Part shown: in pieces, positions 1 to 64,000 of the stretch | Position numbering within the stretch: the stretch's first letter is position 1 | Layout of the letters: every line of letters begins with the position of its first letter | Source: Candidatus Cloacimonas sp. | GTDB taxonomy: Bacteria; Cloacimonadota; Cloacimonadia; Cloacimonadales; Cloacimonadaceae | Assembly (NCBI GenBank): GCA_039680785.1 | Contig: JBDKSF010000026.1 | Span: 1 to 64,000, forward strand | DNA: 64,000 nt | Direction: 5' to 3' | Program-made: the position numbers and the translations under genes | Notes under the pieces: generated by a model | Database searches by the model: none | What the model was told of the DNA's origin: nothing | Seen by the model: only the letters and a program-made list of their open reading frames with translations

Positions 1-353
1 GTATGTGGGTGTGTGGAACCTCTGTCGCCAATGCGATAAAGCCAGTTGACACTCTGCGTGAAGAAGGTCTATTTTTGGAACTGCTATAAGTTTCTTCGCC
101 TTTGCATTTGGATATTGCCCAATTGAAGTCCGCAGCCAATAAGGGCATTATTTTCAGTGTAGAAGATCATTCTGTAAATGGTGGCTTGGGAACTTCCCTT
201 GCCGATGCGTTGGCAACTAATTCTCTTTGCGCAAAACTGGTGAAAACAGGAGTTAAACAATACCCGATGTCTGGCGAATCCAATGAATTATATCATTGGG
301 CTGGTTTGGACACTGCTTCCCTCATTGCCACAGTGAAGAAAAATATGGAATAA
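1..353 (+). pseudogene. Transketolase C-terminal part, interrupted by an in-frame TAA
   Basis: Reading from base 3, the frame gives a transketolase C-terminal domain (GTSVANAIKPVDTLREEG, then SSPLHLDI, SVEDHSVNGGLGTSLADAL), where the last motif is the usual VEDH..GGLG of the family. A TAA at 87-89 interrupts this frame between LFLELL and VSSPLHLD, with the same frame before and after it, so it is a nonsense change rather than a frameshift. The true stop is at 351-353. The family acts in the pentose phosphate pathway; the thiamine-binding part would lie left of the window. No start codon with a ribosome binding site follows the stop, so a separate short protein from base 102 is unlikely. Either the gene is dead, or the base is a sequencing or assembly error. 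Family assignment is fairly sure; the status is not. Confidence 0.7.
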
Positions 354-550
354 AGTGAGCAGTAAAAATAGTAAGAACTATATCAACGGAGCGTAAATCA
401 CTTTAGCATATTCTCTGTTTTATTAGTGGGGTGGATACTCTACATTGGTATCTATTATCATATATATTAGGAACTTGCATTAGAATAATGTCCCTTTGTT
501 TTCCCTAATTTTCTTTTTTCCTTTTCCACTTGAGTGAAGAGAAAATATAG

Positions 551-578
551 TTGACTTATAACAGGCGAAATTTATGAT
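551..578 (+). promoter_or_regulatory. Candidate sigma-70 promoter for the ferredoxin-AOR pair
   Basis: TTGACT at 551-556 and TATGAT at 573-578 are separated by 16 bases. They lie 38 bases upstream of the ATG of the ferredoxin gene. A GGGAG at 600-604 follows as its ribosome binding site. The remaining 354-615 gap shows no gene. Confidence 0.5.
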
Positions 579-615
579 TGAACTTTAATTTAATAACAAG
601 GGAGAATAACTAAAA

Positions 616-999
616 ATGAAAGTTCTAAAGACCCATCGGGACAAATGCATAACCTGTCATAATTGTGAAAGCGCTTGTTCCAAGCTCTATTTTAAAGAAG
701 ACAGTGCAGCAAAATCTTGTATAGAAATTAACGAAAATGTTTATCCTCCCGAAATGACGGTATGCAATCAATGCGGAACTTGTGTAAGTGTTTGTCCAAC
801 TCTGGCTTTGACTGTTAATGCTCAGGGAGTGGTATTGTTGAATAAAACTCTCTGTATTGGTTGTATGATGTGTGTGGCTGTTTGCCCCAATAATTCAATG
901 CGTTTTGCCAAAGGTGTGTTAAATCCTTTCAAATGCATTGCTTGTGGAGTATGCCCAAAAACCTGTCCTGCGGAAGCAATAGAAATAATAATGGCTTAG
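616..999 (+). CDS. Polyferredoxin-like subunit with four [4Fe-4S] motifs
   Basis: This 127-residue protein carries sixteen cysteines arranged as four CxxCxxCxxxC blocks at residues 11-21, 50-60, 80-90 and 107-117, the last three ending in CP as in bacterial ferredoxins. There is no signal peptide or membrane segment, so it should be a cytoplasmic electron carrier with four [4Fe-4S] clusters. It ends 8 bases before the AOR-family gene and is very likely its small subunit, passing electrons from the tungsten site to ferredoxin or another acceptor. Known two-subunit tungsten oxidoreductases (for example WOR5 of Pyrococcus) have a small subunit of this kind. The start at 616 is supported by a GGGAG ribosome binding site 11 bases upstream. 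Function as electron-transfer subunit is sure; the physiological partner is inferred from position. Confidence 0.9.
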   Translation: MKVLKTHRDKCITCHNCESACSKLYFKEDSAAKSCIEINENVYPPEMTVCNQCGTCVSVCPTLALTVNAQGVVLLNKTLCIGCMMCVAVCPNNSMRFAKGVLNPFKCIACGVCPKTCPAEAIEIIMA

Positions 1000-1007
1000 G
1001 AGATAAA

Positions 1008-3140
1008 ATGGAACGCAGATTAATTGCCGAATTCAAATATAACTTGGCACCTGTTATACAGGGTTATAATAAACGCTCTTTATACATTAATTTGAGCACT
1101 AAGGAAATTAAGGAAAAACCGGTTAGCGATCTGATGATAGATAAATTCGTAGGTGGAAAAGGTTTTGATCTTTACTTAATGTGGCACGGTGTAAAAGATC
1201 AGACAAAATGGGATAGTCCCGAAAATGAAATTTGTATCTCTTTTGGTCCTTTATGTGGAAATACCAGTTATCCCGGAAGCGGAAAATCTATTGTCACAAC
1301 TATTTCGCCCTTAACGGGAATTCCGGTTGATTGTAATGTAGGTGGACATTTTGGTCCTTATGCCAAATTCTCTGGTTGGGATGCTATTGAATTACAAGGA
1401 ATTGCAGAAGAGGAAGTGATTGTTTATATCGATGGTGATAAAGGAATGGTGCAAATACTTTCTGCTCCTGATGTAGAGATAAATAGTCATATTTTGGCGG
1501 AAGAACTGGTAAAAGAATTTGCCGATAATGAAAATAAATATCAGTATGTATCCGTTGTTTCCACTGGCAAGGCAGCAGAAAATGTTTTGATAACCTGTTT
1601 GAATTTTTCTTTTTGGGATAAGCGCAGAAAAGTTGCTCGTTTAAAACAAGCAGGTAGAGGCGGAACAGGTAGTGTATTCAGGCACAAGAAAATAAAGGCA
1701 TTAGTAGTGAAATATTCGGGTCTGAAAGTGGATTCCAATAATCCGGAAGATTTGGAAACAGTTAGAATGAGAGGTCTGAAACTGCATAAGGAAATTGAAG
1801 CGGGTGATTCTACCCAAAATCGGATGCGACAAGTGGGAACTGCTCATTTGATGGAAATTATGAATGATTACGATCTTTTGCCGGTGCGAAATTTTAAATA
1901 TGGTCAAAGCCCGGAAGCGGAGGGTTTGCATTCCCGTGAATTTATAGATCTTTTTACGCAAGGAATGCCTGATGGTTGTTGGTTTGGTTGTTCTATGTCT
2001 TGTTGCAAAGGGGTAGATAATTTTGAGCCCAGAACCGGTCCCTATAAAGGGCAAAAAGTATGTGTGGACGGTCCTGAATATGAAACTGCGGCTGGCTGTG
2101 GAAGTAATATTGGCGTTTTTAATGCGCGTGATGTTGTGGAAATAAATTTTTATTGTGACACCTACGGAGTGGATACTATTTCTTTCGGAACCGGGACTGC
2201 CTTTGCTATGGAATGTTATGAAAATGGCATTTTAAATAAAGAACGCACTGGTGGGCTGGAATTAACTTGGGGAAATGCAGATGCGGCTTTGGAACTTTTG
2301 CATCAAATGGCAAGAGGTGAAGGTTTTGGAGTAATAGTTGGACAGGGCGTGCGGAAAATGAAACATATTTTTGCGGAAAAATATGGAGCCGATCCAAAAT
2401 TTCTCCAAGATATAGGTATGGAAGCCAAGGGCTTGGAATATTCACAATATCTTAGTAAAGAATCACTTGCTCAACAAGGTGGTTATACTCTTGCGTTAAA
2501 AGGACCTCAACATGATGAGGCCTGGCTAATTTTTATGGATATGGTAAATAACCAGATTCCTACCTTTAAGGATAAAGCCGAAGCATTGCATTATTTTCCT
2601 ATGTTTAGAACTTGGTTTGGTTTACAGGGATTATGTAAACTTCCTTGGAACGACATTGAACCCGCAGATAATGCTGAAACCGATGAACCGGCAAAAGTTC
2701 CGGAACATGTTCAAAATTATGTGGATATCTATAAAGCCATTACAGGTAAACCACTGGATAAAAAGTCCCTGATTGAACAATCTGAACGGGTCTATAATTT
2801 CCAAAAGGTCTTCTGTTTGCGTATGGGCAAGGGAAGAAGAATTGATGATGTGCCACCCTATAGAGCGGTTGGGCCTGTTACGGAAGAAGAATTTCTTTCC
2901 CGTCAAGAACGCTATGATAAACAACTGAAAGAGAAGATAGGAATTGACCCGGAAGGAAAAAGTACCCAAGAAAAAATGGCGATTTTGCGTAATTACCGCG
3001 AAGATCAATATCAGCAATTGATTGATGCAGTTTATGAACGCAAAGGATGGAACAGAGAAGGTGTCCCCCAAATTGAGCACTTACAGAAAATCGGAATGGA
3101 CTTGCCAGAAGTAATTGAAGTAGTTCAACGCTTTTTGTAA
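1008..3140 (+). CDS. Tungsten-type aldehyde:ferredoxin oxidoreductase family protein, large subunit
   Basis: The 710-residue protein has the AOR N-terminal pterin-binding fold (FVGGKGFDLYL, GPLCGNTSYPGSGKS, SPLTGIPVDCNVGGHFGPYAKFSGWDAI written here as separate motifs), AGRGGTGSVF, and the iron-sulfur cysteines: C324, C328 and C332 in a CxxxCxxxC block, with a fourth at C543 in QGLCK. These should hold one [4Fe-4S] cluster next to a bis-pterin tungsten centre. The family oxidises aldehydes to acids with ferredoxin as acceptor, or runs in reverse; substrates vary and cannot be read from sequence. The start is the ATG at 1008 with GGAGA just upstream; a longer open frame back to 933 only overlaps the ferredoxin gene. 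In an amino-acid-fermenting anaerobe it could oxidise aldehydes derived from 2-oxoacids, which is inference. The CxxxC spacing differs from the CxxC of archaeal AOR. Confidence 0.9.
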   Translation: MERRLIAEFKYNLAPVIQGYNKRSLYINLSTKEIKEKPVSDLMIDKFVGGKGFDLYLMWHGVKDQTKWDSPENEICISFGPLCGNTSYPGSGKSIVTTISPLTGIPVDCNVGGHFGPYAKFSGWDAIELQGIAEEEVIVYIDGDKGMVQILSAPDVEINSHILAEELVKEFADNENKYQYVSVVSTGKAAENVLITCLNFSFWDKRRKVARLKQAGRGGTGSVFRHKKIKALVVKYSGLKVDSNNPEDLETVRMRGLKLHKEIEAGDSTQNRMRQVGTAHLMEIMNDYDLLPVRNFKYGQSPEAEGLHSREFIDLFTQGMPDGCWFGCSMSCCKGVDNFEPRTGPYKGQKVCVDGPEYETAAGCGSNIGVFNARDVVEINFYCDTYGVDTISFGTGTAFAMECYENGILNKERTGGLELTWGNADAALELLHQMARGEGFGVIVGQGVRKMKHIFAEKYGADPKFLQDIGMEAKGLEYSQYLSKESLAQQGGYTLALKGPQHDEAWLIFMDMVNNQIPTFKDKAEALHYFPMFRTWFGLQGLCKLPWNDIEPADNAETDEPAKVPEHVQNYVDIYKAITGKPLDKKSLIEQSERVYNFQKVFCLRMGKGRRIDDVPPYRAVGPVTEEEFLSRQERYDKQLKEKIGIDPEGKSTQEKMAILRNYREDQYQQLIDAVYERKGWNREGVPQIEHLQKIGMDLPEVIEVVQRFL

Positions 3141-3245
3141 CTGGATTTTTTGTAGTAGAACTATTCAAAGTGTTACATAGTGGTTTAGGAGAGTTTTTCT
3201 ATTCCTGCTAAATGTGACATAAGCCCTCTCTTTTATTGGTCAAAC

Positions 3246-3259
3246 GGTCTTTTTAGACC
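3246..3259. other. Short hairpin inside a longer inverted pair
   Basis: GGTCT TTTT AGACC is a perfect 5-bp hairpin. It sits between GGTCAA (3238-3243) and TTGACC (3275-3280), which are also inverted copies, so the two can nest. It could be the end of the AOR transcript or an operator near the next promoter; the sequence does not decide. Confidence 0.35.
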
Positions 3260-3274
3260 TTATGAAGATTGAGC

Positions 3275-3303
3275 TTGACCAGATAATGGAAAGCAAAAAT
3301 AAT
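3275..3303 (+). promoter_or_regulatory. Candidate promoter for the secreted beta-propeller gene
   Basis: TTGACC at 3275-3280 and AATAAT at 3298-3303 have 17 bases between them and lie about 65 bases upstream of the ATG at 3368. A clear AAGGAG ribosome binding site stands at 3355-3360. Good spacing, but no transcript evidence. Confidence 0.4.
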
Positions 3304-3367
3304 TGATTTAAACAAGAAATTGTTGTATTCACTATAGAATAATTATTTAAATATAAGGAGTTCTAAA

Positions 3368-6163
3368 ATGAAAAACATAGTTATGCTTGTTATCACTTTG
3401 ATGCTACTAACTACTTTAAGTGGAATCAATAGGATTTGTCCTGATACAGGAGAAACAATACCAGAATTTGTCGTATCTGATTCTTATTCTAATGAGATGC
3501 CAGATTACTCTCCTCAAGAAGGTAGGGATGTAAATTCCTGGAGTGGAACAGGTCCTTGGGGAGGCAATGTTCGCTACCTGACAACTGATCCTTCTAATAA
3601 TCAACTTGTATTTGCCGCTTGCGGTTCATCTCTCACAGCAGTGGAAGGTGGTGTTTATTTTAGTAGTGATGGTGGAATTAATTGGCAACCAACTACTTTG
3701 CCCCGGAAGGCATATAATGCAGTGGCAGCTTCAGTTTCTCAACCGGGAACTTTTTATGCTGGCGCTCGTAACGGTCTCTATAAAACTACTGATTTTGGTG
3801 TAACTTGGAATGCTTTTGGCCAAACATCTTCCTACATACTTGGTTTGGGAGTGCAAGCTAACAATGGCAATGTTATTGTGATGGGCAAATCAAGTAATAC
3901 CGGTTTTCTCGTTTCTACGGATGGTGGAAGTACTTTTAATGCCGTTGGTGTAAATTCAGGTTTTATGCGTATGTTTACATATTGTTCTGCTAATCCACAA
4001 AGAATGTTTGTTGTAATGGGAAGCTCAACTTCTTCTGTGCTGTCCAGCATTGACAATGGCCAAACATGGTCTGCTTGGGGTCCGGCAGGTGACGGATGGG
4101 GTATGTTCATTTCTCCAACGGATAGTTTATTTGCCTTAATTGCTCATGCTAATGGCATTTACAGAACTACGGACGGAGGTGCAAATTGGACTAATGTATC
4201 CACAGGAACATTTCGCAGCGTAACTGAATATAACGGTATCTATTATGCCACTAATAATGCCGGGGGAATTTATGAAAGTAACGACCAAGGACTTACTTGG
4301 CTGGTATCTAATCCTCCCGTAGTTCAATCAACTTGGCAATCAGCAACCAGTACAGGTTCTGGAGCTTTGCTGGGTCATTGGGGAGGAATTTTTCGTGCCA
4401 CGGCTTACCAACAACCGGTTGTGGCATCGCATACAGGTCTTAATTTAGCGTTGGTTCACGGTTTGGCATATTATAGTGATACTAACGAACTTTGGGGTGG
4501 AACCGAAGGTAGCGGTATCTACAAAAGTTCTGATAATGGAGCAACTTGGCAACAGAGTGTTAACGGTTTGGGTAATTGGATGATCTATGAATTACAACCT
4601 ACAAACCATTTATTCTACCAGTCAGGTCGTATGTTAGCTGGAACTTTGGATGGTGTATATACTTCTTTAGACAATGGTAATACCTGGTCTTATGTCCACT
4701 ACCAAGGCAGCCAAGTTTCGGCTTGTGAAGTTCATCCAACCAATCCTGATATCTTTTGGATTGGGTCTGCCACGGGAGAAATTAAATATACTACTGATGG
4801 TGGGCAGAGTTTTAATTTATCGGGTGGCGGCTTTTTTGGATTTGCTCCCCGGTTGAAATTAGGCAAAGGACCAACAGGTAATCTCCGCCTATTTTTGTGC
4901 TTTCAAGGTAGTGCCACTGCCATTTGGTATTCTGACGATCTGGGGGTAAATTTTCAACCTTCCACAGGTATGGAAGGAACCACCTATCAACCAATGGTTG
5001 CTGTGCGACCAATTATAGGTGATCAACCTCAAATAATCTATGCTTCCAGTAATGCGGGTGTGTATAAATCCGTTGATAATGGAGCTACCTATTCGCTTAC
5101 TTCTATGACTGGATTCAGTTGGAGTGTTCTATCCGGATATTCACAACAAGTGGTTTCCGGTAAAGACAATGGAGTAAGCTATAGTATGGATGAAGGTGTA
5201 ACTTCCAGTTCCCTAACTCAGAACTTGGAAAGCGGAGCCAATATTTGGCAAATTGTTTGGGGCTCAAGTACTAACCAATTATTTATTGCACTGCGAACAC
5301 GCGGCGTGATGGAAAATCGTTTCAGTAATGATGTTTATTTATCACCCAATGGGTTAACTGCCATTCCAGCTAATCAATCAATTATTTTAAACTGGACACC
5401 CGTGACAGGAGACATTCTCCCTGTCTCATATCTTATCTGGCGCGATGCTTATCCACTTATATCTATTGCAGCATCTGAAACATCGTACACAGATACAGGG
5501 TTAATAAACGGACAGCAATATAAATATTGTATTACGGCGGTCTATGATAATCAGGTTCAAACATCACCTACAGAAATCATTACAGCCATACCTACCATTC
5601 CGGAGAATCCCCCTGTGCAAAATTTAACTGCTACAGTGGATAATGGCACTATTCATCTTAGTTGGGACTGTAGCGGACCCAATTTGATCGGTTTTAATGT
5701 ATATCGTCAAAGTGTATTAATTGCGCATATCATTGATCCCGTCATTAGGTATTATACAGATACTAACTTACCTGCGGGTGAATATTTGTATGCAGTCACG
5801 GCATTATATTTAACCGGGGAATCCGCAGCTGTGTCTCTTACAGTAATTGTTCCCGTTGCCAATGAAGATCTCACTGCACCTATTTTAGTAACAGGTCTGC
5901 ATTCCAATTATCCTAATCCCTTTAAGCAGTCAACTTCCATAAACTACAGCATAAAAGAAAATACACCGGTTACGATAGAAATCTACTCCCTAAAGGGGCA
6001 ATTAATTAGAACTTTGTTAAAGGAAAATAAAGCTCCCGGTGCATACAGTATAGATTGGGATTGCAGAGATAATTCCCGCAAGCTTGTCGCTGAAGGTATT
6101 TACTTCTATAAAATGAAAGCTGGTTCCTATTCTGATACCAAAAAGATGATTTTGCTAAAATAA
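3368..6163 (+). CDS. Secreted BNR/sortilin-type beta-propeller protein with Fn3 modules and type IX sorting domain
   Basis: The 931-residue protein starts with a signal peptide (basic MK, then a hydrophobic run to about residue 19). Residues of about 55 to 650 contain many copies of the SSDGG..W / TTDGG..W / SVDNGATY type, the Asp-box pattern of BNR and VPS10-like propellers. Two fibronectin-III-like modules follow (about 660-745 and 750-835), each with the usual LxW and YxxTxLxxGxYxYxV marks. The last 85 residues are a sorting domain: SNYPNPF, then VTIEIYSLKGQLIRTL, then GIYFYKMKAGS and KKMILLK. This marks the protein for export across the outer membrane and attachment to the surface. The propeller may bind or cleave glycans, but no catalytic residues could be assigned. 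It is probably a single-gene transcript with its own promoter. Confidence 0.85.
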   Translation: MKNIVMLVITLMLLTTLSGINRICPDTGETIPEFVVSDSYSNEMPDYSPQEGRDVNSWSGTGPWGGNVRYLTTDPSNNQLVFAACGSSLTAVEGGVYFSSDGGINWQPTTLPRKAYNAVAASVSQPGTFYAGARNGLYKTTDFGVTWNAFGQTSSYILGLGVQANNGNVIVMGKSSNTGFLVSTDGGSTFNAVGVNSGFMRMFTYCSANPQRMFVVMGSSTSSVLSSIDNGQTWSAWGPAGDGWGMFISPTDSLFALIAHANGIYRTTDGGANWTNVSTGTFRSVTEYNGIYYATNNAGGIYESNDQGLTWLVSNPPVVQSTWQSATSTGSGALLGHWGGIFRATAYQQPVVASHTGLNLALVHGLAYYSDTNELWGGTEGSGIYKSSDNGATWQQSVNGLGNWMIYELQPTNHLFYQSGRMLAGTLDGVYTSLDNGNTWSYVHYQGSQVSACEVHPTNPDIFWIGSATGEIKYTTDGGQSFNLSGGGFFGFAPRLKLGKGPTGNLRLFLCFQGSATAIWYSDDLGVNFQPSTGMEGTTYQPMVAVRPIIGDQPQIIYASSNAGVYKSVDNGATYSLTSMTGFSWSVLSGYSQQVVSGKDNGVSYSMDEGVTSSSLTQNLESGANIWQIVWGSSTNQLFIALRTRGVMENRFSNDVYLSPNGLTAIPANQSIILNWTPVTGDILPVSYLIWRDAYPLISIAASETSYTDTGLINGQQYKYCITAVYDNQVQTSPTEIITAIPTIPENPPVQNLTATVDNGTIHLSWDCSGPNLIGFNVYRQSVLIAHIIDPVIRYYTDTNLPAGEYLYAVTALYLTGESAAVSLTVIVPVANEDLTAPILVTGLHSNYPNPFKQSTSINYSIKENTPVTIEIYSLKGQLIRTLLKENKAPGAYSIDWDCRDNSRKLVAEGIYFYKMKAGSYSDTKKMILLK

Positions 6164-6531
6164 TCAAACCCGGCGCAATTGGATATAGTATTCTGAATTC
6201 AGCGTTCAGTTTTCGGTAAACCGATTCTTTTATCTACTGCAATGGGATGAAAGACCTATAGCTAAGTGTCTATCTAAAATTGACCTCTCAGTTTTGAATA
6301 ACTTTCCGTTTGGAAGAAATCTTGCATTATTAAAAAAAGCAAGAGAAATTTACTGCTATCGTGAATTATCTGTAACTGCTCCGCTTATACTTGCATAAGT
6401 GGTTAAGATGATGATTGGATAGTGATTTCTGTGGTCTAAACAGACGAAATTATCTTTCTAATGGAGAATAGATTCCGTAAGAAATGCGGAAGGATAGGTA
6501 ATGCGAGTTTACAACATAAGGAGATGTTAGA
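6164..6531. other. Gene-free spacer between the two secreted protein genes
   Basis: No convincing open frame on either strand. It contains a short inverted pair CTTAT ACTTGC ATAAG near 6386-6401 and, at the end, an AAGGAG ribosome binding site for the gene at 6532. No clear terminator for the upstream gene and no canonical promoter were found. Confidence 0.5.
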
Positions 6532-9500
6532 ATGAAGAAAACAGCCATATTGGCACTTTTTGCCCTTATTGCTTCAGGGCTTTTTGCCATTTTGGAATGG
6601 AATGAATCCGTAGCAATCAGGCATGGAGTTAACATTGAATGGTTTAGAACCGGTGTCGAAACAACCGATGGTGGAGCCGTATATGTTTGGTCAGATACAA
6701 AACTGGGAGAGCGAGATCTTTGGGCTCAGAAAGTTAATGCAAATGGAAATATGGTTTGGGGAGAGCCACTTCTGATAGATGGTAAACCAGATCGCCAGGA
6801 AGATCCTGTAATAACCAGAACCACTGATAATAATTTTGTTATTGCCTGGATAGATTTTTCGTCCGATATGGATGGAGATGTTTATGCCCAAAAAATAGAC
6901 AATCAAGGAAATTTATTATGGCAGCAGGGAGGGATTCCTGTCTGCACACTCTCTGGGATGCAAATTTCACTAAATATGGAACCTGATGCTGAAGGTGGAG
7001 TTTATATCGTGTGGGTAGATAGTCGCCACCCGAGTAAAGATCTTTATGGCCAGCATTTATCGTCAACAGGTAGCCAACTTTGGTTAGTGAATGGCATTCC
7101 TATTGCTGATGGGCAGGGAGATGAAATTCAGAATACAATGTTACCTGATGGTCAAGGTGGTTTTGTTATTGCCTACACTCACACTTATGCCGATAATGAT
7201 GATCTCTATGCCAAGCGTTTTAATGCTTCAGGGACTATGGCTTGGACCAATCCATTGATCATTAGTAATGCTGAGGGGAGTCAAGCTGAGATCAAAATGG
7301 CTTCCTTAAATGATGGAGAGTTTGTTTTTACTTGGCAGGATAAGAGAAACGCCAATACCGATATTTATGCCCAGAAAATTAACTTGGCAGGGAATTTACT
7401 TTGGGGAAATTATATAGTTGTTTACAGTGATCAGGATACTTTGCTGATTCCGCAGCAGAACCCTCGTATTGTAAAAACTTCAGATAACGGAGTTATCATA
7501 ATCTGGGAAGATTACCGTTTAGATAATCAAAATCCAGACCTTTTCGCTCAAAAATTGTCATCAGCAGGCATTAAACAATGGGATGAAGAAGGCATTGCTT
7601 TATGCACGGCAGAATTTGCCCAAACCGGTCCTCGTTTAGCTGCAGATAATAATGGGGGTTGTTTTGTAGTATGGGATGATTTACGCAATGGCAATGCTCC
7701 CAATGATGATATTTATGCTCAACATCTTTCTTCAACTGGTGTTGCTTTATGGCAGGCAAATGGAAAGCCAATTTGCACTGCCCCCAATCAACAAAACGGC
7801 AGTTTGATAAAAGTAAGCAATAATGATGTCTTTATCAACTGGATGGATGCACGCAACGGCAGTGTAGGTATATATTATCAAGCACTAACTTATGATGGTA
7901 CAATTCTTCTGGCGGCAAATGGAGTGGAAGTATTTTGGGGATTAAGTGGTGATACGCCAATTGATAATTATCTCATTTTAAAGCGTAGTTCAGATGTAGT
8001 TATAATTTGGCAAGATACACGTTTTGCTAATGATGGCTATCGCATTTTCTTTCAGTTTCTTAATCCAGATGGCAGCGTAGATTTAGAACCGAATGGACAT
8101 CCTGTAACCGCTTCAGTGGGAGGACATCAATTGACTCCTGCTGCCGTAGTTACTCCCGATGACCAAGTTGCCATTATTTGGGAAGATACCAGGGGAGAAA
8201 ATCCTAATGTTTATGCTCAACTAATTAGTGCAGACGGAGAATATCTTTGGGGTGATCAAGGCATTAAACTTACCACCAATTCCCCGATAAGACAAAAAGA
8301 TCCCTATATAACTTACTACAACGGTTCATTTTACTTTGGATGGTCGGGGTCAGATCAGCTGGGAACCAATTTCTATTACCATATTTATGGTCAAAGAATT
8401 ATGAACGGACAAAAGATGTGGGGACCAAATGGAGTATTGATTTCCACCGTTGCTCAGAGCGATATGAACAACGAATGCACTCTCTATAGCTTAAATGATA
8501 ATTATTATGTGTGGGAAAGAATAAATCCTTCTTTAGATACAAGAACTGTATGGGTTAAAAGAGTCGCAGAAGATGGATCCGCGATGGACGGTTGGAATGA
8601 AGAAGGTTTACAAACTTCTACATATAATAACAGCGATGACCTGAAACAAATGGTTCCTACTGCTAAAGTAACACCGGAAGGAATATTTATTATGTGGAAG
8701 GATTGGCGAGTAGATTATGTTCTCAATTATTGGGGACAGCATATTTCCGGAAATGGAACTTGTCTTTGGGATCCTTTAGGAGTTAATCTTGCTGATAATC
8801 ACAGAGAGCAAGATTTTCCCAGTGTTAATGTTAACAGCAATGGAATCACTTTTACTTGGTGTGAAAATATTGATGGCACTCTTGATATTATGGCTCAGAG
8901 ATATTCCTTTCAGGGAAATTCCTTATGGAACAATAACGGCATCTATATTGTGGAAAAAGATTCCACCCAATCTTATCCTTCTCTTGCCTGTTTTTCCAAT
9001 AATGGTTATATTGTTAGCTGGGAAGATTATGATACGGAAAGCAACCTATATTACAAATACATTCGTGAAAACGGAGAAATGATTGGCAATCAGTATGGCG
9101 AAGTTCTTTGCGATGTAGCCAAATCTCAATATAGGCCTCAAACTGCTATTTTAGATGATGAAGCATATATTGTTTGGGCAGATGGACGCTCCAGCGGTAA
9201 AACAGAAATCTTAGGTTTATATGCTCAAAAATTGAATAATGGAACACCCATCATTGATGAAAATACTCCTTCGTTACAAGATATGGTTTTAAACCAAAAC
9301 TTTCCCAATCCCTTTAACCCGGAAACTACGATTAAATTCTCTTTGAAGGATAATACTTCATCCCTGAACTTATCCGTTTACAATGTTAAGGGACAGTTGG
9401 TTAAGAAGATATATAATGGTTCTTTGCAAAAGGGTCAATACAGTTTTATATGGAATGGAACTGACGAACTTGGAAAAGAGGTTGGCAGCGGAGTTTATTT

Positions 9501-9558
9501 TTACCGCTTAAGCAATGGAAATAATAATCTTCAGAAAAAAATGCTGCTGATCAAGTAA
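6532..9558 (+). CDS. Secreted protein with many DIYAQxL-type repeats and type IX sorting domain
   Basis: This 1008-residue protein has a signal peptide (MKKTAILALFALIASGLFA) and ends in a sorting domain (NFPNPFNPETTIKFSL, LSVYNVKGQLVKKI, SGVYFYRLSNG, KKMLLIK). Between them the sequence is built from more than a dozen repeats of about 50-60 residues: an IxWxDxR or VxWxDxR strand, a spacer, then D(I/L)YAQxL, then S..G..LW..NG(I/V). The repeat looks like a beta-propeller blade, so the mature part is probably one or two large propellers on the cell surface. No enzyme motif is visible. An AAGGAG lies 6-11 bases before the ATG. It resembles the preceding gene in build but not in repeat sequence, so the two are not a recent duplication. 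Export is well supported; function is unknown. Confidence 0.8.
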   Translation: MKKTAILALFALIASGLFAILEWNESVAIRHGVNIEWFRTGVETTDGGAVYVWSDTKLGERDLWAQKVNANGNMVWGEPLLIDGKPDRQEDPVITRTTDNNFVIAWIDFSSDMDGDVYAQKIDNQGNLLWQQGGIPVCTLSGMQISLNMEPDAEGGVYIVWVDSRHPSKDLYGQHLSSTGSQLWLVNGIPIADGQGDEIQNTMLPDGQGGFVIAYTHTYADNDDLYAKRFNASGTMAWTNPLIISNAEGSQAEIKMASLNDGEFVFTWQDKRNANTDIYAQKINLAGNLLWGNYIVVYSDQDTLLIPQQNPRIVKTSDNGVIIIWEDYRLDNQNPDLFAQKLSSAGIKQWDEEGIALCTAEFAQTGPRLAADNNGGCFVVWDDLRNGNAPNDDIYAQHLSSTGVALWQANGKPICTAPNQQNGSLIKVSNNDVFINWMDARNGSVGIYYQALTYDGTILLAANGVEVFWGLSGDTPIDNYLILKRSSDVVIIWQDTRFANDGYRIFFQFLNPDGSVDLEPNGHPVTASVGGHQLTPAAVVTPDDQVAIIWEDTRGENPNVYAQLISADGEYLWGDQGIKLTTNSPIRQKDPYITYYNGSFYFGWSGSDQLGTNFYYHIYGQRIMNGQKMWGPNGVLISTVAQSDMNNECTLYSLNDNYYVWERINPSLDTRTVWVKRVAEDGSAMDGWNEEGLQTSTYNNSDDLKQMVPTAKVTPEGIFIMWKDWRVDYVLNYWGQHISGNGTCLWDPLGVNLADNHREQDFPSVNVNSNGITFTWCENIDGTLDIMAQRYSFQGNSLWNNNGIYIVEKDSTQSYPSLACFSNNGYIVSWEDYDTESNLYYKYIRENGEMIGNQYGEVLCDVAKSQYRPQTAILDDEAYIVWADGRSSGKTEILGLYAQKLNNGTPIIDENTPSLQDMVLNQNFPNPFNPETTIKFSLKDNTSSLNLSVYNVKGQLVKKIYNGSLQKGQYSFIWNGTDELGKEVGSGVYFYRLSNGNNNLQKKMLLIK

Positions 9559-9609
9559 GAAAAGGATCACCTTTCGTAAAGTAACAGTTGATAATAAGAG
9601 AACATTAAA

Positions 9610-9642
9610 GTAGCCGGAGAACATAAATCTTTCTCCGGCTAC
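9610..9642. terminator. Strong 12-bp hairpin between convergent genes
   Basis: GTAGCCGGAGAA (9610-9621) and TTCTCCGGCTAC (9631-9642) form a perfect 12-bp stem with a 9-base loop. It lies in the 112-base gap between the secreted protein gene (+) and murA (-). The tracts after the stem are only moderately T-rich on both strands (ATCATTTT on +, TTTAATGTT on -). A terminator serving both directions is the simplest reading. Confidence 0.8.
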
Positions 9643-9670
9643 ATCATTTTCGTTAAAACCTGTATTAGGA

Positions 9671-10924
9671 TTACACTACTTCTCTGGTAATTTTAGCTCC
9701 TATGGAATTAAGCTTTTTCTCTATTCTGTCATAACCTCTGTCTATATGATAAATTCTGGAAACGATTGTAGTTCCTTTAGCTACTGTTCCTGCCAAAACA
9801 AGTGCTGCACTGGCTCTTAAATCGGTAGCCATCACTTCCGCTCCACTAAGTTCTTTCACTCCACACACAGCTGCAATGTTTCTTTCCATTTTTATATTTG
9901 CTTGTAAACGGTTCAATTCCGCGATGTGCATATAGCGTTCTGGGAAAATTGTATCTTCTACGAAACTAACCCCTTCCGCCAAAGACATTAAAACTGTAAA
10001 TTGCGCTTGTAAATCAGTCGGAAAGCCCGGATAGGGAAGAGTCATTAAATTTACAGGTTTAATTGAATCGGGAGGAATAACTGTTATGGCATTATCTTCA
10101 ATCTCCAGTTCACATCCTGTTTCAGTTAACTTTTCCAAGACCGCGTTTAAATGAGCTGGTTCACAATTAGCTACCGTAATAGGACTTTTACTAAGGGCAC
10201 CTGCAATCAGAAAAGTTCCGGCTTCAATTCTATCAGGAATCATCTGCATCTCAACCGGGAAAAGATGTTGCACACCTTCAATTTCCAAAGTTGTGGTTCC
10301 TTTACCTTTAATTTTGGCGCCCATTTTGTTCAATAAATCTATCGTTGAATCTACTTCCGGTTCCATCGCGGCATTTTGCAAACGCGTTTTACCCTCAGCT
10401 AAAACTGCAGCCATCAGAGCATTGATAGTAGCTCCCACACTGGATTTCGTAAAGTAGAGATCAACTCCTTTCAAACCGTTGGTTTGGGCATTTATATATC
10501 CATGTTCAACGGAGATATAGGCTCCCAAAGATTCCATCGCTTTCAAATGTAGTTCTATGGGTCTGGTCCCAATTGCGAATCCACCTGGTAAAGATACTTT
10601 TGATTCTTTTAAGCGGGCTAAGATAGGACCCAAAACATAAATGGAAGCGCGCATTTTACTAACCAATTCGTAAGGAGCTTCGGAAAAACAAACATCTCTT
10701 GAATCTATGCTCATTGTGCCATTTTCATAATCTACTCTGGCTCCCAGAACGCGTAATAAATGTGACATCGTTCTAAGGTCTATCAAATCGGGAACATTAA
10801 GTAATACTGATTTTCCTGTAGTAAGTAGGCAAGCAGCCATTGCAGGTAGAATGGCATTTTTAGCTCCGCTTACATATATTGTTCCAGTTAGGTTACGGTT
10901 TCCTTCAATAATGAATCGTTCCAT
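9671..10924 (-). CDS. murA: UDP-N-acetylglucosamine 1-carboxyvinyltransferase (MurA) with Phe at the catalytic Cys site
   Basis: The 417-residue length and motifs match MurA, which transfers enolpyruvate from PEP to UDP-GlcNAc in the first committed step of peptidoglycan synthesis: GAKNAILP with K22 and N23, MRASIYVLGP with R92, PDRIEAGT at 230-237, GFPTDLQAQ with D304, and RGYDRIEKKL near the end. The catalytic loop, usually LPGG-C-AIG (Cys115 in E. coli, Asp in some fosfomycin-resistant species), reads LPGG-F-AIG here: F116, codon TTC at 10577-10579. TTC is one base from TGC. All other active-site residues I could check are present, and no second MurA is in the window. An AAGGA site precedes the ATG. 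It is the last gene of the fusA-STAS-switch-prmC-murA run. Confidence 0.93.
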   Translation of the reverse strand: MERFIIEGNRNLTGTIYVSGAKNAILPAMAACLLTTGKSVLLNVPDLIDLRTMSHLLRVLGARVDYENGTMSIDSRDVCFSEAPYELVSKMRASIYVLGPILARLKESKVSLPGGFAIGTRPIELHLKAMESLGAYISVEHGYINAQTNGLKGVDLYFTKSSVGATINALMAAVLAEGKTRLQNAAMEPEVDSTIDLLNKMGAKIKGKGTTTLEIEGVQHLFPVEMQMIPDRIEAGTFLIAGALSKSPITVANCEPAHLNAVLEKLTETGCELEIEDNAITVIPPDSIKPVNLMTLPYPGFPTDLQAQFTVLMSLAEGVSFVEDTIFPERYMHIAELNRLQANIKMERNIAAVCGVKELSGAEVMATDLRASAALVLAGTVAKGTTIVSRIYHIDRGYDRIEKKLNSIGAKITREVV

Positions 10925-10938
10925 TGTTTATCCTTTTT

Positions 10939-11760
10939 TTATCTGTAGAGAAACAAGTATCTGTCTCTTTCGTTCCAGTCCTTATAGGGGTCGATTTTTG
11001 TCCAGCCCTCTTTTTCAGCTGTTGCCATAATAGTTTCTTTTTGGGTTTCACCATATTCCAGAGCAAGAAAACCGCCAGTTGCAAGGTAGGCAGAACTTAA
11101 CGATAGCAGTTTTCTATAAAACGCAAGACCGTCTTCTCCACCGTCCAAAGCTATGGTTGGCTCATAATCTCTGATTTTCGTTTCCAGTGAGGATAATTCA
11201 TTAGACCTGATATAAGGTGGGTTGGATATAATGACATCATAAGTTTCACCATCTACGGGAAAACAATCAGCGAGGGAAAAATGGATGTCGGCAGAGTATT
11301 TTTGAGCGTTTTCTTTAGCAATATTTAGCGCAGAACTACTGATCTCGGTTGCGAAGACATTTAGAGAAGGCAAATTATATTTTAAGGCAATTGCTATTGC
11401 TCCACTGCCTGTTCCGATATCCAAAATTTTCTCCTTTCCCTTTAAGTGGTTCAAAGTTATTTCCACTAAATGTTCCGTTTCGGGGCGCGGAATCAAAGTA
11501 GCGGGATTAACTTTCAATTCCAAACCGTAAAAATAAGCTACATTTGTTATGTATTGAGGCGGCTCACCTTTTTCCAGACGGGAAATAGCTTCCGCGATGG
11601 TTTTTCTTTCCAATTCTGTTAGAATCCGCTTTCGCGAGAGAAAAATTTCATTTCTGCTCAAGTTCAGATAGTGTGAAATCACATACCAAAAATCTGATTC
11701 TGGAATACCTTCTGCCAGAGCTTTTTTCTGGACTTCGGAGATAAGCTCAGCTAAAATCAT
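10939..11760 (-). CDS. prmC: Peptide chain release factor N5-glutamine methyltransferase
   Basis: This 273-residue protein has the PrmC/HemK layout: an N-terminal helical domain (to about residue 75), then a SAM-dependent methyltransferase domain with LDIGTGSGAIAI (113-124) and the NPPY motif (180-183) that holds the glutamine side chain. The preceding PRPETE (91-96) is also typical. It methylates the GGQ glutamine of release factors RF1 and RF2. In the genome it starts inside the end of the switch-protein gene (4-base overlap) and ends 14 bases before murA, so translation is probably coupled. Being in the same run as fusA fits its role in translation. Confidence 0.92.
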   Translation of the reverse strand: MILAELISEVQKKALAEGIPESDFWYVISHYLNLSRNEIFLSRKRILTELERKTIAEAISRLEKGEPPQYITNVAYFYGLELKVNPATLIPRPETEHLVEITLNHLKGKEKILDIGTGSGAIAIALKYNLPSLNVFATEISSSALNIAKENAQKYSADIHFSLADCFPVDGETYDVIISNPPYIRSNELSSLETKIRDYEPTIALDGGEDGLAFYRKLLSLSSAYLATGGFLALEYGETQKETIMATAEKEGWTKIDPYKDWNERDRYLFLYR

Positions 11761-12674
11761 ATCTGAGTGTTATTCAGCAACTTTTTACTTATTGAAACCT
11801 TCCTGCCTTGTTTGTCAAATTCCAATTTGTCGGAGAGATGATATAGCATAGAAATCCCTCTCCCGCTTTCTTCCAAATTCAGTTTTGGTTCTTCTGTAAC
11901 TTTTTTTAACCACTTCTCATAATCAAAACCGGGTCCATCATCTTCCACGCTTATTTTAATCGTATTGCTTTTATGGCAAATAAAGAACTGGAAGCGTAAC
12001 CGTTTAGCGGCAATTTCAGGTTGTTTAAGCCGTCCATTTATAATGGAATACAGTTCGTTATGATCAAGCATTCGTTCTTCCACGCTTAATCCAAGTGTGC
12101 CATGAATATAGGCATTATAAACCATCTCATCTACACAGATGAGAATTTCGTTCAGCAAATTGTGTGAAATATTGAAGTTTTGTTGCAGGAAATTATTGAA
12201 CAACTCAGATACGGCAAATTTGGAAAAATTGCGAGGATCAAGCACAAAATTAAATTCTGCTTTTTCCAGGTTATTATAAAATTCACTAAAGTCCTTGCGT
12301 TTCATTTGGCGTTTATGAATTGCCTGAACAGAACGAAGTAACTGTTTGGTTTCTATTGGTTTGCGTATATAATCAGAAACACCCAGTCGGATGGCTTCAC
12401 TAAAGTATCTATGGTCCAAAACATTGCTCGTTAAAATTACATCTAAATCTGGATCATAATCGTTACGCACTTTGGCAAGAAAATCCAAACCGTTTATTTC
12501 GGGCATTTCTATCCCACAGATAACCAAATTATACTCTGCGGATTCAATTTTATGTAATGCCTCTGTTCCGCTAAAAGCTATGTCAGCTATAAAACCATTA
12601 GTGTTCAATGATTTTGCCAAATCATCAACTACAGACCTGCTATCATCCACTACCAGAATGCGAAATTGTTCCAT
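11757..12674 (-). CDS. Pseudo-receiver fused to a GHKL (RsbW-like) ATPase domain, partner-switching regulator
   Basis: Residues 1 to about 125 form a response-regulator receiver domain: acidic pair D10-D11, a conserved Lys in IRKP, and the loop LVICGIEMPEING. The Asp that is normally phosphorylated is Gly54 (codon GGG at 12513-12515), so the domain cannot accept phosphate in the usual way. Residues of about 150 to 300 form a GHKL ATPase domain with an N-box (DEMVYNAYIHG), a G1 box (DDGPGFD) and a G2 box (GRGISMLYHL), closest in build to anti-sigma kinases such as RsbW or SpoIIAB. The gene follows the STAS gene by one base, as expected for a kinase and its antagonist. No sigma factor and no PP2C phosphatase lie nearby. 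It probably controls a sigma factor or other target by switching partners, which is inference. Confidence 0.82.
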   Translation of the reverse strand: MEQFRILVVDDSRSVVDDLAKSLNTNGFIADIAFSGTEALHKIESAEYNLVICGIEMPEINGLDFLAKVRNDYDPDLDVILTSNVLDHRYFSEAIRLGVSDYIRKPIETKQLLRSVQAIHKRQMKRKDFSEFYNNLEKAEFNFVLDPRNFSKFAVSELFNNFLQQNFNISHNLLNEILICVDEMVYNAYIHGTLGLSVEERMLDHNELYSIINGRLKQPEIAAKRLRFQFFICHKSNTIKISVEDDGPGFDYEKWLKKVTEEPKLNLEESGRGISMLYHLSDKLEFDKQGRKVSISKKLLNNTQI

Positions 12675-12675
12675 A

Positions 12676-12984
12676 TTAGCCCAAATTAACCGTAAATAAT
12701 TGATTCAATTTTAACATTGAGAACAGTTCATATACACTATTTGAACTGCGAACTACTTCAATTTCTCCTCCTTTGGTAATGAAATCTTTGTAAAACAACA
12801 AAATTTTCCCTATTCCTGTAGAACTAATATTCCTGCAGTCAAGTAAATCAAGCTCCAGAAGAGTTGCCTCGGACTTTAGAACTTCATTTAATTTCTCCTG
12901 AAGCAGATAGGCATTTTCACTGTTCAAGATGCCTTCAATCTTCATTTTAGCCACTTTGCCATCAATGGAAAGATCAATATTCAT
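12676..12984 (-). CDS. STAS-domain anti-anti-sigma factor homologue
   Basis: The 102-residue protein is a single STAS domain: an ISID-type first strand, KIEGILNSENAYLLQEKL, then LDLLDCRNISSTGIGKIL, where the serines of the ISSTG turn are the usual phosphorylation site in SpoIIAA and RsbV proteins. Such proteins bind an anti-sigma kinase when unphosphorylated. The start is the ATG at 12984: a perfect AGGAGG lies at 12993-12998. The frame is open further upstream to 13041 but that extension has no ribosome binding site and runs up to the fusA stop. It is followed after one base by the GHKL switch protein, its probable partner. Confidence 0.85.
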   Translation of the reverse strand: MNIDLSIDGKVAKMKIEGILNSENAYLLQEKLNEVLKSEATLLELDLLDCRNISSTGIGKILLFYKDFITKGGEIEVVRSSNSVYELFSMLKLNQLFTVNLG

Positions 12985-13041
12985 CTTTGTTACCTCCTCT
13001 CTTTTTTTTATTATTTTAAATTCATCTAAAATGTCAAGCAT

Positions 13042-15153
13042 TTATTCCACATAACCGCGAATTCTTTTTAACACTGCATTTTGAACCTGCACCGGGCAAA
13101 TCTCGTATTTTTTAAACTCCAGAGTGTATATGGCTCTTCCTTGGCTTAAGGAACGAATCCGGGTAGCATAGCCAAAAAGTTCTGAAAGAGGAACATCTGC
13201 CACAATTTCTTGTTGATATTCATTATGCCGACGCATAACTTCTATTTTTCCGCGCTTGGCGTTAATATCGTTCAAAATATCACCGGCAAATTCATCCGGA
13301 GACAAAACCGTCATCAGCATTATAGGTTCCATCAATACAGGGGAGGCATCTCTAAGACCTTTTCCGATAGCTATTCCAGTGGCAATTCTAAAAGCCGTTT
13401 CATTGGAATCCACCGGATTGTAGTTTCCTCCGATAAGTTCTATGTTTACTTTTTCCACATTGCCACTAATTAGAGGACCATCATTTAGAGCACTAAAAAC
13501 TGCCTCTTCAATCGGTTTCCAATATTCAGGGGGAATTTGTTCCTCGGTTACTTTATTGATGAATGTATTTTTTGCATCCTCGGAGGGGTCTTTTATTATA
13601 AGGGGACTTAAGCGAAATTCTACTGCCGCATAATTTCCTTTGCCATTCATTTCGCGTTGGAAGACCTCAGCACTTTCGACTTCTTTAGTTATGGTTTCTT
13701 TATAAGAGACCTGCGGATTGCCCTGGTTAACGGCAATGCCAAATTCCCGCTTTAATCGATCCACAATAATTTCCAGGTGCAATTCTCCCATTCCTGAAAT
13801 GAGAGTTTGCCCTGTGTCTTTATCTATATGAACCTGAAAAGTTGGGTCTTCTTCTTCCAAACGCTTGAGGGCAATATCCAGATTTTCTTGATCTGCTTTT
13901 GTTTTTGGCTCTATCGCCATAGCGATAACTGTATCCGGAAAGTGCATTTTGGAGAGCAAAACATTTTGCGTTTCATCGGTTATTGTATCTCCCGTAATTA
14001 AAAAACGAGAACCGACAAGGGCACCTATATCGCCTGCCTGAAGGCAATCCAAATCATTTTTACGATTGCTCATCATCTGTAAAATGCGGGCAGCTCTTTC
14101 TTTTTTACCGTTACTTTGGTTTATGAATGAGGAGCCCTTTTTTAGCGTTCCAGAATATACCCGAATGTAAACTAAACGGCCTACATACTTATCTATTTGA
14201 ACTTTGAAAGCCATCGCTACAAGATTACCTTCCGGATCGGGAGCAATATCTACGGTTTGATGTGTTACAGGATCAAAACCTTGAGTTGCACCAATATCCA
14301 ATGGCGAGGGCAAAAAATCGCAAATTCCATCTAAAAGAAGTTGTATTCCTTTATTTTTCAGTGAACTACCACAAAAAACAGGAATTAACTTACATTGTAT
14401 CGTTCCTTTCCGAATGGCATCTTTCAGCAAATCCAAAGGGATATCATCCCCTTCCAGCACTTTTTCCAAAAGCTCTTCACTAAATTCACTAACCTTATAC
14501 AGAAGTTCTTCGCGCATCGCTAAAGCGGATTCCAGATATTTTTCCGGGATGGGAGAGTGCTTCACTTCAAAACCACAAGTTAAAGGATCAAAATAATATG
14601 CCTGCATTGTTAGCAGGTCTATCACACCTTCAAAATTATCTTCTCTGCCGATCGGAATATTTACTGGATATGCATTAGGGGTAAGACGCTCTCGAATCAT
14701 TGACACACAATGATAATAATCTGCCCCAATCCTATCCATTTTATTTACATAAGCCAAACGCGGAATATGATATCGATTTGCTTGATGCCAAACAGTTTCT
14801 GATTGTGGTTCCACACCCCCAACGCCACAAAAAACACCAATTGCTCCATCTAAAACTCTTAGCGAGCGTTCTACTTCCGCAGTGAAATCTACATGGCCGG
14901 GAGTATCGATAATATTTATTTGGCGATCATTCCAATAACAAGTTACCGTTGCCGAAGTAATAGTAATTCCTCTTTCGCGTTCTTGTTCCATCCAATCCGT
15001 AAATGTATTTCCATCATGCACTTCACCCATTTTATGCAAGTAACCAGAATAAAACAATATCCGTTCCGTGGTGGTCGTTTTACCAGCATCGATATGTGCC
15101 ATTATACCTATATTTCGTATTTTAGAAAGCGGACTATCCGCATCGCTATTCAT
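13042..15153 (-). CDS. fusA: Translation elongation factor G
   Basis: A 703-residue five-domain EF-G. The GTPase motifs are all present: [11 protein letters not shown] (P-loop), [10 protein letters not shown] (switch I), DTPGHVDF (switch II), NKMD and the GSS loop. Domain IV starts near YKETI and the C-terminal domain carries [10 protein letters not shown]. The protein moves tRNA and mRNA through the ribosome during translocation. The start is the ATG at 15153, with AAAAGGA 7 bases upstream; the TTG at 15159 is less likely. No rpsL, rpsG or tuf lie next to it, so this copy is outside the classical str operon. It heads the run to murA, although the small STAS gene is 57 bases downstream. Confidence 0.95.
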
Positions 15154-15159
15154 AAACAA

Positions 15160-15862
15160 GTCCTTTTAACAATTTGGAAACCAACAAATAAGAGGTTACT
15201 CTATTTGTCTATGAAAAAAGTGATAAATGCCTTATTTGGTTTTTCTTAATTTATAAATCGGTAACCAATGGTTGGATTGTTTCCTTTATCACTTTCCTTG
15301 CCCAATTTGGGCATATTATTAAACATCCAACCCTTTGTAACATAGAAGCTTATTGAACGACTCTCTTATGCTGCCGTAACACATCTCTTACATTGCAGTA
15401 ATTTCGTTACGGCATCGTTACTGATTTGTTAGGTGAGCATCAGAAGATGATGCTGGGAGCAAGTGATACATTGCAAAAGTAAAAGAAGCCAAGCTAAGCA
15501 TCTAAGTTAGGCATAAGTCCTATTTAGAGCAAATAGAAAAATTGCGGAACTTATGTAAGCTCCTACTTATCATAACCTAAAACGGGGAGGCAATATAGCT
15601 AAATTGCTAATGCTTACTTTCCGTTATAGCTGGAAGAAGTCATAAATAAGAATGCTCCGGGTAAGGGCTTAAGTAAGTATTTTATAGCGCCAAGCTCAAG
15701 ATAAGCTTGCTCTGGAAATACATCCTGATTTACTGAGATGCCCTTCGCTCCAATCCCTTTTTCATCCTAAACCTGCTCAAACACTCATTTCTATGCACAT
15801 TTCAAGCATAAGCTCTTGCGCTGAACTTTTTCTGTTAGCACAGGGTAATTTGGGAAAGATAA
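15160..15862. other. Gene-free 0.7-kb spacer between fusA and the thioredoxin-like gene
   Basis: No supported gene on either strand. It holds one copy of the mirrored 11-bp repeat element (15376-15432, separate entry), a GCCCAA T TTGGGC palindrome (15300-15312), the inverted pair GGTTGGAT / ATCCAACC (15270-15277 and 15325-15332), and a hairpin CTATTT AGAGC AAATAG (15520-15536) inside a longer imperfect pair. The fusA promoter must lie in its left part, but no good match to a sigma-70 consensus was picked out. Confidence 0.5.
15376..15432. repeat. Mirrored 11-bp repeat element, copy 1 (five units)
   Basis: Three units read GTAACACATCT, CTTACATTGCA and GTAATTTCGTT (15376-15408). After AC (15409-15410) come two units in the opposite sense, GGCATCGTTAC and TGATTTGTTAG (15411-15432). 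The layout is the same as in the copies at 27284 and 49613, but the sixth unit is missing: the flank after it (GTGAGCATCA) instead resembles the reverse complement of the left flank (TTATGCTGCC). Only the GTAAC part of each unit is kept between copies. Confidence 0.7.
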
Positions 15863-16393
15863 TTATTTAATGGTCGCTTGTTTCAGCAAGTCCTGCAAAT
15901 GGAGAACATATTTTTCCGCTCCACCGGGCACATAACCTGTTCTGGCTATTTCTTTTCCTTCCGTATTTAGGAGCACAACGGTTGGATAACCCTCAACATT
16001 AAATTCCTTCATCTTTTCTTGATTTGCTTTCTTCACTTCGTCAGTTTGCGGGATGGAACGAGGGAAATCCAATTTCAATAAGATTAGATTACTTTTGGCA
16101 TAATCTTTGAATTTATCCTTACTGAAGACCTCACCTTCCAGTTTCTGGCACCAAATGCACCAATCGGAACCGGTGAAATCAACTAAAATTGGGTGATTAA
16201 GTTTTTTTGCCATAGATAATGCCTGATCCCAGTCAGTTAGCCATTCTCCAGGTTTTAGGTTCATATCTTCTTCCTCACTCGCATATTTTTCGGGGTTATT
16301 TAATACATCATCGCTGGTTACAGGTTTTTCTGTAGGAGTGCAGCCCAGCATAGTAATAACGGTGGTAATAAGTAGTAAAAAAATCCATTTCAT
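15863..16393 (-). CDS. Thioredoxin-fold lipoprotein
   Basis: The 176-residue protein starts with a lipoprotein signal (hydrophobic run and MLGC, with lipidation at C18). A low-complexity acidic linker follows, then a thioredoxin-like domain: VDFTGSDWCIWCQKLE with a CIWC redox pair (C79, C82), and the cis-proline motif GYPTVVLL near residue 135. It should work in the periplasm, tethered to a membrane, as a thiol reductase or a detoxifying or cytochrome-maturation protein; the CxxC with flanking WC pattern is seen in DsbD-type and thioredoxin_7 proteins. It overlaps the osmC stop by one base and is the third gene of a marR-osmC-trx operon, which suggests a role in oxidative stress. Confidence 0.85.
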   Translation of the reverse strand: MKWIFLLLITTVITMLGCTPTEKPVTSDDVLNNPEKYASEEEDMNLKPGEWLTDWDQALSMAKKLNHPILVDFTGSDWCIWCQKLEGEVFSKDKFKDYAKSNLILLKLDFPRSIPQTDEVKKANQEKMKEFNVEGYPTVVLLNTEGKEIARTGYVPGGAEKYVLHLQDLLKQATIK

Positions 16394-16821
16394 CAGTTAA
16401 TCTCCCTATCGTTGATTATTATTTTGGCAGTGATATCTGCGGCTTTATTTAACATAGCATTTACGGGGCAGTATTTATTTAAAGATAAATCTACGGCTTT
16501 TTTTATTTTATCGGTGGGAAGGTTTGCACCACGAAAATAAAAAAAAAGTGTGATTGTTCGATATATGGACGGATGCTCAGACATTACTTCTGCCTGAGCA
16601 TCCATTGCCAAACTGTAATTTTGAACCTTCATTTTTTTGAGGAGGGATACAATATCCATTCCTGAACACCCAGTTAAAGCTGCCAGCAATAATGGTTTTG
16701 GTCTGGGACCAGCATTGCTGCCTCCAAATTGAGAATCGGCATCCATAACTATTTGGTGTCCATCCACTTCTGCAGTGAATTTCATTCCTCCAGACCACTC
16801 AGTTCTAACGAGGGCGGACAT
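16393..16821 (-). CDS. OsmC/Ohr-family peroxiredoxin-like protein
   Basis: The 142 residues show an OsmC fold with the two redox cysteines, C52 in LTGCSGMDIV and C118 in KYCPV. Members reduce organic or fatty-acid hydroperoxides with thiol donors. The closest type seems to be the YhfA-like branch rather than true Ohr, judging from the GSNAGPRPKPLLLAAL stretch, but this cannot be settled by eye. It overlaps the stop of marR and the start of the thioredoxin-like gene by one base each, so the three are one operon. The redox lipoprotein downstream acts outside the cytoplasm, so it is unlikely to be the direct electron donor. Confidence 0.88.
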   Translation of the reverse strand: MSALVRTEWSGGMKFTAEVDGHQIVMDADSQFGGSNAGPRPKPLLLAALTGCSGMDIVSLLKKMKVQNYSLAMDAQAEVMSEHPSIYRTITLFFYFRGANLPTDKIKKAVDLSLNKYCPVNAMLNKAADITAKIIINDREIN

Positions 16822-17276
16822 TATAGTCCTTCAATTGTCTCTTTCAAAACTTCCTCGTATTTATCTACATATTGTTTCAGTGCCTTGTAAACTGATTCAA
16901 CATCTTTTTCAGGAAGTTTTTTTAGGATTTTCGCCTGTTGGTCTAAAACTGTCTGCAAGCTGTTTGCTGCCAGCTTTTTACCTTTTTCTGTAATCAGGGC
17001 ATACCAACAACGACGGTCTTCTTCTGAAGGTTCGCGCATAACCAATTGTTTGTTAACGAGGTTATCCATAATCCTGGTTACACGACTGTGAGAAACATTC
17101 AGAACCTTCGCCAGTTCATTCATATTGGCGGGACCATTGGTTTTGTAAAGATGATTTAATAACATACACTCCATTCGTCCTGCCTGTAAGCAAGCTTTTT
17201 GTGCATAATCAATTTCGCTTAATACCATTTGTAAGCGAGTGATAAGATCGTGGAACTTGTTAGCATAATCAGCCAT
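16821..17276 (-). CDS. MarR-family transcriptional regulator
   Basis: A 151-residue winged-helix protein of MarR type: N-terminal dimer helix, the MNELAKVLNVSHSRVTRIMDNL helix-turn-helix (split here as MNELAKVLNVSH and SRVTRIMDNL), and the wing PSEEDRRCWYALITEKG with the conserved D-R pair. It is the first gene of the operon with osmC and the thioredoxin-like lipoprotein and very likely represses it, responding to peroxides or other reactive molecules, as OhrR does. There is one cysteine near the N-terminal dimer region (QKACLQAGRMEC has two), which could be a sensor, but the position differs from OhrR Cys15 as far as I can judge. An AACCGGTT palindrome lies upstream at 17313-17320. Confidence 0.88.
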   Translation of the reverse strand: MADYANKFHDLITRLQMVLSEIDYAQKACLQAGRMECMLLNHLYKTNGPANMNELAKVLNVSHSRVTRIMDNLVNKQLVMREPSEEDRRCWYALITEKGKKLAANSLQTVLDQQAKILKKLPEKDVESVYKALKQYVDKYEEVLKETIEGL

Positions 17277-17838
17277 TTAATTCTCCTTAGTTAATTGTTT
17301 CGTAAATATTATAACCGGTTGATCCTAAATGAATCAAAACCGCCCTTTGGAAAGTTAATTATCCAGCGTGGCGGAATACCTTCCCTTCCGCTTTTGCGGA
17401 ACAAATTCTGTTGCACCGCAAAATTTCCTAAACTCATCATTCTTTGTATAAAACTTCATCCGAAACCTTAAATTATCCTGCGTTTTATCCACCAACTGCA
17501 AGCGAGAGTAGAATATACCCACACTTCCAGTTCCTTTTATAAATAATCTTCTCTCCATATAATAATGCAATTTTCCGAAAGAGCAAAATATTTTTTCATA
17601 ATTTGGAAAATTTCTCTTCTGCCAGCTGTTGCTATAATTTTTATTTCCAAATAGCTGTTTTTGATACAAGATCATTGAACAATTAGATTTCTTATTTGAA
17701 CTTTCCACTTTGAAATCAATTAGACAAGTTTTCCCCTGTAGCACTTGTTATAACTTCTAAGTAAGTGTTAATCAGATAATTAGTTAGCAATATTGAAAGG
17801 GGAAACATAGAGCATTTTTAGGTAACAAGCAATTTTTT
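17277..17838. other. Spacer between radA and the marR operon; no supported gene
   Basis: The stretch holds the AACCGGTT palindrome near the marR start (17313-17320, possible operator) and a perfect hairpin TTCCGC TTTT GCGGAA (17386-17401). An open frame of 129 codons on the minus strand (17355-17744) has no ribosome binding site, runs through this hairpin and has no recognisable domain, so it is not called as a gene. Confidence 0.5.
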
Positions 17839-19173
17839 TTATTGCAATGCGGAAAAGAGTGCCTTTATATCTTTTACTTTAATTACTTTCTGATTGGCTT
17901 TCACTTTTGCATAGTGAGAAACAAAAATTTTGCTATAACCAAGCTTGATGGTTTCACTGATGCGTTTATCCAATTGAGATACGGGACGCACTTCTCCGTT
18001 TAGTCCAACTTCTCCGATAAAAACGGTTTTTTCAGTTAATGGCTTATCTTTTATGCTGGAAATAAGAGCGGCTAAAATAGCCAAATCAAGAGCAGGATCT
18101 GTGCTGCGGATTCCTCCCGTCAAATTTAAAAAAACATCGCTGCTGCGTAAATATAGCGCTAAATTCTTTTCCAAAACTGCCAGTAGCATAGCCATTTTTT
18201 TTTGTTCCAGCCCTACGGAAACTCTTTGGGGTGTCCCATAATTGGCTGTATTAACCAGGGTTTGAACTTCCACGATGAAACTGCGGCTACCTTCCGTTAT
18301 ACAAGAGATCGCTGTTCCGATATCTTGTTGCTCGTAACTTAAGAAAATTTGGTTGGGATCGTGCACTTCCACTAAACCAAGGTGAGTCATTTCAAAAAGT
18401 CCGATCTCATTGGTGGAGCCGAAACGATTTTTCACGGCACGCAAAATTTTATATTGGCTGCGCATTTCGCCTTCAAAATAAAGAACTGTATCTACCATAT
18501 GTTCCAATATTTTGGGACCTGCCACTAATCCTTCTTTGGTAACATGACCAACTAAAAAAAGAGGGATGCCCATAGTTTTAGCAGTCCTAAGTAAACGGTT
18601 AGTACTTTCTCTAAGCTGGCTGATGCTTCCGGCAAAAGCATCGATGGAAGGAATGCTAACGGACTGAATGGAATCTACGATTACCAAATCTGGCTTGGTA
18701 TCTTCCATCGTTTCAATAATTTGTTCGGTATCATTGGTGCACAGCAAAAAAATATTTTCACTTGAGATCTGTAATCTTTTACTCCGCAAGCGAATTTGTT
18801 CTGCACTTTCTTCTCCTGAACAATAAAGGGTTCTTTTATTTTGTTTTCCTGCCCATTCCGAAAGCTGTAACATTAAAGTGGATTTGCCAATTCCGGGTTC
18901 GCCTCCAATTAAAATAACCATTCCTTTTACGATGCCACCTCCCAAAACCAGATCAAATTCCTTGATTCCTGTTTGCATTCTGGAAAAATCATCATATTTC
19001 AAGTCAATAATTCTTTCCGCTTTAGCCCGAGGCAAGGTGTCCATCGATTTATTATTTTTTCCTGTAATGCGTTCAGTTTCTTTCATTGTTCCCCAAGCAC
19101 CACAGGAAGGACATTTTCCGCTCCATCTACTGGTTTCAAAACCGCAATCAGTACAAAAGAAAAGAGTAGCCAT
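17839..19173 (-). CDS. radA: DNA repair protein RadA (Sms)
   Basis: The 444-residue protein has all RadA parts in order: a C4 zinc motif (FFCTDCG and CPSCG, residues 6-27), the RecA-like ATPase with GGEPGIGKST as Walker A and LVIVDSIQS as Walker B, the RadA-specific KNRFGSTNEIG motif, and a C-terminal Lon-protease-like domain (GGIRSTDPALDLAI, GEVGLNGEVRPV). It is a DnaB-like helicase that drives branch migration during recombinational repair. It stands alone on the minus strand, divergent from the prs operon. Length and motifs are fully normal. Confidence 0.95.
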   Translation of the reverse strand: MATLFFCTDCGFETSRWSGKCPSCGAWGTMKETERITGKNNKSMDTLPRAKAERIIDLKYDDFSRMQTGIKEFDLVLGGGIVKGMVILIGGEPGIGKSTLMLQLSEWAGKQNKRTLYCSGEESAEQIRLRSKRLQISSENIFLLCTNDTEQIIETMEDTKPDLVIVDSIQSVSIPSIDAFAGSISQLRESTNRLLRTAKTMGIPLFLVGHVTKEGLVAGPKILEHMVDTVLYFEGEMRSQYKILRAVKNRFGSTNEIGLFEMTHLGLVEVHDPNQIFLSYEQQDIGTAISCITEGSRSFIVEVQTLVNTANYGTPQRVSVGLEQKKMAMLLAVLEKNLALYLRSSDVFLNLTGGIRSTDPALDLAILAALISSIKDKPLTEKTVFIGEVGLNGEVRPVSQLDKRISETIKLGYSKIFVSHYAKVKANQKVIKVKDIKALFSALQ

Positions 19174-19569
19174 TTTCTCTCCCGTCTCTTTTTTTTAACA
19201 ATATAATCCGAAGGGTAATTTATGGCAAGCAAATTAAATGGAAGCAGGAATTAAATTAACCTGTAAAATACAAAAAATCTACTTAGGCAGAGTTTCCCTT
19301 TTTTGTTTTTCCACCTTCTGCCTTTTCTTTAAAAGAGTGCTTGAAATCTATCGGCTTCCGAGAAATAAGTTTTGACAAAAAGGGGAGCTATAAAAAACTG
19401 GCAAGACAAAATGAATTATAGTGGTTATGGTAGCTATAACTCTTAGGAAATTAGTAAGTTATTATTACTATTGGGATACTTGGAAAGAAAAAACAATATC
19501 CCGATTAAAGACATAATTTGGAGAAAAAGTTTAATAACAAGGATAAGGAAACAAAAGGGAAGGAAACAA
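19174..19569. other. Divergent intergenic region radA / prs
   Basis: This should hold the promoters of radA (left) and of the prs-rplI run (right). TTGAAA (19341-19346) with AATAAG (19364-19369) at 17 bases, and TTGACA (19372-19377) with TATAAA only 11 bases on, are the best but weak matches. AGGCAGA (19285-19291) and TCTGCCT (19317-19323), followed by TTTCTTT, make a hairpin with a long loop. An in-frame ATG at 19471 exists but is not the chosen prs start. Confidence 0.45.
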
Positions 19570-20517
19570 GTGTTTTCTCAGCTAAAGCTTATCACAGGTA
19601 ATGCAAATCGTCCTTTGGCAGAAGAAGTATCTCGATATGCAGGTATTCCGTTGGCAGATATTGATTTATTCAAATTTTCCAACGATGAATCGTTTGTAAA
19701 AATCAACGATAATGTGCGCGGATCAGATGTTTTTGTCATTCAGCCAACCTGTTATCCAGTAAATGATAGTTTGATGGATTTACTGATTATGGTGGATGCC
19801 TTAAAACGAGCTTCAGCAAATAGGATAAACTGTGTGATTCCTTATTATGCTTATGCTCGTTCAGATAAGAAAGATCAACCGCGAGTTCCGATTACGGCAA
19901 AGCTGGTTGCCGATTTGATTACGATAGCGGGAGCCCATAGAGTTATTACAGTGGACTTGCATGCAGACCAGATTCAAGGTTTTTTTAATATACCAGTTGA
20001 TCATTTGTATGCGATTCCGACTTTTGCTCTGCATTTTAAAAATATTATGCCGATGGACGATGTAGTGGTAGTTTCTCCCGATTCGGGAGGAGCAAACAGA
20101 GCAAGAGCTTTGGCAAAACGTTTAAATTGTTCCTTGGCGATTGGCGATAAACGCAGAACGGGAAATGAAGATAAAGCGGAACTGCTAAATATTATTGGAG
20201 ATGTAAGCGGTAAAACGGCTATTTTATATGATGATATTATTGATACAGGCGGTAGCTTGATAAAAGTGGCTAACGCATTGGTAGATAAAGGAGTTAAAAG
20301 AATATTTGCAGCTTGTACCCATGGTGTTTTAAGTGGTAATGCCATAACCAACCTTGAGGCATCTCCGATTGAAAAACTTTACATTACGAATACAATACCC
20401 CTTACCGGAGAGAAACAAAACTGTTCTAAAATTGAACAGTTATCTATTGCTGAAATGCTGGCAATGGCGATTAAAAAAATTCATAAGGAAGAATCAATAA
20501 GTATCTTATTTAGATAG
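19570..20517 (+). CDS. prs: Ribose-phosphate pyrophosphokinase
   Basis: It makes PRPP from ribose 5-phosphate and ATP for purine, pyrimidine, histidine and NAD synthesis. Motifs: LKLITGNANRPLAEEV at the start, FSNDESFVKINDNVRGSD with the catalytic loop residues, PYYAYARSDKK, VDLHADQIQGFF (metal-binding flag), and the PRPP-binding loop YDDIIDTGGSL. I chose the GTG at 19570 as start: AAGGGAAGGA lies 5-14 bases before it and it gives 315 residues, the usual length, whereas the upstream ATG at 19471 adds 33 lysine-rich residues without family similarity. It begins a long plus-strand run with rplY 15 bases downstream, a common pairing (prs-ctc-pth). Confidence 0.93.
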   Translation: MFSQLKLITGNANRPLAEEVSRYAGIPLADIDLFKFSNDESFVKINDNVRGSDVFVIQPTCYPVNDSLMDLLIMVDALKRASANRINCVIPYYAYARSDKKDQPRVPITAKLVADLITIAGAHRVITVDLHADQIQGFFNIPVDHLYAIPTFALHFKNIMPMDDVVVVSPDSGGANRARALAKRLNCSLAIGDKRRTGNEDKAELLNIIGDVSGKTAILYDDIIDTGGSLIKVANALVDKGVKRIFAACTHGVLSGNAITNLEASPIEKLYITNTIPLTGEKQNCSKIEQLSIAEMLAMAIKKIHKEESISILFR

Positions 20518-20532
20518 AAGATGGAGGAATAA

Positions 20533-21150
20533 ATGATATTTAACCTAAAAACCACTCCCAGAGAAACAGTTAAAAAATCAGATCTGACTACTTTGCGCGC
20601 CAGTGGAATGATTCCTGCCGTAATATACGGTTCAAAAATGGATTGCCTTCCCATTAGCGTTAATAAAGGCGAATTTAACCAAATGTTCAAAAAGAGCTTT
20701 GAAGAAGTCAGTTTTTGGGACATTGACTGCGATGGTAAACAATTTCACACTATCCTGAAAGACAAGCAGGTGCATCCTGTCTCCAGAGAAATTTTGCATC
20801 TTGACTTTATGGTGATAGCAGCGGAAACGCAAATTGAAATTGAAGTCCCCATTAATTACACTGGAGAATCAATGGGAGTTAAAGAAGGCGGAATGATGGA
20901 AATTGTTCAGCGCCATATAAAGATATCCTGCAAAGCAAACGAAGTTCCGGATGAATTAACTTTGGATGTCAGCAATTTGAAAATTGGTGATTCTTTGCAT
21001 ATAAGAGACATTCCAACAGGTAATTGGCAGGTTAAAGAACACGGAGATGTAACTTTGGTAACGATTCATCCTCCGAAAGCAGAAGTAAGTGAAACAACCA
21101 CTCCTGTTTCCACTCCGGAGGAACAATCCACTCCCAATACTGAAAAATAA
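20533..21150 (+). CDS. rplY: 50S ribosomal protein L25 (CTC-type, two-domain)
   Basis: The 205-residue protein has the L25 5S-rRNA-binding domain (residues about 1-90: RETVKKSDLTTLRASGMIPAVIYG split across the start, and DKQVHPVSREILHLDF) followed by the beta-rich TL5/CTC domain (VPINYTGESMGVKEGGMM, DVSNLKIGDSLHIRDI) and a Thr/Ser/Pro-rich tail. It binds 5S rRNA in the large subunit. A GGAGG site stands 6 bases before the ATG. Position between prs and pth is the standard one in many bacteria. Confidence 0.93.
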   Translation: MIFNLKTTPRETVKKSDLTTLRASGMIPAVIYGSKMDCLPISVNKGEFNQMFKKSFEEVSFWDIDCDGKQFHTILKDKQVHPVSREILHLDFMVIAAETQIEIEVPINYTGESMGVKEGGMMEIVQRHIKISCKANEVPDELTLDVSNLKIGDSLHIRDIPTGNWQVKEHGDVTLVTIHPPKAEVSETTTPVSTPEEQSTPNTEK

Positions 21151-21159
21151 TGCTTTTAT

Positions 21160-21756
21160 ATGAAACTCATAATCGGACTGGGAAATCCGGGAAAAGAATA
21201 TGACAACAATCGTCATAACCTGGGTTTTATCTGTTTAGATCAATGGGCGCAAAGCAGGGAGAAGAAATTTGCCAAAGGGGCAGATTTTGATTATATTGTA
21301 ATGGAAAATGTGATTTTAATAAAGCCCAAAACATTTATGAACAATTCTGGAGAAGCCGTTAAACAGGTATTGGCAAAGTGGAAAGTAAACGAATTTCTGG
21401 TAGTTTATGATGACATAGAATTACCCATTGCCAAAATCAGAATTCGGCAGGGCGGAGGAGATGGTGGACATAATGGAATTAAATCATTATTGAAAGTTAT
21501 ACCGCCAGAGGAATTGAAAAGAATCAGAATCGGGGTTGGCAGAAACAAAGCCATTGCTCCGCGTGACTATGTTTTAAGCGATTTTTTGCCGGAAGAAAAG
21601 GTATTGCTTAATTCTGTTTTGGCATTGGCAGGCAAATTTATTGATATTTACATAAAATACGATTTCAATGCTGTGTTGAATGAATACAGTATATGGAAAA
21701 AATCCTGTTCCGGAGCAGAAAGTTCCGGAATCATAAGTCCAAAGGAGGAAAGTTAA
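21160..21756 (+). CDS. pth: Peptidyl-tRNA hydrolase
   Basis: The 198-residue protein shows the Pth signature from its first residues: IGLGNPGKEY, NRHNLGF with the catalytic His19, KPKTFMNNSG with the binding Asn, VVYDDIELP with the general-base-supporting Asp, and GGGDGGHNG. It frees tRNA from prematurely released peptidyl-tRNA. The tail after about residue 185 is longer than usual and ends in a Ser/Glu-rich stretch. Its TAA overlaps the ATG of rpsF by one base (TAATG), and the rpsF ribosome binding site lies inside its 3' end. Confidence 0.94.
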   Translation: MKLIIGLGNPGKEYDNNRHNLGFICLDQWAQSREKKFAKGADFDYIVMENVILIKPKTFMNNSGEAVKQVLAKWKVNEFLVVYDDIELPIAKIRIRQGGGDGGHNGIKSLLKVIPPEELKRIRIGVGRNKAIAPRDYVLSDFLPEEKVLLNSVLALAGKFIDIYIKYDFNAVLNEYSIWKKSCSGAESSGIISPKEES

Positions 21757-22043
21757 TGACCAAGGATTATGAACTAATGCTAATCTTAACTCCCGCTTTA
21801 AGTTTAGAAGAAGCAAAGGCAATGAACGATAGTTTACTGTCTTTTGTAACAGATAACGGCGGCGAGATTATTAAGATTGACCCTTGGGGAAAGCGAATGT
21901 TGGCTTACCCCATCAAGAAGTTTCGCGAGGGATATTACTTCGTGGATTATTTTAAACTGGACAGCTTGCTAATCAAGAAATGGAAAGCGTTGTTCAATAT
22001 TAACGAAAACATTATTCGTCACATTTTTGTGGCAAAGGATTGA
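21756..22043 (+). CDS. rpsF: 30S ribosomal protein S6
   Basis: Ninety-five residues with the S6 fold: YELMLILTPALS at the start, the GGEIIKIDPWGKRMLAYPIKK stretch (GGEIIKID, then WGKRMLAYPIKK) and GYYFVDYF. It binds the central domain of 16S rRNA together with S18. The start is fixed by AAAGGAGG at 21741-21748; a longer frame into pth is not used. It is followed after 10 bases by ssb and then rpsR, the classic rpsF-ssb-rpsR order that is often self-regulated by an S6:S18-binding mRNA leader. I could not identify that leader motif because the upstream region is inside pth. Confidence 0.95.
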   Translation: MTKDYELMLILTPALSLEEAKAMNDSLLSFVTDNGGEIIKIDPWGKRMLAYPIKKFREGYYFVDYFKLDSLLIKKWKALFNINENIIRHIFVAKD

Positions 22044-22053
22044 GGAGAAAAAA

Positions 22054-22497
22054 ATGGCAGATTTAAAACTTCCGCGCTTAAACAAATGTATCTTTTGCGG
22101 TAGAATCGGCAATGAAATTGAGCTAAAATATACTCCCAAAGGAACTCCTGTAGTCCGTTTTGTCGTTGCCTGCGATCGCCGTTACAAAGATGAAGCTGAA
22201 CAGTGGCAAACAGTTACCAGTTGGGTTGATTGCGTAGCATGGAATAAATGGGCTGAATTTATTGCCAATCAAACTCATAAGGGAAGTCCAGTTCTTGTAG
22301 AAGGAAGAATTGAAACGCGTAATTGGACAGATCAAAACAACCAAAACCGCAAGACCACTGAAATTATTGTAGAAACTCTTCACTCTCTGGAATGGAAACC
22401 TCGTGAAGAGGGTTCTGTAACTCCCGGCGAGGATGTTCCTCTTCCTCCTGAAGAGTCCATTCCTCATAACACAACAACTGATGATGTTCCCTTTTAG
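22054..22497 (+). CDS. ssb: Single-stranded DNA-binding protein
   Basis: The 147-residue protein has the SSB OB-fold (CIFCGRIGNEIELKYTPKG, split as CIFCGRIGNE and LKYTPKGTPVV; TSWVDCVAWNKWAEFI; VEGRIETRNW) and the acidic C-terminal tip DDVPF that binds repair and replication partners. The linker between them is short (about 30 residues, Pro/Glu-rich). It coats single-stranded DNA in replication, repair and recombination. A GAGGAG lies 7-8 bases before the ATG at 22054; the frame open from 22027 overlaps rpsF and is not used. Confidence 0.95.
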   Translation: MADLKLPRLNKCIFCGRIGNEIELKYTPKGTPVVRFVVACDRRYKDEAEQWQTVTSWVDCVAWNKWAEFIANQTHKGSPVLVEGRIETRNWTDQNNQNRKTTEIIVETLHSLEWKPREEGSVTPGEDVPLPPEESIPHNTTTDDVPF

Positions 22498-22506
22498 GAG
22501 TTAAGA

Positions 22507-22743
22507 ATGAATCCAAACGATAGAAAAAAGAAATACTCGCGTAAAAAATATTGTAAGTTCTGTGCCAATAAAGAATTACAGATTGACTACAAGAATGTGG
22601 ATATGCTAAAACAGTATGTTTCTGAGGTAGGAAAAATAGAAGCGGCTCGTTTAACTGGTACCTGTGCAAAACATCAGCGCAAATTAACCAGGGAAATCAA
22701 GCGTGCTCGTCAGATGGCATTAATTCCTTATGTAATAGAGTAA
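22507..22743 (+). CDS. rpsR: 30S ribosomal protein S18
   Basis: Seventy-eight residues with the S18 core: KKYCKFC near the start (a CxxC retained in zinc-type S18), then [19 protein letters not shown] and [20 protein letters not shown] (parts of the standard S18 helix pair), and MALIPYV at the end. It partners S6 on 16S rRNA. A further Cys and His in GTCAKH could complete a zinc site with the CxxC. It lies 9 bases after ssb and its stop is directly followed by the ATG of the membrane protein gene. Confidence 0.95.
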
Positions 22744-23580
22744 ATGCCTATATATCCTCTAATCCTTGGAGCTTTGTCACTATTAAGTCCTTTTTTGGCT
22801 TTAATAGTGTATATGATTTATATTGCTCGCGCGGCTGAATTGAATTTAAGAAAGCCGCTGCAGGCATTTTTGCTGTTTATACTGGTTCCGGTTGTGATGC
22901 TGATTTTAGACAAGCAAGTTAGTTCCCGCATATTATGTTTGGATGCCATTTTTGCTGTCGGGTTGCCGGTTTTGGTATTTCTGTTAATATTGCAATACCA
23001 TCATATTCTTAATAATGCCTTTTTGGTTTCCTATTTAATGATAGTTGCCTGGGGCATATTGAGGTATTATTTTTTCAGAACATATCAGGATCAGCTATTT
23101 GAGCAGGGTTTGCAAATGGTTAAAGACAAAATGCCAGCTGTGCTAAATTCACAGATGATGGGGCAAATGTTACCGATGTGGAAAGAAGTGATTTCATCCA
23201 TTTGGATTATTGCTCAAGGAATTGCCTTGCTGATTGGCTATTTGTTTTTTGAAAGACAGCTCCAAATACCTGAACGGATAGATAATTTGAGGTTTTCCGC
23301 ATATTATAATTTGCTCATAATAGCGGCGTTACCTCTATATTTATTCAGCCAAACGAAGGTGCTTTTCATTAATTTGATTATATCTTTGTGCTTAATTCCC
23401 TTTTTTCAGGGAGCGGCATTGGTTTGGCATCGATTGGGTTTAATTTTTGCTAACCGGATTATAAGCGGCATTATTATGATAATTATCGTTCTCTATGCCA
23501 ATATTTTACTTGTTTTATTGGGCTTTGCCAATATGTGGCATACGAAAAGAAATTTTACTTCTGGAGGAAATGCAGTATGA
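22744..23580 (+). CDS. DUF2232-like polytopic membrane protein
   Basis: The 278 residues contain about seven or eight hydrophobic segments, the first starting at residue 2, with no soluble domain. The position between rpsR and rplI, and the overall pattern, fit the DUF2232 membrane protein found there in many bacteria (YybS in Bacillus). Its role is not known. It starts with no gap after the rpsR stop and its TGA overlaps the rplI ATG (ATGA), so it is translated with the ribosomal genes. Family assignment rests on context and topology, not on a motif. Confidence 0.75.
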   Translation: MPIYPLILGALSLLSPFLALIVYMIYIARAAELNLRKPLQAFLLFILVPVVMLILDKQVSSRILCLDAIFAVGLPVLVFLLILQYHHILNNAFLVSYLMIVAWGILRYYFFRTYQDQLFEQGLQMVKDKMPAVLNSQMMGQMLPMWKEVISSIWIIAQGIALLIGYLFFERQLQIPERIDNLRFSAYYNLLIIAALPLYLFSQTKVLFINLIISLCLIPFFQGAALVWHRLGLIFANRIISGIIMIIIVLYANILLVLLGFANMWHTKRNFTSGGNAV

Positions 23581-24026
23581 AAATTATTATGCTGAAAACG
23601 ATTGAAAAAGTCGGGAAGCAGGGTGAAGTCGTTAATGTGAAACGGGGCTTTGCCAGAAATTATTTAATTCCCCGCAAATTTGCAATTTATGCTACTCCCG
23701 CCAATATGAAAAACCTAACCGTTATTCAAAACAAACTGGCTGATGAAGAGCAGAAAATGCTTGCCGAATTAAAAAATCTTGCCGAAAAAATAGATAATAC
23801 AAAATTGGTTTTCAAACGCAAAATTGATGAAAGCGGTAGTATGTTCGGTTCAGTTTCCGAAATGGATATCGTCCATAGTTTACAGGAACTTGGATTAGCG
23901 GTTCAAAAGGACTCTTTGGCAATGGACAAGCATTTTAAAGAACTGGGCGAATTCACTTTGCCAGTGCGTTTGCATAAAGATATAATTTGTTCGCTCAATA
24001 TTTCCATTGAGGCGGAACAAGAATAA
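23577..24026 (+). CDS. rplI: 50S ribosomal protein L9
   Basis: The 149-residue protein starts with the L9 N-domain (MLKTIEKVGKQGEVVNVKRGFARNYLIPR, seen as EKVGKQGEVVNVKRG and ARNYLIP), has the long connecting helix, and ends with the C-terminal domain (LHKDIICSLNISIEAE). It binds 23S rRNA near the L1 stalk. GGAGG lies 9 bases before the ATG, and the start overlaps the previous stop by four bases. This ends the ribosomal part of the run. Confidence 0.95.
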   Translation: MKIIMLKTIEKVGKQGEVVNVKRGFARNYLIPRKFAIYATPANMKNLTVIQNKLADEEQKMLAELKNLAEKIDNTKLVFKRKIDESGSMFGSVSEMDIVHSLQELGLAVQKDSLAMDKHFKELGEFTLPVRLHKDIICSLNISIEAEQE

Positions 24027-24041
24027 AACCGGGAGGTTTTA

Positions 24042-24617
24042 ATGTCTGATAAATGGTATAATATCAGGCAAATATTAACATTGTGCATATTTGTCCTGGT
24101 TCTTTCCCTTCTGGGAATGGTTAGCGGCAGACCTATTATGATTGTTGCTTATGGTGTCTTTTTTTTAGTGGTAATAGCTATTATGTTTTATCTTACCCGA
24201 AAGCGTCAACGCCATTTTGAAGCAGTTAAACAGACATCAGGCACTTTTAGAAAAGTGTTTGGCATCATTTTGCTGGTTTTATCTTTAATAACACCACCGG
24301 TTATTGTTTTGTTTACTAATTTAGTAGCTTTGCCGGAGGCAGTATCCAAAGGTTTAGTTGCAGCAATCGTGATAGGAATCACCATTGTTTTTGTTGCTTT
24401 AACTCTGTTTGCCGTTTATTTTATCAATCAGCGGGGAAGCAATAAGAATAACAGAATCCTTGGCTATATTTTATACTTGGTAGCGGCGATTCTTCCTGGA
24501 TTATTTATGAGCAGGGTAGAAAAAACCACAATTGGTATCGGTTCCGTATATTATGTAGCTTTGATTGCTTTGATTCTGGCATACAGTGGTTACGGATTGA
24601 TTACCAACCAAGAATAA
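24042..24617 (+). CDS. Hypothetical membrane protein with about six helices
   Basis: The 191 residues contain about six hydrophobic segments, with a basic loop (RKRQRHFEAVKQ) after the second pair. No family is recognised. A GGGAGG ribosome binding site (24031-24036) precedes the ATG by 5 bases, and it follows rplI by 15 bases, so it is co-transcribed with the ribosomal genes. It has no signal-peptide cleavage site and no catalytic motif. A strong hairpin lies just after it. The gene is real by its ribosome binding site and hydrophobic pattern; function is unknown. Confidence 0.75.
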   Translation: MSDKWYNIRQILTLCIFVLVLSLLGMVSGRPIMIVAYGVFFLVVIAIMFYLTRKRQRHFEAVKQTSGTFRKVFGIILLVLSLITPPVIVLFTNLVALPEAVSKGLVAAIVIGITIVFVALTLFAVYFINQRGSNKNNRILGYILYLVAAILPGLFMSRVEKTTIGIGSVYYVALIALILAYSGYGLITNQE

Positions 24618-24638
24618 GCTATCAAAATCAAAATTATC

Positions 24639-24672
24639 CTCTTCACCGGTTTTTCAATTTACCGGTGAAGAG
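24639..24672 (+). terminator. Rho-independent-like terminator right before the DUF721 gene
   Basis: CTCTTCACCGGT (24639-24650), a 10-base loop, and ACCGGTGAAGAG (24661-24672) make a perfect 12-bp stem, followed by CTTTTATTTAT. It ends the prs-rplI run. The next start codon is only 15 bases after the stem, and no Shine-Dalgarno sequence fits between them. Confidence 0.85.
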
Positions 24673-24686
24673 CTTTTATTTATCTA

Positions 24687-25001
24687 ATGGCTTTCAGTTC
24701 CATATCTCAATTATCAGAAGAGCTAATGTATCGGCTGGGAGGCGATAAATACAGGTCTTTCATCCACATATTTCTTTATTGGAAGGAAGTTGTAGGTGAG
24801 CTTTTAGCTTCCAAATCGTATCCCGAAAAGTTGGAAAACGGAGTTCTTTTCGTAGCAGTGCAGAATAATACTTGGATGCAGGAACTGATTTTGATTAAAG
24901 ATGAAATAATTTCCAAATACAAATCCATTTACAAGGAGGAGATTGCTGAGATTGTTTTTCTCATCAGCAGTCCGAAACGCAAATGCAAAAAACACAAATA
25001 G
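24687..25001 (+). CDS. DUF721 (DciA-like) protein
   Basis: The 104-residue protein has the DUF721 pattern: a W..VVG.LLA..SYPEKLENGVLFVAVQNNTW core (seen as WKEVVGELLASKSYP and LFVAVQNNTWMQEL) followed by a Lys-rich tail. DciA, the characterised member, loads or assists the replicative helicase DnaB. It overlaps rpe by 19 bases. The start ATG at 24687 lies 15 bases after a terminator-like hairpin and has no Shine-Dalgarno sequence, so it may be translated from a leaderless or read-through message. The helicase-loading role is inferred from the family. Confidence 0.8.
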   Translation: MAFSSISQLSEELMYRLGGDKYRSFIHIFLYWKEVVGELLASKSYPEKLENGVLFVAVQNNTWMQELILIKDEIISKYKSIYKEEIAEIVFLISSPKRKCKKHK

Positions 25002-25636
25002 CCCCTTCTTTGTTAGCGGCTGATTTTGGCCATCTTGCCACCGAGATAACCGCTTTAGAAAATGCCGGTGCGGATATTCTGCATTTAGATATTATGGATG
25101 GACACTATGTGCCCAATTTGAGCTTTGGTTTTCCGTTGCTAAAAACCATTCGCAATTTAACTTCTTTGCCTCTGGATGTGCATTTAATGGTTACCAATCC
25201 CGATTTTCATATTCCTTTGTTATTGAATATGGGTGTGCAGTGGGTCAGTTTTCATCAGGAGACCTGTTATCACAGTCATCGGTTGATAGGAATTTTAAAA
25301 GAGAAGGGCATAAAAACAGGTCTGGCACTAAATCCATCCACTCCGATAGGGACTTTGGAAGCAATTTTGCCAGATTTGGATTATGTTTTGGTAATGAGCG
25401 TAAATCCTGGTTTTGCAGCTCAAGATTTTATCCCTTCTGCCATCTATAAGATTTGGGATTTATTCAATTTGCGGAAAAAGAACAATTACCGATTTTTGAT
25501 AGAAGTTGACGGAGGCATTACTGCTTCCAATGCGAAAGCGCTTAAAGAAGCAGGTGCGGATATTCTGGTTTCTGCCTCCTATATTTTTAAGAGTGAGGAT
25601 TATAATCAAGCCATCGCAGCCCTGAAAAATGCTTAA
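24983..25636 (+). CDS. rpe: Ribulose-phosphate 3-epimerase
   Basis: A 217-residue TIM-barrel enzyme of the pentose phosphate pathway: IAPSLLAADFGHL at the start, LHLDIMDGHYVPNLSFG with the metal-binding His and the catalytic Asp, DVHLMVTNP, VMSVNPGFAAQ and VDGGITASNA with the second catalytic Asp. It interconverts ribulose 5-phosphate and xylulose 5-phosphate. The start overlaps the DUF721 gene by 19 bases. This enzyme would work with the transketolase whose end is at the left edge of the window. Confidence 0.95.
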   Translation: MQKTQIAPSLLAADFGHLATEITALENAGADILHLDIMDGHYVPNLSFGFPLLKTIRNLTSLPLDVHLMVTNPDFHIPLLLNMGVQWVSFHQETCYHSHRLIGILKEKGIKTGLALNPSTPIGTLEAILPDLDYVLVMSVNPGFAAQDFIPSAIYKIWDLFNLRKKNNYRFLIEVDGGITASNAKALKEAGADILVSASYIFKSEDYNQAIAALKNA

Positions 25637-25654
25637 TGACAATAAGGATAAATA

Positions 25655-26992
25655 ATGTTTGAAAATCTTTCCGATCGATTGGATAAAATATTTCGTAACT
25701 TACGCGGTAAAGGATATTTAACTGAAGATAACATCAAAGCTGGTTTACGAGAAGTTCGCATGGCGCTGCTGGAAGCAGATGTAAATTTTAAAATTGTGAA
25801 GAATTTCATCAGCGAAGTGGAAAAACGGGCATTGGGTGAGGAAGTGATGAAATCACTAACTCCGGGTCAGCAGGTTGTAAAAATTGTTTATGAACAGCTT
25901 GTAAACCTTATGGATACCGAGGGTTTCCAGTTCAAGGTCTATAACAACCGTCTTACTAAAGTTATGCTGGTTGGCTTACAGGGCTCAGGAAAAACCACCG
26001 CCTGTGCTAAACTTGCCGCGTTTTACCGCAAGAAAAATATTAAGCCAATGCTTGTTGCCTGTGATGTTTATCGTCCCGCCGCCATTGACCAATTGAAGAT
26101 TTTGGGTAAGCAAATCAATGTTCCCGTAGTGTCCGAAGATACCAAAAATGTGCTTAAAATCGCGGATTCAGCACTGGCTATGGCAGACAAGGAATTAGTC
26201 AATCTGCTTATTTTTGATACAGCGGGGCGTTTACATATTGATGAACCGATGATGGAAGAAGTGGTTCGGCTGAAAAATCACATTAAGCCAGATTATATCT
26301 TTTTTGTTGCCGATGCAACTACAGGTCAGGATGCCGTTACCATTGCCCGGGAATTTTTTGATAAACTTGCTTTTGATGCCGTCATTTTAACCAAAATGGA
26401 TGGTGACGCACGCGGAGGAGCGGCTTTATCAATTAAAGCAGTTACGGGAAAACCGGTGGCGTATGTAGGCATTGGAGAAAAAGTTAGCGATTTGGAAGTT
26501 TTTTTTCCGGATCGTATGGCAAGCCGAATTTTGGGTATGGGCGATGTTTTAACGCTCATTGAAAAAGCAGAAGAGGCAATGGATGCGGAGGCAGAAGAAA
26601 AACTTGCCCGCAAAATGCTGAAAAATCAATTTACTTTCAATGATTTTCTGAAACAACTGCAAAGCATAAAAAAGATGGGTTCTCTGGAGTCAATAATCAA
26701 AATGATTCCGGGCTTAGGTCATAAACTTCCCGCCGATCTTAAAATTGACGATAAGGAACTAAAACATATTGAGGCAATTATCCAGTCGATGACAGAGCAG
26801 GAGAGAGAGCATCCAGAAATTATAAATGGCAGCAGACGCTTGCGAATTTCCAAAGGATGTGGGCGTAGTGTCACTGAAATTAATCGCCTGTTGCGTCAAT
26901 TTGAAGAAATGAAAAAAATGCTGAAAAAAGTTAATACGCCTCAAGGTATGAAACATATCGAAAGAATGATGGGCGGAAAATTCGGAAATTGA
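25655..26992 (+). CDS. ffh: Signal recognition particle protein Ffh (SRP54)
   Basis: A 445-residue SRP54: the N-domain helix bundle (LSDRLDKIFRNLRGKGYL), the G-domain with GLQGSGKTTACAKLA (P-loop), DVYRPAAIDQL, DTAGRLHIDEPMMEE, TKMDGDARGGAALS and VGIGEKVSDLEVF, and the methionine-rich M-domain that binds 4.5S RNA and signal sequences (RRLRISKGCGRSVTEINRLL). It guides signal-bearing ribosomes to the membrane via FtsY. The usual M-domain GSG turn is GCG here. It ends the run begun by DUF721; an AAGGA lies 8 bases before the ATG. Confidence 0.95.
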   Translation: MFENLSDRLDKIFRNLRGKGYLTEDNIKAGLREVRMALLEADVNFKIVKNFISEVEKRALGEEVMKSLTPGQQVVKIVYEQLVNLMDTEGFQFKVYNNRLTKVMLVGLQGSGKTTACAKLAAFYRKKNIKPMLVACDVYRPAAIDQLKILGKQINVPVVSEDTKNVLKIADSALAMADKELVNLLIFDTAGRLHIDEPMMEEVVRLKNHIKPDYIFFVADATTGQDAVTIAREFFDKLAFDAVILTKMDGDARGGAALSIKAVTGKPVAYVGIGEKVSDLEVFFPDRMASRILGMGDVLTLIEKAEEAMDAEAEEKLARKMLKNQFTFNDFLKQLQSIKKMGSLESIIKMIPGLGHKLPADLKIDDKELKHIEAIIQSMTEQEREHPEIINGSRRLRISKGCGRSVTEINRLLRQFEEMKKMLKKVNTPQGMKHIERMMGGKFGN

Positions 26993-27116
26993 TTATACAG
27001 TGTAAGCCGAGATTGCCGAATTTACCTAACATATTGCCACAAAATGAATTGTCTTAGCAATTAGATAACCTGCTTGCAAGCATCTTCTTTTTATGATCTG
27101 ATTTTGTAAGGCGATA

Positions 27117-27266
27117 TTATTTTTGCACAGCATTTAGGACAGTGTCCACCATTTGCAAGTATAACACGGGTGGAATTTTACAGCTCACAACAGGATAAAG
27201 CGCACTTCCTTTCAATTCGCCATCTTCTATCCAATAACCGACTTCGCTGACAATGTTTGCCGGCAT
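27117..27266 (-). pseudogene. Short protein-like fragment ending in ...VDTVLNAVQK, probable gene remnant
   Basis: The minus strand carries an open frame with a coding-like sequence, starting MPANIVSEVGYWIEDGE and ending YLQMVDTVLNAVQK. It stays open upstream as far as 27347 through the mirrored repeat. The fragment looks like the C-terminal end of a larger globular protein. The family is not recognised; a distant likeness to TldD/PmbA ends (GYWIEDG) was considered but is not convincing. A weak AAGAAG precedes the ATG. The 17-bp direct repeats overlap its start and lie just past its end, suggesting that an insertion or rearrangement made it. Confidence 0.3.
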
Positions 27267-27283
27267 CTTCTTTTTATGACGCA

Positions 27284-27351
27284 GTAACAAATCAGTAACG
27301 ATCCAGTAGCGAGATAACAGCGGTGTTACGGAAGTGTTACTGTAGCGTTAG
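27284..27351. repeat. Mirrored 11-bp repeat element, copy 2 (six units)
   Basis: Units GTAACAAATCA, GTAACGATCCA and GTAGCGAGATA (27284-27316), spacer AC (27317-27318), then AGCGGTGTTAC, GGAAGTGTTAC and TGTAGCGTTAG (27319-27351) in the opposite sense. The whole is 68 bp, dyad-symmetric about the spacer, with an 11-bp period. The bases between the GTAAC cores vary from unit to unit. Confidence 0.75.
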
Positions 27352-27616
27352 AGAAACCACTGTATAACAAGCAATTAACTATGCTTCAAAGAGGCAAATT
27401 GGAAGAGTGGGCTGGTCACTTTTATCTGTGCCAAATAAGCAACCAAACTTGGGTAAAATATTGGGGTTTTGGAGAGCTCGGAAAATATGTGGAAACACCG
27501 CTTGCTAATGGATATAATGTATAATTTGGGAGAATAAGTTCATCGAGTTGCCATATATTTTATTTAGGTGCTTGAAAACAGAATTAGCATTGTAACGCTA
27601 TAATACTATCTTGTGG

Positions 27617-28360
27617 CTATATATTTTCATTCACTAATTTGCTGCGGAGTTTGGATTTTAGGATTATGTGTTTTTCTACATCCAAAGGTATATTGCGATT
27701 TAGTTCTATACTTTCCACAAAAGTTCCGGGATTTATGCCCATTAGTTCGATTCTATCCGACAGCAAAATTGCTTCATCTATATCATGCGTAACCAATACA
27801 ACTGTCAGATTCAACAAATGAACGATATCTTTAAGCCACGCTTGCAACTGACTGCGAGTTAAGGCATCCAATTTTGCCAAGGGTTCATCTAAAAGTAAAA
27901 TCGAGGCACTGCTCATATAAGTTCTTAATAAAGCCACCCGTTGTTTCAATCCACCGGAAAGCTGATAGGGAAGATGTTCCGTGTAATTTTGCAAACCGAA
28001 CAAAGGGAGCAATTCGGTAATTTTCTGCTTTGCCAATTTTTCATCTTTACCTGTGGCTTTAACTGGAAGCAAAATATTTTGCATTGTATTTAGCCAAGGG
28101 AAAAGTAAATCGTCTTGTGGCATATAACCTAAAAAACCTGTTTTTCCGGTTATCTCGTTTCCATCCAAAATAATGCTTCCGCTATCGGGTTTTGTGATTC
28201 CTGCCAAAAGTTCTAAAAAAGTGCTTTTTCCACATCCGCTGGGACCTATGATACTTACAAATTGACCTTCTTCAATGCGGAATTGCACTTTATCCAGTAT
28301 GACAACCGGCGAACTTTTTAGGAAAAATGTTTTGCGAATGTCTTGGGCTTTCAGAAACAT
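27617..28360 (-). CDS. ABC transporter ATPase, nitrate/taurine/thiamine-precursor type
   Basis: A 247-residue ATPase with Walker A GPSGCGKST, Q-loop YMPQDD, signature LSGGLKQR, Walker B ILLLDEPLAKLD and switch THDIDEA, like SsuB, TauB and ThiZ. The ATG at 28360 starts one base after the TGA of the substrate-binding lipoprotein; the longer frame to 28492 lies inside that gene and is not used. There is no good Shine-Dalgarno sequence, which fits coupled translation. No permease gene is present on either side, so the membrane part of this importer must be elsewhere or missing. Confidence 0.9.
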   Translation of the reverse strand: MFLKAQDIRKTFFLKSSPVVILDKVQFRIEEGQFVSIIGPSGCGKSTFLELLAGITKPDSGSIILDGNEITGKTGFLGYMPQDDLLFPWLNTMQNILLPVKATGKDEKLAKQKITELLPLFGLQNYTEHLPYQLSGGLKQRVALLRTYMSSASILLLDEPLAKLDALTRSQLQAWLKDIVHLLNLTVVLVTHDIDEAILLSDRIELMGINPGTFVESIELNRNIPLDVEKHIILKSKLRSKLVNENI

Positions 28361-28361
28361 A

Positions 28362-29369
28362 TCATTGGGGAAGAAATTCGTTGGTGAATGCTTTATTGGG
28401 GTCAACTGCAAGCTGAATGAGGCGTTGCTGATACATCCAGTCACAAAATCTTTTCCAAACATCTTGTTTTTGCTTACCCCAAGCTGAAGCATCGCTTTGA
28501 TATTCTTTGGCTAAAAATTGCATACTGCGTTTCACTTGTTCGGAATTCAATTCGGGAACGCTTTTCAGTAAAATGTCTGCCGCTGAATCAGGTTTGGCAA
28601 TACAATATTCATACCCCTTTTTTAGTGCCGTCAGAAATTTTTGGGTTGTTTCCGGATTATTGGATAGATATGCTTCGCTGCTGATAATAACAGGAGTGTA
28701 ATAATCAAAAACAGGGTCAATTTCTTTCAGGGGAATATAGTTGATGGCAATGCCTCTTCGTTCTGCTTCCACACCATCCCAACCATAATAAATCCATTCA
28801 AAATCGGCATCTTTGCCAATTGTGGAAAAGAAATCATAAATGCCAGAGATGATTGTTACTTTTTTAAAATCGGCGCCATATTTTTCCATTGCCGCTTTTA
28901 AAATGGCAAGTTCGGAAGGTGAATCCCAAGAGCCATATCTTTTGCCCTCAAAATCTACGGGACTTTTTATCCCTGCTTGTTTTAAGGAGGCAAAACCGGA
29001 AGTATTATGCTGAATGATGGCAGCGATAGATACCAAAGGGATATTTTCACTTCTTGCTCTAATCACATTTTCTTGATAACTTACGCCAAATTCACTTTTA
29101 CCGGTGGCAACAATTTGGTCGGTGATATTTTGACCCGGTTGTTGAATTTCTACCTCCAAACCCTGTTCTTTGAAATAGCCAAGTTCTTTGGCAACATAAA
29201 TGCCGGTATGATTGGTATTGGGCGTCCAATCCAAAGTGATGGAAATCTTCTGAATTTCTTTCTGCTCCTGTTTTGGAGCTTGTGATTTACAGGAAGTTAG
29301 CCCTGCAAATAATGAAATGGCTAAAATTAAATACAGATACGGATTTAGCTGCTGTTTATGGAATTTCAT
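28362..29369 (-). CDS. ThiY/NMT1-like substrate-binding lipoprotein
   Basis: The 335-residue protein has a lipoprotein signal with the lipobox LTSC, then the NMT1/THI5-like fold: DWTPNTNHTGIYVAKELGYF, GQNITDQIVATGKSEFG, and PVIISSEAYL. The WTPN.NHTG pattern is typical of ThiY, which binds pyrimidine precursors of thiamine, so a thiamine-precursor uptake role is the best guess; taurine or riboflavin-type ligands remain possible. The start is the ATG at 29369 with AGGAG 6-10 bases upstream. No TPP riboswitch motif is visible in the 92-base leader, but two direct copies of a GAAC AAA GTTC palindrome are (separate entry). Confidence 0.88.
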   Translation of the reverse strand: MKFHKQQLNPYLYLILAISLFAGLTSCKSQAPKQEQKEIQKISITLDWTPNTNHTGIYVAKELGYFKEQGLEVEIQQPGQNITDQIVATGKSEFGVSYQENVIRARSENIPLVSIAAIIQHNTSGFASLKQAGIKSPVDFEGKRYGSWDSPSELAILKAAMEKYGADFKKVTIISGIYDFFSTIGKDADFEWIYYGWDGVEAERRGIAINYIPLKEIDPVFDYYTPVIISSEAYLSNNPETTQKFLTALKKGYEYCIAKPDSAADILLKSVPELNSEQVKRSMQFLAKEYQSDASAWGKQKQDVWKRFCDWMYQQRLIQLAVDPNKAFTNEFLPQ

Positions 29370-29406
29370 ATTTTCTCCTCTTAGATTCATTATTTCGAAT
29401 TCTGAA

Positions 29407-29437
29407 TGAACAAAGTTCTTTTACTGAACAAAGTTCT
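29407..29437. promoter_or_regulatory. Two tandem copies of TGAACAAAGTTCT, candidate operator
   Basis: TGAACAAAGTTCT occurs at 29407-29419 and again at 29425-29437, 18 bases apart. Each contains the perfect palindrome GAAC AAA GTTC. The pair lies between the recombinase gene and the substrate-binding protein gene, just upstream of the latter's ribosome binding site, where an operator would act. The regulator is unknown. The half-site GAAC resembles a Gram-positive LexA box but the spacing is three, not four. Confidence 0.5.
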
Positions 29438-29461
29438 CTCATCATATCCATCTCTTTTTTC

Positions 29462-31829
<2,368 letters not shown>

Positions 31830-33557
31830 TTATAAATTCGGACGGGATGCAGCCCAGCGGTTTATTTTTTGTCTGAAATCAGGCGAGAAAACACTGTTGG
31901 GCTTATTTTTTAAAAATTCTTTAGCTATGCGTTGTTCTTCTACCGGATCAAGAACCAATATTAAACGCAACAAGGCAGCATAATCGGAAGCAACATCATC
32001 CTTAAAATCATACTGTAAAAGTGTTTCAGCTTTTTGAACATTCCCGAAGGCAATTGCCCATTCAATTGCCAACAGCAATATCTCTTCATCTTGATTATGG
32101 CTGAAAATTACTTCCAGTGTGTCAATTCCGCTTTGTCTGTTCAACTGTAATAGACGGATAGCGGAATAAAAGCTATTTTTATCTTGATCTGCAATATTTA
32201 AAGTGAACATCATCAGATAGATAGCATCATTGGCATAAATGCTATCAGGATATTTTATGATAAATTCATTCATCAAAGTATCTGCCAAAGATGTTTCTCC
32301 GGCAAGAAGCACATTAAAAAAGTTAAGGTATGCCACTTTTTCCTGTAAGTTACTATAATTTATGGTCTTCAAGATATTTTCCGCACTCTGTTTATCACCC
32401 TGTAAAATATGCAGTCGGGCAATTTCCACATCCATTTCTTGTGTCTCAAGATTGTTGCGGCAATATTTTTTTGCCTCGTTCAACCAAAATAGAACGCTAT
32501 CCACGGGTTCATTTTTTGCCAGTTTAAGATCAGCCATCAGTTTGCGTAGTTTAACTCCCACGCTAAAACGAGTGGATAAATTTTTATCTTTCCAAAATGG
32601 CTTAGAGAGGGATTCCAAAATTATCTTTTCACTACTTGAAAAATCCCTTTCTTGATATTTTAATTCAGCCAGCCGATAAAGCAAATCCATCTTTTTAACC
32701 ATATCCGTTTCTCTACTTTCCAGATAGTTATATGCCTCAAAAGCAATGCTATCGTTTCCGGCAGCGGATTGATCTTCCGCAAAACGCAACAATTTTTGGG
32801 GTTCCAGTTGTTTGTATATATCCAAAGCCGTTTTATAATCTTGCAATTGAATTAGCGCATTTGCATAAATTTCTTTTAAGATGGAACTATTGCTGCTATC
32901 GGCAATGGCAGAAACAACTGATATTAACGAAGAATCCTCTTGCAATATGGTTTTCAGCTGATTATTAGTAAAAAATAGATAGGGTGGATTATTTTCCGTG
33001 TAAGCCATATATTCGCGAATTGCTTTTTCAAATTGACGATAGTTCAGAGCCGTATTTGCCATTTCGAGACGAAATAAATCTGGTTTGCCCAAACGGTTTC
33101 TGGCCATTGTATAAAGATCCATCACTTTATCGTAAAATGCTTTGCGCTCAAAAAAAGTTGCCAAGCGCCGATATTTAAATTCATCTTCACCAAAGGTTTC
33201 CAGATAACGCATCGTTTCTTGCCAAGCGGTATCTACATTTGCCTGCAAAACTAATAATTGGATGTGTAATTCACTATAGGTCTGAGGAGGTAAAATTCTT
33301 TGATATTTGTTTAAAGTTGCCTCTGCCTTATCTGTTTGAGACAAAGTAAAATATAGGTTCATCAGCTGATAGATGGAATTTAGATCGTTAGGATATTTTT
33401 CCAAGATTTGTAAGAAAAGTTGTTCCGCTTGAGCATACTGACGCTGAATCAGCAATTGATTTGCTTGCTGAGTAATAATTTGCTTTTCATCATACTGAGC
33501 GTAAATAGCGCTAAGGCAAGCAAATAGTATCAGTATCAAGAGAACTTTTTTGTTCAC
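31830..33557 (-). CDS. Exported TPR-repeat protein
   Basis: The 575-residue protein begins with a signal peptide (hydrophobic run ending ...SAIYAQ, cleavage likely near residue 20). The rest is built of helical repeats of TPR type, the clearest being AEQLFLQILEKYPNDLNSIY (residues about 43-62), ALDIYKQLEP and YLNFF..LLAGETSLAD. The first codon is GTG at 33557, with AAAGGA about 9-14 bases upstream. It lies 33 bases after the 1077-residue coiled-coil gene and 15 bases before guaB. It probably works in the periplasm as a scaffold; no enzyme domain is seen. Confidence 0.8.
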   Translation of the reverse strand: MNKKVLLILILFACLSAIYAQYDEKQIITQQANQLLIQRQYAQAEQLFLQILEKYPNDLNSIYQLMNLYFTLSQTDKAEATLNKYQRILPPQTYSELHIQLLVLQANVDTAWQETMRYLETFGEDEFKYRRLATFFERKAFYDKVMDLYTMARNRLGKPDLFRLEMANTALNYRQFEKAIREYMAYTENNPPYLFFTNNQLKTILQEDSSLISVVSAIADSSNSSILKEIYANALIQLQDYKTALDIYKQLEPQKLLRFAEDQSAAGNDSIAFEAYNYLESRETDMVKKMDLLYRLAELKYQERDFSSSEKIILESLSKPFWKDKNLSTRFSVGVKLRKLMADLKLAKNEPVDSVLFWLNEAKKYCRNNLETQEMDVEIARLHILQGDKQSAENILKTINYSNLQEKVAYLNFFNVLLAGETSLADTLMNEFIIKYPDSIYANDAIYLMMFTLNIADQDKNSFYSAIRLLQLNRQSGIDTLEVIFSHNQDEEILLLAIEWAIAFGNVQKAETLLQYDFKDDVASDYAALLRLILVLDPVEEQRIAKEFLKNKPNSVFSPDFRQKINRWAASRPNL

Positions 33558-33590
33558 TCTTTCTTATCCTTTATCACTTTTTCTCCATTA

Positions 33591-36500
33591 TCAGTGATTG
33601 GCGGCTTCATTTAGCGCTTTTAGATATTGCATAATAACCTGTTGATATTCTTTAGGATAACCTTGTAAGCCGTCATTTAAAAGTCCGCTGCGTTTTAAGG
33701 ATTCCAAATCAATTTTGGCTTTATTCTGATTATATATATCCTGTCCGGTTTCCGCTTTGCGTTTTTCCGAAAATTCTCTTTTATTTATGGAGCGTTGAGC
33801 ATCCAGCATTTTACTGATAATTCTTTCCTGGCGTTCCAAAATATCTTGGTTTAGCTGGTTATTTTTCAGTTGGCGAGTTATGGCATCCATTTCTTCCGTT
33901 ATTTGTTTAATGGCGTTTCCTTGTTTTTGTGCCTCAGGATCGTTTTGCAGAGCTCTTTTCAAGTTTTCCGCAAGTCGTTCTTGATCAGCCGCGAGGCGTT
34001 GCATTTGTTGTTGCATGGAGCCATCCATTTTTCCGCCCTGTGCTTGCATTTGCATCATTAATTGTTCGGTTAACATATTTAAAGCCATTTGTTCTTGACT
34101 CATTTGTTCCAGCATTTGTAAAAGGGATTGCATACCTCCACCGCTTCCACTTCGGGAGGAAGCATTGTGCAATGCTTGCTTCAAATCGTAAACCATTAAA
34201 TTTATACCTTTTTGAACTATATTCAGGTAATTATTAAGTTGATAAAATTGCGATTCGTTGATGGAGCTAAAAATATCTCTAAATGCTTTGTCGGTATCAG
34301 TCAAATCAATAAAAAATTTGGGGGGAACCATCATCAGCACTTGTGTTTCACTAAACATTTTATTCAGAGATATTTGGATTCCTTCCGATTCCGCAATCAG
34401 ATCTGGGACAATAACATAAGGATCATTTTTATAATGGGAGACGGTTGATTCGTGTTGTTTGGAAAAAATAAGCAATTCTCTTATTGCAGTTTGCACTGCC
34501 TGCATCGTTTTTTGTTGATTTCCTCCTCCCATAGATTCCTTCATTTGATTTAATTTTAAAGAAAAGCGGCGCATTTTTTCCAGCGCTTGATTTTGTGCCG
34601 TAAGGGACTGATTGCGTTGATTTTGGTTCAGAGCATTCTGACTATTTTGCATATCTTGTTTTAGTTGGCTATCTTGCATATCTTGTTTTAAATCGTTCAT
34701 TTGCTTTTGAACTGCATTGTCGCGAGGCGATTCCAGCATTTTATTAATGTTTTCCAATTCCTGTTGCAGTTTATCATAAGTGTCGCTAATTTGTTTTTGG
34801 TCGGAGGCAAGGTCTTTGGTGTTTTGTTTTTCATCCAAAGTCCGATCGCTCAATGCTTTTTGCATTTTTTCCATTTCTTGGGAAATCTGCAATGCCTTTT
34901 GAACTGCTTGTTCTTTTTTAATGCTTTCTAACAGGGCAAGGGTCTGGTCTATCTTTTTGGCAAAGTCCTCCATAGAGAATTTGAAATTATCCATCGTCTT
35001 TTTCAGGTCTTCGGGTTTAATATTTTTTAAGGCATTTTCAAATTTCTGCATTGCTTCCTGAAGTTGCTCGTTATTAATTTCTTGCATCAATTCCTGAATT
35101 TTTTGCATTTTTTGCAAGGTCTCAGGAGAAAGCGTCTCATTTGCCTGCATTTTATTGATTAGTTCTTGATAATTATCGGCAATATTTTGAACCTGTTGAG
35201 TAAGATTTTCCTGTTCCTGTAATATCTTTTCCAGCTGTTTTTTATCTTCCCACTTGGGAGTATCCTGTTTCAGCAGTTCGCGTCGCTTGTTTTCAAATTC
35301 TTTTTGCAGGTCTTTGGATTTATCTAAAACATTTTGCAATTCGCTTTTCTTTTCTTGTTCCTTATTTTCAATTTCTCGGTAGATTTCTTCAATGGAAGGA
35401 AAGCGAGCTTTAAATTTAGTACTTTCTGCCTTTTGTTGCTCCGGAGAATTATCGTAAATAACAGCCCAATAGGTAACTACATCACCGGGGAATAAATTTG
35501 CCTCTTTCAAATCCAGCAGAAAATCGGTCGAGAACATTTTACCGGAAATAACACTTTGGATATTAATAACTTGCGGTTCGGAAGCCATAACTTGGATGTT
35601 CAAAGCACAATTTTTTAATCCGTAATCGTCATCCGCTTCAATAATTAGCGGCAGCAGCATATTTTGATTCAAATTTACATCTTCGCCCGGAAAAGTGATA
35701 TTAATTTCAGGCGGATTATCTTCCTGAATTTCTATGGTCTTTTCTTCCGGTTTATTTTTGCGTCCTAAGGCATCGGTTAGTTCCAAATACCAAGTGCGCG
35801 GCTTTTCAATAGTTAGTTGAGTTATATAATTATTTTTATCAATGGCTTGCAAAGGTTGGCGACTGGCATCGTCAAAAACCATAACTGCTGATTCCACAGG
35901 TATATTTGTAGTAAAAGAAAGTTTTACGATGCTATGTTTCAATGCCTCTATATTACCGTAACTTAAAGTATCAGTCCAAGTTGGCAAACCGGAATAGGCA
36001 GGGGGATTATATTGTACAAACCACTTTTTCACGATCGGTTCGTCCAAAACCTGAATTTTAAACACGGGAGATTTGCAGACCTCATTTTCTGCATAATACT
36101 CTATACTGTTATCAAGTCGCTGAAAAATATAGCGGTTATCCGCCAAACCCAATTCTCGCCATTGTTTATCTATCCGATAAAAAAGCCGGTGTTTTAAATG
36201 CGGATCGGGATTTATTATCTTTATCTCAACTGATTGATTTCTACCGATTAGCATATTTCCAGGGCTTAATTCTATGTAATTTTTATAGATGATTTCCTCA
36301 CCTTTGTTTGTGTAAAATTGCTTAACGGCAAGCCGAAAGTCCTCAAAAGAATATGCCCAAATACTTGTTAATCCTAAAATTAGAAAGAGCAAGGCAAAAA
36401 TAATCCGAGAAGAATAAAGAGCGGGGATTTTATAATGATTGGTTTCCATTCGCTCTTTTGCCATTGTTCCCAAGGTTTTCACAATCGGACTATCTTGCTC

Positions 36501-36824
36501 TTTTTCAGCAAGTTCCATCGTATTCTGAAAGAGATCATCCTGATAGTCAATCTGTCTATCCAGAAAACGCGCTACTGCCAAATTATGCCAGAAATTACGA
36601 TAACCGCTTAAAAGAAAATAGATTATCACCAGAATCAAACAGGTTCGTATGCCAATGTTCGCATAAAAAAGCACCATTGAATCCGAAGGAAGATTTAACC
36701 ACAATAAAAAATAGAGATGCAAAGCTAACATAAAGCTGATCAGAGCTTGGATAACTGCCCGTAAAGCAAAGCGTAAGTTTATTTTTTGCTTGTATTTCTT
36801 TATTCTTTTTGTCAGCTCATTCAT
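33591..36824 (-). CDS. DUF4175-like membrane-anchored coiled-coil protein
   Basis: The 1077-residue protein has three hydrophobic segments near the N-terminus (about residues 22-45, 55-75 and 145-165), then an Ig-like beta region (about 180-470: YIELSPGNMLIGRNQSVEI, VKKWFVQYNPPAYSGLP), then a very long Gln/Glu/Lys-rich coiled coil (about 480-720) and a Gln/Met-rich region with a Gly/Ser break (SSRSGSGGGMQSLL). This matches the DUF4175 family of Bacteroidota and related phyla, whose function is unknown; a role in envelope structure or motility has been suggested only by context. No enzyme motif is present. It heads the minus-strand run with the TPR protein and guaB. Confidence 0.78.
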   Translation of the reverse strand: MNELTKRIKKYKQKINLRFALRAVIQALISFMLALHLYFLLWLNLPSDSMVLFYANIGIRTCLILVIIYFLLSGYRNFWHNLAVARFLDRQIDYQDDLFQNTMELAEKEQDSPIVKTLGTMAKERMETNHYKIPALYSSRIIFALLFLILGLTSIWAYSFEDFRLAVKQFYTNKGEEIIYKNYIELSPGNMLIGRNQSVEIKIINPDPHLKHRLFYRIDKQWRELGLADNRYIFQRLDNSIEYYAENEVCKSPVFKIQVLDEPIVKKWFVQYNPPAYSGLPTWTDTLSYGNIEALKHSIVKLSFTTNIPVESAVMVFDDASRQPLQAIDKNNYITQLTIEKPRTWYLELTDALGRKNKPEEKTIEIQEDNPPEINITFPGEDVNLNQNMLLPLIIEADDDYGLKNCALNIQVMASEPQVINIQSVISGKMFSTDFLLDLKEANLFPGDVVTYWAVIYDNSPEQQKAESTKFKARFPSIEEIYREIENKEQEKKSELQNVLDKSKDLQKEFENKRRELLKQDTPKWEDKKQLEKILQEQENLTQQVQNIADNYQELINKMQANETLSPETLQKMQKIQELMQEINNEQLQEAMQKFENALKNIKPEDLKKTMDNFKFSMEDFAKKIDQTLALLESIKKEQAVQKALQISQEMEKMQKALSDRTLDEKQNTKDLASDQKQISDTYDKLQQELENINKMLESPRDNAVQKQMNDLKQDMQDSQLKQDMQNSQNALNQNQRNQSLTAQNQALEKMRRFSLKLNQMKESMGGGNQQKTMQAVQTAIRELLIFSKQHESTVSHYKNDPYVIVPDLIAESEGIQISLNKMFSETQVLMMVPPKFFIDLTDTDKAFRDIFSSINESQFYQLNNYLNIVQKGINLMVYDLKQALHNASSRSGSGGGMQSLLQMLEQMSQEQMALNMLTEQLMMQMQAQGGKMDGSMQQQMQRLAADQERLAENLKRALQNDPEAQKQGNAIKQITEEMDAITRQLKNNQLNQDILERQERIISKMLDAQRSINKREFSEKRKAETGQDIYNQNKAKIDLESLKRSGLLNDGLQGYPKEYQQVIMQYLKALNEAANH

Positions 36825-36897
36825 CTTTTCTTGCTTCTCCTCTTCTTTGAAAAATCTTTATCTCCATAAGCTATGATTATGTCAAGAATTTTCACAA

Positions 36898-36993
36898 GTG
36901 TAGTCGGAGGACGCCGTTCCTCCGCAAAAAGTGTAGTCGGAGGACGCTGTTCCTCCGCAAGATATATCCTCTGAAAACGCCATTCCTCCGCAA
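36898..36993. repeat. Dispersed GTAGTCGGAGG-type hairpin repeats, 2.5 copies
   Basis: GTGTAGTCGGAGGACGCCGT followed by TCCTCCGCAA occurs at 36898-36927 and, with one base changed, at 36931-36960. A third, shortened copy (ACGCCATTCCTCCGCAA) ends at 36993, and CTCCGCAAGATATATC follows both the second and third. Each full copy folds as CGGAGGA / TCCTCCG. Related pieces occur at 39370-39452, 49081-49096 and 53726-53749, so this is a chromosomal repeat family, not a one-off. Confidence 0.75.
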
Positions 36994-37132
36994 GATATAT
37001 CTCTGCTAAATGGAACTAACCCAGGTTTCAGAATTTTAAACTAAATAATACAGCTAACTCAATATAGCATAAATTGTTATAAATATCGTCTTAGTCCCTT
37101 CTAACTTGCTCATCATTTGATTCCCGAATCCA

Positions 37133-37174
37133 TCCCGAATCCAACCCTTATCGCGATACGGGAAGGATTCGGGA
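37133..37174. repeat. 42-bp near-perfect palindrome
   Basis: TCCCGAATCC (37133-37142) and GGATTCGGGA (37165-37174) are exact inverted copies. The bases between continue the symmetry: CCC/GGG and a central ATCGCGAT. Eighteen of 21 base pairs match. It is followed by TTTTAT, so it could end a transcript, but no gene ends just to its left. It more likely belongs to a dispersed repeat family, like the nearby hairpins. Confidence 0.6.
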
Positions 37175-37387
37175 TTTTATTGATTGGTATAAGGTTATGG
37201 AGAGACAAACAAAAAGGGCATTTTCTCAAACAGAGCTAACAATCTAAAACCACTGCACAAATAGGAGCAAGAGCATTATCCCGATGTTTTTTGGCTGATA
37301 GGGAGAAGTAATCCCCAAAATAGGTCTTTTTTATCTGTTTTCTCTTTTTGCTTGACGAACAAAGGTCTTTTGGGAAATAAAGACAAA

Positions 37388-38449
37388 ATGAAGAAAATAA
37401 TTCACATAGATATGGACGCTTTTTTTGCCGCGATCGAAATTCGGGAAGATCCTTTGTTGAAAGGAAAATGTGTAATTGTGGGAGGACCCCCAAATAGTAG
37501 AGGCGTGGTTTCCACATGTTCTTATGAAGCGCGAAAATTTGGTGTGCATAGTGGAATGAGTAGTTATCAGGCATGGAATTTGTGTCCTGATTCAATTTTT
37601 GTTTATCCTCACTTTCATTTATATATGGAGGTTTCTCGTCAAATTAAAGAAATATTTTATCAATGGACAGATTTAGTGGAACCGATGTCCTTAGATGAAG
37701 CATATTTAGATGTAACGGAAAATAAAGCGAAGGTTGAAGACGCGGTGGAGATTGCCCAGTCAATCAAAGCGGAGATTAAGCAAAAAACCAATTTGACCTG
37801 TTCTGCTGGCGTTTCTTATAATAAATTCTTAGCCAAAATAGGTAGTGAATTGAATAAGCCAGATGGTTTAACTTATATTCCTCCCGAAAAAGCTCAGGAA
37901 ATTCTTTTTGCCTTGCCGATAGAAAAATTTCACGGAATTGGCAAGGTGACTTCAGCCAGGATGAAAAAATTGGGCATATATAACGGAGCTGATTTGTATA
38001 AAATGGAATTGAACGATATGATTAGGATTTTTGGGAAAGTCGGCGTATTTTATTATTATGTAGTTAGAGGCATAGACAAGAGAGAAGTAATTACGGAATT
38101 TGAGCCCAAAACGCTTAGCTGTGAAACAACTTTTGATACCGATAGTGATAACTTGGGAGAACTCCTTGCCATATTAAAACACCTTTCGGTGCGGCTGTCA
38201 GAACGCCTGGTAAGAAAAAACATAAAAGGAAATGGCATAACTCTGAAATTGAAATATGATAATTTTCAATTGATCACCCGTAGCTGTAATATGCAAAGTT
38301 ATACCAATAAAAAAGAGGAACTTTATCAGTATGGAGAACAGCTTTTAATTGCCAACTGGGATAATAATAGGAAAGTTCGTCTATTGGGTTTGGGGGTTAG
38401 TAAATTGGAAAATATCGTCTCTGATGAACAGCTAATCCTGCCGCTTTAA
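37388..38449 (+). CDS. dinB: DNA polymerase IV (Y-family)
   Basis: A 353-residue Y-family polymerase: IIHIDMDAFFAAIE with the first catalytic Asp, YEARKFGVHSGM (steric-gate region), SLDEAYLDVT with the second acidic pair, SAGVSYNKFLAKIGSELNKP (parts SAGVSYNKFLAKI and SELNKPDG), a helix-hairpin-helix (FHGIGKVTSARMKKLGI) and the little-finger domain. No beta-clamp motif was clearly seen near the end (QLILPL is a possible one). It copies past damaged bases. The start is the ATG at 37388; the longer frame from 37352 adds residues outside the family. The gene converges with the EamA gene, overlapping it by 18 bases. Confidence 0.93.
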   Translation: MKKIIHIDMDAFFAAIEIREDPLLKGKCVIVGGPPNSRGVVSTCSYEARKFGVHSGMSSYQAWNLCPDSIFVYPHFHLYMEVSRQIKEIFYQWTDLVEPMSLDEAYLDVTENKAKVEDAVEIAQSIKAEIKQKTNLTCSAGVSYNKFLAKIGSELNKPDGLTYIPPEKAQEILFALPIEKFHGIGKVTSARMKKLGIYNGADLYKMELNDMIRIFGKVGVFYYYVVRGIDKREVITEFEPKTLSCETTFDTDSDNLGELLAILKHLSVRLSERLVRKNIKGNGITLKLKYDNFQLITRSCNMQSYTNKKEELYQYGEQLLIANWDNNRKVRLLGLGVSKLENIVSDEQLILPL

Positions 38450-39352
38450 AATACTGGCAAAACCTTTTTGTAACAAGTTGCTAAAGACAATTAACAAAAG
38501 TCCGATGAAGGTTGCCGGATGAATGCTTTCTCCCAAAATGGAATAGATAAACAGCAGCGAAAGAAAGGGAGTAAAAAAAATCATATTGGAAATGGATGCT
38601 GTGTTATTTGCCAGTTCCAGTGCCTTATTCCAAAGTAGAAAAGTTAAACCCATTTCCAAAATACCTATGTAAATACCTCCCAGAATGCCGTATCCATAAC
38701 TTGTTGGGTTAGTAAAAAGAGAAGCATTCGTAAACAAAGCAAAAAGAGCAATCAGCAAAAAACCGATCAGGAAATTGTAACAAAGTTTGGTGAGAGCCGG
38801 CCTCTTATCCTTGATATTGATGATCCAGTAAAAAGCCCAAACTAAAGAAGTAGCAACAGCTAAAAATGAACCAAACCCATCATCAAACTTAAGCGAGGTA
38901 ATATTGCCTTTGGTAGAAATAATCCAAACCCCAAAAAAGCTGATAAGTAATGCCATCAAATCTACCCAACGGAATTTTTCTTTCAATAACCAGATGCTGA
39001 AAAGAGAAAGAACTATTGCCCAAGTATAATTTAATGCTTGCGCCTCTTGAGCCCGTAAGCGTGAATATGCTTCAAAAAGCATTAAATAGTAAATAAAAGG
39101 ATTCAGCAGTCCTGGTAACAGAGATTGCTTTAGATTGCTAAAAACACTTCGATACCATCTCTGGCTTGATTGAAAACAAGAATGCTGAATAACATTCGTA
39201 ATTCCTAAAAAGAGAAAAGCAGTGAGCGAGGCAAAAAATAATAGTCCGATAGATGTTAAGTATTGTAAAGAGAGCTTAAAAGCGGTACTGATAGTTGACC
39301 AGGCAAGAATTGAACAACCGGCATAAAGATATGCCTTTGTTGGTTGTGGCAT
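38432..39352 (-). CDS. EamA/DMT-family transporter
   Basis: The 306-residue protein has about ten hydrophobic helices in two halves, the layout of the EamA (drug/metabolite) transporters. The second half includes LVWAFYWIINIKDKRP and a GILEMGLTFLLWNKALELAN helix pair (here YGILGGIYIGI and EMGLTFLLWNKALE), and ILGESIHPATFIGLLLI near the end, a common EamA mark. It probably exports a small metabolite or amino acid. Substrate cannot be read. It stands alone, with its 3' end overlapping dinB. Confidence 0.88.
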   Translation of the reverse strand: MPQPTKAYLYAGCSILAWSTISTAFKLSLQYLTSIGLLFFASLTAFLFLGITNVIQHSCFQSSQRWYRSVFSNLKQSLLPGLLNPFIYYLMLFEAYSRLRAQEAQALNYTWAIVLSLFSIWLLKEKFRWVDLMALLISFFGVWIISTKGNITSLKFDDGFGSFLAVATSLVWAFYWIINIKDKRPALTKLCYNFLIGFLLIALFALFTNASLFTNPTSYGYGILGGIYIGILEMGLTFLLWNKALELANNTASISNMIFFTPFLSLLFIYSILGESIHPATFIGLLLIVFSNLLQKGFASILKRQD

Positions 39353-39369
39353 AACTAAAATTTCCTAAT

Positions 39370-39452
39370 GTAGTCGGAGCTTTCCAATGCTCAGCTTTTT
39401 TTTATGTGGCTTAATCATTTATTAGGGCGGAGGGATGGAATTCTCCGACTAC
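39370..39452. repeat. GTAGTCGGAG ... CTCCGACTAC inverted-repeat element
   Basis: GTAGTCGGAG (39370-39379) and CTCCGACTAC (39443-39452) are exact inverted copies 63 bases apart, and both belong to the same family as the repeats at 36898. A second hairpin, GGGAGGA / TCCTCCC (39462-39468 and 39476-39482), follows and lies 10 bases past the end of the TPR gene; it may end that transcript. Confidence 0.65.
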
Positions 39453-39492
39453 ACAAAATTGGGGAGGAATGGGTATCCTCCCAGTTATTCTA

Positions 39493-40581
39493 TTAAGGCA
39501 TTGTCTTTTTTATGTCGTTATATTTAGTAGCTAAAATCTTATCTCCCGATTGCTGAGCTGCCCAGATAATATATTCAACGGCTATTTTACTGTTTTTATC
39601 CCAATTATACCATTCTTCGGCATATTTAATCAATTCTGACCAGTTTTGTTTTTGCATCAAGTGTCCAGCCAGTAAACTATATGTTTCTTCGGTGGGACGA
39701 ATTTGGATCAATCTTTTCAAATAAGCAATACTTTGATCAATATCATTAATTTGATCAGCAATGGAACGAGCATTTTCTAACAAGTCAGGATTATTGGGTT
39801 CAATTTCCAAAGCGGCATTTGTGGCAGCCATTGCTTTGGTGTAATCTTTCAGCTCATAATAGCAGGCGGAAATATTCATTAAGTTATCAATATTAGTGGG
39901 AATCTGAGGTCTTGCTTGCTCAAAGTATTTAACTGCTTCTGCATAGTTTCCCTTAGTATAATAATAGGTTCCCAATTCCATTAAATAATCGATTTTTTGA
40001 GGATCTTTCTGCAATAATTGTAAAAGGAGTTGTTCAGCTTTTACATCATCTTTCAGATCAACCAGATAGATATTTTTTAGCTGAATCATAGGTTCAGGTC
40101 TTTCTGGTTCCAGTTGATGAGCCAGTTCGTAAATTTCCATTGCTCTTTTTGTGTTTCCAGCTTCCTTTTCTTTGTTTGCAGCTAGGAAAATGCGAGTCCA
40201 AGCTCTTTCTTTTCTTTTTTTCATATCTTTCAGATCAATGCGTTCTTGGTCTGTAAGTTCCGAAAACTGTTCACAAACGCTTATGGCTCTTGAATAGTAT
40301 TGATATGCATCTTTATAATAGTCAATTTCTTTTGCGGTGAAGTTCTCAGCTTTGAATAAATTGATATCCCCCAAACGACGCAAAGCAATGATATGTTCAG
40401 GATTATCCTCAAGCACTTTTAAATAATAAATCTCTGCTTGATCTACATTCTGTTGAGAATAGTAAACATCAGCAGTTTTTAAATTTACATTACCCTGTGG
40501 ACTTAATTTTTGCCGTGCGGTTGAACAAGCGGCAAGCATTATTAACAGTATCACGGTTAAAATGAGTGAAAGCTTTTTCAT
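39493..40581 (-). CDS. TPR-repeat lipoprotein
   Basis: The 362-residue protein has a lipoprotein signal with lipobox LAAC (lipidation near residue 19), then about seven TPR units across residues 33-350, for example AEIYYLKVLEDNPEHIIAL (51-69), AVKYFEQARPQIPTNIDNL and AMAATNAALEIEPNNPDLL. It should sit on the inner face of the outer membrane or on the outer face of the inner membrane and act as a scaffold. It resembles the lipoprotein at 45289 in length and build. No neighbours in an obvious operon. Confidence 0.82.
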   Translation of the reverse strand: MKKLSLILTVILLIMLAACSTARQKLSPQGNVNLKTADVYYSQQNVDQAEIYYLKVLEDNPEHIIALRRLGDINLFKAENFTAKEIDYYKDAYQYYSRAISVCEQFSELTDQERIDLKDMKKRKERAWTRIFLAANKEKEAGNTKRAMEIYELAHQLEPERPEPMIQLKNIYLVDLKDDVKAEQLLLQLLQKDPQKIDYLMELGTYYYTKGNYAEAVKYFEQARPQIPTNIDNLMNISACYYELKDYTKAMAATNAALEIEPNNPDLLENARSIADQINDIDQSIAYLKRLIQIRPTEETYSLLAGHLMQKQNWSELIKYAEEWYNWDKNSKIAVEYIIWAAQQSGDKILATKYNDIKKTMP

Positions 40582-40744
40582 CAGGAAATCTCCTCTAAAT
40601 ATTTTAGCTTTAAGGCATAAAAATTGGGTGTGCTATTCAGTCAAGAATTTTTCATAGCTAAAACCACAAGCTCTATACTTTGCCTAATTTGGAACAGCCA
40701 ATTTATCTGCTATTATCAGATTGAAAAATAATAATAAATTACGC

Positions 40745-41527
40745 TCATTTAGGCAATAACAGATTATAAATAACCCGGGCAAATAACAACGCTAAAGCAA
40801 GAATAAATACTTTTCGGATCAGTTTATTTCCTCTTAAGATAACGAGTTTTGAACCGATAATATTTCCCGCAATTCCGCATAAAGCACCCGGAATGGCTAA
40901 AGGATAATAAATATTGGATGTAAAAGCGAATGTTACAACTGCTGCCAAGTTGGAAGCCAAATTTACTACTTTCGTATTGCCATTTCCAGTTACAAAATCG
41001 TAATGCATTATGGATGTATAAATAAGGATAAGAAAGGTTCCGGTTCCAGGCCCAAAAAAGCCATCATAAAAACCTATGCCAAGTCCTGTAATCGCTCCCA
41101 ATATCATTCTGAAAATTTTCGCCATTGTTTGGGCATTGCTTTGCATCCCCATTTTTTTATTAAAGAGAGAAAAGACGGTTATAATAGGAATGAGAATAAT
41201 CAGTAAATAATTTAGCGCCGAAGATGATATCTGCAAAGCAGTTGTAGCTCCCAGCCAAGAACCAATCAAAGCCATTCCTGCGCTTAACAAAGCTACGGGG
41301 ATATCGATCATTTTCGCTTTGAAATAATTGGCGGTGGAAAAGAAAGTTCCCCAACTGGAAGAAAATTTATTGGTCCCCAAAGCCAGATGGGGTGGAATTC
41401 CAGCGCTCCAATATGCTGGCAAAGAAATTAATCCGCCTCCCCCGGCAATGGAATCTATAAAACCAGCAAGAAAGATAAAAGGAAGAACGATTGCATAATC
41501 AAGCGGGGATAATACAACACCAGTCAT
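40745..41527 (-). CDS. TauE/SafE-family permease
   Basis: The 260 residues form about eight hydrophobic helices in two similar halves, with FLAGFIDSIAGGGGLISLPAY (as FIDSIAGGGGLISLP) in the first and GFYDGFFGPGTGTFLILIY (as GFYDGFFGPGTGTF) in the second, the twin signature of TauE/SafE proteins. They export sulfite, sulfoacetate or other organic anions, or take them up; the substrate here is not known. The gene starts 4 bases after the outer-membrane protein gene ends, so the two are co-transcribed, although no functional link is obvious. Confidence 0.9.
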   Translation of the reverse strand: MTGVVLSPLDYAIVLPFIFLAGFIDSIAGGGGLISLPAYWSAGIPPHLALGTNKFSSSWGTFFSTANYFKAKMIDIPVALLSAGMALIGSWLGATTALQISSSALNYLLIILIPIITVFSLFNKKMGMQSNAQTMAKIFRMILGAITGLGIGFYDGFFGPGTGTFLILIYTSIMHYDFVTGNGNTKVVNLASNLAAVVTFAFTSNIYYPLAIPGALCGIAGNIIGSKLVILRGNKLIRKVFILALALLFARVIYNLLLPK

Positions 41528-41530
41528 AAC

Positions 41531-44500
41531 TCAAATTTCCGCTTTAAATTCTAATTTTAGTTCATGCGAACTGTCTTGTTTAGGGTAATCGTAAAACTTA
41601 TAGTCGAGAGTAATTACGCTGAAACTGTTTATCCTATAAACGCCATTTATGGTTGCGGAAGGAATCCAGCCGGCTCTTTTTTGAGGGAGGAAAGCAAAGT
41701 AATCGCTACCGGAAAGCTTATTATATGTTATTCCCAAGCTTGCCGTCAAACGGTATTTTTGCATAAACACGCTTTTCCAGGCAGGAGCCAAAGCCAAGGT
41801 CTCGAGAGTATAATTTTCGCTACCGTCTTGTTTTTTCCCTTGTTCAGAACTATAACTAAGTTCTGCCTGAACATTGCTTTGCGGATTTAATATTTTTTGC
41901 ATCATAGCGCTTGCGCTTAAAGTATTCGTTTCGTTCAAATAACGAGTATCACTGCTATTTTCTCTCCCAAAGCGTAAACGGGTATTCCAAGAAATGATAT
42001 CTTTGAAATCAAATTGGGCTATTTGAGACCAGCTTAAATTTCTTTCCGGGGTCTGATATCGTTTATCCAAAGTTCGTTCCATCGATATCTGAAGGTTTGA
42101 AGTTATTTTATTGCGCATTAAATCCAGCCAAAAAACTTCATCAATACTTTGCCTGCCATATATTGTAGTATCGTCATTATAAACGCTTCCTGGCAGAAAA
42201 AAGTAACTTCTCCAATTATTTCGCTGCGAGCTTTGTTCATTCAGATTAATGGATGTATCACTTTGTAAACGCTGCCAGAAATCATTGGTGGAAACATTGC
42301 CCGGTTTCAGATAAACATTCAGAAGGCAATTGATTTCGGAAGATAAACTTCCCGTGGAACTGGTAATATATACCCAATCGTAATCTCCGTCGCTAACACT
42401 TACACCGGTGCTGTCATAATATCCTAAGCCAGATCCAACATATTGTAATTCTCTTATTTTGGGATAGAACTCCGTTTGATTCAACTGATAGTTACTATAA
42501 ATACCGATGGCATTTTTAAAAAAGCTATTGCTGGAATGTAAGGTTATCAGATCATAGTTAGATTTGGAACTGGAAATTAAATCCGGTTGTTTTATTTCAC
42601 GGTGAGTAACATCCAGATCAATTCTTTGCGAACCTACATTCACCATTTGCTTTACATTATAGGTCTGTGTTTTGGAAGTAGTATTCCACAGCTCGTTTTC
42701 TTTAATCCGGGTTTTATCATTACTATGAGAAAATTGGGTAAGAAAGGAAGATGCCTTGCCGAAAGTGATTCCGGGGCTTATTTTTAAGTAACTGTTGCCG
42801 AATTGGGTATTATCCAGAAGGTTATAAAGGGCCTCGAAATGCAAACGCAAATTATTCAATGCCCAAGATAAATCTCCCTGATGATATTGCATTATTCCGT
42901 CATTATCGTCTTCTTGTTTGTAATCCTGTTTAGAAATTGTACTTCTAATATTAATGGCGGGTAAAAGGCCTTTCCCTGAAGAGATAGATATAAAACGCAA
43001 AGCCATAAGAGAATAGAGATCGTAAATATTTCGGTAGCGATATAAAAGCGAGGCAGTCCAATTTTGTTGTTCGCGACTGATTTGAATATTACTTTCTTGT
43101 TGAGCCAAAGAATCCGCTGTTTCCAAAGAGGCAAAATCATATTCTGCATCCAGATTACGATATTGACCAAAAAGAAAGGTCTTTTCACTCCGCTGTTCAT
43201 AATTTAAGTTTAAGGCATATAGCGAAAAAGGTACTTCCAGATAGGTATAAAAAATACCTGCATCGTTATCGGAATCGTCTTTGGCAGATAGAGTGTTTTT
43301 GTCGTTGATACTACCCAATGTTTCGATTCCGATCTTAAATCCATTATTTTCATATTTCAGCTCCACATCCAAATTACCTTTTTGTTCTGGAGGAATCAAT
43401 CGTTTTCGAGGGAGCCAAGAACCCATTCCTGCTCCTATGTAACGATATTTGCCGGCAGAAAATTCTTCATAATCGCCCTGTCCACTTCCCACATAACTGA
43501 AAATAACATCATAACAGGCAAGTGTATCTCCCAAAGCATATTCATAATAATATTCATTCTGCGAATTAAGTAACCTTTTATATTCTCCGGTTCCTGCTTC
43601 TACTTCGGAAACGCCTTCACCCCAAACATATACATCTCCAGCATTATTTAGCGAATCCAAATCCGCTGGGCTGAATTCAGAAAGCAAGGGATTTTTTTTA
43701 TCATCTTGTTGCCAAATGAAATGATGGGTAAGAGTAAGATGCTCTGCAAGCTCTATTTGACTGGAAGTAAGATAATTGCTTTGCGGATAATATTCATTGG
43801 AATATTGAAATCTGGCAATTACGGAATTGGACGCACTTACTAAGCTTTTAAACATCACGCTGCCTTCACTGTAATCTATGCTGTAATCAATTCCGCGTTC
43901 AGTATGTCTGCCGTCAATATATATCTCTTCGCTTCCGGCGATGATCAGAAAGTTGGATTGAGTATCATTTGCTTTTAGATAGTAGGGACCCTGTTTTCCA
44001 TCCACAATAGTGATTTTGATGGAAGCATTTTTACCTCCGCCGGCCGAGTAAGCTGTTTGAACATAATGTTTACCTTTTATCCAAGCATTCAAGCCCTCAA
44101 ATTTTGTATAATATTCAAGATAACGAGTTCCCGAGAATTTCAATTCCAGGTCTCCCATGGCGAGTTCATATTTTGGACCGTAAATGCGAATGAACACATT
44201 ATCCAATGAGCTTAATTCTTTGGAATCGCCTTCCGGAGACAGTTTGGATTGACTATCCGAAAGACGGGCATTGATATTTACATTTTTTGCCAGTTCGCCT
44301 GAAATATTAACAAAGAGAGATTGTTTTAAATCAAAAGTGGATTCATCGGAAAAAGTGATGGCGAATGTTTTCGTGCCTTGAATGTCTAAACGAGCGTCAG
44401 ATGCTAAAATCGGATTTGTTCTTTTTTTAATTTCCGTCAGCATAGTATCGCTATATGCAATTTCTTTCCATTCCTGTAACGGCTCAGTTAATGATAAAGG

Positions 44501-44782
44501 GACTAATAAATACTCAATTCTCAAAGCAGATACAGTGGGCACAGTCAATAAAATCAGCTCTGCCTTTTGATGGTTTACTTGATATTCGATTCCTTCTCTA
44601 TATAAAATTGAATCAGCATATACACAAACGCTGTTCTTAATTACGGGCGATTTGGCAAAAGTATAGACCTTTTTGTCAGTTTCCAAAATGATATTCTGTT
44701 GTTGATATAATGACAGGGAATAAAGAAACGAAATTCCAGTTATAAATAGCAATAAAAGTAAGCAGAATTTGATTTTTGCCAA
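41531..44782 (-). CDS. Large outer-membrane beta-barrel protein with SprA-like features
   Basis: The 1083-residue protein has a signal peptide (hydrophobic run to about residue 23). Residues of about 130-330 contain motifs that recur in SprA and related FCB outer-membrane proteins: a self-similar stretch ISGELAKNVNINARLSDSQ, DGKQGPYYL, then GSEEIYIDGRHTERGIDYSI and IDYSEGSVMFKS. From about 400 to the end the sequence alternates polar and hydrophobic residues in short strands with many aromatic ends, the look of a large beta-barrel, ending HELKLEFKAEI. SprA is the translocon of type IX secretion but is about 2400 residues, so this may be a shorter relative. The start is a TTG at 44782, 4 bases after umuD. 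Relationship to SprA is inference. Confidence 0.65.
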   Translation of the reverse strand: MAKIKFCLLLLLFITGISFLYSLSLYQQQNIILETDKKVYTFAKSPVIKNSVCVYADSILYREGIEYQVNHQKAELILLTVPTVSALRIEYLLVPLSLTEPLQEWKEIAYSDTMLTEIKKRTNPILASDARLDIQGTKTFAITFSDESTFDLKQSLFVNISGELAKNVNINARLSDSQSKLSPEGDSKELSSLDNVFIRIYGPKYELAMGDLELKFSGTRYLEYYTKFEGLNAWIKGKHYVQTAYSAGGGKNASIKITIVDGKQGPYYLKANDTQSNFLIIAGSEEIYIDGRHTERGIDYSIDYSEGSVMFKSLVSASNSVIARFQYSNEYYPQSNYLTSSQIELAEHLTLTHHFIWQQDDKKNPLLSEFSPADLDSLNNAGDVYVWGEGVSEVEAGTGEYKRLLNSQNEYYYEYALGDTLACYDVIFSYVGSGQGDYEEFSAGKYRYIGAGMGSWLPRKRLIPPEQKGNLDVELKYENNGFKIGIETLGSINDKNTLSAKDDSDNDAGIFYTYLEVPFSLYALNLNYEQRSEKTFLFGQYRNLDAEYDFASLETADSLAQQESNIQISREQQNWTASLLYRYRNIYDLYSLMALRFISISSGKGLLPAINIRSTISKQDYKQEDDNDGIMQYHQGDLSWALNNLRLHFEALYNLLDNTQFGNSYLKISPGITFGKASSFLTQFSHSNDKTRIKENELWNTTSKTQTYNVKQMVNVGSQRIDLDVTHREIKQPDLISSSKSNYDLITLHSSNSFFKNAIGIYSNYQLNQTEFYPKIRELQYVGSGLGYYDSTGVSVSDGDYDWVYITSSTGSLSSEINCLLNVYLKPGNVSTNDFWQRLQSDTSINLNEQSSQRNNWRSYFFLPGSVYNDDTTIYGRQSIDEVFWLDLMRNKITSNLQISMERTLDKRYQTPERNLSWSQIAQFDFKDIISWNTRLRFGRENSSDTRYLNETNTLSASAMMQKILNPQSNVQAELSYSSEQGKKQDGSENYTLETLALAPAWKSVFMQKYRLTASLGITYNKLSGSDYFAFLPQKRAGWIPSATINGVYRINSFSVITLDYKFYDYPKQDSSHELKLEFKAEI

Positions 44783-44786
44783 CTGA

Positions 44787-45230
44787 TTAAACTTTATGAA
44801 TAACGAAGGTTACAACACCCCAAATTATGAAATCCATCCCTTCTTGAATTTGTATGGGTTGGAATTCATCATTTTCAGGCATTAAAAAGTAATCAGTCCC
44901 ATTTATTTTAAGGCGTTTTACCGTTAATTCACCATCCACGATAGCAATCACTATGTGGTTATTATTTGCTTCAATTGCTCTATCAACAATTAATAAGTCA
45001 TCGGGTAAAATACCTGCTCCCTGCATAGAAAATCCATCTACTTTAACAAAAAAAGTAGAAGCAGGATGCGCTATAAGATGTTCATTTAAATCAAGTTTGC
45101 CTTCTATATAGTCCTGAGCTGGAGAAGGAAAACCTGCAGCAATTTTGGAACTCATCAAGGGACGGTATTGCTTTTTTCCTTCCTCAACAGAGTAAATGGC
45201 TTTAACTGAACCGTCGCTATGTAGTTTCAT
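44787..45230 (-). CDS. umuD: UmuD-like S24 self-cleaving protein
   Basis: The 147-residue protein matches UmuD: a cleavage site AAGF (A32-G33), PSPAQDYIEGKLDLNEHLI (as FPSPAQDYIEGKLDLNEHL), catalytic Ser68 in GFSMQGAG and Lys105 in ELTVKRLKI. No DNA-binding domain precedes it, which separates it from LexA. UmuD is cleaved in response to RecA filaments and then joins UmuC in polymerase V. Here no umuC follows; instead a large outer-membrane protein gene starts 4 bases downstream. The only Y-family polymerase in the window is dinB, 6.3 kb away. The family's GDSM is GFSM here. Confidence 0.88.
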   Translation of the reverse strand: MKLHSDGSVKAIYSVEEGKKQYRPLMSSKIAAGFPSPAQDYIEGKLDLNEHLIAHPASTFFVKVDGFSMQGAGILPDDLLIVDRAIEANNNHIVIAIVDGELTVKRLKINGTDYFLMPENDEFQPIQIQEGMDFIIWGVVTFVIHKV

Positions 45231-45246
45231 TTCATTATAAAAGTAA

Positions 45247-45276
45247 GGACGGACTTAATCTGATAGCCCGTCCCTA
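45247..45276 (-). terminator. Hairpin after the TPR lipoprotein gene
   Basis: GGACGG (45247-45252) and CCGTCC (45268-45273) form the stem, extended by flanking pairs. On the minus strand it is followed by TTACTTTTATAAT. It lies 13 bases past the stop of the TPR lipoprotein gene and just before the umuD start, so it probably ends that transcript. Confidence 0.6.
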
Positions 45277-45288
45277 ATTCATTTTTTG

Positions 45289-46476
45289 TTACTTAGGAAT
45301 ATTCTTAAGCAGATTTTTTGCTTGTGCTCCATATTTGGGATCGTTTTGCAAGCGTTCCAAATCGGCTTTTGCGGCAGAATAATTTTTGGTTTGAAAATAA
45401 GCTACTCCCCTCAACATTACAGCATCCGTATTTTTGGCATCCATACTGAGAGTAATATTTGCGTTGCTAATCACTTTGGCATAATTTTTCTGGGTATTGT
45501 AATAACTGGCAAGGAGCAAGGCAAGCTGAGGATCACGATCAATGCTTAATGCTTTTTCGTAATATTCCACCATTTTCTTTTTATCTTTCTGTGCATCATA
45601 ATTCTTGCCCATCATTATATAGATCTGTGCCAGTTCAGAAGGTTGCGGATTGGTATCAACTACTTTTTGCAGATAAATGTTGGCATTTTGCCAATCCTTC
45701 ATACTAAGATAATAATTTGCCAAACGACGATAAATATCAGCGCCGGGTTCAATGGCAAGAGCTTTCTGGTAATATTTTCCTGCTTCCACCAGATTTCCTT
45801 TTTCCAAGTAAAAATCTCCAATATTGATAAATGCCTTGGCATCTTTGGTCAATTCTGCATAATCAATTAAAACCGTATAAGCGCTGGCTTCATTCTTCAA
45901 ATTATCTTTTAAAACATAGAATTTAGCATAGATAGTATCTGCATCTTTAGGATTCAATTTCAATATCTGATCGTAATATGTCAGCGCTTGTTCATATTTA
46001 CCTGCCTGTTTGGCTATTATAGCCATATTATTATAGGTACCTATTATGTCCTGAGTTAGCTCTTCCTGAGAAATCTGTATGGGAGTGATGGTTTTGTAGA
46101 TGTTCAAAGCTTGATTGTAATAGGAGAGTGCTTCATCATAACTATTCATTTTACCGCTTTCATCTGCCAGCTGTATATAGGACTTAGCAATGTTCAGATT
46201 CATTTTTTCTATGTTTTCGGCGATAGAATCGGTTGGAGCAGCATTAGCAGCTGCCTCATTAAATAAAGATATTGCTTCCGTGAACGAGTTTATTGCCTCA
46301 TTATATGACTGATTATTATATGCCTCTGTTCCTGCAGTAGCATCCTGATGAGCCAAGACATAAGGATTGCGAACCGGTTCTGGTTCTGTCTTCATTTCCT
46401 CTTTTTTATTGCCGCTGCAAGCACTAAGCAGCATTAAAAGAGCGAGGACTATGAAGGTTAATATTTTAGTTTTCAT
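45289..46476 (-). CDS. TPR-repeat lipoprotein
   Basis: A 395-residue lipoprotein with lipobox LSAC (lipidation near residue 20) and about eight TPR units, such as ALTYYDQILKLNPKDADTIY, AGKYYQKALAIEPGADIYR and MVEYYEKALSIDRDPQLA. The ATG at 46476 is used because GGAGG lies about 9 bases upstream; a frame from 46491 has none. It is similar in length and repeat type to the lipoprotein at 39493. A scaffold in the envelope is likely; nothing more specific can be said. Confidence 0.82.
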   Translation of the reverse strand: MKTKILTFIVLALLMLLSACSGNKKEEMKTEPEPVRNPYVLAHQDATAGTEAYNNQSYNEAINSFTEAISLFNEAAANAAPTDSIAENIEKMNLNIAKSYIQLADESGKMNSYDEALSYYNQALNIYKTITPIQISQEELTQDIIGTYNNMAIIAKQAGKYEQALTYYDQILKLNPKDADTIYAKFYVLKDNLKNEASAYTVLIDYAELTKDAKAFINIGDFYLEKGNLVEAGKYYQKALAIEPGADIYRRLANYYLSMKDWQNANIYLQKVVDTNPQPSELAQIYIMMGKNYDAQKDKKKMVEYYEKALSIDRDPQLALLLASYYNTQKNYAKVISNANITLSMDAKNTDAVMLRGVAYFQTKNYSAAKADLERLQNDPKYGAQAKNLLKNIPK

Positions 46477-46694
46477 TGGTAAATCCTCCAAAATTTTATA
46501 TGTTCCTTTGTCTTAAGGTGTCTTAATTTTGTCAACTTAAAAAGTAAAAGAAGAAAAAAAATGAGTTATTTTGAAAATATTTTTTGCTTTCTTAGCTAAT
46601 GGCTAATTGGCTGTTAAATAAAGACATATAAGTTCATAACAATGTTATAAACCGCATAAATTCGTAAAAAAAACGAAAATTCGTATTATTTTAG

Positions 46695-46723
46695 TTGACA
46701 GAATTTTCGGAGCGCACTTTTAT
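46695..46723 (+). promoter_or_regulatory. Candidate promoter for hup
   Basis: TTGACA at 46695-46700 is a perfect -35. TTTTAT at 46718-46723 (17-base spacing) is the best -10. They lie about 50 bases upstream of the HU start, which has AAGGAGG 6 bases before its ATG. The region left of it, 46477-46694, is AT-rich and shows no gene. Confidence 0.5.
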
Positions 46724-46774
46724 TAACTTTGATTGATCTCTCACTCTTTATACAAAAACCAATAAGGAGGTAAA

Positions 46775-47056
46775 ATGAGCAGAGACGAATTAGTAAAAAA
46801 GATCGCAGCAAGTGCTGGCATTTCTCAAAAAGTTGCCAGTTTAGCCCTCAATGCATTTTTAGAGGGCGTAACCGACACTCTTAAAAAGGGTGGAAAAGTT
46901 ACATTGGTCGGTTTTGGATCATTTAGTGTTGCCCATCGTAAAGCACGCAATGGCATCAACCCCAAAACCAAGAAACCTTTGAAGATTCCGGCACGCAAAG
47001 TTCCGGTTTTCAAAGCTGGTAAAAAACTTAAAGAAGCTGTGAAAAAAGCCAAATAG
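46775..47056 (+). CDS. HU-family DNA-binding protein
   Basis: Ninety-three residues with the full HU/IHF pattern: DELVKKIAASAGISQKVAS, LVGFGSFSVAHRKARNGINP with the DNA-binding arm (as VGFGSFSVAHRKARNGINP), and VPVFKAGKKLKEAV with the conserved FKAGK. The arm tip, KTKKPLKIP, is normal. HU bends and packages DNA. It has its own promoter and a strong terminator, so it is a single-gene unit with high expected expression. Confidence 0.95.
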   Translation: MSRDELVKKIAASAGISQKVASLALNAFLEGVTDTLKKGGKVTLVGFGSFSVAHRKARNGINPKTKKPLKIPARKVPVFKAGKKLKEAVKKAK

Positions 47057-47075
47057 TTAAATTCCTTTACAGCTT

Positions 47076-47110
47076 GGGCAGAGAGCAAATTTGTTTTCTG
47101 CCCTTTTTTT
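47076..47110 (+). terminator. Rho-independent terminator of the HU gene
   Basis: GGGCAGA (47076-47082) and TCTGCCC (47097-47103) form a 7-bp stem, with further pairing of CAAATTTG in the loop, followed by seven Ts. It lies 20 bases past the HU stop. Confidence 0.92.
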
Positions 47111-47329
47111 ATCTAAGACCTTTAGCGGGTGTTTTTGCAGTTCGAAGAATTCCGACTTTTTCAAACTAAGAAAAGCACTCTGGCTAATCTTATCTTTATC
47201 TTTACGGGTGACAAATCCATTTTTGTCACCCCCTATATAATGTAAGACACATTTTAGGCAGATCTTTTCTGCTTGACTGTAAAGTAACTATATTTCATAA
47301 TGTCAATAATGAAAACGGGAGCAAAGAAT

Positions 47330-48562
47330 ATGCTTGGAAATGACGATCTCAAACCGAAAAGTAAGGGTCTAAGCCATAGAATTATCTCCTTTTTCAGTAT
47401 CAATAGCAGTATGCTGGGAATGTTGATAATGGTAATTTTGGTGGGAATGGGCGAAAAAATGGCAGAGCGTTTTCTGCCTTTATATCTGATAGCGATGGGG
47501 GGAACTCCCATCATCATTGGTTTACTGAATGGTATGGATAATTTGCTTAGTGCCTTATATTCATATCCGGGCGGTTGGTTGGCTGAAAAAATCGGTTATA
47601 AGAAAGCCCTTTCTGTTTTCAATCTGATGGCTATGTTTGGTTATTTAATCGTGATTATATTTCCTTCTTGGATAGCCGTTTTGGTGGGGGCTGTCTTTTT
47701 TATTTCCTGGACGGCTATTTCCCTGCCTGCAACGATGAGTTTAATTTCTTCCGTAGTTCCGGTGAATCGCCGTTCTATGGGAATTTCGATGAATTCCATT
47801 GTAAAACGCATTCCTATGTCATTAGGTCCAATTTTGGGTGGAGCTCTTATTTTGCGTTATGGAAGAATTCAAGGCGTCCGTTATGCTTTTATCGTTGCTT
47901 TTATTTTGGCGGGCGTAGCTTTATTGGTTCAAAGTAAATTTATCAATGAACAACCGCAAAAAGAGAAGACAGAAGTTAGTAAAGGTTCCCGTCGCTTTTC
48001 TGCCAATTTGCGTCATTTGCTTGTATCCGATATCTTAGTCCGTTTTTGCGAACAGATTCCTTATGCCTTTGTAGTGGTTTGGGTAGTGGAAAATAATCAC
48101 ATTAATGAATTGCAATTTGGAATTTTAACCACCATAGAAATGATAACCGCTATGCTGATTTACATTCCGGTTGCCTATCTTGCTGATCGTAGCACCCGTA
48201 AACCTTATGTAGCTATAACTTTTGCTAATTTTACCCTTTTCCCGCTCGTTTTGTTCTTTTGTCATAATTTTGCCGCTATGGTAGTTGCCTTTATCATTCG
48301 GGGCTTGAAAGAATTCGGAGAACCCACTCGTAAGGCATTGATTATGGATATGGCTCCCGAAAATGCCAAAGCATCCACCTTTGGAACCTATTATCTCATC
48401 CGCGATGTGATTGTTTCTATTGCTGCTTTCGGGGGCGCTTTTCTCTGGCAAAAAAGTCCCCAATTAAATTTCCTCACTGCTTCCGTTTGCGGTTTGTTGG
48501 GAACTTTTTACTTTATCATTAAGGTCAAGCCGCAAAAAGTTTGCCAACCCGAAACTGCCTGA
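47330..48562 (+). CDS. MFS-family transporter
   Basis: The protein (410 residues from this start) has about twelve hydrophobic helices in two halves, with a longer loop in the middle (QPQKEKTEVSKGSRRFS). The motif between helices 2 and 3 is GGWLAEKIGYKKAL, the usual MFS A-motif, and the second half has DRSTRKPYVAI in the matching place. It exports or imports a small molecule that cannot be named. GGGAG at 47317-47321 fits the ATG at 47330; earlier in-frame ATGs at 47300 and 47309 lack a ribosome binding site. It has no operon partner. Confidence 0.88.
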   Translation: MLGNDDLKPKSKGLSHRIISFFSINSSMLGMLIMVILVGMGEKMAERFLPLYLIAMGGTPIIIGLLNGMDNLLSALYSYPGGWLAEKIGYKKALSVFNLMAMFGYLIVIIFPSWIAVLVGAVFFISWTAISLPATMSLISSVVPVNRRSMGISMNSIVKRIPMSLGPILGGALILRYGRIQGVRYAFIVAFILAGVALLVQSKFINEQPQKEKTEVSKGSRRFSANLRHLLVSDILVRFCEQIPYAFVVVWVVENNHINELQFGILTTIEMITAMLIYIPVAYLADRSTRKPYVAITFANFTLFPLVLFFCHNFAAMVVAFIIRGLKEFGEPTRKALIMDMAPENAKASTFGTYYLIRDVIVSIAAFGGAFLWQKSPQLNFLTASVCGLLGTFYFIIKVKPQKVCQPETA

Positions 48563-48574
48563 ATTAGATAATTA

Positions 48575-48676
48575 CCTCTCACAGATTTCACAGATAACAC
48601 AGATGAAAATTTCACGCAGATAACGCAGATTTGAATAGGTAAGGGATGAACAGGATTTATGGGATTTTGGGGATTT
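48575..48676. repeat. CACAGAT/CGCAGAT dispersed repeat, copy A
   Basis: It opens with tandem 9-bp units (CACAGATTT, CACAGATAA, CACAGATGA, then CGCAGATAA and CGCAGATTT) and closes with a GAATAGGTAAGGGATGAACA-to-GGGGATTT tail. Its first 26 and last 44 bases are identical to those of copy C at 49103. No protein is encoded; the repeats read as SQISQ-like strings in some frames. Confidence 0.85.
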
Positions 48677-48697
48677 ATTGATAAGCCACCGAATAGG

Positions 48698-48773
48698 TCT
48701 CACGCAGATTACGCAGATTTCGCAGATTTTAATAGGAAAGGGTTGAACAGGATTTATGGGAGTTATAGGATTT
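48698..48773. repeat. CACAGAT/CGCAGAT dispersed repeat, copy B
   Basis: A shorter, diverged copy: TCTCACGCAGATTACGCAGA with CGCAGATTT units, then TAATAGGAAAGGGTTGAACA and a matching GGATTTATGGGAG tail. It lacks the CACAGAT units of copies A and C. Confidence 0.8.
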
Positions 48774-48783
48774 CGAAAAAAAA

Positions 48784-48896
48784 GTTCCGATAGGAACGAT
48801 ACATACTAACGACGGGTTTTAACCCGGCGCATTGAGTATCCTTTATATAAGTCCCAGCGGGACGACAGATAATTGCAACGGGTTTTAACCCGGCGC
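48784..48896. repeat. Two tandem copies of an ACGGGTTTTAACCCGGCGC hairpin unit
   Basis: The 19-base string is exact at 48812-48830 and 48878-48896, 66 bases apart. Each is preceded by a GGAACGA/GGGACGA stretch (48784 and 48851) that also matches. Each folds as GGGTT/AACCC. It looks like a REP-type palindromic repeat. Confidence 0.75.
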
Positions 48897-49102
48897 TAAA
48901 ATATAGGAGGGTTGACTTCCTCGTCAACCACAACAAACAAACTCTCAAGCAATCCTAAAAATTTCGTGGAAACTGCATAATTTGGTTGTCAGGGGAACGA
49001 CGAGGAATTCGTTCTTCCTTTAAAAAAAAGTACCTTTTGCGGCGCTACAGCGAGCGCCGGTACAAAAATCACATTGAACCAGTGGACGCCGTTCCTGTTT
49101 TT

Positions 49103-49223
49103 CCTCTCACAGATTTCACAGATAACACGGATAAAGATCTCACGCAAATTTCGCAGATTTCACAGATGACACAGATTTGAATAGGTAAGGGATGAACAGG
49201 ATTTATGGGATTTTGGGGATTTT
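49103..49223. repeat. CACAGAT/CGCAGAT dispersed repeat, copy C
   Basis: It shares its start and its 44-base tail with copy A but has a different middle, with an extra CACAGATGACACAGATTT run. The variable middle with fixed ends suggests unit gain and loss by slippage or recombination. Confidence 0.8.
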
Positions 49224-49388
49224 AGATGATAATTTGTTAACTTGGTTTTCTGATTATTATATATGGAAACGGAACTTTGAGATGCACCAGTTTTGGCAAC
49301 GGAAAAAGAATCAAAAGCAAAGATAAAATTGACAGGAATTATCTAATTAAGTAACTTGAATACAGCTTAATAATTTGAGGTTGTGATT

Positions 49389-49573
49389 AACCTCAAGACC
49401 TCTCGACCCCAAGACCTCCAGACCTCTCGACCTCCAGACCTCTCGACCCCCAGACCTCTCGACCTCAAGACCTCTCGACCTCCAGACCTCTCGACCCCAA
49501 GACCTCTCGACTTCCAGACCTCAAGACCTCCAGACCCTCCAGACCTCTCGACTTCCAGACCCCTCGACCCCAA
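49389..49573. repeat. 8-bp GACCTCNN satellite, 23 units
   Basis: The array is 23 successive units of GACCTCTC, GACCTCCA, GACCTCAA, GACCCCAA and close variants. All are 8 bp except the 19th (GACCCTCCA, 9 bp), which exactly accounts for the 185 bp. The last two bases of each unit vary in a non-random way, TC alternating with CA or AA. Both strands are open in some frames (TSRPPDL-type strings), but these have no ribosome binding site and are not genes. Confidence 0.92.
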
Positions 49574-49612
49574 AACAATAATCCGATACTCGCTTCATCA
49601 TCTGATAGCAAA

Positions 49613-49680
49613 GTAACAATCACCTAACACTTCAGTAATGATATTAGAGCAGTGTTACTTCAGTGTAAGAGAATTGTTAC
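49613..49680. repeat. Mirrored 11-bp repeat element, copy 3 (six units)
   Basis: Units GTAACAATCAC, CTAACACTTCA and GTAATGATATT (49613-49645), spacer AG (49646-49647), then AGCAGTGTTAC, TTCAGTGTAAG and AGAATTGTTAC (49648-49680). Same 68-bp length, spacing and symmetry as copy 2 at 27284, with different bases between the cores. Confidence 0.75.
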
Positions 49681-49828
49681 ATAATGCACTAAGGGACAAG
49701 AAATTATGAGTAGGCAAGCAAAGATGACAAAAGATAGGGCAGACCTGCTTAGCAATACCAGTTATAATAACCAAAGAATAAATCTGCAATCTGTTCTGCT
49801 TCAATTGAATAAACCGTATTTTGGGCAT

Positions 49829-49860
49829 AAAAAAACCCGTCGGTTTAGATTGCCGACGGG
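49829..49860 (-). terminator. Rho-independent terminator of the Omp28-like protein gene
   Basis: CCCGTCGG (49836-49843), a 9-base loop, and CCGACGGG (49853-49860) form a perfect 8-bp stem. On the minus strand it is followed by seven Ts (49829-49835). It lies 36 bases past the stop of the gene at 49897. Confidence 0.95.
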
Positions 49861-49896
49861 AATTACTCTAATGATTATTTATACTTAGTTTTAGGA

Positions 49897-51789
49897 TTAT
49901 TTAACGATTACCAGTTTTCCGTTTTGGCTTGTCCCTTCGCTAATTACTCTATAGAGGTAAATACCGGTGGGGACAGGTTTGGATAAAGTGTCCAAAGCAT
50001 TCCAGGTTAATTTTGCTGAACCGTTTTGATCAATAACTGAATTAATGCGTTGAATAAGTTGTCCTTTCAGGTTAAAAATTTCCACGGTAAGAGGTCTATT
50101 GGCTTTTCCCGAAATTTGGAAAGTGGTATTTGCTTTTAAGGGATTGGGATATACATTTACACTTGCCAAAGCAGGCGCAAGTTCATCGCTAACTGGAACA
50201 TTGATAACAATGGAAACGATTTCGGAAGGGTTGGAATATTGCAGTGGATTGCTAAAAATAGAGCTGATCCAGTATTCATAAGTTCCATCTGGAAGGTCGC
50301 TATCCAAGTATTCAAGAGTATTCGGATTCATAATATTTTGTAAAACAGAGTTGTTGCGAACCAAGCAATAGCCGATAAAACCTCTGTTGTCAAAGTGATT
50401 TGGTTTTGCCCATTGCAAGCGAATGGAATTGGGAGGAACAAGAGTTCCCGTAAAGTTTTGGGGATAAGGCAATTCTTCAATGGGTAAAGTGGGTGCACTA
50501 AGCACGGCAGTTCCCGGCATACCATATTGATCTACAGGGGTTACGCGGCAAGCAAGCGACCAGCCAAGATCTGCAATTGCAATAGTATAGGTCTGCCCTG
50601 TAGCATTTTCAATGGGTACAGGTTGATTATTGATCATCTGCATCCATTGAAATTGAGTTGCACCTTCCGTGTTACCATCGGGATCAGAAAATTCGTAATT
50701 TGCGGTTAAAGTTTGGTAAATGACCGGAGGACCGTCCAAATGAACATTATTGGCAACTGGAGCAGCATTGTTAAATCCTGTTCCCGTAAGAGGAATTTGC
50801 ACCTGAGGATATCCACCTAAATTACTGTTGATGGTTAAAGTTCCAGTATAATCAGTTGCTGCTTCTGGGGCAAATTCTACGGTGACTGTAAATGATTGAT
50901 AGGGAGGGATCGTAAAAGTGGCAGGTTCGGGAGTAAAAACAGGATTGGAAGAAGTGACAGTTCCATTCACTTCATATTCAAAGAAGTTATTCAGGTCTAT
51001 ATTTAGATTGGTGTGCCCGCTCACATAAGTATCAGGGAAATTAAGTTCGGTAGCGGAAACAGGATTCACTCCCACCAGGCCGGGTAAAGAATACTTAACA
51101 CTTTGCAGAATTTCTTTGGTTGAGTTATTTTGCAGGAAGAGCACTGCTTCACAAGTGTTTATATTCCAGGCAGGGTTATAAGTTCCCGATAACTCATAGG
51201 TCTGCTGTTCACCTGTGGCAAGATTTACTGCTGTTCCATTTTGATTAGGCATCATCAAACGATTTACAAAATTAAGATGCGTCATTCCCTGCCAGGAAAA
51301 TTCAATGTTGGATTGAGTAATGACACAATGTAACAGGACATTGGTATTCGTATCGGCTTCCGGTTTGGCAACCGTGGCAGAAATATTTAAAGTGTTACCT
51401 GTAAGAGAACCGGTTGCGGAAATAGTATATTTAGAAGCAACTCCAATGCGGGCATTTACCTTTGTAAGATACTGGCTATACATCGATTGAGTATGATTGC
51501 CTCCTTCCACTGGACTTAATCCATCAAAATAAGCGGTGGGAACTCCACTAATGTTGTAATAGGTATTGCGTGCATTAGAGTAAGTGTTAGCGAAAGTATC
51601 GCCAGTATGATTTTCGATGATCGCTACCGGTTGATCGTTCGCTATTAAATCATCGGCTCCCATAGCCGCTCCGGGACAATAAGTACACCAAGTTCCAGTA
51701 GCTATTTCTACTACTACCAGATTGCGGGGAACTGCAAAGGCAAATAGCAGAACACCCGTAAATATGAGGGTTAGCAAGGTTTTTTTCAT
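49897..51789 (-). CDS. Secreted Omp28/thioredoxin-like protein with type IX sorting domain
   Basis: The 630-residue protein has a signal peptide (MKKTLLTLIFTGVLLFAFA), then an Omp28-like thioredoxin domain with GTWCTYCPGA (C35 and C38). From about 260 come an HYDIN/ASPM-type Ig module (YVSGHTNLNIDLNNF to GTLTINSNLGGYP), a further beta module and an Fn3-like module (about 445-535), and at the end a sorting domain (VNVYPNPLKANTTF, LTVEIFNLKGQLIQRI, TGIYLYRVISEG). It should be exported and anchored on the cell surface; the CxxC suggests a redox or chaperone role there. A strong terminator follows. Confidence 0.83.
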   Translation of the reverse strand: MKKTLLTLIFTGVLLFAFAVPRNLVVVEIATGTWCTYCPGAAMGADDLIANDQPVAIIENHTGDTFANTYSNARNTYYNISGVPTAYFDGLSPVEGGNHTQSMYSQYLTKVNARIGVASKYTISATGSLTGNTLNISATVAKPEADTNTNVLLHCVITQSNIEFSWQGMTHLNFVNRLMMPNQNGTAVNLATGEQQTYELSGTYNPAWNINTCEAVLFLQNNSTKEILQSVKYSLPGLVGVNPVSATELNFPDTYVSGHTNLNIDLNNFFEYEVNGTVTSSNPVFTPEPATFTIPPYQSFTVTVEFAPEAATDYTGTLTINSNLGGYPQVQIPLTGTGFNNAAPVANNVHLDGPPVIYQTLTANYEFSDPDGNTEGATQFQWMQMINNQPVPIENATGQTYTIAIADLGWSLACRVTPVDQYGMPGTAVLSAPTLPIEELPYPQNFTGTLVPPNSIRLQWAKPNHFDNRGFIGYCLVRNNSVLQNIMNPNTLEYLDSDLPDGTYEYWISSIFSNPLQYSNPSEIVSIVINVPVSDELAPALASVNVYPNPLKANTTFQISGKANRPLTVEIFNLKGQLIQRINSVIDQNGSAKLTWNALDTLSKPVPTGIYLYRVISEGTSQNGKLVIVK

Positions 51790-51828
51790 TAGTACTCCTT
51801 ATGTTTTCGTTTATATTAGTTTGTTGGT

Positions 51829-52980
51829 CTATCCTTTCCAAGGTAGCAAATATGCTTTAATTTCTTCATTGTAATAACGGTCTGTCATAGTGGCGATAAA
51901 ATCGCGCACTTGTTCAGGAGGCGAAAAATGCTCCAAATATTCGGGGCGTTTGTGATCAAGAAAATGTTTGAAAATCTTGGATTCCCGATTGTTCTCTCTG
52001 ATGTCATTTAAGTAAATGTCAAAGAGAATTGGCATAGTTCGGTAAATTATGGAATTGGATTTTTTCACATTTTCATCGGTGTATATTCTTTTGTAATTGA
52101 ATTTTTTCAGCGCTAAGAGGTGTTTACTGGTTTCAGTATCGAAAGCGACAAAATTTTCATCATAACTGTTTGTAATCACGCTTTTTATAAGAGTATCGAT
52201 TATCTGACTATTAGTGTTTCCCAAATAAGCTGCTTGCTCAATTGGAAGCTCCTCTCGACGCAATATATTAAAACGAATGGCATCCTCAATATCCTGTCCG
52301 ATATAGGCAATGGTATCCGTAATGCGAACTACGCAGCCCTCTAAAGTGGAGGGCATAGAATCTAAATTTTTACCGGATTTTTTGGCTGCGATATAATTTT
52401 GGATATCTGTTTCTGATTTTTTTGCATCGGGAATCAAACGAGTATTATGAACCTCTCCATCGTGAGAAATAATACCATCCCTCACTTGAAAAGTAAGATT
52501 CAATCCTTTTCCTTTGCGGGAAATGTGATCCACTATGTGTAAGCTTTCAATGTTATGATGAAACTGACCGATGTCATTTTGTTCGCAACAACGAGATAAA
52601 GCATTTTCACCATCATGACCAAAAGGGCAATGCCCAAGATCGTGCCCTAAAGCGATTGCCTCAATAAGCTCGGTATTTAGCTTTAAGTATTTTCCTATGG
52701 TGCGGGATATCTGAGAAACATAGGCAATATGTAAATTGCGATTGGTCATCTCCTCATCAATCATATTGGTGAAAGAAATAACTTGGGTCTTGCCATGATA
52801 ACGACGATACGCTCCACTATATAAAATTCTATCTCTATCAACCGCAAATTGAGAACGCATAATATCCGGTTCCTCTTTTTTGGTTCGCCAAGAGTTGGAA
52901 TCGTAAAATGCATATTTGCCTAAACTGCTTTCGTGCTCTGCTCTTATCTCATTGAAAATAGCGGTCAATTTATCATTCAT
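51829..52980 (-). CDS. dgt: dGTP triphosphohydrolase (dGTPase, HD family)
   Basis: The 383-residue protein has the dGTPase HD signature: H84 in RNLHIAYVSQISR, H113-D114 in ALGHDLGHCPFGHDGE, and D258 or nearby as the fourth ligand (RITDTIAYIGQDIEDAI gives D in TDTI). The YRRYHGKTQV stretch at 59-68 is typical of the family (RLxxKTQV). It splits dGTP into deoxyguanosine and triphosphate and so balances dNTP pools. It stands alone, 40 bases upstream of the Omp28-like gene. The numbering of the fourth metal ligand is approximate. Confidence 0.93.
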   Translation of the reverse strand: MNDKLTAIFNEIRAEHESSLGKYAFYDSNSWRTKKEEPDIMRSQFAVDRDRILYSGAYRRYHGKTQVISFTNMIDEEMTNRNLHIAYVSQISRTIGKYLKLNTELIEAIALGHDLGHCPFGHDGENALSRCCEQNDIGQFHHNIESLHIVDHISRKGKGLNLTFQVRDGIISHDGEVHNTRLIPDAKKSETDIQNYIAAKKSGKNLDSMPSTLEGCVVRITDTIAYIGQDIEDAIRFNILRREELPIEQAAYLGNTNSQIIDTLIKSVITNSYDENFVAFDTETSKHLLALKKFNYKRIYTDENVKKSNSIIYRTMPILFDIYLNDIRENNRESKIFKHFLDHKRPEYLEHFSPPEQVRDFIATMTDRYYNEEIKAYLLPWKG

Positions 52981-53338
52981 TATCTGCTCCTTATTGATAT
53001 ATTATTTCAGTTGGAGATAATGTCAAGCATAACTTACATTTTTTGTTCCGTTATTGAAGATAAAAGTGATTAGTTAGAAGAGAGCAAAAAGGATTGGAGC
53101 AGCAATTTTTGTTTTATGAGAAGATTTTGGACGAACTCTTCGTTTCTTATGTAGCTTTTATCTTTATAACGGCTCTTTCGTCTCAAGTAATTTTTTTTAA
53201 ACAGCAAATCAATTTAAAGTGATTTTAATTTCCCTTTCACTTTTAAAATGTTTCTTTATTTTGGTGAAAAAAACATTGACAGTAAAACCTCGGCAATAAT
53301 TATGAGCTTGTAGGAAATACTTTATAAAGGTGGAGAAT
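52981..53338. other. Divergent spacer between dgt and the small hypothetical gene
   Basis: No gene. TTGACA at 53276-53281 with TTATGA at 53300-53305 (18-base spacing) is a plausible promoter for the gene at 53339. A GGTGGAG at 53329-53335 is its ribosome binding site. No clear promoter for dgt was found on the other strand. Confidence 0.5.
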
Positions 53339-53599
53339 ATGCTCTACACATTGCCAGATGGCAAAAAATTGGATTTCGCGAGGGTGGAAAGTATTTCTAA
53401 GATTAGGGATTACGGGCAGGCAGAAAATATAGTTGAGAAACAGCATATTGGTTTTGCGATTCACTTAAAAAATAAGGAAACCATTGAAGTGAAAGAGACC
53501 TATCATTATAGTGACTGGGCTGAGGCAAAACTTCGTTTAAATAAGATAAGAAATGACATCATTAGCGAATGGGAAAAATACAAAACAGAAATAAAGTAA
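53339..53599 (+). CDS. Small hypothetical protein
   Basis: Eighty-six residues from the ATG at 53339, which has GGTGGAG 3-9 bases upstream; a GTG at 53330 in the same frame is less likely. No family is recognised. The middle (FAIHLKNKETIEVKETYHYSDWAEAK) has alternating strands and the end is a charged helix (LRLNKIRNDIISEWEKYK). There is no signal peptide or membrane segment, so it should be cytoplasmic. A candidate promoter lies upstream. It stands alone between dgt and the large lipoprotein gene, convergent with the latter. Confidence 0.7.
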   Translation: MLYTLPDGKKLDFARVESISKIRDYGQAENIVEKQHIGFAIHLKNKETIEVKETYHYSDWAEAKLRLNKIRNDIISEWEKYKTEIK

Positions 53600-53627
53600 A
53601 TTAGCCATTATTTTTAGCGCAAATAAA

Positions 53628-53749
53628 AACTCGGTTATCTGGAAAACGATCTTCGCATCGTCATCCTGACAACCGAGTTCTGAAGTTCCTACCGAATTAT
53701 AGGTAACTATTTAAAACACTTTTGGGAAGGAGGATTGGAATCCTCCTTC
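53628..53749. terminator. Two hairpins between convergent genes
   Basis: AACTCGGTT (53628-53636) and AACCGAGTT (53671-53679) are exact inverted copies with an inner ACGAT/ATCGT pair; on the minus strand they are followed by TTTTTATTT, as a terminator for the lipoprotein gene would be. A second, tight hairpin GAAGGAGGATT gg AATCCTCCTTC (53726-53749) overlaps the lipoprotein stop codon and belongs to the dispersed repeat family seen at 36898. Confidence 0.6.
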
Positions 53750-56181
53750 TACATAATCTCTGAAAGTATCTGATTCATTGTTGCTTTGGTTTCTGAATCC
53801 TTCATAAAGGATAGAGGGAAACCAAAGATATATACATGACTGTTATTAGAATTTACCTTCCGGAAAGCAACTGTCTTACCATTATATAAATCATACTGTG
53901 CTTGAGTGGGAGGATACACAGAATAATTAGTTGGTTTACAACCAAATGTATAAAGCGGTTCTCCAGTGAAATGGGTATCTTCAAAATAGGATAAGTATCC
54001 CAAACCCTGACGGAGATTAACCATACTATAAAAAGCGGCTTGATCTCCAGTTCCAAATTGAAGATTCATTTCATTATAATTTGTCATTGCTGGAACTGCC
54101 TTCTGGAAGAAAGCTTTTAAATTATTGTTATCAACATAGGAAATTTTGGGTAGATTTTCAAAACCGAGATAGTTAACTAAAGTTGTTCTAACGCCTTGTC
54201 TGGAAATCTCAGTTAAAATTGGGCTTAACCTATGAGTATGAGAAATTACCAAATTTCCACCTCTCATCAAGTATAAACTAATTCCATCTGAATCATACAT
54301 TAAATTACCCGTATCATTTACATTGTCGTTATGGTAGATGATAAGCTTATATTTCTGTAAATCACTGAAAGCTAATGCTCTGCCGCGTGTATCTTCATCA
54401 GGATTAACTTTTCCTTTCAAATGGGGTGTCCGCGAGATAACATCTATTATTCCAGAGTATTCTGATAACATATTTGCATATTTTCCATCTATTTTATCAT
54501 CTGGAGCTTGAGCTGAATCTAAATCATCGTCAATAACAAGAATTCCATTCCGATTGGCTGGTTCAATATAAGGGAACAAATAGAAGGTGAAAACTGCGGG
54601 TGTAGGATCATATTCATTCTGTAAATCTACCACCCTTACTTCAAAAGTATGTTCTCCAGGTTCAGTTCCAACTGGAGCAGGAAGCTGACTGCTCGTTAAG
54701 ACGATAGTTTGTCCTAAAGGTGAATTAGTGGGAAGCCGCAACCATCTTTTACCATCCTGATCTGTAACACCATATTCGCTGAAAGGATAAGGAGGATAAC
54801 TATATGGCTCACCGTCGAACCGAATATCATAAGCGGTTATTTCACTGAAGTAGTTGCTACTTGTTCTGCTGTCTAAAACTACATCTACTTTCTTACCATA
54901 AGGCATAGAATTAAGTTTAGTTGTATCTCCATAATCTGCAGAATTATCGCGAATGTCTCCATATTCACCCCACCAGCCCCAACGGACCCAAAGTTTTATA
55001 TTGGAGGAATATACTGCCGTGTTTCTATGCTCAGTATCCTTAAATAACGGAGTGGCATAATGAATGGAGCCCTGAGTTATAGTTCTCGGTAAAACGGTTA
55101 GTTCAGGTGTTGAATCATCGCCATAATCCTCAAAGTGATTATTGGTAAGAGCATAAGTTTTTGTGGGGTAAATGACAGTGTGAGGTCTGAAACCGGGGCG
55201 AACGCGGAAGTTAATAACCGTATTGGAATCGGGAATAGAAACAACTCCTGCCAGGTCTGTAACGCGAGCAGTTATTCTGGTTTTCTGCGGTAAAGCGACA
55301 CCTGTTTCTTCATTGTAATCATAAGTTAATTGTGGAGTTGTGTGAGCAGTTAAAAGATATTCACTTATCTTTCCGGTTTCATTATCTTCTGCAGTAGTGG
55401 AAAACCAATCTGTTTCGGTTTCCGGTTTAACAACACCCCCGGGGGCTGTAACTTTCATCATTTTAAATTCATATTTATAAGGAGCAGGTGTAATGAACGG
55501 ATCAGTGTCTTTCATCGAAAAGGATAGTTTTAGTCCCGAACCCACTTCTTTGTCATTAGGATTTCCTTTAGTAGTGCTAATTGAGCATTTGGGTCTGTCT
55601 GAATGGGTAGTAAAATTGCGCCAAGCAACTTGCGGTGTAATATCCCCTCTATTGTCAATTGCCACAACTTCGAATCTATTATATTTGTTGATGGGATTTC
55701 CATTCGCGTCAGCAGAAGGGAAATTAATAACTGCATATTTTTGGGAAGTCCAAATAGAACGACGCGCAGCAGGATTATCCAAAGGAATGGTTTGATCAGC
55801 TCCGGACAAATAATGAATAACCCAACCCTTTCCTAAAGGAAGTAAATTATCAGGCGTAAGCTCTCCTGTTGTGTCTATATAGTCATAACCGGGAGTGGGG
55901 ATAGGATTGTTATTTTCGTCCAAAATTCTAAAAGCATAACCTGTTATGATACCGTCAGGATCTGTAGCGTGCCAGTAAATTCGTTGCTGGAAACTATAAA
56001 CTAATGTAGTGTCGTAACCAGCTGTAACATAAGTGCTGTCCCAACCTTCGTAAGATGTTATTTTAATTGTCGGTGGTTGATTAGCAAATCGGTTTCCGGA
56101 TTTACCGCAACCCGATACCAACAGTAAAGTGCATATAGTTAACATAATGATAGATAAGAGTTTTATCCTCTTTACTCGCAT
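53749..56181 (-). CDS. Large surface lipoprotein with Ig-like and GATase-like regions
   Basis: The 810-residue protein (from the ATG at 56181, with GGGAGG 5 bases upstream) has a lipoprotein signal with lipobox VSGC (lipidation near residue 25). The middle has several beta-sandwich segments (PPTIKITSYEGWDSTY, WHATDPDGIITGY, RFEVVAIDNRGDI, TITGY-type strands) typical of exported Ig-like modules. The region from about 545 to 680 (NGILVIDDDLDSAQAPDD, KLIIYHNDNV, LYLMRGGNLVISH) resembles the class I glutamine-amidotransferase or ThuA-like fold, without a visible catalytic Cys. Function unknown. It stands alone in front of folD; an anchored surface or periplasmic role is likely. Confidence 0.75.
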   Translation of the reverse strand: MRVKRIKLLSIIMLTICTLLLVSGCGKSGNRFANQPPTIKITSYEGWDSTYVTAGYDTTLVYSFQQRIYWHATDPDGIITGYAFRILDENNNPIPTPGYDYIDTTGELTPDNLLPLGKGWVIHYLSGADQTIPLDNPAARRSIWTSQKYAVINFPSADANGNPINKYNRFEVVAIDNRGDITPQVAWRNFTTHSDRPKCSISTTKGNPNDKEVGSGLKLSFSMKDTDPFITPAPYKYEFKMMKVTAPGGVVKPETETDWFSTTAEDNETGKISEYLLTAHTTPQLTYDYNEETGVALPQKTRITARVTDLAGVVSIPDSNTVINFRVRPGFRPHTVIYPTKTYALTNNHFEDYGDDSTPELTVLPRTITQGSIHYATPLFKDTEHRNTAVYSSNIKLWVRWGWWGEYGDIRDNSADYGDTTKLNSMPYGKKVDVVLDSRTSSNYFSEITAYDIRFDGEPYSYPPYPFSEYGVTDQDGKRWLRLPTNSPLGQTIVLTSSQLPAPVGTEPGEHTFEVRVVDLQNEYDPTPAVFTFYLFPYIEPANRNGILVIDDDLDSAQAPDDKIDGKYANMLSEYSGIIDVISRTPHLKGKVNPDEDTRGRALAFSDLQKYKLIIYHNDNVNDTGNLMYDSDGISLYLMRGGNLVISHTHRLSPILTEISRQGVRTTLVNYLGFENLPKISYVDNNNLKAFFQKAVPAMTNYNEMNLQFGTGDQAAFYSMVNLRQGLGYLSYFEDTHFTGEPLYTFGCKPTNYSVYPPTQAQYDLYNGKTVAFRKVNSNNSHVYIFGFPLSFMKDSETKATMNQILSEIM

Positions 56182-56215
56182 TATTCCTCCCAAACTTCAT
56201 ATTTAGTATGGTTCA

Positions 56216-57127
56216 TTATTTTTCCTTAAAAATCAAGTCAAGATATTCGTCAATAGTTTTGTGTATATTTCTTTGTTCAAGGCATGCCTTAACCAAATTT
56301 AAAAATAAAACTGAAGTAGTAATTACGCCAATTCCCCCTGGGACAGGAGTTATGCCTAATGCCTTATCCAGGCATAAGTTATAATCAACATCTCCAACAT
56401 AAGCAAGTGCGCCGTTGGGAGATATTATTTCATTAATACCTACATCCAAGATAACTACATTTTCTTTTATCATCGAAGGAGTTACAAAATTTTCCTTCCC
56501 AATGGCTGAAATGAGGATATCTGCATTATGGACAATATCGCTAAGGTTATCTGTTTTACTGTGACACACGGTTACCGTAGCATTTGCAAAGGGTTTTTTC
56601 CACAGTAAAATATTTGCCAAGGGTTTTCCCACTACATTACTGCGTCCTAAAATCACTGTATTTTTACCTTGCGGTTTTATTCCATAATAGAGCATACAAA
56701 AAAGCACCGCAGCTGGCGTGCAAGGTAAAAAACCATCTTCTTCACTGATAATTTTACCCAGATTAAGAGGATGTAAACAATCCAGATCTTTATCCGGATG
56801 GAGGGCAAAATTTATGGTGCTGTCCTTGAGATGCGAGGGCAGTGGTTTTTGTAGCATTATACCGTGAATTTCGGAATCATTATTAGCGGAACTCAAAATA
56901 GCCAACAACTCATTTTCCGTAATATTAGCGGGCAAATTTTGCAGTGTGCAGTTGCAGCCAAGCTTTTTACCACTATTGATGATACTTTGCACATAATAGC
57001 TGGAAGCAGGATCACTGCCTACTTGAATTAGTTGCATATTTGGCTGTAATTCATAATGAGCGATTAGTTCTCGGCATACTTGGTTAATTAGTTTGGCAAC
57101 CGGTTTTCCGGTTAATACTTTTTCCAT
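56216..57127 (-). CDS. folD: FolD methylenetetrahydrofolate dehydrogenase/cyclohydrolase lacking the catalytic Lys
   Basis: The 303-residue protein aligns without gaps to FolD: VGSDPASSYYV, MLQKPLPSHL, HPDKDLDCLHPLNLGKI, GRSNVVGKPLA (NADP site), DVGI and PGGIGVIT. FolD interconverts methylene-, methenyl- and formyl-THF. The lysine that serves cyclohydrolase and helps dehydrogenase (Lys54 in E. coli, in YVASK) is Ile49 here, in YVQSI (codon ATC at 56981-56983). The GFH of KDVDGFHP is CLH. So the fold and cofactor site are kept but the catalytic Lys is not. It precedes the lipoprotein gene and follows ymdB by 6 bases. Confidence 0.9.
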   Translation of the reverse strand: MEKVLTGKPVAKLINQVCRELIAHYELQPNMQLIQVGSDPASSYYVQSIINSGKKLGCNCTLQNLPANITENELLAILSSANNDSEIHGIMLQKPLPSHLKDSTINFALHPDKDLDCLHPLNLGKIISEEDGFLPCTPAAVLFCMLYYGIKPQGKNTVILGRSNVVGKPLANILLWKKPFANATVTVCHSKTDNLSDIVHNADILISAIGKENFVTPSMIKENVVILDVGINEIISPNGALAYVGDVDYNLCLDKALGITPVPGGIGVITTSVLFLNLVKACLEQRNIHKTIDEYLDLIFKEK

Positions 57128-57133
57128 ATATTT

Positions 57134-57943
57134 TTACTCTAAAGTTCTTCTCACGCGGGTTATCTTTGTTGCCAAGCCGGTTTCTGAATTGATTTCCAGA
57201 ACAACGGCATTTACCTGTAAACCACTATCGGAAGATTCATAACGGATGGGAATGGAGGTTCTGAATTTATCAACAATAATTTCTTTTTTAACTCCGATTA
57301 CGCTATCATGAGAGCCAGTCATACCTACATCGGTTATATATGCTGTCCCTGCCGGTAAAATTTCTTCATCGGCTGTTTGAATATGGGTATGAGTTCCTAA
57401 AACAGCGCTTAATTTGCCATCCGCAAACCAACCCATGGCTCTTTTTTCACTGGTCGTTTCAGTATGAAAATCCAGGATAACGGGGAATGGTAATGTATAA
57501 ACGCCTTTCTGTTCACCATCTTCATTATAATTGGTTTTTATGAATTTATCCAATGCATTGAAAGGATTATCACAAGGAGGCATAAGTAACTGACCACAAA
57601 GGCAGATTATACCTAATCGTAGATTACCTTTAACCAAGATCAGAAAAGGATTGCCCGGAGCATACTCAGGATAGTTCAAAGGTTTTACTATTCTATTTTG
57701 ACTGCGGATATATTCAATGGCTTCGTTTCTATCCCAAAGATGATTACCTCCCGTAACGGCATCAATTCCGTAACTGAAAAGCTGGGAAAGTGTTTTTTCC
57801 GTAACTCCTTTTCCATCGGCTATATTCTCACCATTGGCAATGATAAAATCGGGGTTAAATTCTTCTTTGAGAGTAGGAAGAGCCAGCTGAACGGTCTGGC
57901 GACCGGCTTTTCCATATACATCACCAAAGAATAGAACTTTCAT
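57134..57943 (-). CDS. YmdB-family metallophosphodiesterase
   Basis: The 269-residue protein has the calcineurin-like fold of the TIGR00282 group: FFGDVYGKAGRQTV with the first metal Asp, FIIANGENIADGKGVT, and VTGGNHLWDR with the HLWD pair, then DFHTETTSEKRAMGWF and GTHTHIQTADE with metal-binding His residues. YmdB of Bacillus is a cyclic-nucleotide phosphodiesterase needed for biofilm and sporulation switches. The start overlaps the rny stop by one base; rny-ymdB is a widespread pair, so both probably act in RNA or nucleotide signalling. Confidence 0.92.
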   Translation of the reverse strand: MKVLFFGDVYGKAGRQTVQLALPTLKEEFNPDFIIANGENIADGKGVTEKTLSQLFSYGIDAVTGGNHLWDRNEAIEYIRSQNRIVKPLNYPEYAPGNPFLILVKGNLRLGIICLCGQLLMPPCDNPFNALDKFIKTNYNEDGEQKGVYTLPFPVILDFHTETTSEKRAMGWFADGKLSAVLGTHTHIQTADEEILPAGTAYITDVGMTGSHDSVIGVKKEIIVDKFRTSIPIRYESSDSGLQVNAVVLEINSETGLATKITRVRRTLE

Positions 57944-59511
57944 TATTTCGCCATAGCCATTTGTCTGGTTTCTCTGATCACCGTAACTTTAATCTGACCA
58001 GGATATTGAACTTCTTTTTCTATATTGGCGGCAATTTCAGTAGCCAAGAGGGTTGTTTGATTTTCATCTACCAAAGAGGGCTCAACAATTATGCGTAATT
58101 CTCTGCCTGCCTGTATGGCATAGCATTTGCTGACGCCTTCAACATTATTTGCTATTTCTTCCAGCTTGGCTAATCGCTGCATATAGGTCTCCAACATTTC
58201 TCTGCGAGCACCCGGTCTGGCACCTGAAATTGCATCCGAAGCTTGAGTTAAAGCAGCATAAACTGATATGGGTTCAACTTCTTCATGGTGTGCCTCTATA
58301 GCGTTTACGATTATTTTTCCCTCTCCGTTTTTGCGGGCTAAATTGGCTCCGATGATTGCATGGGAGCCGTCAAATTCATGGTCTATGGCTTTTCCGATAT
58401 CATGTAATAGACCTGCCCTACGCGCAAGTTCTTGATCCAAACCAAGTTCAACTGCAAGAATTCCACATATCCAGGCGGATTCTATGGAATGTTGCAATAC
58501 ATTTTGTCCATAGCTGGTGCGATAATGTAAACGTCCCAGAACCTTAATCAGGTTTGGTGATATATTGTGGATGTTAGTTTCCAACACTGCTTTTTCACCT
58601 ATTTTTATTAGGTTTTCTTCCATTTCTTTTGTAGTTTTGGCAACTACTTCTTCAATGCGTCCAGGATGGATTCTGCCATCGGCAATCAGTTTTTCCAAAG
58701 ACAATCTGGCAATTTCTCTTCGGACAGGATCAAAGCAGCTAAGAACTACGGCTTCGGGAGTATCGTCAATAATTAAATCTACCCCTGAGACCTTTTCAAA
58801 AGTTCGGATATTTCTGCCTTCGCGTCCAATTATGCGTCCTTTCATTTCATCTGATGGCAGGGAAACTACTGAGACAGTGGTTTCTGAAACATAATCCACA
58901 GCCATTCTTTGGATGGCAGTGGAAAGAATTTCCGCAGCTTTTTTTCCTGCGTCAAGTTTCAATTGCTCAATAGTGAGACGAGCATCATTAGCTGCTACCT
59001 GTCTTGCTTGTGAAATCAATTCTTCTCGCAAACGGGCAATTGCTTCTTCGCGTGAAAGTCCCGCAATTTCAGCCAATTTGGTTTTTTGTTGAGCGATGAT
59101 TGCCTCAAATTCGTTCTTTTTGTTCAGTATTTCTTCTTCTTTGGCTTTCAATTTCTTTTCTTGTTCTGTGAGGTTGTTTTCTTTTTTATCGAGTGAATCA
59201 AGGCGTTTATCCAAGCTACTTAAGCGTTCGTTATATTTTTTCTCTTGGATGCGCAGTTCTTTTTGGCGTTCCTTAATTTCGTCATCAAGGATGCGTTTTT
59301 GTTTAAACCATTCTTCCCGAGCTTCCAGCAGAGCGGCTTTTTTAGCGTTTTCCGCTTCAATTTTAGCATTTCTTTCCAGTTCTTCGGCTATTTTAGTTGA
59401 TCGGGAGATCAGTTTAAAAGTAGTGTTACGCTTAACTAAATAAATAATAAGTGCGATGGCAAAACCAATTGCCACACCGATTATAAGTGCTATAATAGGA
59501 TCTATAGTCAT
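57943..59511 (-). CDS. rny: Ribonuclease Y
   Basis: The 522-residue protein has an N-terminal membrane helix (residues about 4-24), a long coiled coil (about 40-200, Glu/Lys-rich), a KH domain (GREGRNIRTFEKVSGVDLII in pieces) and the HD domain with GLLHDIGKAIDHE and IVNAIEAHHEE. It is the membrane-bound endonuclease that starts mRNA decay in many bacteria. It is followed by ymdB with a one-base overlap and preceded by the 6S-like RNA. All parts are complete. Confidence 0.95.
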   Translation of the reverse strand: MTIDPIIALIIGVAIGFAIALIIYLVKRNTTFKLISRSTKIAEELERNAKIEAENAKKAALLEAREEWFKQKRILDDEIKERQKELRIQEKKYNERLSSLDKRLDSLDKKENNLTEQEKKLKAKEEEILNKKNEFEAIIAQQKTKLAEIAGLSREEAIARLREELISQARQVAANDARLTIEQLKLDAGKKAAEILSTAIQRMAVDYVSETTVSVVSLPSDEMKGRIIGREGRNIRTFEKVSGVDLIIDDTPEAVVLSCFDPVRREIARLSLEKLIADGRIHPGRIEEVVAKTTKEMEENLIKIGEKAVLETNIHNISPNLIKVLGRLHYRTSYGQNVLQHSIESAWICGILAVELGLDQELARRAGLLHDIGKAIDHEFDGSHAIIGANLARKNGEGKIIVNAIEAHHEEVEPISVYAALTQASDAISGARPGARREMLETYMQRLAKLEEIANNVEGVSKCYAIQAGRELRIIVEPSLVDENQTTLLATEIAANIEKEVQYPGQIKVTVIRETRQMAMAK

Positions 59512-59533
59512 TGTTATTTCCTTATTTTAATCT

Positions 59534-59557
59534 ATTAAACTTTGGCATTAACCAAAG
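59534..59557 (-). terminator. Terminator of the small RNA upstream of rny
   Basis: CTTTGG (59540-59545) and CCAAAG (59552-59557) form a 6-bp stem with a 6-base loop. On the minus strand it is followed by TTTAATAG. It lies between the structured RNA and the rny start, so it could end that RNA as a separate transcript. Confidence 0.55.
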
Positions 59558-59561
59558 CGAA

Positions 59562-59743
59562 TTATTAAAAAGTGCCCGCATGAACCGTGTACGCTTGTCA
59601 TTCGAAAGCCAAGTTTTAAGTGGGAATCTACCTTTTGAGCTTTATGTATCCGGAGCTTGCCGGCGCGCATGCCACTCATGGCTTGAAACCCGATATTTTA
59701 ATAGCTTTTATGCAACCCATATCACGAATTCTGCAGGCATAAT
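59562..59743 (-). ncRNA. ssrS: Structured RNA between zapA and rny, most likely 6S RNA
   Basis: The 180-base gap is not coding but is strongly structured on the minus strand. A closing stem pairs TGCCTGC (59739-59733) with GCGGGCA (59579-59573), and next to it GAATTCGTG pairs with CACGGTTC. Inside are smaller hairpins such as GCCA TGAG TGGC and CCGG CAAGCT CCGG. The long, interrupted double-stranded rod with an open middle is the 6S RNA shape, and 6S RNA lies directly downstream of zapA in many bacteria, and in this zapA-RNA-rny place in Bacteroidota (6S-Flavo type). 6S RNA binds RNA polymerase by mimicking an open promoter. Not confirmed by a covariance model; edges are approximate. Confidence 0.65.
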
Positions 59744-60007
59744 TTAGATCATTATTTTAGATAACATTTGGTTTAGGCGATCCAGTTCGGAGCTTAAATC
59801 ACGATTTTTATCGCCCAGAGTTAATACTTCTTCCTGTTGTTGAAGGCAAATTAAGAGGAGCAGTTTAGTAAAATCCAGATTATCGTAATGTTTGGATAGA
59901 TCATCAATCTGGTTGTTTATTTCTTCGGCAATTTTGCTGGTTCGTTCTGGATTATCGCTTCGCAAACGAAATCTGCGTCCAAATATTTCCACTTCAACCG
60001 ATTGCAT
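59744..60007 (-). CDS. zapA: Cell division protein ZapA
   Basis: Eighty-seven residues of ZapA type: VEVEIFGRRFRLRSDNPER at the start (the IxGxxxxL..d.pe pattern), then a coiled-coil helix (LLLLICLQQQEEVLTLGDKN to RLNQML). It cross-links FtsZ filaments at the division ring. Its start lies one base after the stop of the coiled-coil gene. The region directly after it is the 6S-like RNA, the usual arrangement. Confidence 0.9.
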   Translation of the reverse strand: MQSVEVEIFGRRFRLRSDNPERTSKIAEEINNQIDDLSKHYDNLDFTKLLLLICLQQQEEVLTLGDKNRDLSSELDRLNQMLSKIMI

Positions 60008-60008
60008 A

Positions 60009-60332
60009 TCAGGTCTCTTTATCTACGGTAGGTAATATCCCGTCAATTTTTTTAATTGCACCTTCAGCTAAATTTTCAAAGCCGGCGAGGATTTTTTGCA
60101 GTTCTTTATATCTGTTTTCCAAAGTATTATATTCATCCTGAAGAGTTTTGTATTTCTTTTCTTGTTCGCCGGTTGTTTTGCCGCTAACTTGAATTTGGGC
60201 AATCAGCTGAGAATTTTCTTCAGCTAACAGACGGTTTTTTTCTTCCAGTTCCTCAGCTTTTTGAGTAGCCATAGTATACTGGTCTATCAGTTTTTGTATC
60301 TTGTCTTGCAGGTTTGTAATGTTACTTTCCAT
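60009..60332 (-). CDS. Small coiled-coil protein, possibly ZapB-like
   Basis: The 107 residues are almost all heptad coiled coil (IQKLIDQYTMATQKAEELEE, KNRLLAEENSQLIAQI, YNTLENRYKELQKILAG). No specific family is recognised by sequence. Small coiled-coil proteins next to zapA often take part in cell division (as ZapB does with ZapA), which is the most likely role here. It lies 3 bases after pheT and directly before zapA, so the three are co-transcribed. Confidence 0.72.
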   Translation of the reverse strand: MESNITNLQDKIQKLIDQYTMATQKAEELEEKNRLLAEENSQLIAQIQVSGKTTGEQEKKYKTLQDEYNTLENRYKELQKILAGFENLAEGAIKKIDGILPTVDKET

Positions 60333-60335
60333 TTT

Positions 60336-62891
60336 TTACCTCATAGTTATTTGCCAAGAATCAACGAGCTTTTTGATCACTGAATCAACAAGATAATCTA
60401 CTCGTTCATCTGTCAATGTTTTTTCTTTATCCATTAATTTTAGGCGTAAAGTTAAACTGTGTTTACCTTGGGGAATTTGTTTACCGCGATATTCGTCAAA
60501 GGCAGTAATTTCCGAAATCAGGTTCTGGTCCACTTCCAGAATTGTTTTTTCAATCTCGCTATAGGGAATGTCCTCCGCAATAAGAAAAGAAATATCTCTC
60601 ACAACAGCTGGCAGACGAGGAATATCCTGATATTGGAGATTGAAATTTCGGGTAGCGTCAATAATATTCTCTATGGAAAATTGGATGATCCAGATATCCT
60701 GTTTAAGCTCAATAATATCAATACCGAAATTCTCTGCTATTTGAGGTGTTACTTTTCCGTAGAAAGCAAGCTGATTAGACCCAAAATAATAAGCGGCGCT
60801 TTCAGAAACGGAAAGGAATGGTTGTGTAATGGCTTTAATTTGATATTTTTTCAGATGTAAGAGAGAGAGCAGTTCTTCCACAATGCCTTTCACCCAAAAA
60901 ACAGTTATATTGTTGGCTTTATCTTGCCAGTGTTCTTCCTTATTCAATCCAGTAAGTATGGCAGCCAGATAATAGGATTCACTTGCAAGAGGTTTATTCT
61001 GGAGATAGGTCTTTCCCAGTTCAAAGAGCTTGATATTTTTTTCACCGCGATTCAGATTGTAAGCCAAATTTTGCAAGAGTTGGGGCATAAGTGAAGTCCG
61101 CATTGCACTCTGATTGCTACTTTGTGGATTTTTCAATTTTATCATATCCAGTTCTTGGTCTTCGTCTTTGTAACCCAATTTATACATTAGATCTGCTTCC
61201 GAAAAACTGTAATTTAGGGTCTCATAAAAGCCCCGGGTTACCAGATAATCCACCGCTATATTTTTTATGCGGTAAGAATGACGATCCATAATCCTTTGGG
61301 GAGTAGTTTTCACGGGAACTTTGTCATAGCCGTCCAGACGCGCAATTTCTTCAATAATATCTATTTCGCGTTCCAAATCTACCCGGAAAGGAGGAATTTC
61401 GTAATAGTGAGTATGTTCGCAATCGGGTAATTCCGTAAATTCCGTTTTACCTTGTTTCATTTCTTCGGTGTGATGACAATATAATGTGGTAAGATCGTCT
61501 ATTTTACCAGGTCTCCAGTTTCCGGATTGTAAAAATTTCAGCCCTAAGCGAGTTAAATATTCCTTAATTTTATCTTCTTCCAGTTCATAGCCAATTACTT
61601 TGGCATATCTTTCGGGTCGCACACCCAAAATCAATGGTTTTTGCGGATGAGGAAAACTGTCATACACAACTTCGCAAAGTTCTGCTTTTGCCAATTCACA
61701 AATCAATTGGGTAGCCCTCAAAGACGCATCCGGAGCGGAATATTCACTTAAATGTCGTTCAAAACGATAAGAGGAATCTGAACTCAGCTTATGTCTATAA
61801 GAAGTTCTGCGAATGGAGGCAGGATTAAATGCTGCACTTTCCAAAACAATGCGTTTGGTGCTTTCACTAATGGCTGAAACATCTCCACCCATCACACCCG
61901 CTATGGCAGAGGGTTTAATTCCATCAGCTATAACCAATTCGTCACCTTCCAGTTGAAAGTGTTTTCCGTCCAGAGTTGTAATGGGTTCGCCTTTATATGC
62001 TTTACGGATAACGATTGCAGGTTTTTCGGGTTTATCTGGAAGAGTGGAAAGTTTTTCATAATCAAAACAATGCAAGGGATGGCCATATTCCAGCATAACA
62101 TAATTTGTGATATCTACCAGATTGTTGATGGGTCGCAAACCGGATTTAATAAGTGCACTTTTCATCCAGAGAGGGGACTCTTTCAGTTCTACTTTGTCAA
62201 ATAAGCGGGCAATATAACGCGGACAAAGTTCAGTATCCTCATTAACTAATTCCAGAGGCATTGTTTCTGCTTTGCATTTTGCGGAAGGGATATTGATTTC
62301 CGGTAGTTTTAAGGGTCTATTCAATTTTGCCGATAGATCTCGCGCAATACCTATATAACCAAGTAAATCAGGACGATTGGGAGTTATTTCCAGTTCAAAA
62401 ATTAGATCGGGAAGTTCGTAGAGTTGGTTAACACTTATTCCGATGGGAGTATCCGGATCCAATTCTATTATGCCATTATGATTGTCTGAAATACCTAATT
62501 CTTTTTCGGAGCACAGCATTCCAAAAGAATCAATTCCCTTTATTTTTGCCGTTTGAATAGTTATTTCAGGTAAAATGGAACCCGGTAAAGCGATCACTGT
62601 CATCATCCCTTTTTTACAATTGGGTGCGCCACAAATCACTTGGATATAGCCCTCAATTGTTTTCGGAGTAAAAGGATAATTGCCTATGTCAATCATACAG
62701 CGTTTTAAATGATCTGTTCCCACAACTGCTTCCGCGGAAATTATTTTGGCGCTGAAAACGGTTTCGGGCAAAGCAGGTATATTTTGTTCCGCTTCCACTT
62801 CTATACCCGAAAAAGTAAGCAATTTTTCCAGTTCCTGTTTATCTTCTTGCAGGTCTATATATTTCTTCAGCCAGGAGATAGATATTTTCAT
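60336..62891 (-). CDS. pheT: Phenylalanyl-tRNA synthetase beta subunit
   Basis: An 851-residue PheT: N-terminal tRNA-binding OB domain (about 40-155), the B3/B4 editing region (PLWMKSALIKSGLRPINNLVD, in two parts), the B5 domain, the catalytic-like fold (MRTSLMPQLLQNLAYNLNRG, in parts) and the C-terminal ferredoxin-fold anticodon-binding domain (RLPAVVRDISFLIAED). It starts 4 bases inside pheS. It makes Phe-tRNA together with PheS. Length is slightly above the usual 790-800. Confidence 0.95.
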   Translation of the reverse strand: MKISISWLKKYIDLQEDKQELEKLLTFSGIEVEAEQNIPALPETVFSAKIISAEAVVGTDHLKRCMIDIGNYPFTPKTIEGYIQVICGAPNCKKGMMTVIALPGSILPEITIQTAKIKGIDSFGMLCSEKELGISDNHNGIIELDPDTPIGISVNQLYELPDLIFELEITPNRPDLLGYIGIARDLSAKLNRPLKLPEINIPSAKCKAETMPLELVNEDTELCPRYIARLFDKVELKESPLWMKSALIKSGLRPINNLVDITNYVMLEYGHPLHCFDYEKLSTLPDKPEKPAIVIRKAYKGEPITTLDGKHFQLEGDELVIADGIKPSAIAGVMGGDVSAISESTKRIVLESAAFNPASIRRTSYRHKLSSDSSYRFERHLSEYSAPDASLRATQLICELAKAELCEVVYDSFPHPQKPLILGVRPERYAKVIGYELEEDKIKEYLTRLGLKFLQSGNWRPGKIDDLTTLYCHHTEEMKQGKTEFTELPDCEHTHYYEIPPFRVDLEREIDIIEEIARLDGYDKVPVKTTPQRIMDRHSYRIKNIAVDYLVTRGFYETLNYSFSEADLMYKLGYKDEDQELDMIKLKNPQSSNQSAMRTSLMPQLLQNLAYNLNRGEKNIKLFELGKTYLQNKPLASESYYLAAILTGLNKEEHWQDKANNITVFWVKGIVEELLSLLHLKKYQIKAITQPFLSVSESAAYYFGSNQLAFYGKVTPQIAENFGIDIIELKQDIWIIQFSIENIIDATRNFNLQYQDIPRLPAVVRDISFLIAEDIPYSEIEKTILEVDQNLISEITAFDEYRGKQIPQGKHSLTLRLKLMDKEKTLTDERVDYLVDSVIKKLVDSWQITMR

Positions 62892-63922
62892 CTTAATTCT
62901 CCTTTAAATTGGCGCAGCATTTTCAGGTCGTTTTCATATAAAATCCGCAAATCGGGGATATTGTATTTCAGCATTGCAATTCTTTCAATTCCTAATCCGA
63001 AAGCATATCCGGTATATGTTTCAGAATCAATTCCCAGAATATCAAACACATTAGGATCAACCATTCCGGCTCCTCCCATTTCCAGCCAACCGGAATTTTT
63101 GCAAACTCGGCAACCAGTTCCTCCACACACTACACAAGAAATATCCATTTCCGCACTGGGTTCCGTAAACGGAAAAAAGTGAGGTCTGATTCTGCTGGAA
63201 ACATTTTTGCCAAACAATATGGAAGCAAATTGAGATAGCATATCCTTCATATCTGCCAGCGAAATGCCTTTATCTACAACGAGCGCTTCTACTTGATGAA
63301 AAACGGGGGAGTGGGAGGGATCTGGTTTATCGTTTCTATAACAGCGTCCTGGGGAAATTATTTTTATCGGAGGAGCATATTTTTCCATAACCCGCACTTG
63401 CACAGTGGAAGTATGAGTTCTTAAAAGTCCGCCATTTTCCAGATAAAAAGTATCGGCAAGATTACGCGAAGGGTGATCCGGAGGTGTATTGAGAGCATCA
63501 AAATTGTGAAAATCATCATCAATGTCTGGTCCTTCAGCAATTTCAAAACCCAAACCCAAAAAGACCTCATCGATTTCACGACGGATAATAGTTAAGGGAT
63601 GTAACCCCCCGCGGGAACTAAAAATTCCAGGCATAGTGAGGTCTATGGCATTGTTTGTCTCACTTTTTTTCCAGGCATTTTCTTTGATAGCTCTATTTTG
63701 CTGTTCCAGAAGCTCTTCTATGCTTTTACGAGTGGCATTGATCAAATTTCCAAAAGCGGGACGTTCCTCCGCCGGAAGATCTTTCATTTTTGCATAGAAA
63801 GAGCTAAGTAAACTTTTTTTACCGAGATATTTGGCTTTTACATTCAATAGATCATTGGGATTATGGCAAGCTGATATATCTTGCTTTGCCTGTTGAATGA
63901 GTTCTTTCAGTTCTTCTTCCAC
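62888..63922 (-). CDS. pheS: Phenylalanyl-tRNA synthetase alpha subunit
   Basis: A 344-residue PheS: N-terminal coiled coil (about 1-85, binds tRNA), motif 2 (SPGRCYRNDKPDPSHSPVFH, in parts), EGPDIDDDFHNFDALN, the Cys-rich CVVCGGTGCRVCKNSGWLE stretch and motif 3 (YAFGLGIERIAML). The start is a GTG at 63922 with GAGGA close upstream. It is the first gene of the pheS-pheT-zapA run. Nothing readable lies between it and the right end of the window. Confidence 0.95.
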   Translation of the reverse strand: MEEELKELIQQAKQDISACHNPNDLLNVKAKYLGKKSLLSSFYAKMKDLPAEERPAFGNLINATRKSIEELLEQQNRAIKENAWKKSETNNAIDLTMPGIFSSRGGLHPLTIIRREIDEVFLGLGFEIAEGPDIDDDFHNFDALNTPPDHPSRNLADTFYLENGGLLRTHTSTVQVRVMEKYAPPIKIISPGRCYRNDKPDPSHSPVFHQVEALVVDKGISLADMKDMLSQFASILFGKNVSSRIRPHFFPFTEPSAEMDISCVVCGGTGCRVCKNSGWLEMGGAGMVDPNVFDILGIDSETYTGYAFGLGIERIAMLKYNIPDLRILYENDLKMLRQFKGELR

Positions 63923-64000
63923 TTTTCCTCGTTTATTTTCTTAGCACGCTAACTATAGATAAGGCAGATATAGGATTAGAAGGATGGAATCAGGATATCT

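Follow-up and report, generated by a model that had tools for sequence, protein, structure and literature searches.

The closest described relatives of the locus analysed here are two-domain regulators in which a receiver is joined to an RsbW-like kinase. LvrC of Leptospira, about 300 aa long with a receiver and an RsbW-like Bergerat domain, is a putative anti-sigma factor that is controlled by its receiver and is a target of phosphorylation by LvrB. When unphosphorylated, the receiver touches the partner subunit's Bergerat domain via a switch Phe, and phosphorylation is proposed to free the receiver from the Bergerat domain (PMC13269768). TciR of Vogesella indigofera has the same two-domain architecture and apparently conserved kinase residues, and it is served by a cognate kinase, TciK, in a host reported to be without an RsbV homologue (PMC12826045). 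SypE of Vibrio fischeri carries an RsbW-like kinase, a receiver, and a PP2C in one protein, has the STAS protein SypA as its target, and is not part of a classical sigma operon (as described in PMC12826045). In the SiaA/SiaB/SiaC/SiaD system of Pseudomonas aeruginosa, a sensor PP2C and a kinase control the phosphorylation state of a SpoIIAA-like protein (PMC7647112). Receivers lacking the phospho-accepting Asp are well known, with Gly making up 11% of such substitutions, and T/Y-type coupling pairs tend to persist in them (PMC4395418); the beta3-alpha3 and beta4-alpha4 loops are where pseudo-receivers depart furthest from true receivers (PMC12632262). Receiver-RsbW fusions such as LvrC and TciR, for which the functional and structural work found dates from 2025-2026, and Asp-less receivers are each already known, and their combination is apparently undescribed in the open-access literature, where we found no example of an Asp-less receiver on an RsbW-like kinase. 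Our literature search also returned no paper on Cloacimonas signalling.

The locus lies in a 64,000-nucleotide stretch of a Candidatus Cloacimonas genome (the window), and its features are as follows.

10939..11760, minus strand: prmC, the conserved downstream neighbour, whose start overlaps the kinase stop
11757..12674, minus strand: fusion of a receiver and an RsbW-like (Bergerat) ATPase, 305 aa (Pfam PF00072 and PF13581)
11784..12212, minus strand: ATPase/kinase domain of the fusion (PF13581 match)
12327..12659, minus strand: receiver part of the fusion (alignment with orthologues)
12513..12515, minus strand: codon 54 of the fusion, GGG (Gly) (codon alignment)
12676..12984, minus strand: stand-alone STAS protein, 102 aa, a SpoIIAA/RsbV-like antagonist (Pfam PF01740, E=2.4e-10)
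13010..13037, minus strand: putative STAS promoter, TTGACA, 16 nt, AATAAT (or 17 nt, ATAATA) (scan and upstream comparison)
13042..15159, minus strand: fusA (EF-G), the conserved upstream neighbour (above the TIGR00484 cut-off)

A preliminary description of this DNA recognised a STAS gene followed by a gene for a receiver joined to an RsbW-like ATPase, and Pfam recovers all three domains on the minus strand, with the fusion matching PF00072 over residues 6-116 (E=7.3e-22) and the Bergerat model PF13581 (HATPase_c_2) over residues 155-297 (E=1.2e-17), the latter with its N-box Glu/Asn and G boxes present. An AGGAGG ribosome-binding site precedes the STAS ATG at 12984, one base separates the STAS stop from the fusion ATG, and the fusion stop and prmC start share ATGA (11757-11760). 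The closest solved structures to the STAS protein are SpoIIAA, and its predicted phospho-acceptor, Ser55, is invariant in 54/54 sequences; in the ATPase, 53/53 sequences share the N-box residues Glu183, Asn187, and His191 and, in the G box, Arg272 and Gly273. These domain matches and invariant residues support the assignment as a STAS/RsbW-like pair, and a stand-alone STAS gene adjoins the kinase gene at the orthologous loci L003-L013 and L015-L068.

An AlphaFold model of the fusion (pLDDT 86, pTM 0.57, with domain packing uncertain) has LvrC as its best fold match (PDB 9qih, TM 0.72 over the whole chain), and LvrC also gives the only full-length profile match (E=8.4e-21) among the 60 matches listed. 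The window protein shares the N-terminal receiver and C-terminal RsbW-like domain of these regulators across its whole chain, although it is only 23% identical to LvrC, whose Asp53 can be phosphorylated and whose histidine kinase, LvrB, is known (PMC13269768). It differs from TciR in that its gene adjoins a STAS gene, and from SypE, with which it shares the RsbW-like kinase, the receiver, a putative STAS target, and the absence of a classical sigma operon, in that the window genome's PP2C is a separate membrane protein. No SiaD-like operon partner was found at the STAS-kinase pair. SiaB is not known to have a receiver.

The receiver of the window protein keeps D10, D11, and K105 but has Gly (codon GGG) at residue 54; the domain matches PF00072 and is missing Asp at the phospho-acceptor position. 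The preliminary description had reported these residues correctly, together with the consequence that this receiver is not phosphorylatable on Asp. Orthologues, sought in 125 genomes of the phylum and in one scan of genome contigs, are present in nearly all family members and in several other families of the same order, and within the family identity to the window sequences is mostly 70-93% for STAS and about 37-68% for the fusion. The relatives share the fusion, and they have the phosphorylatable Asp that the window protein lacks: Asp54 is present in 51/51 other genomes with a readable receiver (one further genome has no receiver), Gly is found in the window alone, and codon 54 is GAT or GAC in 8/8 congeners. 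The missing Asp is therefore private to the window genome and not a property of the system, which contradicts the suggestion that Gly54 is a designed feature, a suggestion for which a conserved Asp among orthologues had been named as the refuting observation, and it rules out Gly54 as a conserved trait. Judged from the alignment, Gly54 is a derived state of the window species. The receiver resembles known pseudo-receivers in having the fold without the phospho-Asp (PMC4395418, PMC12632262), but here the loss is confined to one species in a canonical orthologue group and is located on an RsbW-like kinase. A missing Asp read from a single genome can thus mislead, as the system normally has it.

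It is highly improbable that Gly54 results from an error in the metagenome assembly or consensus. The window genome (G000, Cloacimonadota; 2.07 Mb, 99% complete) is a 122-contig assembly and the one strain of its species compared, and Asp is otherwise universal at this position, both of which would favour an error; however, GGG is two bases from any Asp codon, the reading frame is intact, and independent private changes (M82T, T83S, G84N, and F102Y) lie in the same pocket, in agreement with the earlier judgement that an error is the less likely explanation. Nor is the receiver a pseudogene, because its frame, its D10, D11, and K105, its fold, and a Ser and a Tyr at the switch positions are all retained, which argues that some function is kept.

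Among sites at least 88% conserved within the family, seven in the window receiver carry private changes (D49N, D54G, M82T, T83S, G84N, A99V, and F102Y) and none in the ATPase does; taken by itself, this count falls short of significance (Fisher p=0.09). Several of the seven fall in the phosphorylation pocket, and the structure model places the seven at the ends of strands 3, 4, and 5 or close by. Branch lengths were estimated on a fixed topology and bootstrapped: the window protein's terminal branch measures 0.52 substitutions per site in the receiver vs 0.12 in the ATPase, with the receiver branch longer in 100/100 bootstraps. The receiver branch is also the longer one in the sister species G001 (100/100 bootstraps) and G004 (95/100), whereas three other, non-sister lineages sampled run in the opposite direction, with the ATPase branch longer. 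The receiver/ATPase ratios of the window, G001, and G004 rank 1st, 2nd, and 4th of 30 (one-sided p=0.0005, an optimistic value since the trio was chosen after the tree was seen). HisKA domains number 7, 2, and 8 in G000, G001, and G004, compared with 20, 24, and 19 in near-complete sister species.

Loss of a histidine kinase feeding the receiver, a hypothetical event, would explain all of these patterns, and loss of input fits a clade-wide relaxation, the clade being much poorer in histidine kinases than its sister species. The most likely account, which we consider somewhat probable, is that the window species has lost the two-component input to a partner-switching pair and kept the core switch; the retained features of the receiver count against it. 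An alternative, which we regard as unlikely, is that the receiver has been repurposed, its remodelled pocket sensing a ligand or binding a protein and still regulating the ATPase as in other pseudo-receivers. Several of the substitutions are in the two loops of greatest pseudo-receiver divergence, beta3-alpha3 and beta4-alpha4 (PMC12632262), the frame and Lys105 are retained, and the T/Y switch pair, of a kind that tends to persist (PMC4395418), is conservatively changed to Ser83 and Tyr102; the fast receiver branch may also mean positive selection. However, the sisters share no common new pocket, since G004 has independently lost the pocket Thr (T83G) and has S12N, while G001 has V79F and L86V, and G025 seems to have dropped the receiver entirely.

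The G025 locus (L066, G025:C18, 2206-2973, minus strand) codes for an ATPase without any receiver that adjoins STAS, with a start codon soon after the STAS stop; the whole receiver appears to have been deleted, although an assembly fault is possible. At L051 (G018:C68, 3480-4412) an in-frame TAA interrupts the receiver midway and the downstream ATPase is intact; here too a sequencing or assembly error is possible. One residue of the acidic pair is missing in G055 and likewise in G056. We suggest tentatively, as something possible rather than probable, that in Cloacimonas and its relatives the kinase receiver is turning into, or being replaced by, a phosphorylation-independent part, repeatedly and independently, through loss of Asp, loss of Thr, a nonsense mutation, and deletion of the whole domain. 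If so, these genomes would hold a natural series in which two-component input is removed from a kinase still under selection. The orthologue group already contains receivers with Asp intact, with Asp replaced by Gly, and with Thr replaced by Gly, as well as a kinase whose receiver is absent, all on a near-constant STAS/kinase core, so the contribution of the receiver is testable by comparing existing proteins.

A further alternative, less likely still, is that Gly54 locks the receiver, and with it the ATPase, in one constitutive state, leaving the output fixed on or off. LvrC provides a structural precedent, as its unphosphorylated receiver packs on the partner Bergerat domain via the switch Phe (PDB 9qih; PMC13269768), the equivalent position is altered in the window protein (F102Y), and the model agrees with LvrC over the whole chain. 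Locking, though, is accompanied by no compensating private ATPase changes at conserved positions and is a state that sequence cannot tell; it also overlaps with loss of the two-component input, from which it is distinguished only by whether the fixed state has consequences.

Under loss of the two-component input, for which we infer the phosphorylation reactions, the partners, and the direction of control, the RsbW-like ATPase would bind the STAS protein and phosphorylate Ser55, a step that would be undone by a phosphatase, for which the single PP2C of the genome is the likeliest candidate. The state of the STAS protein, free or phosphorylated, would set how much ATPase is available for holding its target, candidates for which are an RpoD/RpoS-type sigma factor or a diguanylate cyclase. 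In most Cloacimonadota the kinase receiver would be phosphorylatable and add a two-component input, whereas in the window species the change of Asp54 to Gly and the altered pocket would leave the receiver unphosphorylated, so that, if active at all, it may be a fixed structural or docking part.

Elsewhere in the window genome there is exactly one SpoIIE-family PP2C, a membrane dCache-HAMP-SpoIIE protein unlinked to the pair, as well as four members of the sigma-70 family, likewise unlinked to it; the one compared with family models is RpoD/RpoS-like. The statement that no sigma factor or phosphatase is nearby thus holds locally but does not extend to the genome. There is one free STAS protein, the other match being the STAS domain of an MlaE permease, and one RsbW-like ATPase, the other match being an ordinary cNMP-binding histidine kinase. 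With a single PP2C, a single free STAS protein, and a single RsbW-like ATPase, the genome could support a minimal partner-switching circuit, in which the PP2C would act as phosphatase of the STAS protein. The preliminary description had proposed looking for a PP2C with co-occurring distribution, and PP2C orthologues are present in 42/50 family genomes but absent from G028, G032, and G033, which retain the STAS-kinase pair; the PP2C is therefore not an obligatory partner, and its profile, near-universal yet absent beside some pairs, is uninformative as proof of partnership. The genome's PP2C scores against the SiaA model, far under its cut-off. A SiaD-like cyclase was rejected as a target, as neither of the two GGDEF proteins is linked to the pair; one has an apparent PAS-like N-terminus and the other has no recognised partner domain. 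The sole SpoIIE-type phosphatase gene is directly downstream of a gene for an NMT1/THI5-like binding protein (L080, G000:C96, 4050-7011), and from this adjacency the PP2C may sense whatever that protein binds.

The arrangement fusA-STAS-kinase-prmC-murA is kept throughout the family and extends to several other families of the order, so the synteny behind the earlier proposal of control tied to translation or cell-wall synthesis is real. However, a CTTGACA -35-like box is present about 62 bases upstream of the STAS ATG in 39/45 family members, compared with a chance expectation of about 1.5 in shuffles for all 54 regions together, and it is trailed by an A/T-rich -10-like region; the box was absent upstream of STAS in the six genus g7 genomes examined. 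From its conservation, the STAS-kinase pair probably has its own promoter, and the fusA/prmC neighbourhood thus by itself lends little weight to a role in translation or wall synthesis. The proposal is further weakened by the lone PP2C encoded elsewhere, whose sensor type is one used in partner switching, and by the EF-G being of the ordinary TIGR00484 type. The CTTGACA, its leading C included, is invariant immediately past fusA although the DNA around it varies, and a conserved A and T/TG follow some 17 bases further along. Separately, the genome codes for a second EF-G-like protein (L097, G000:C28:6927-8942), which is 30% identical to the window fusA product and adjoins a YebC-like gene.
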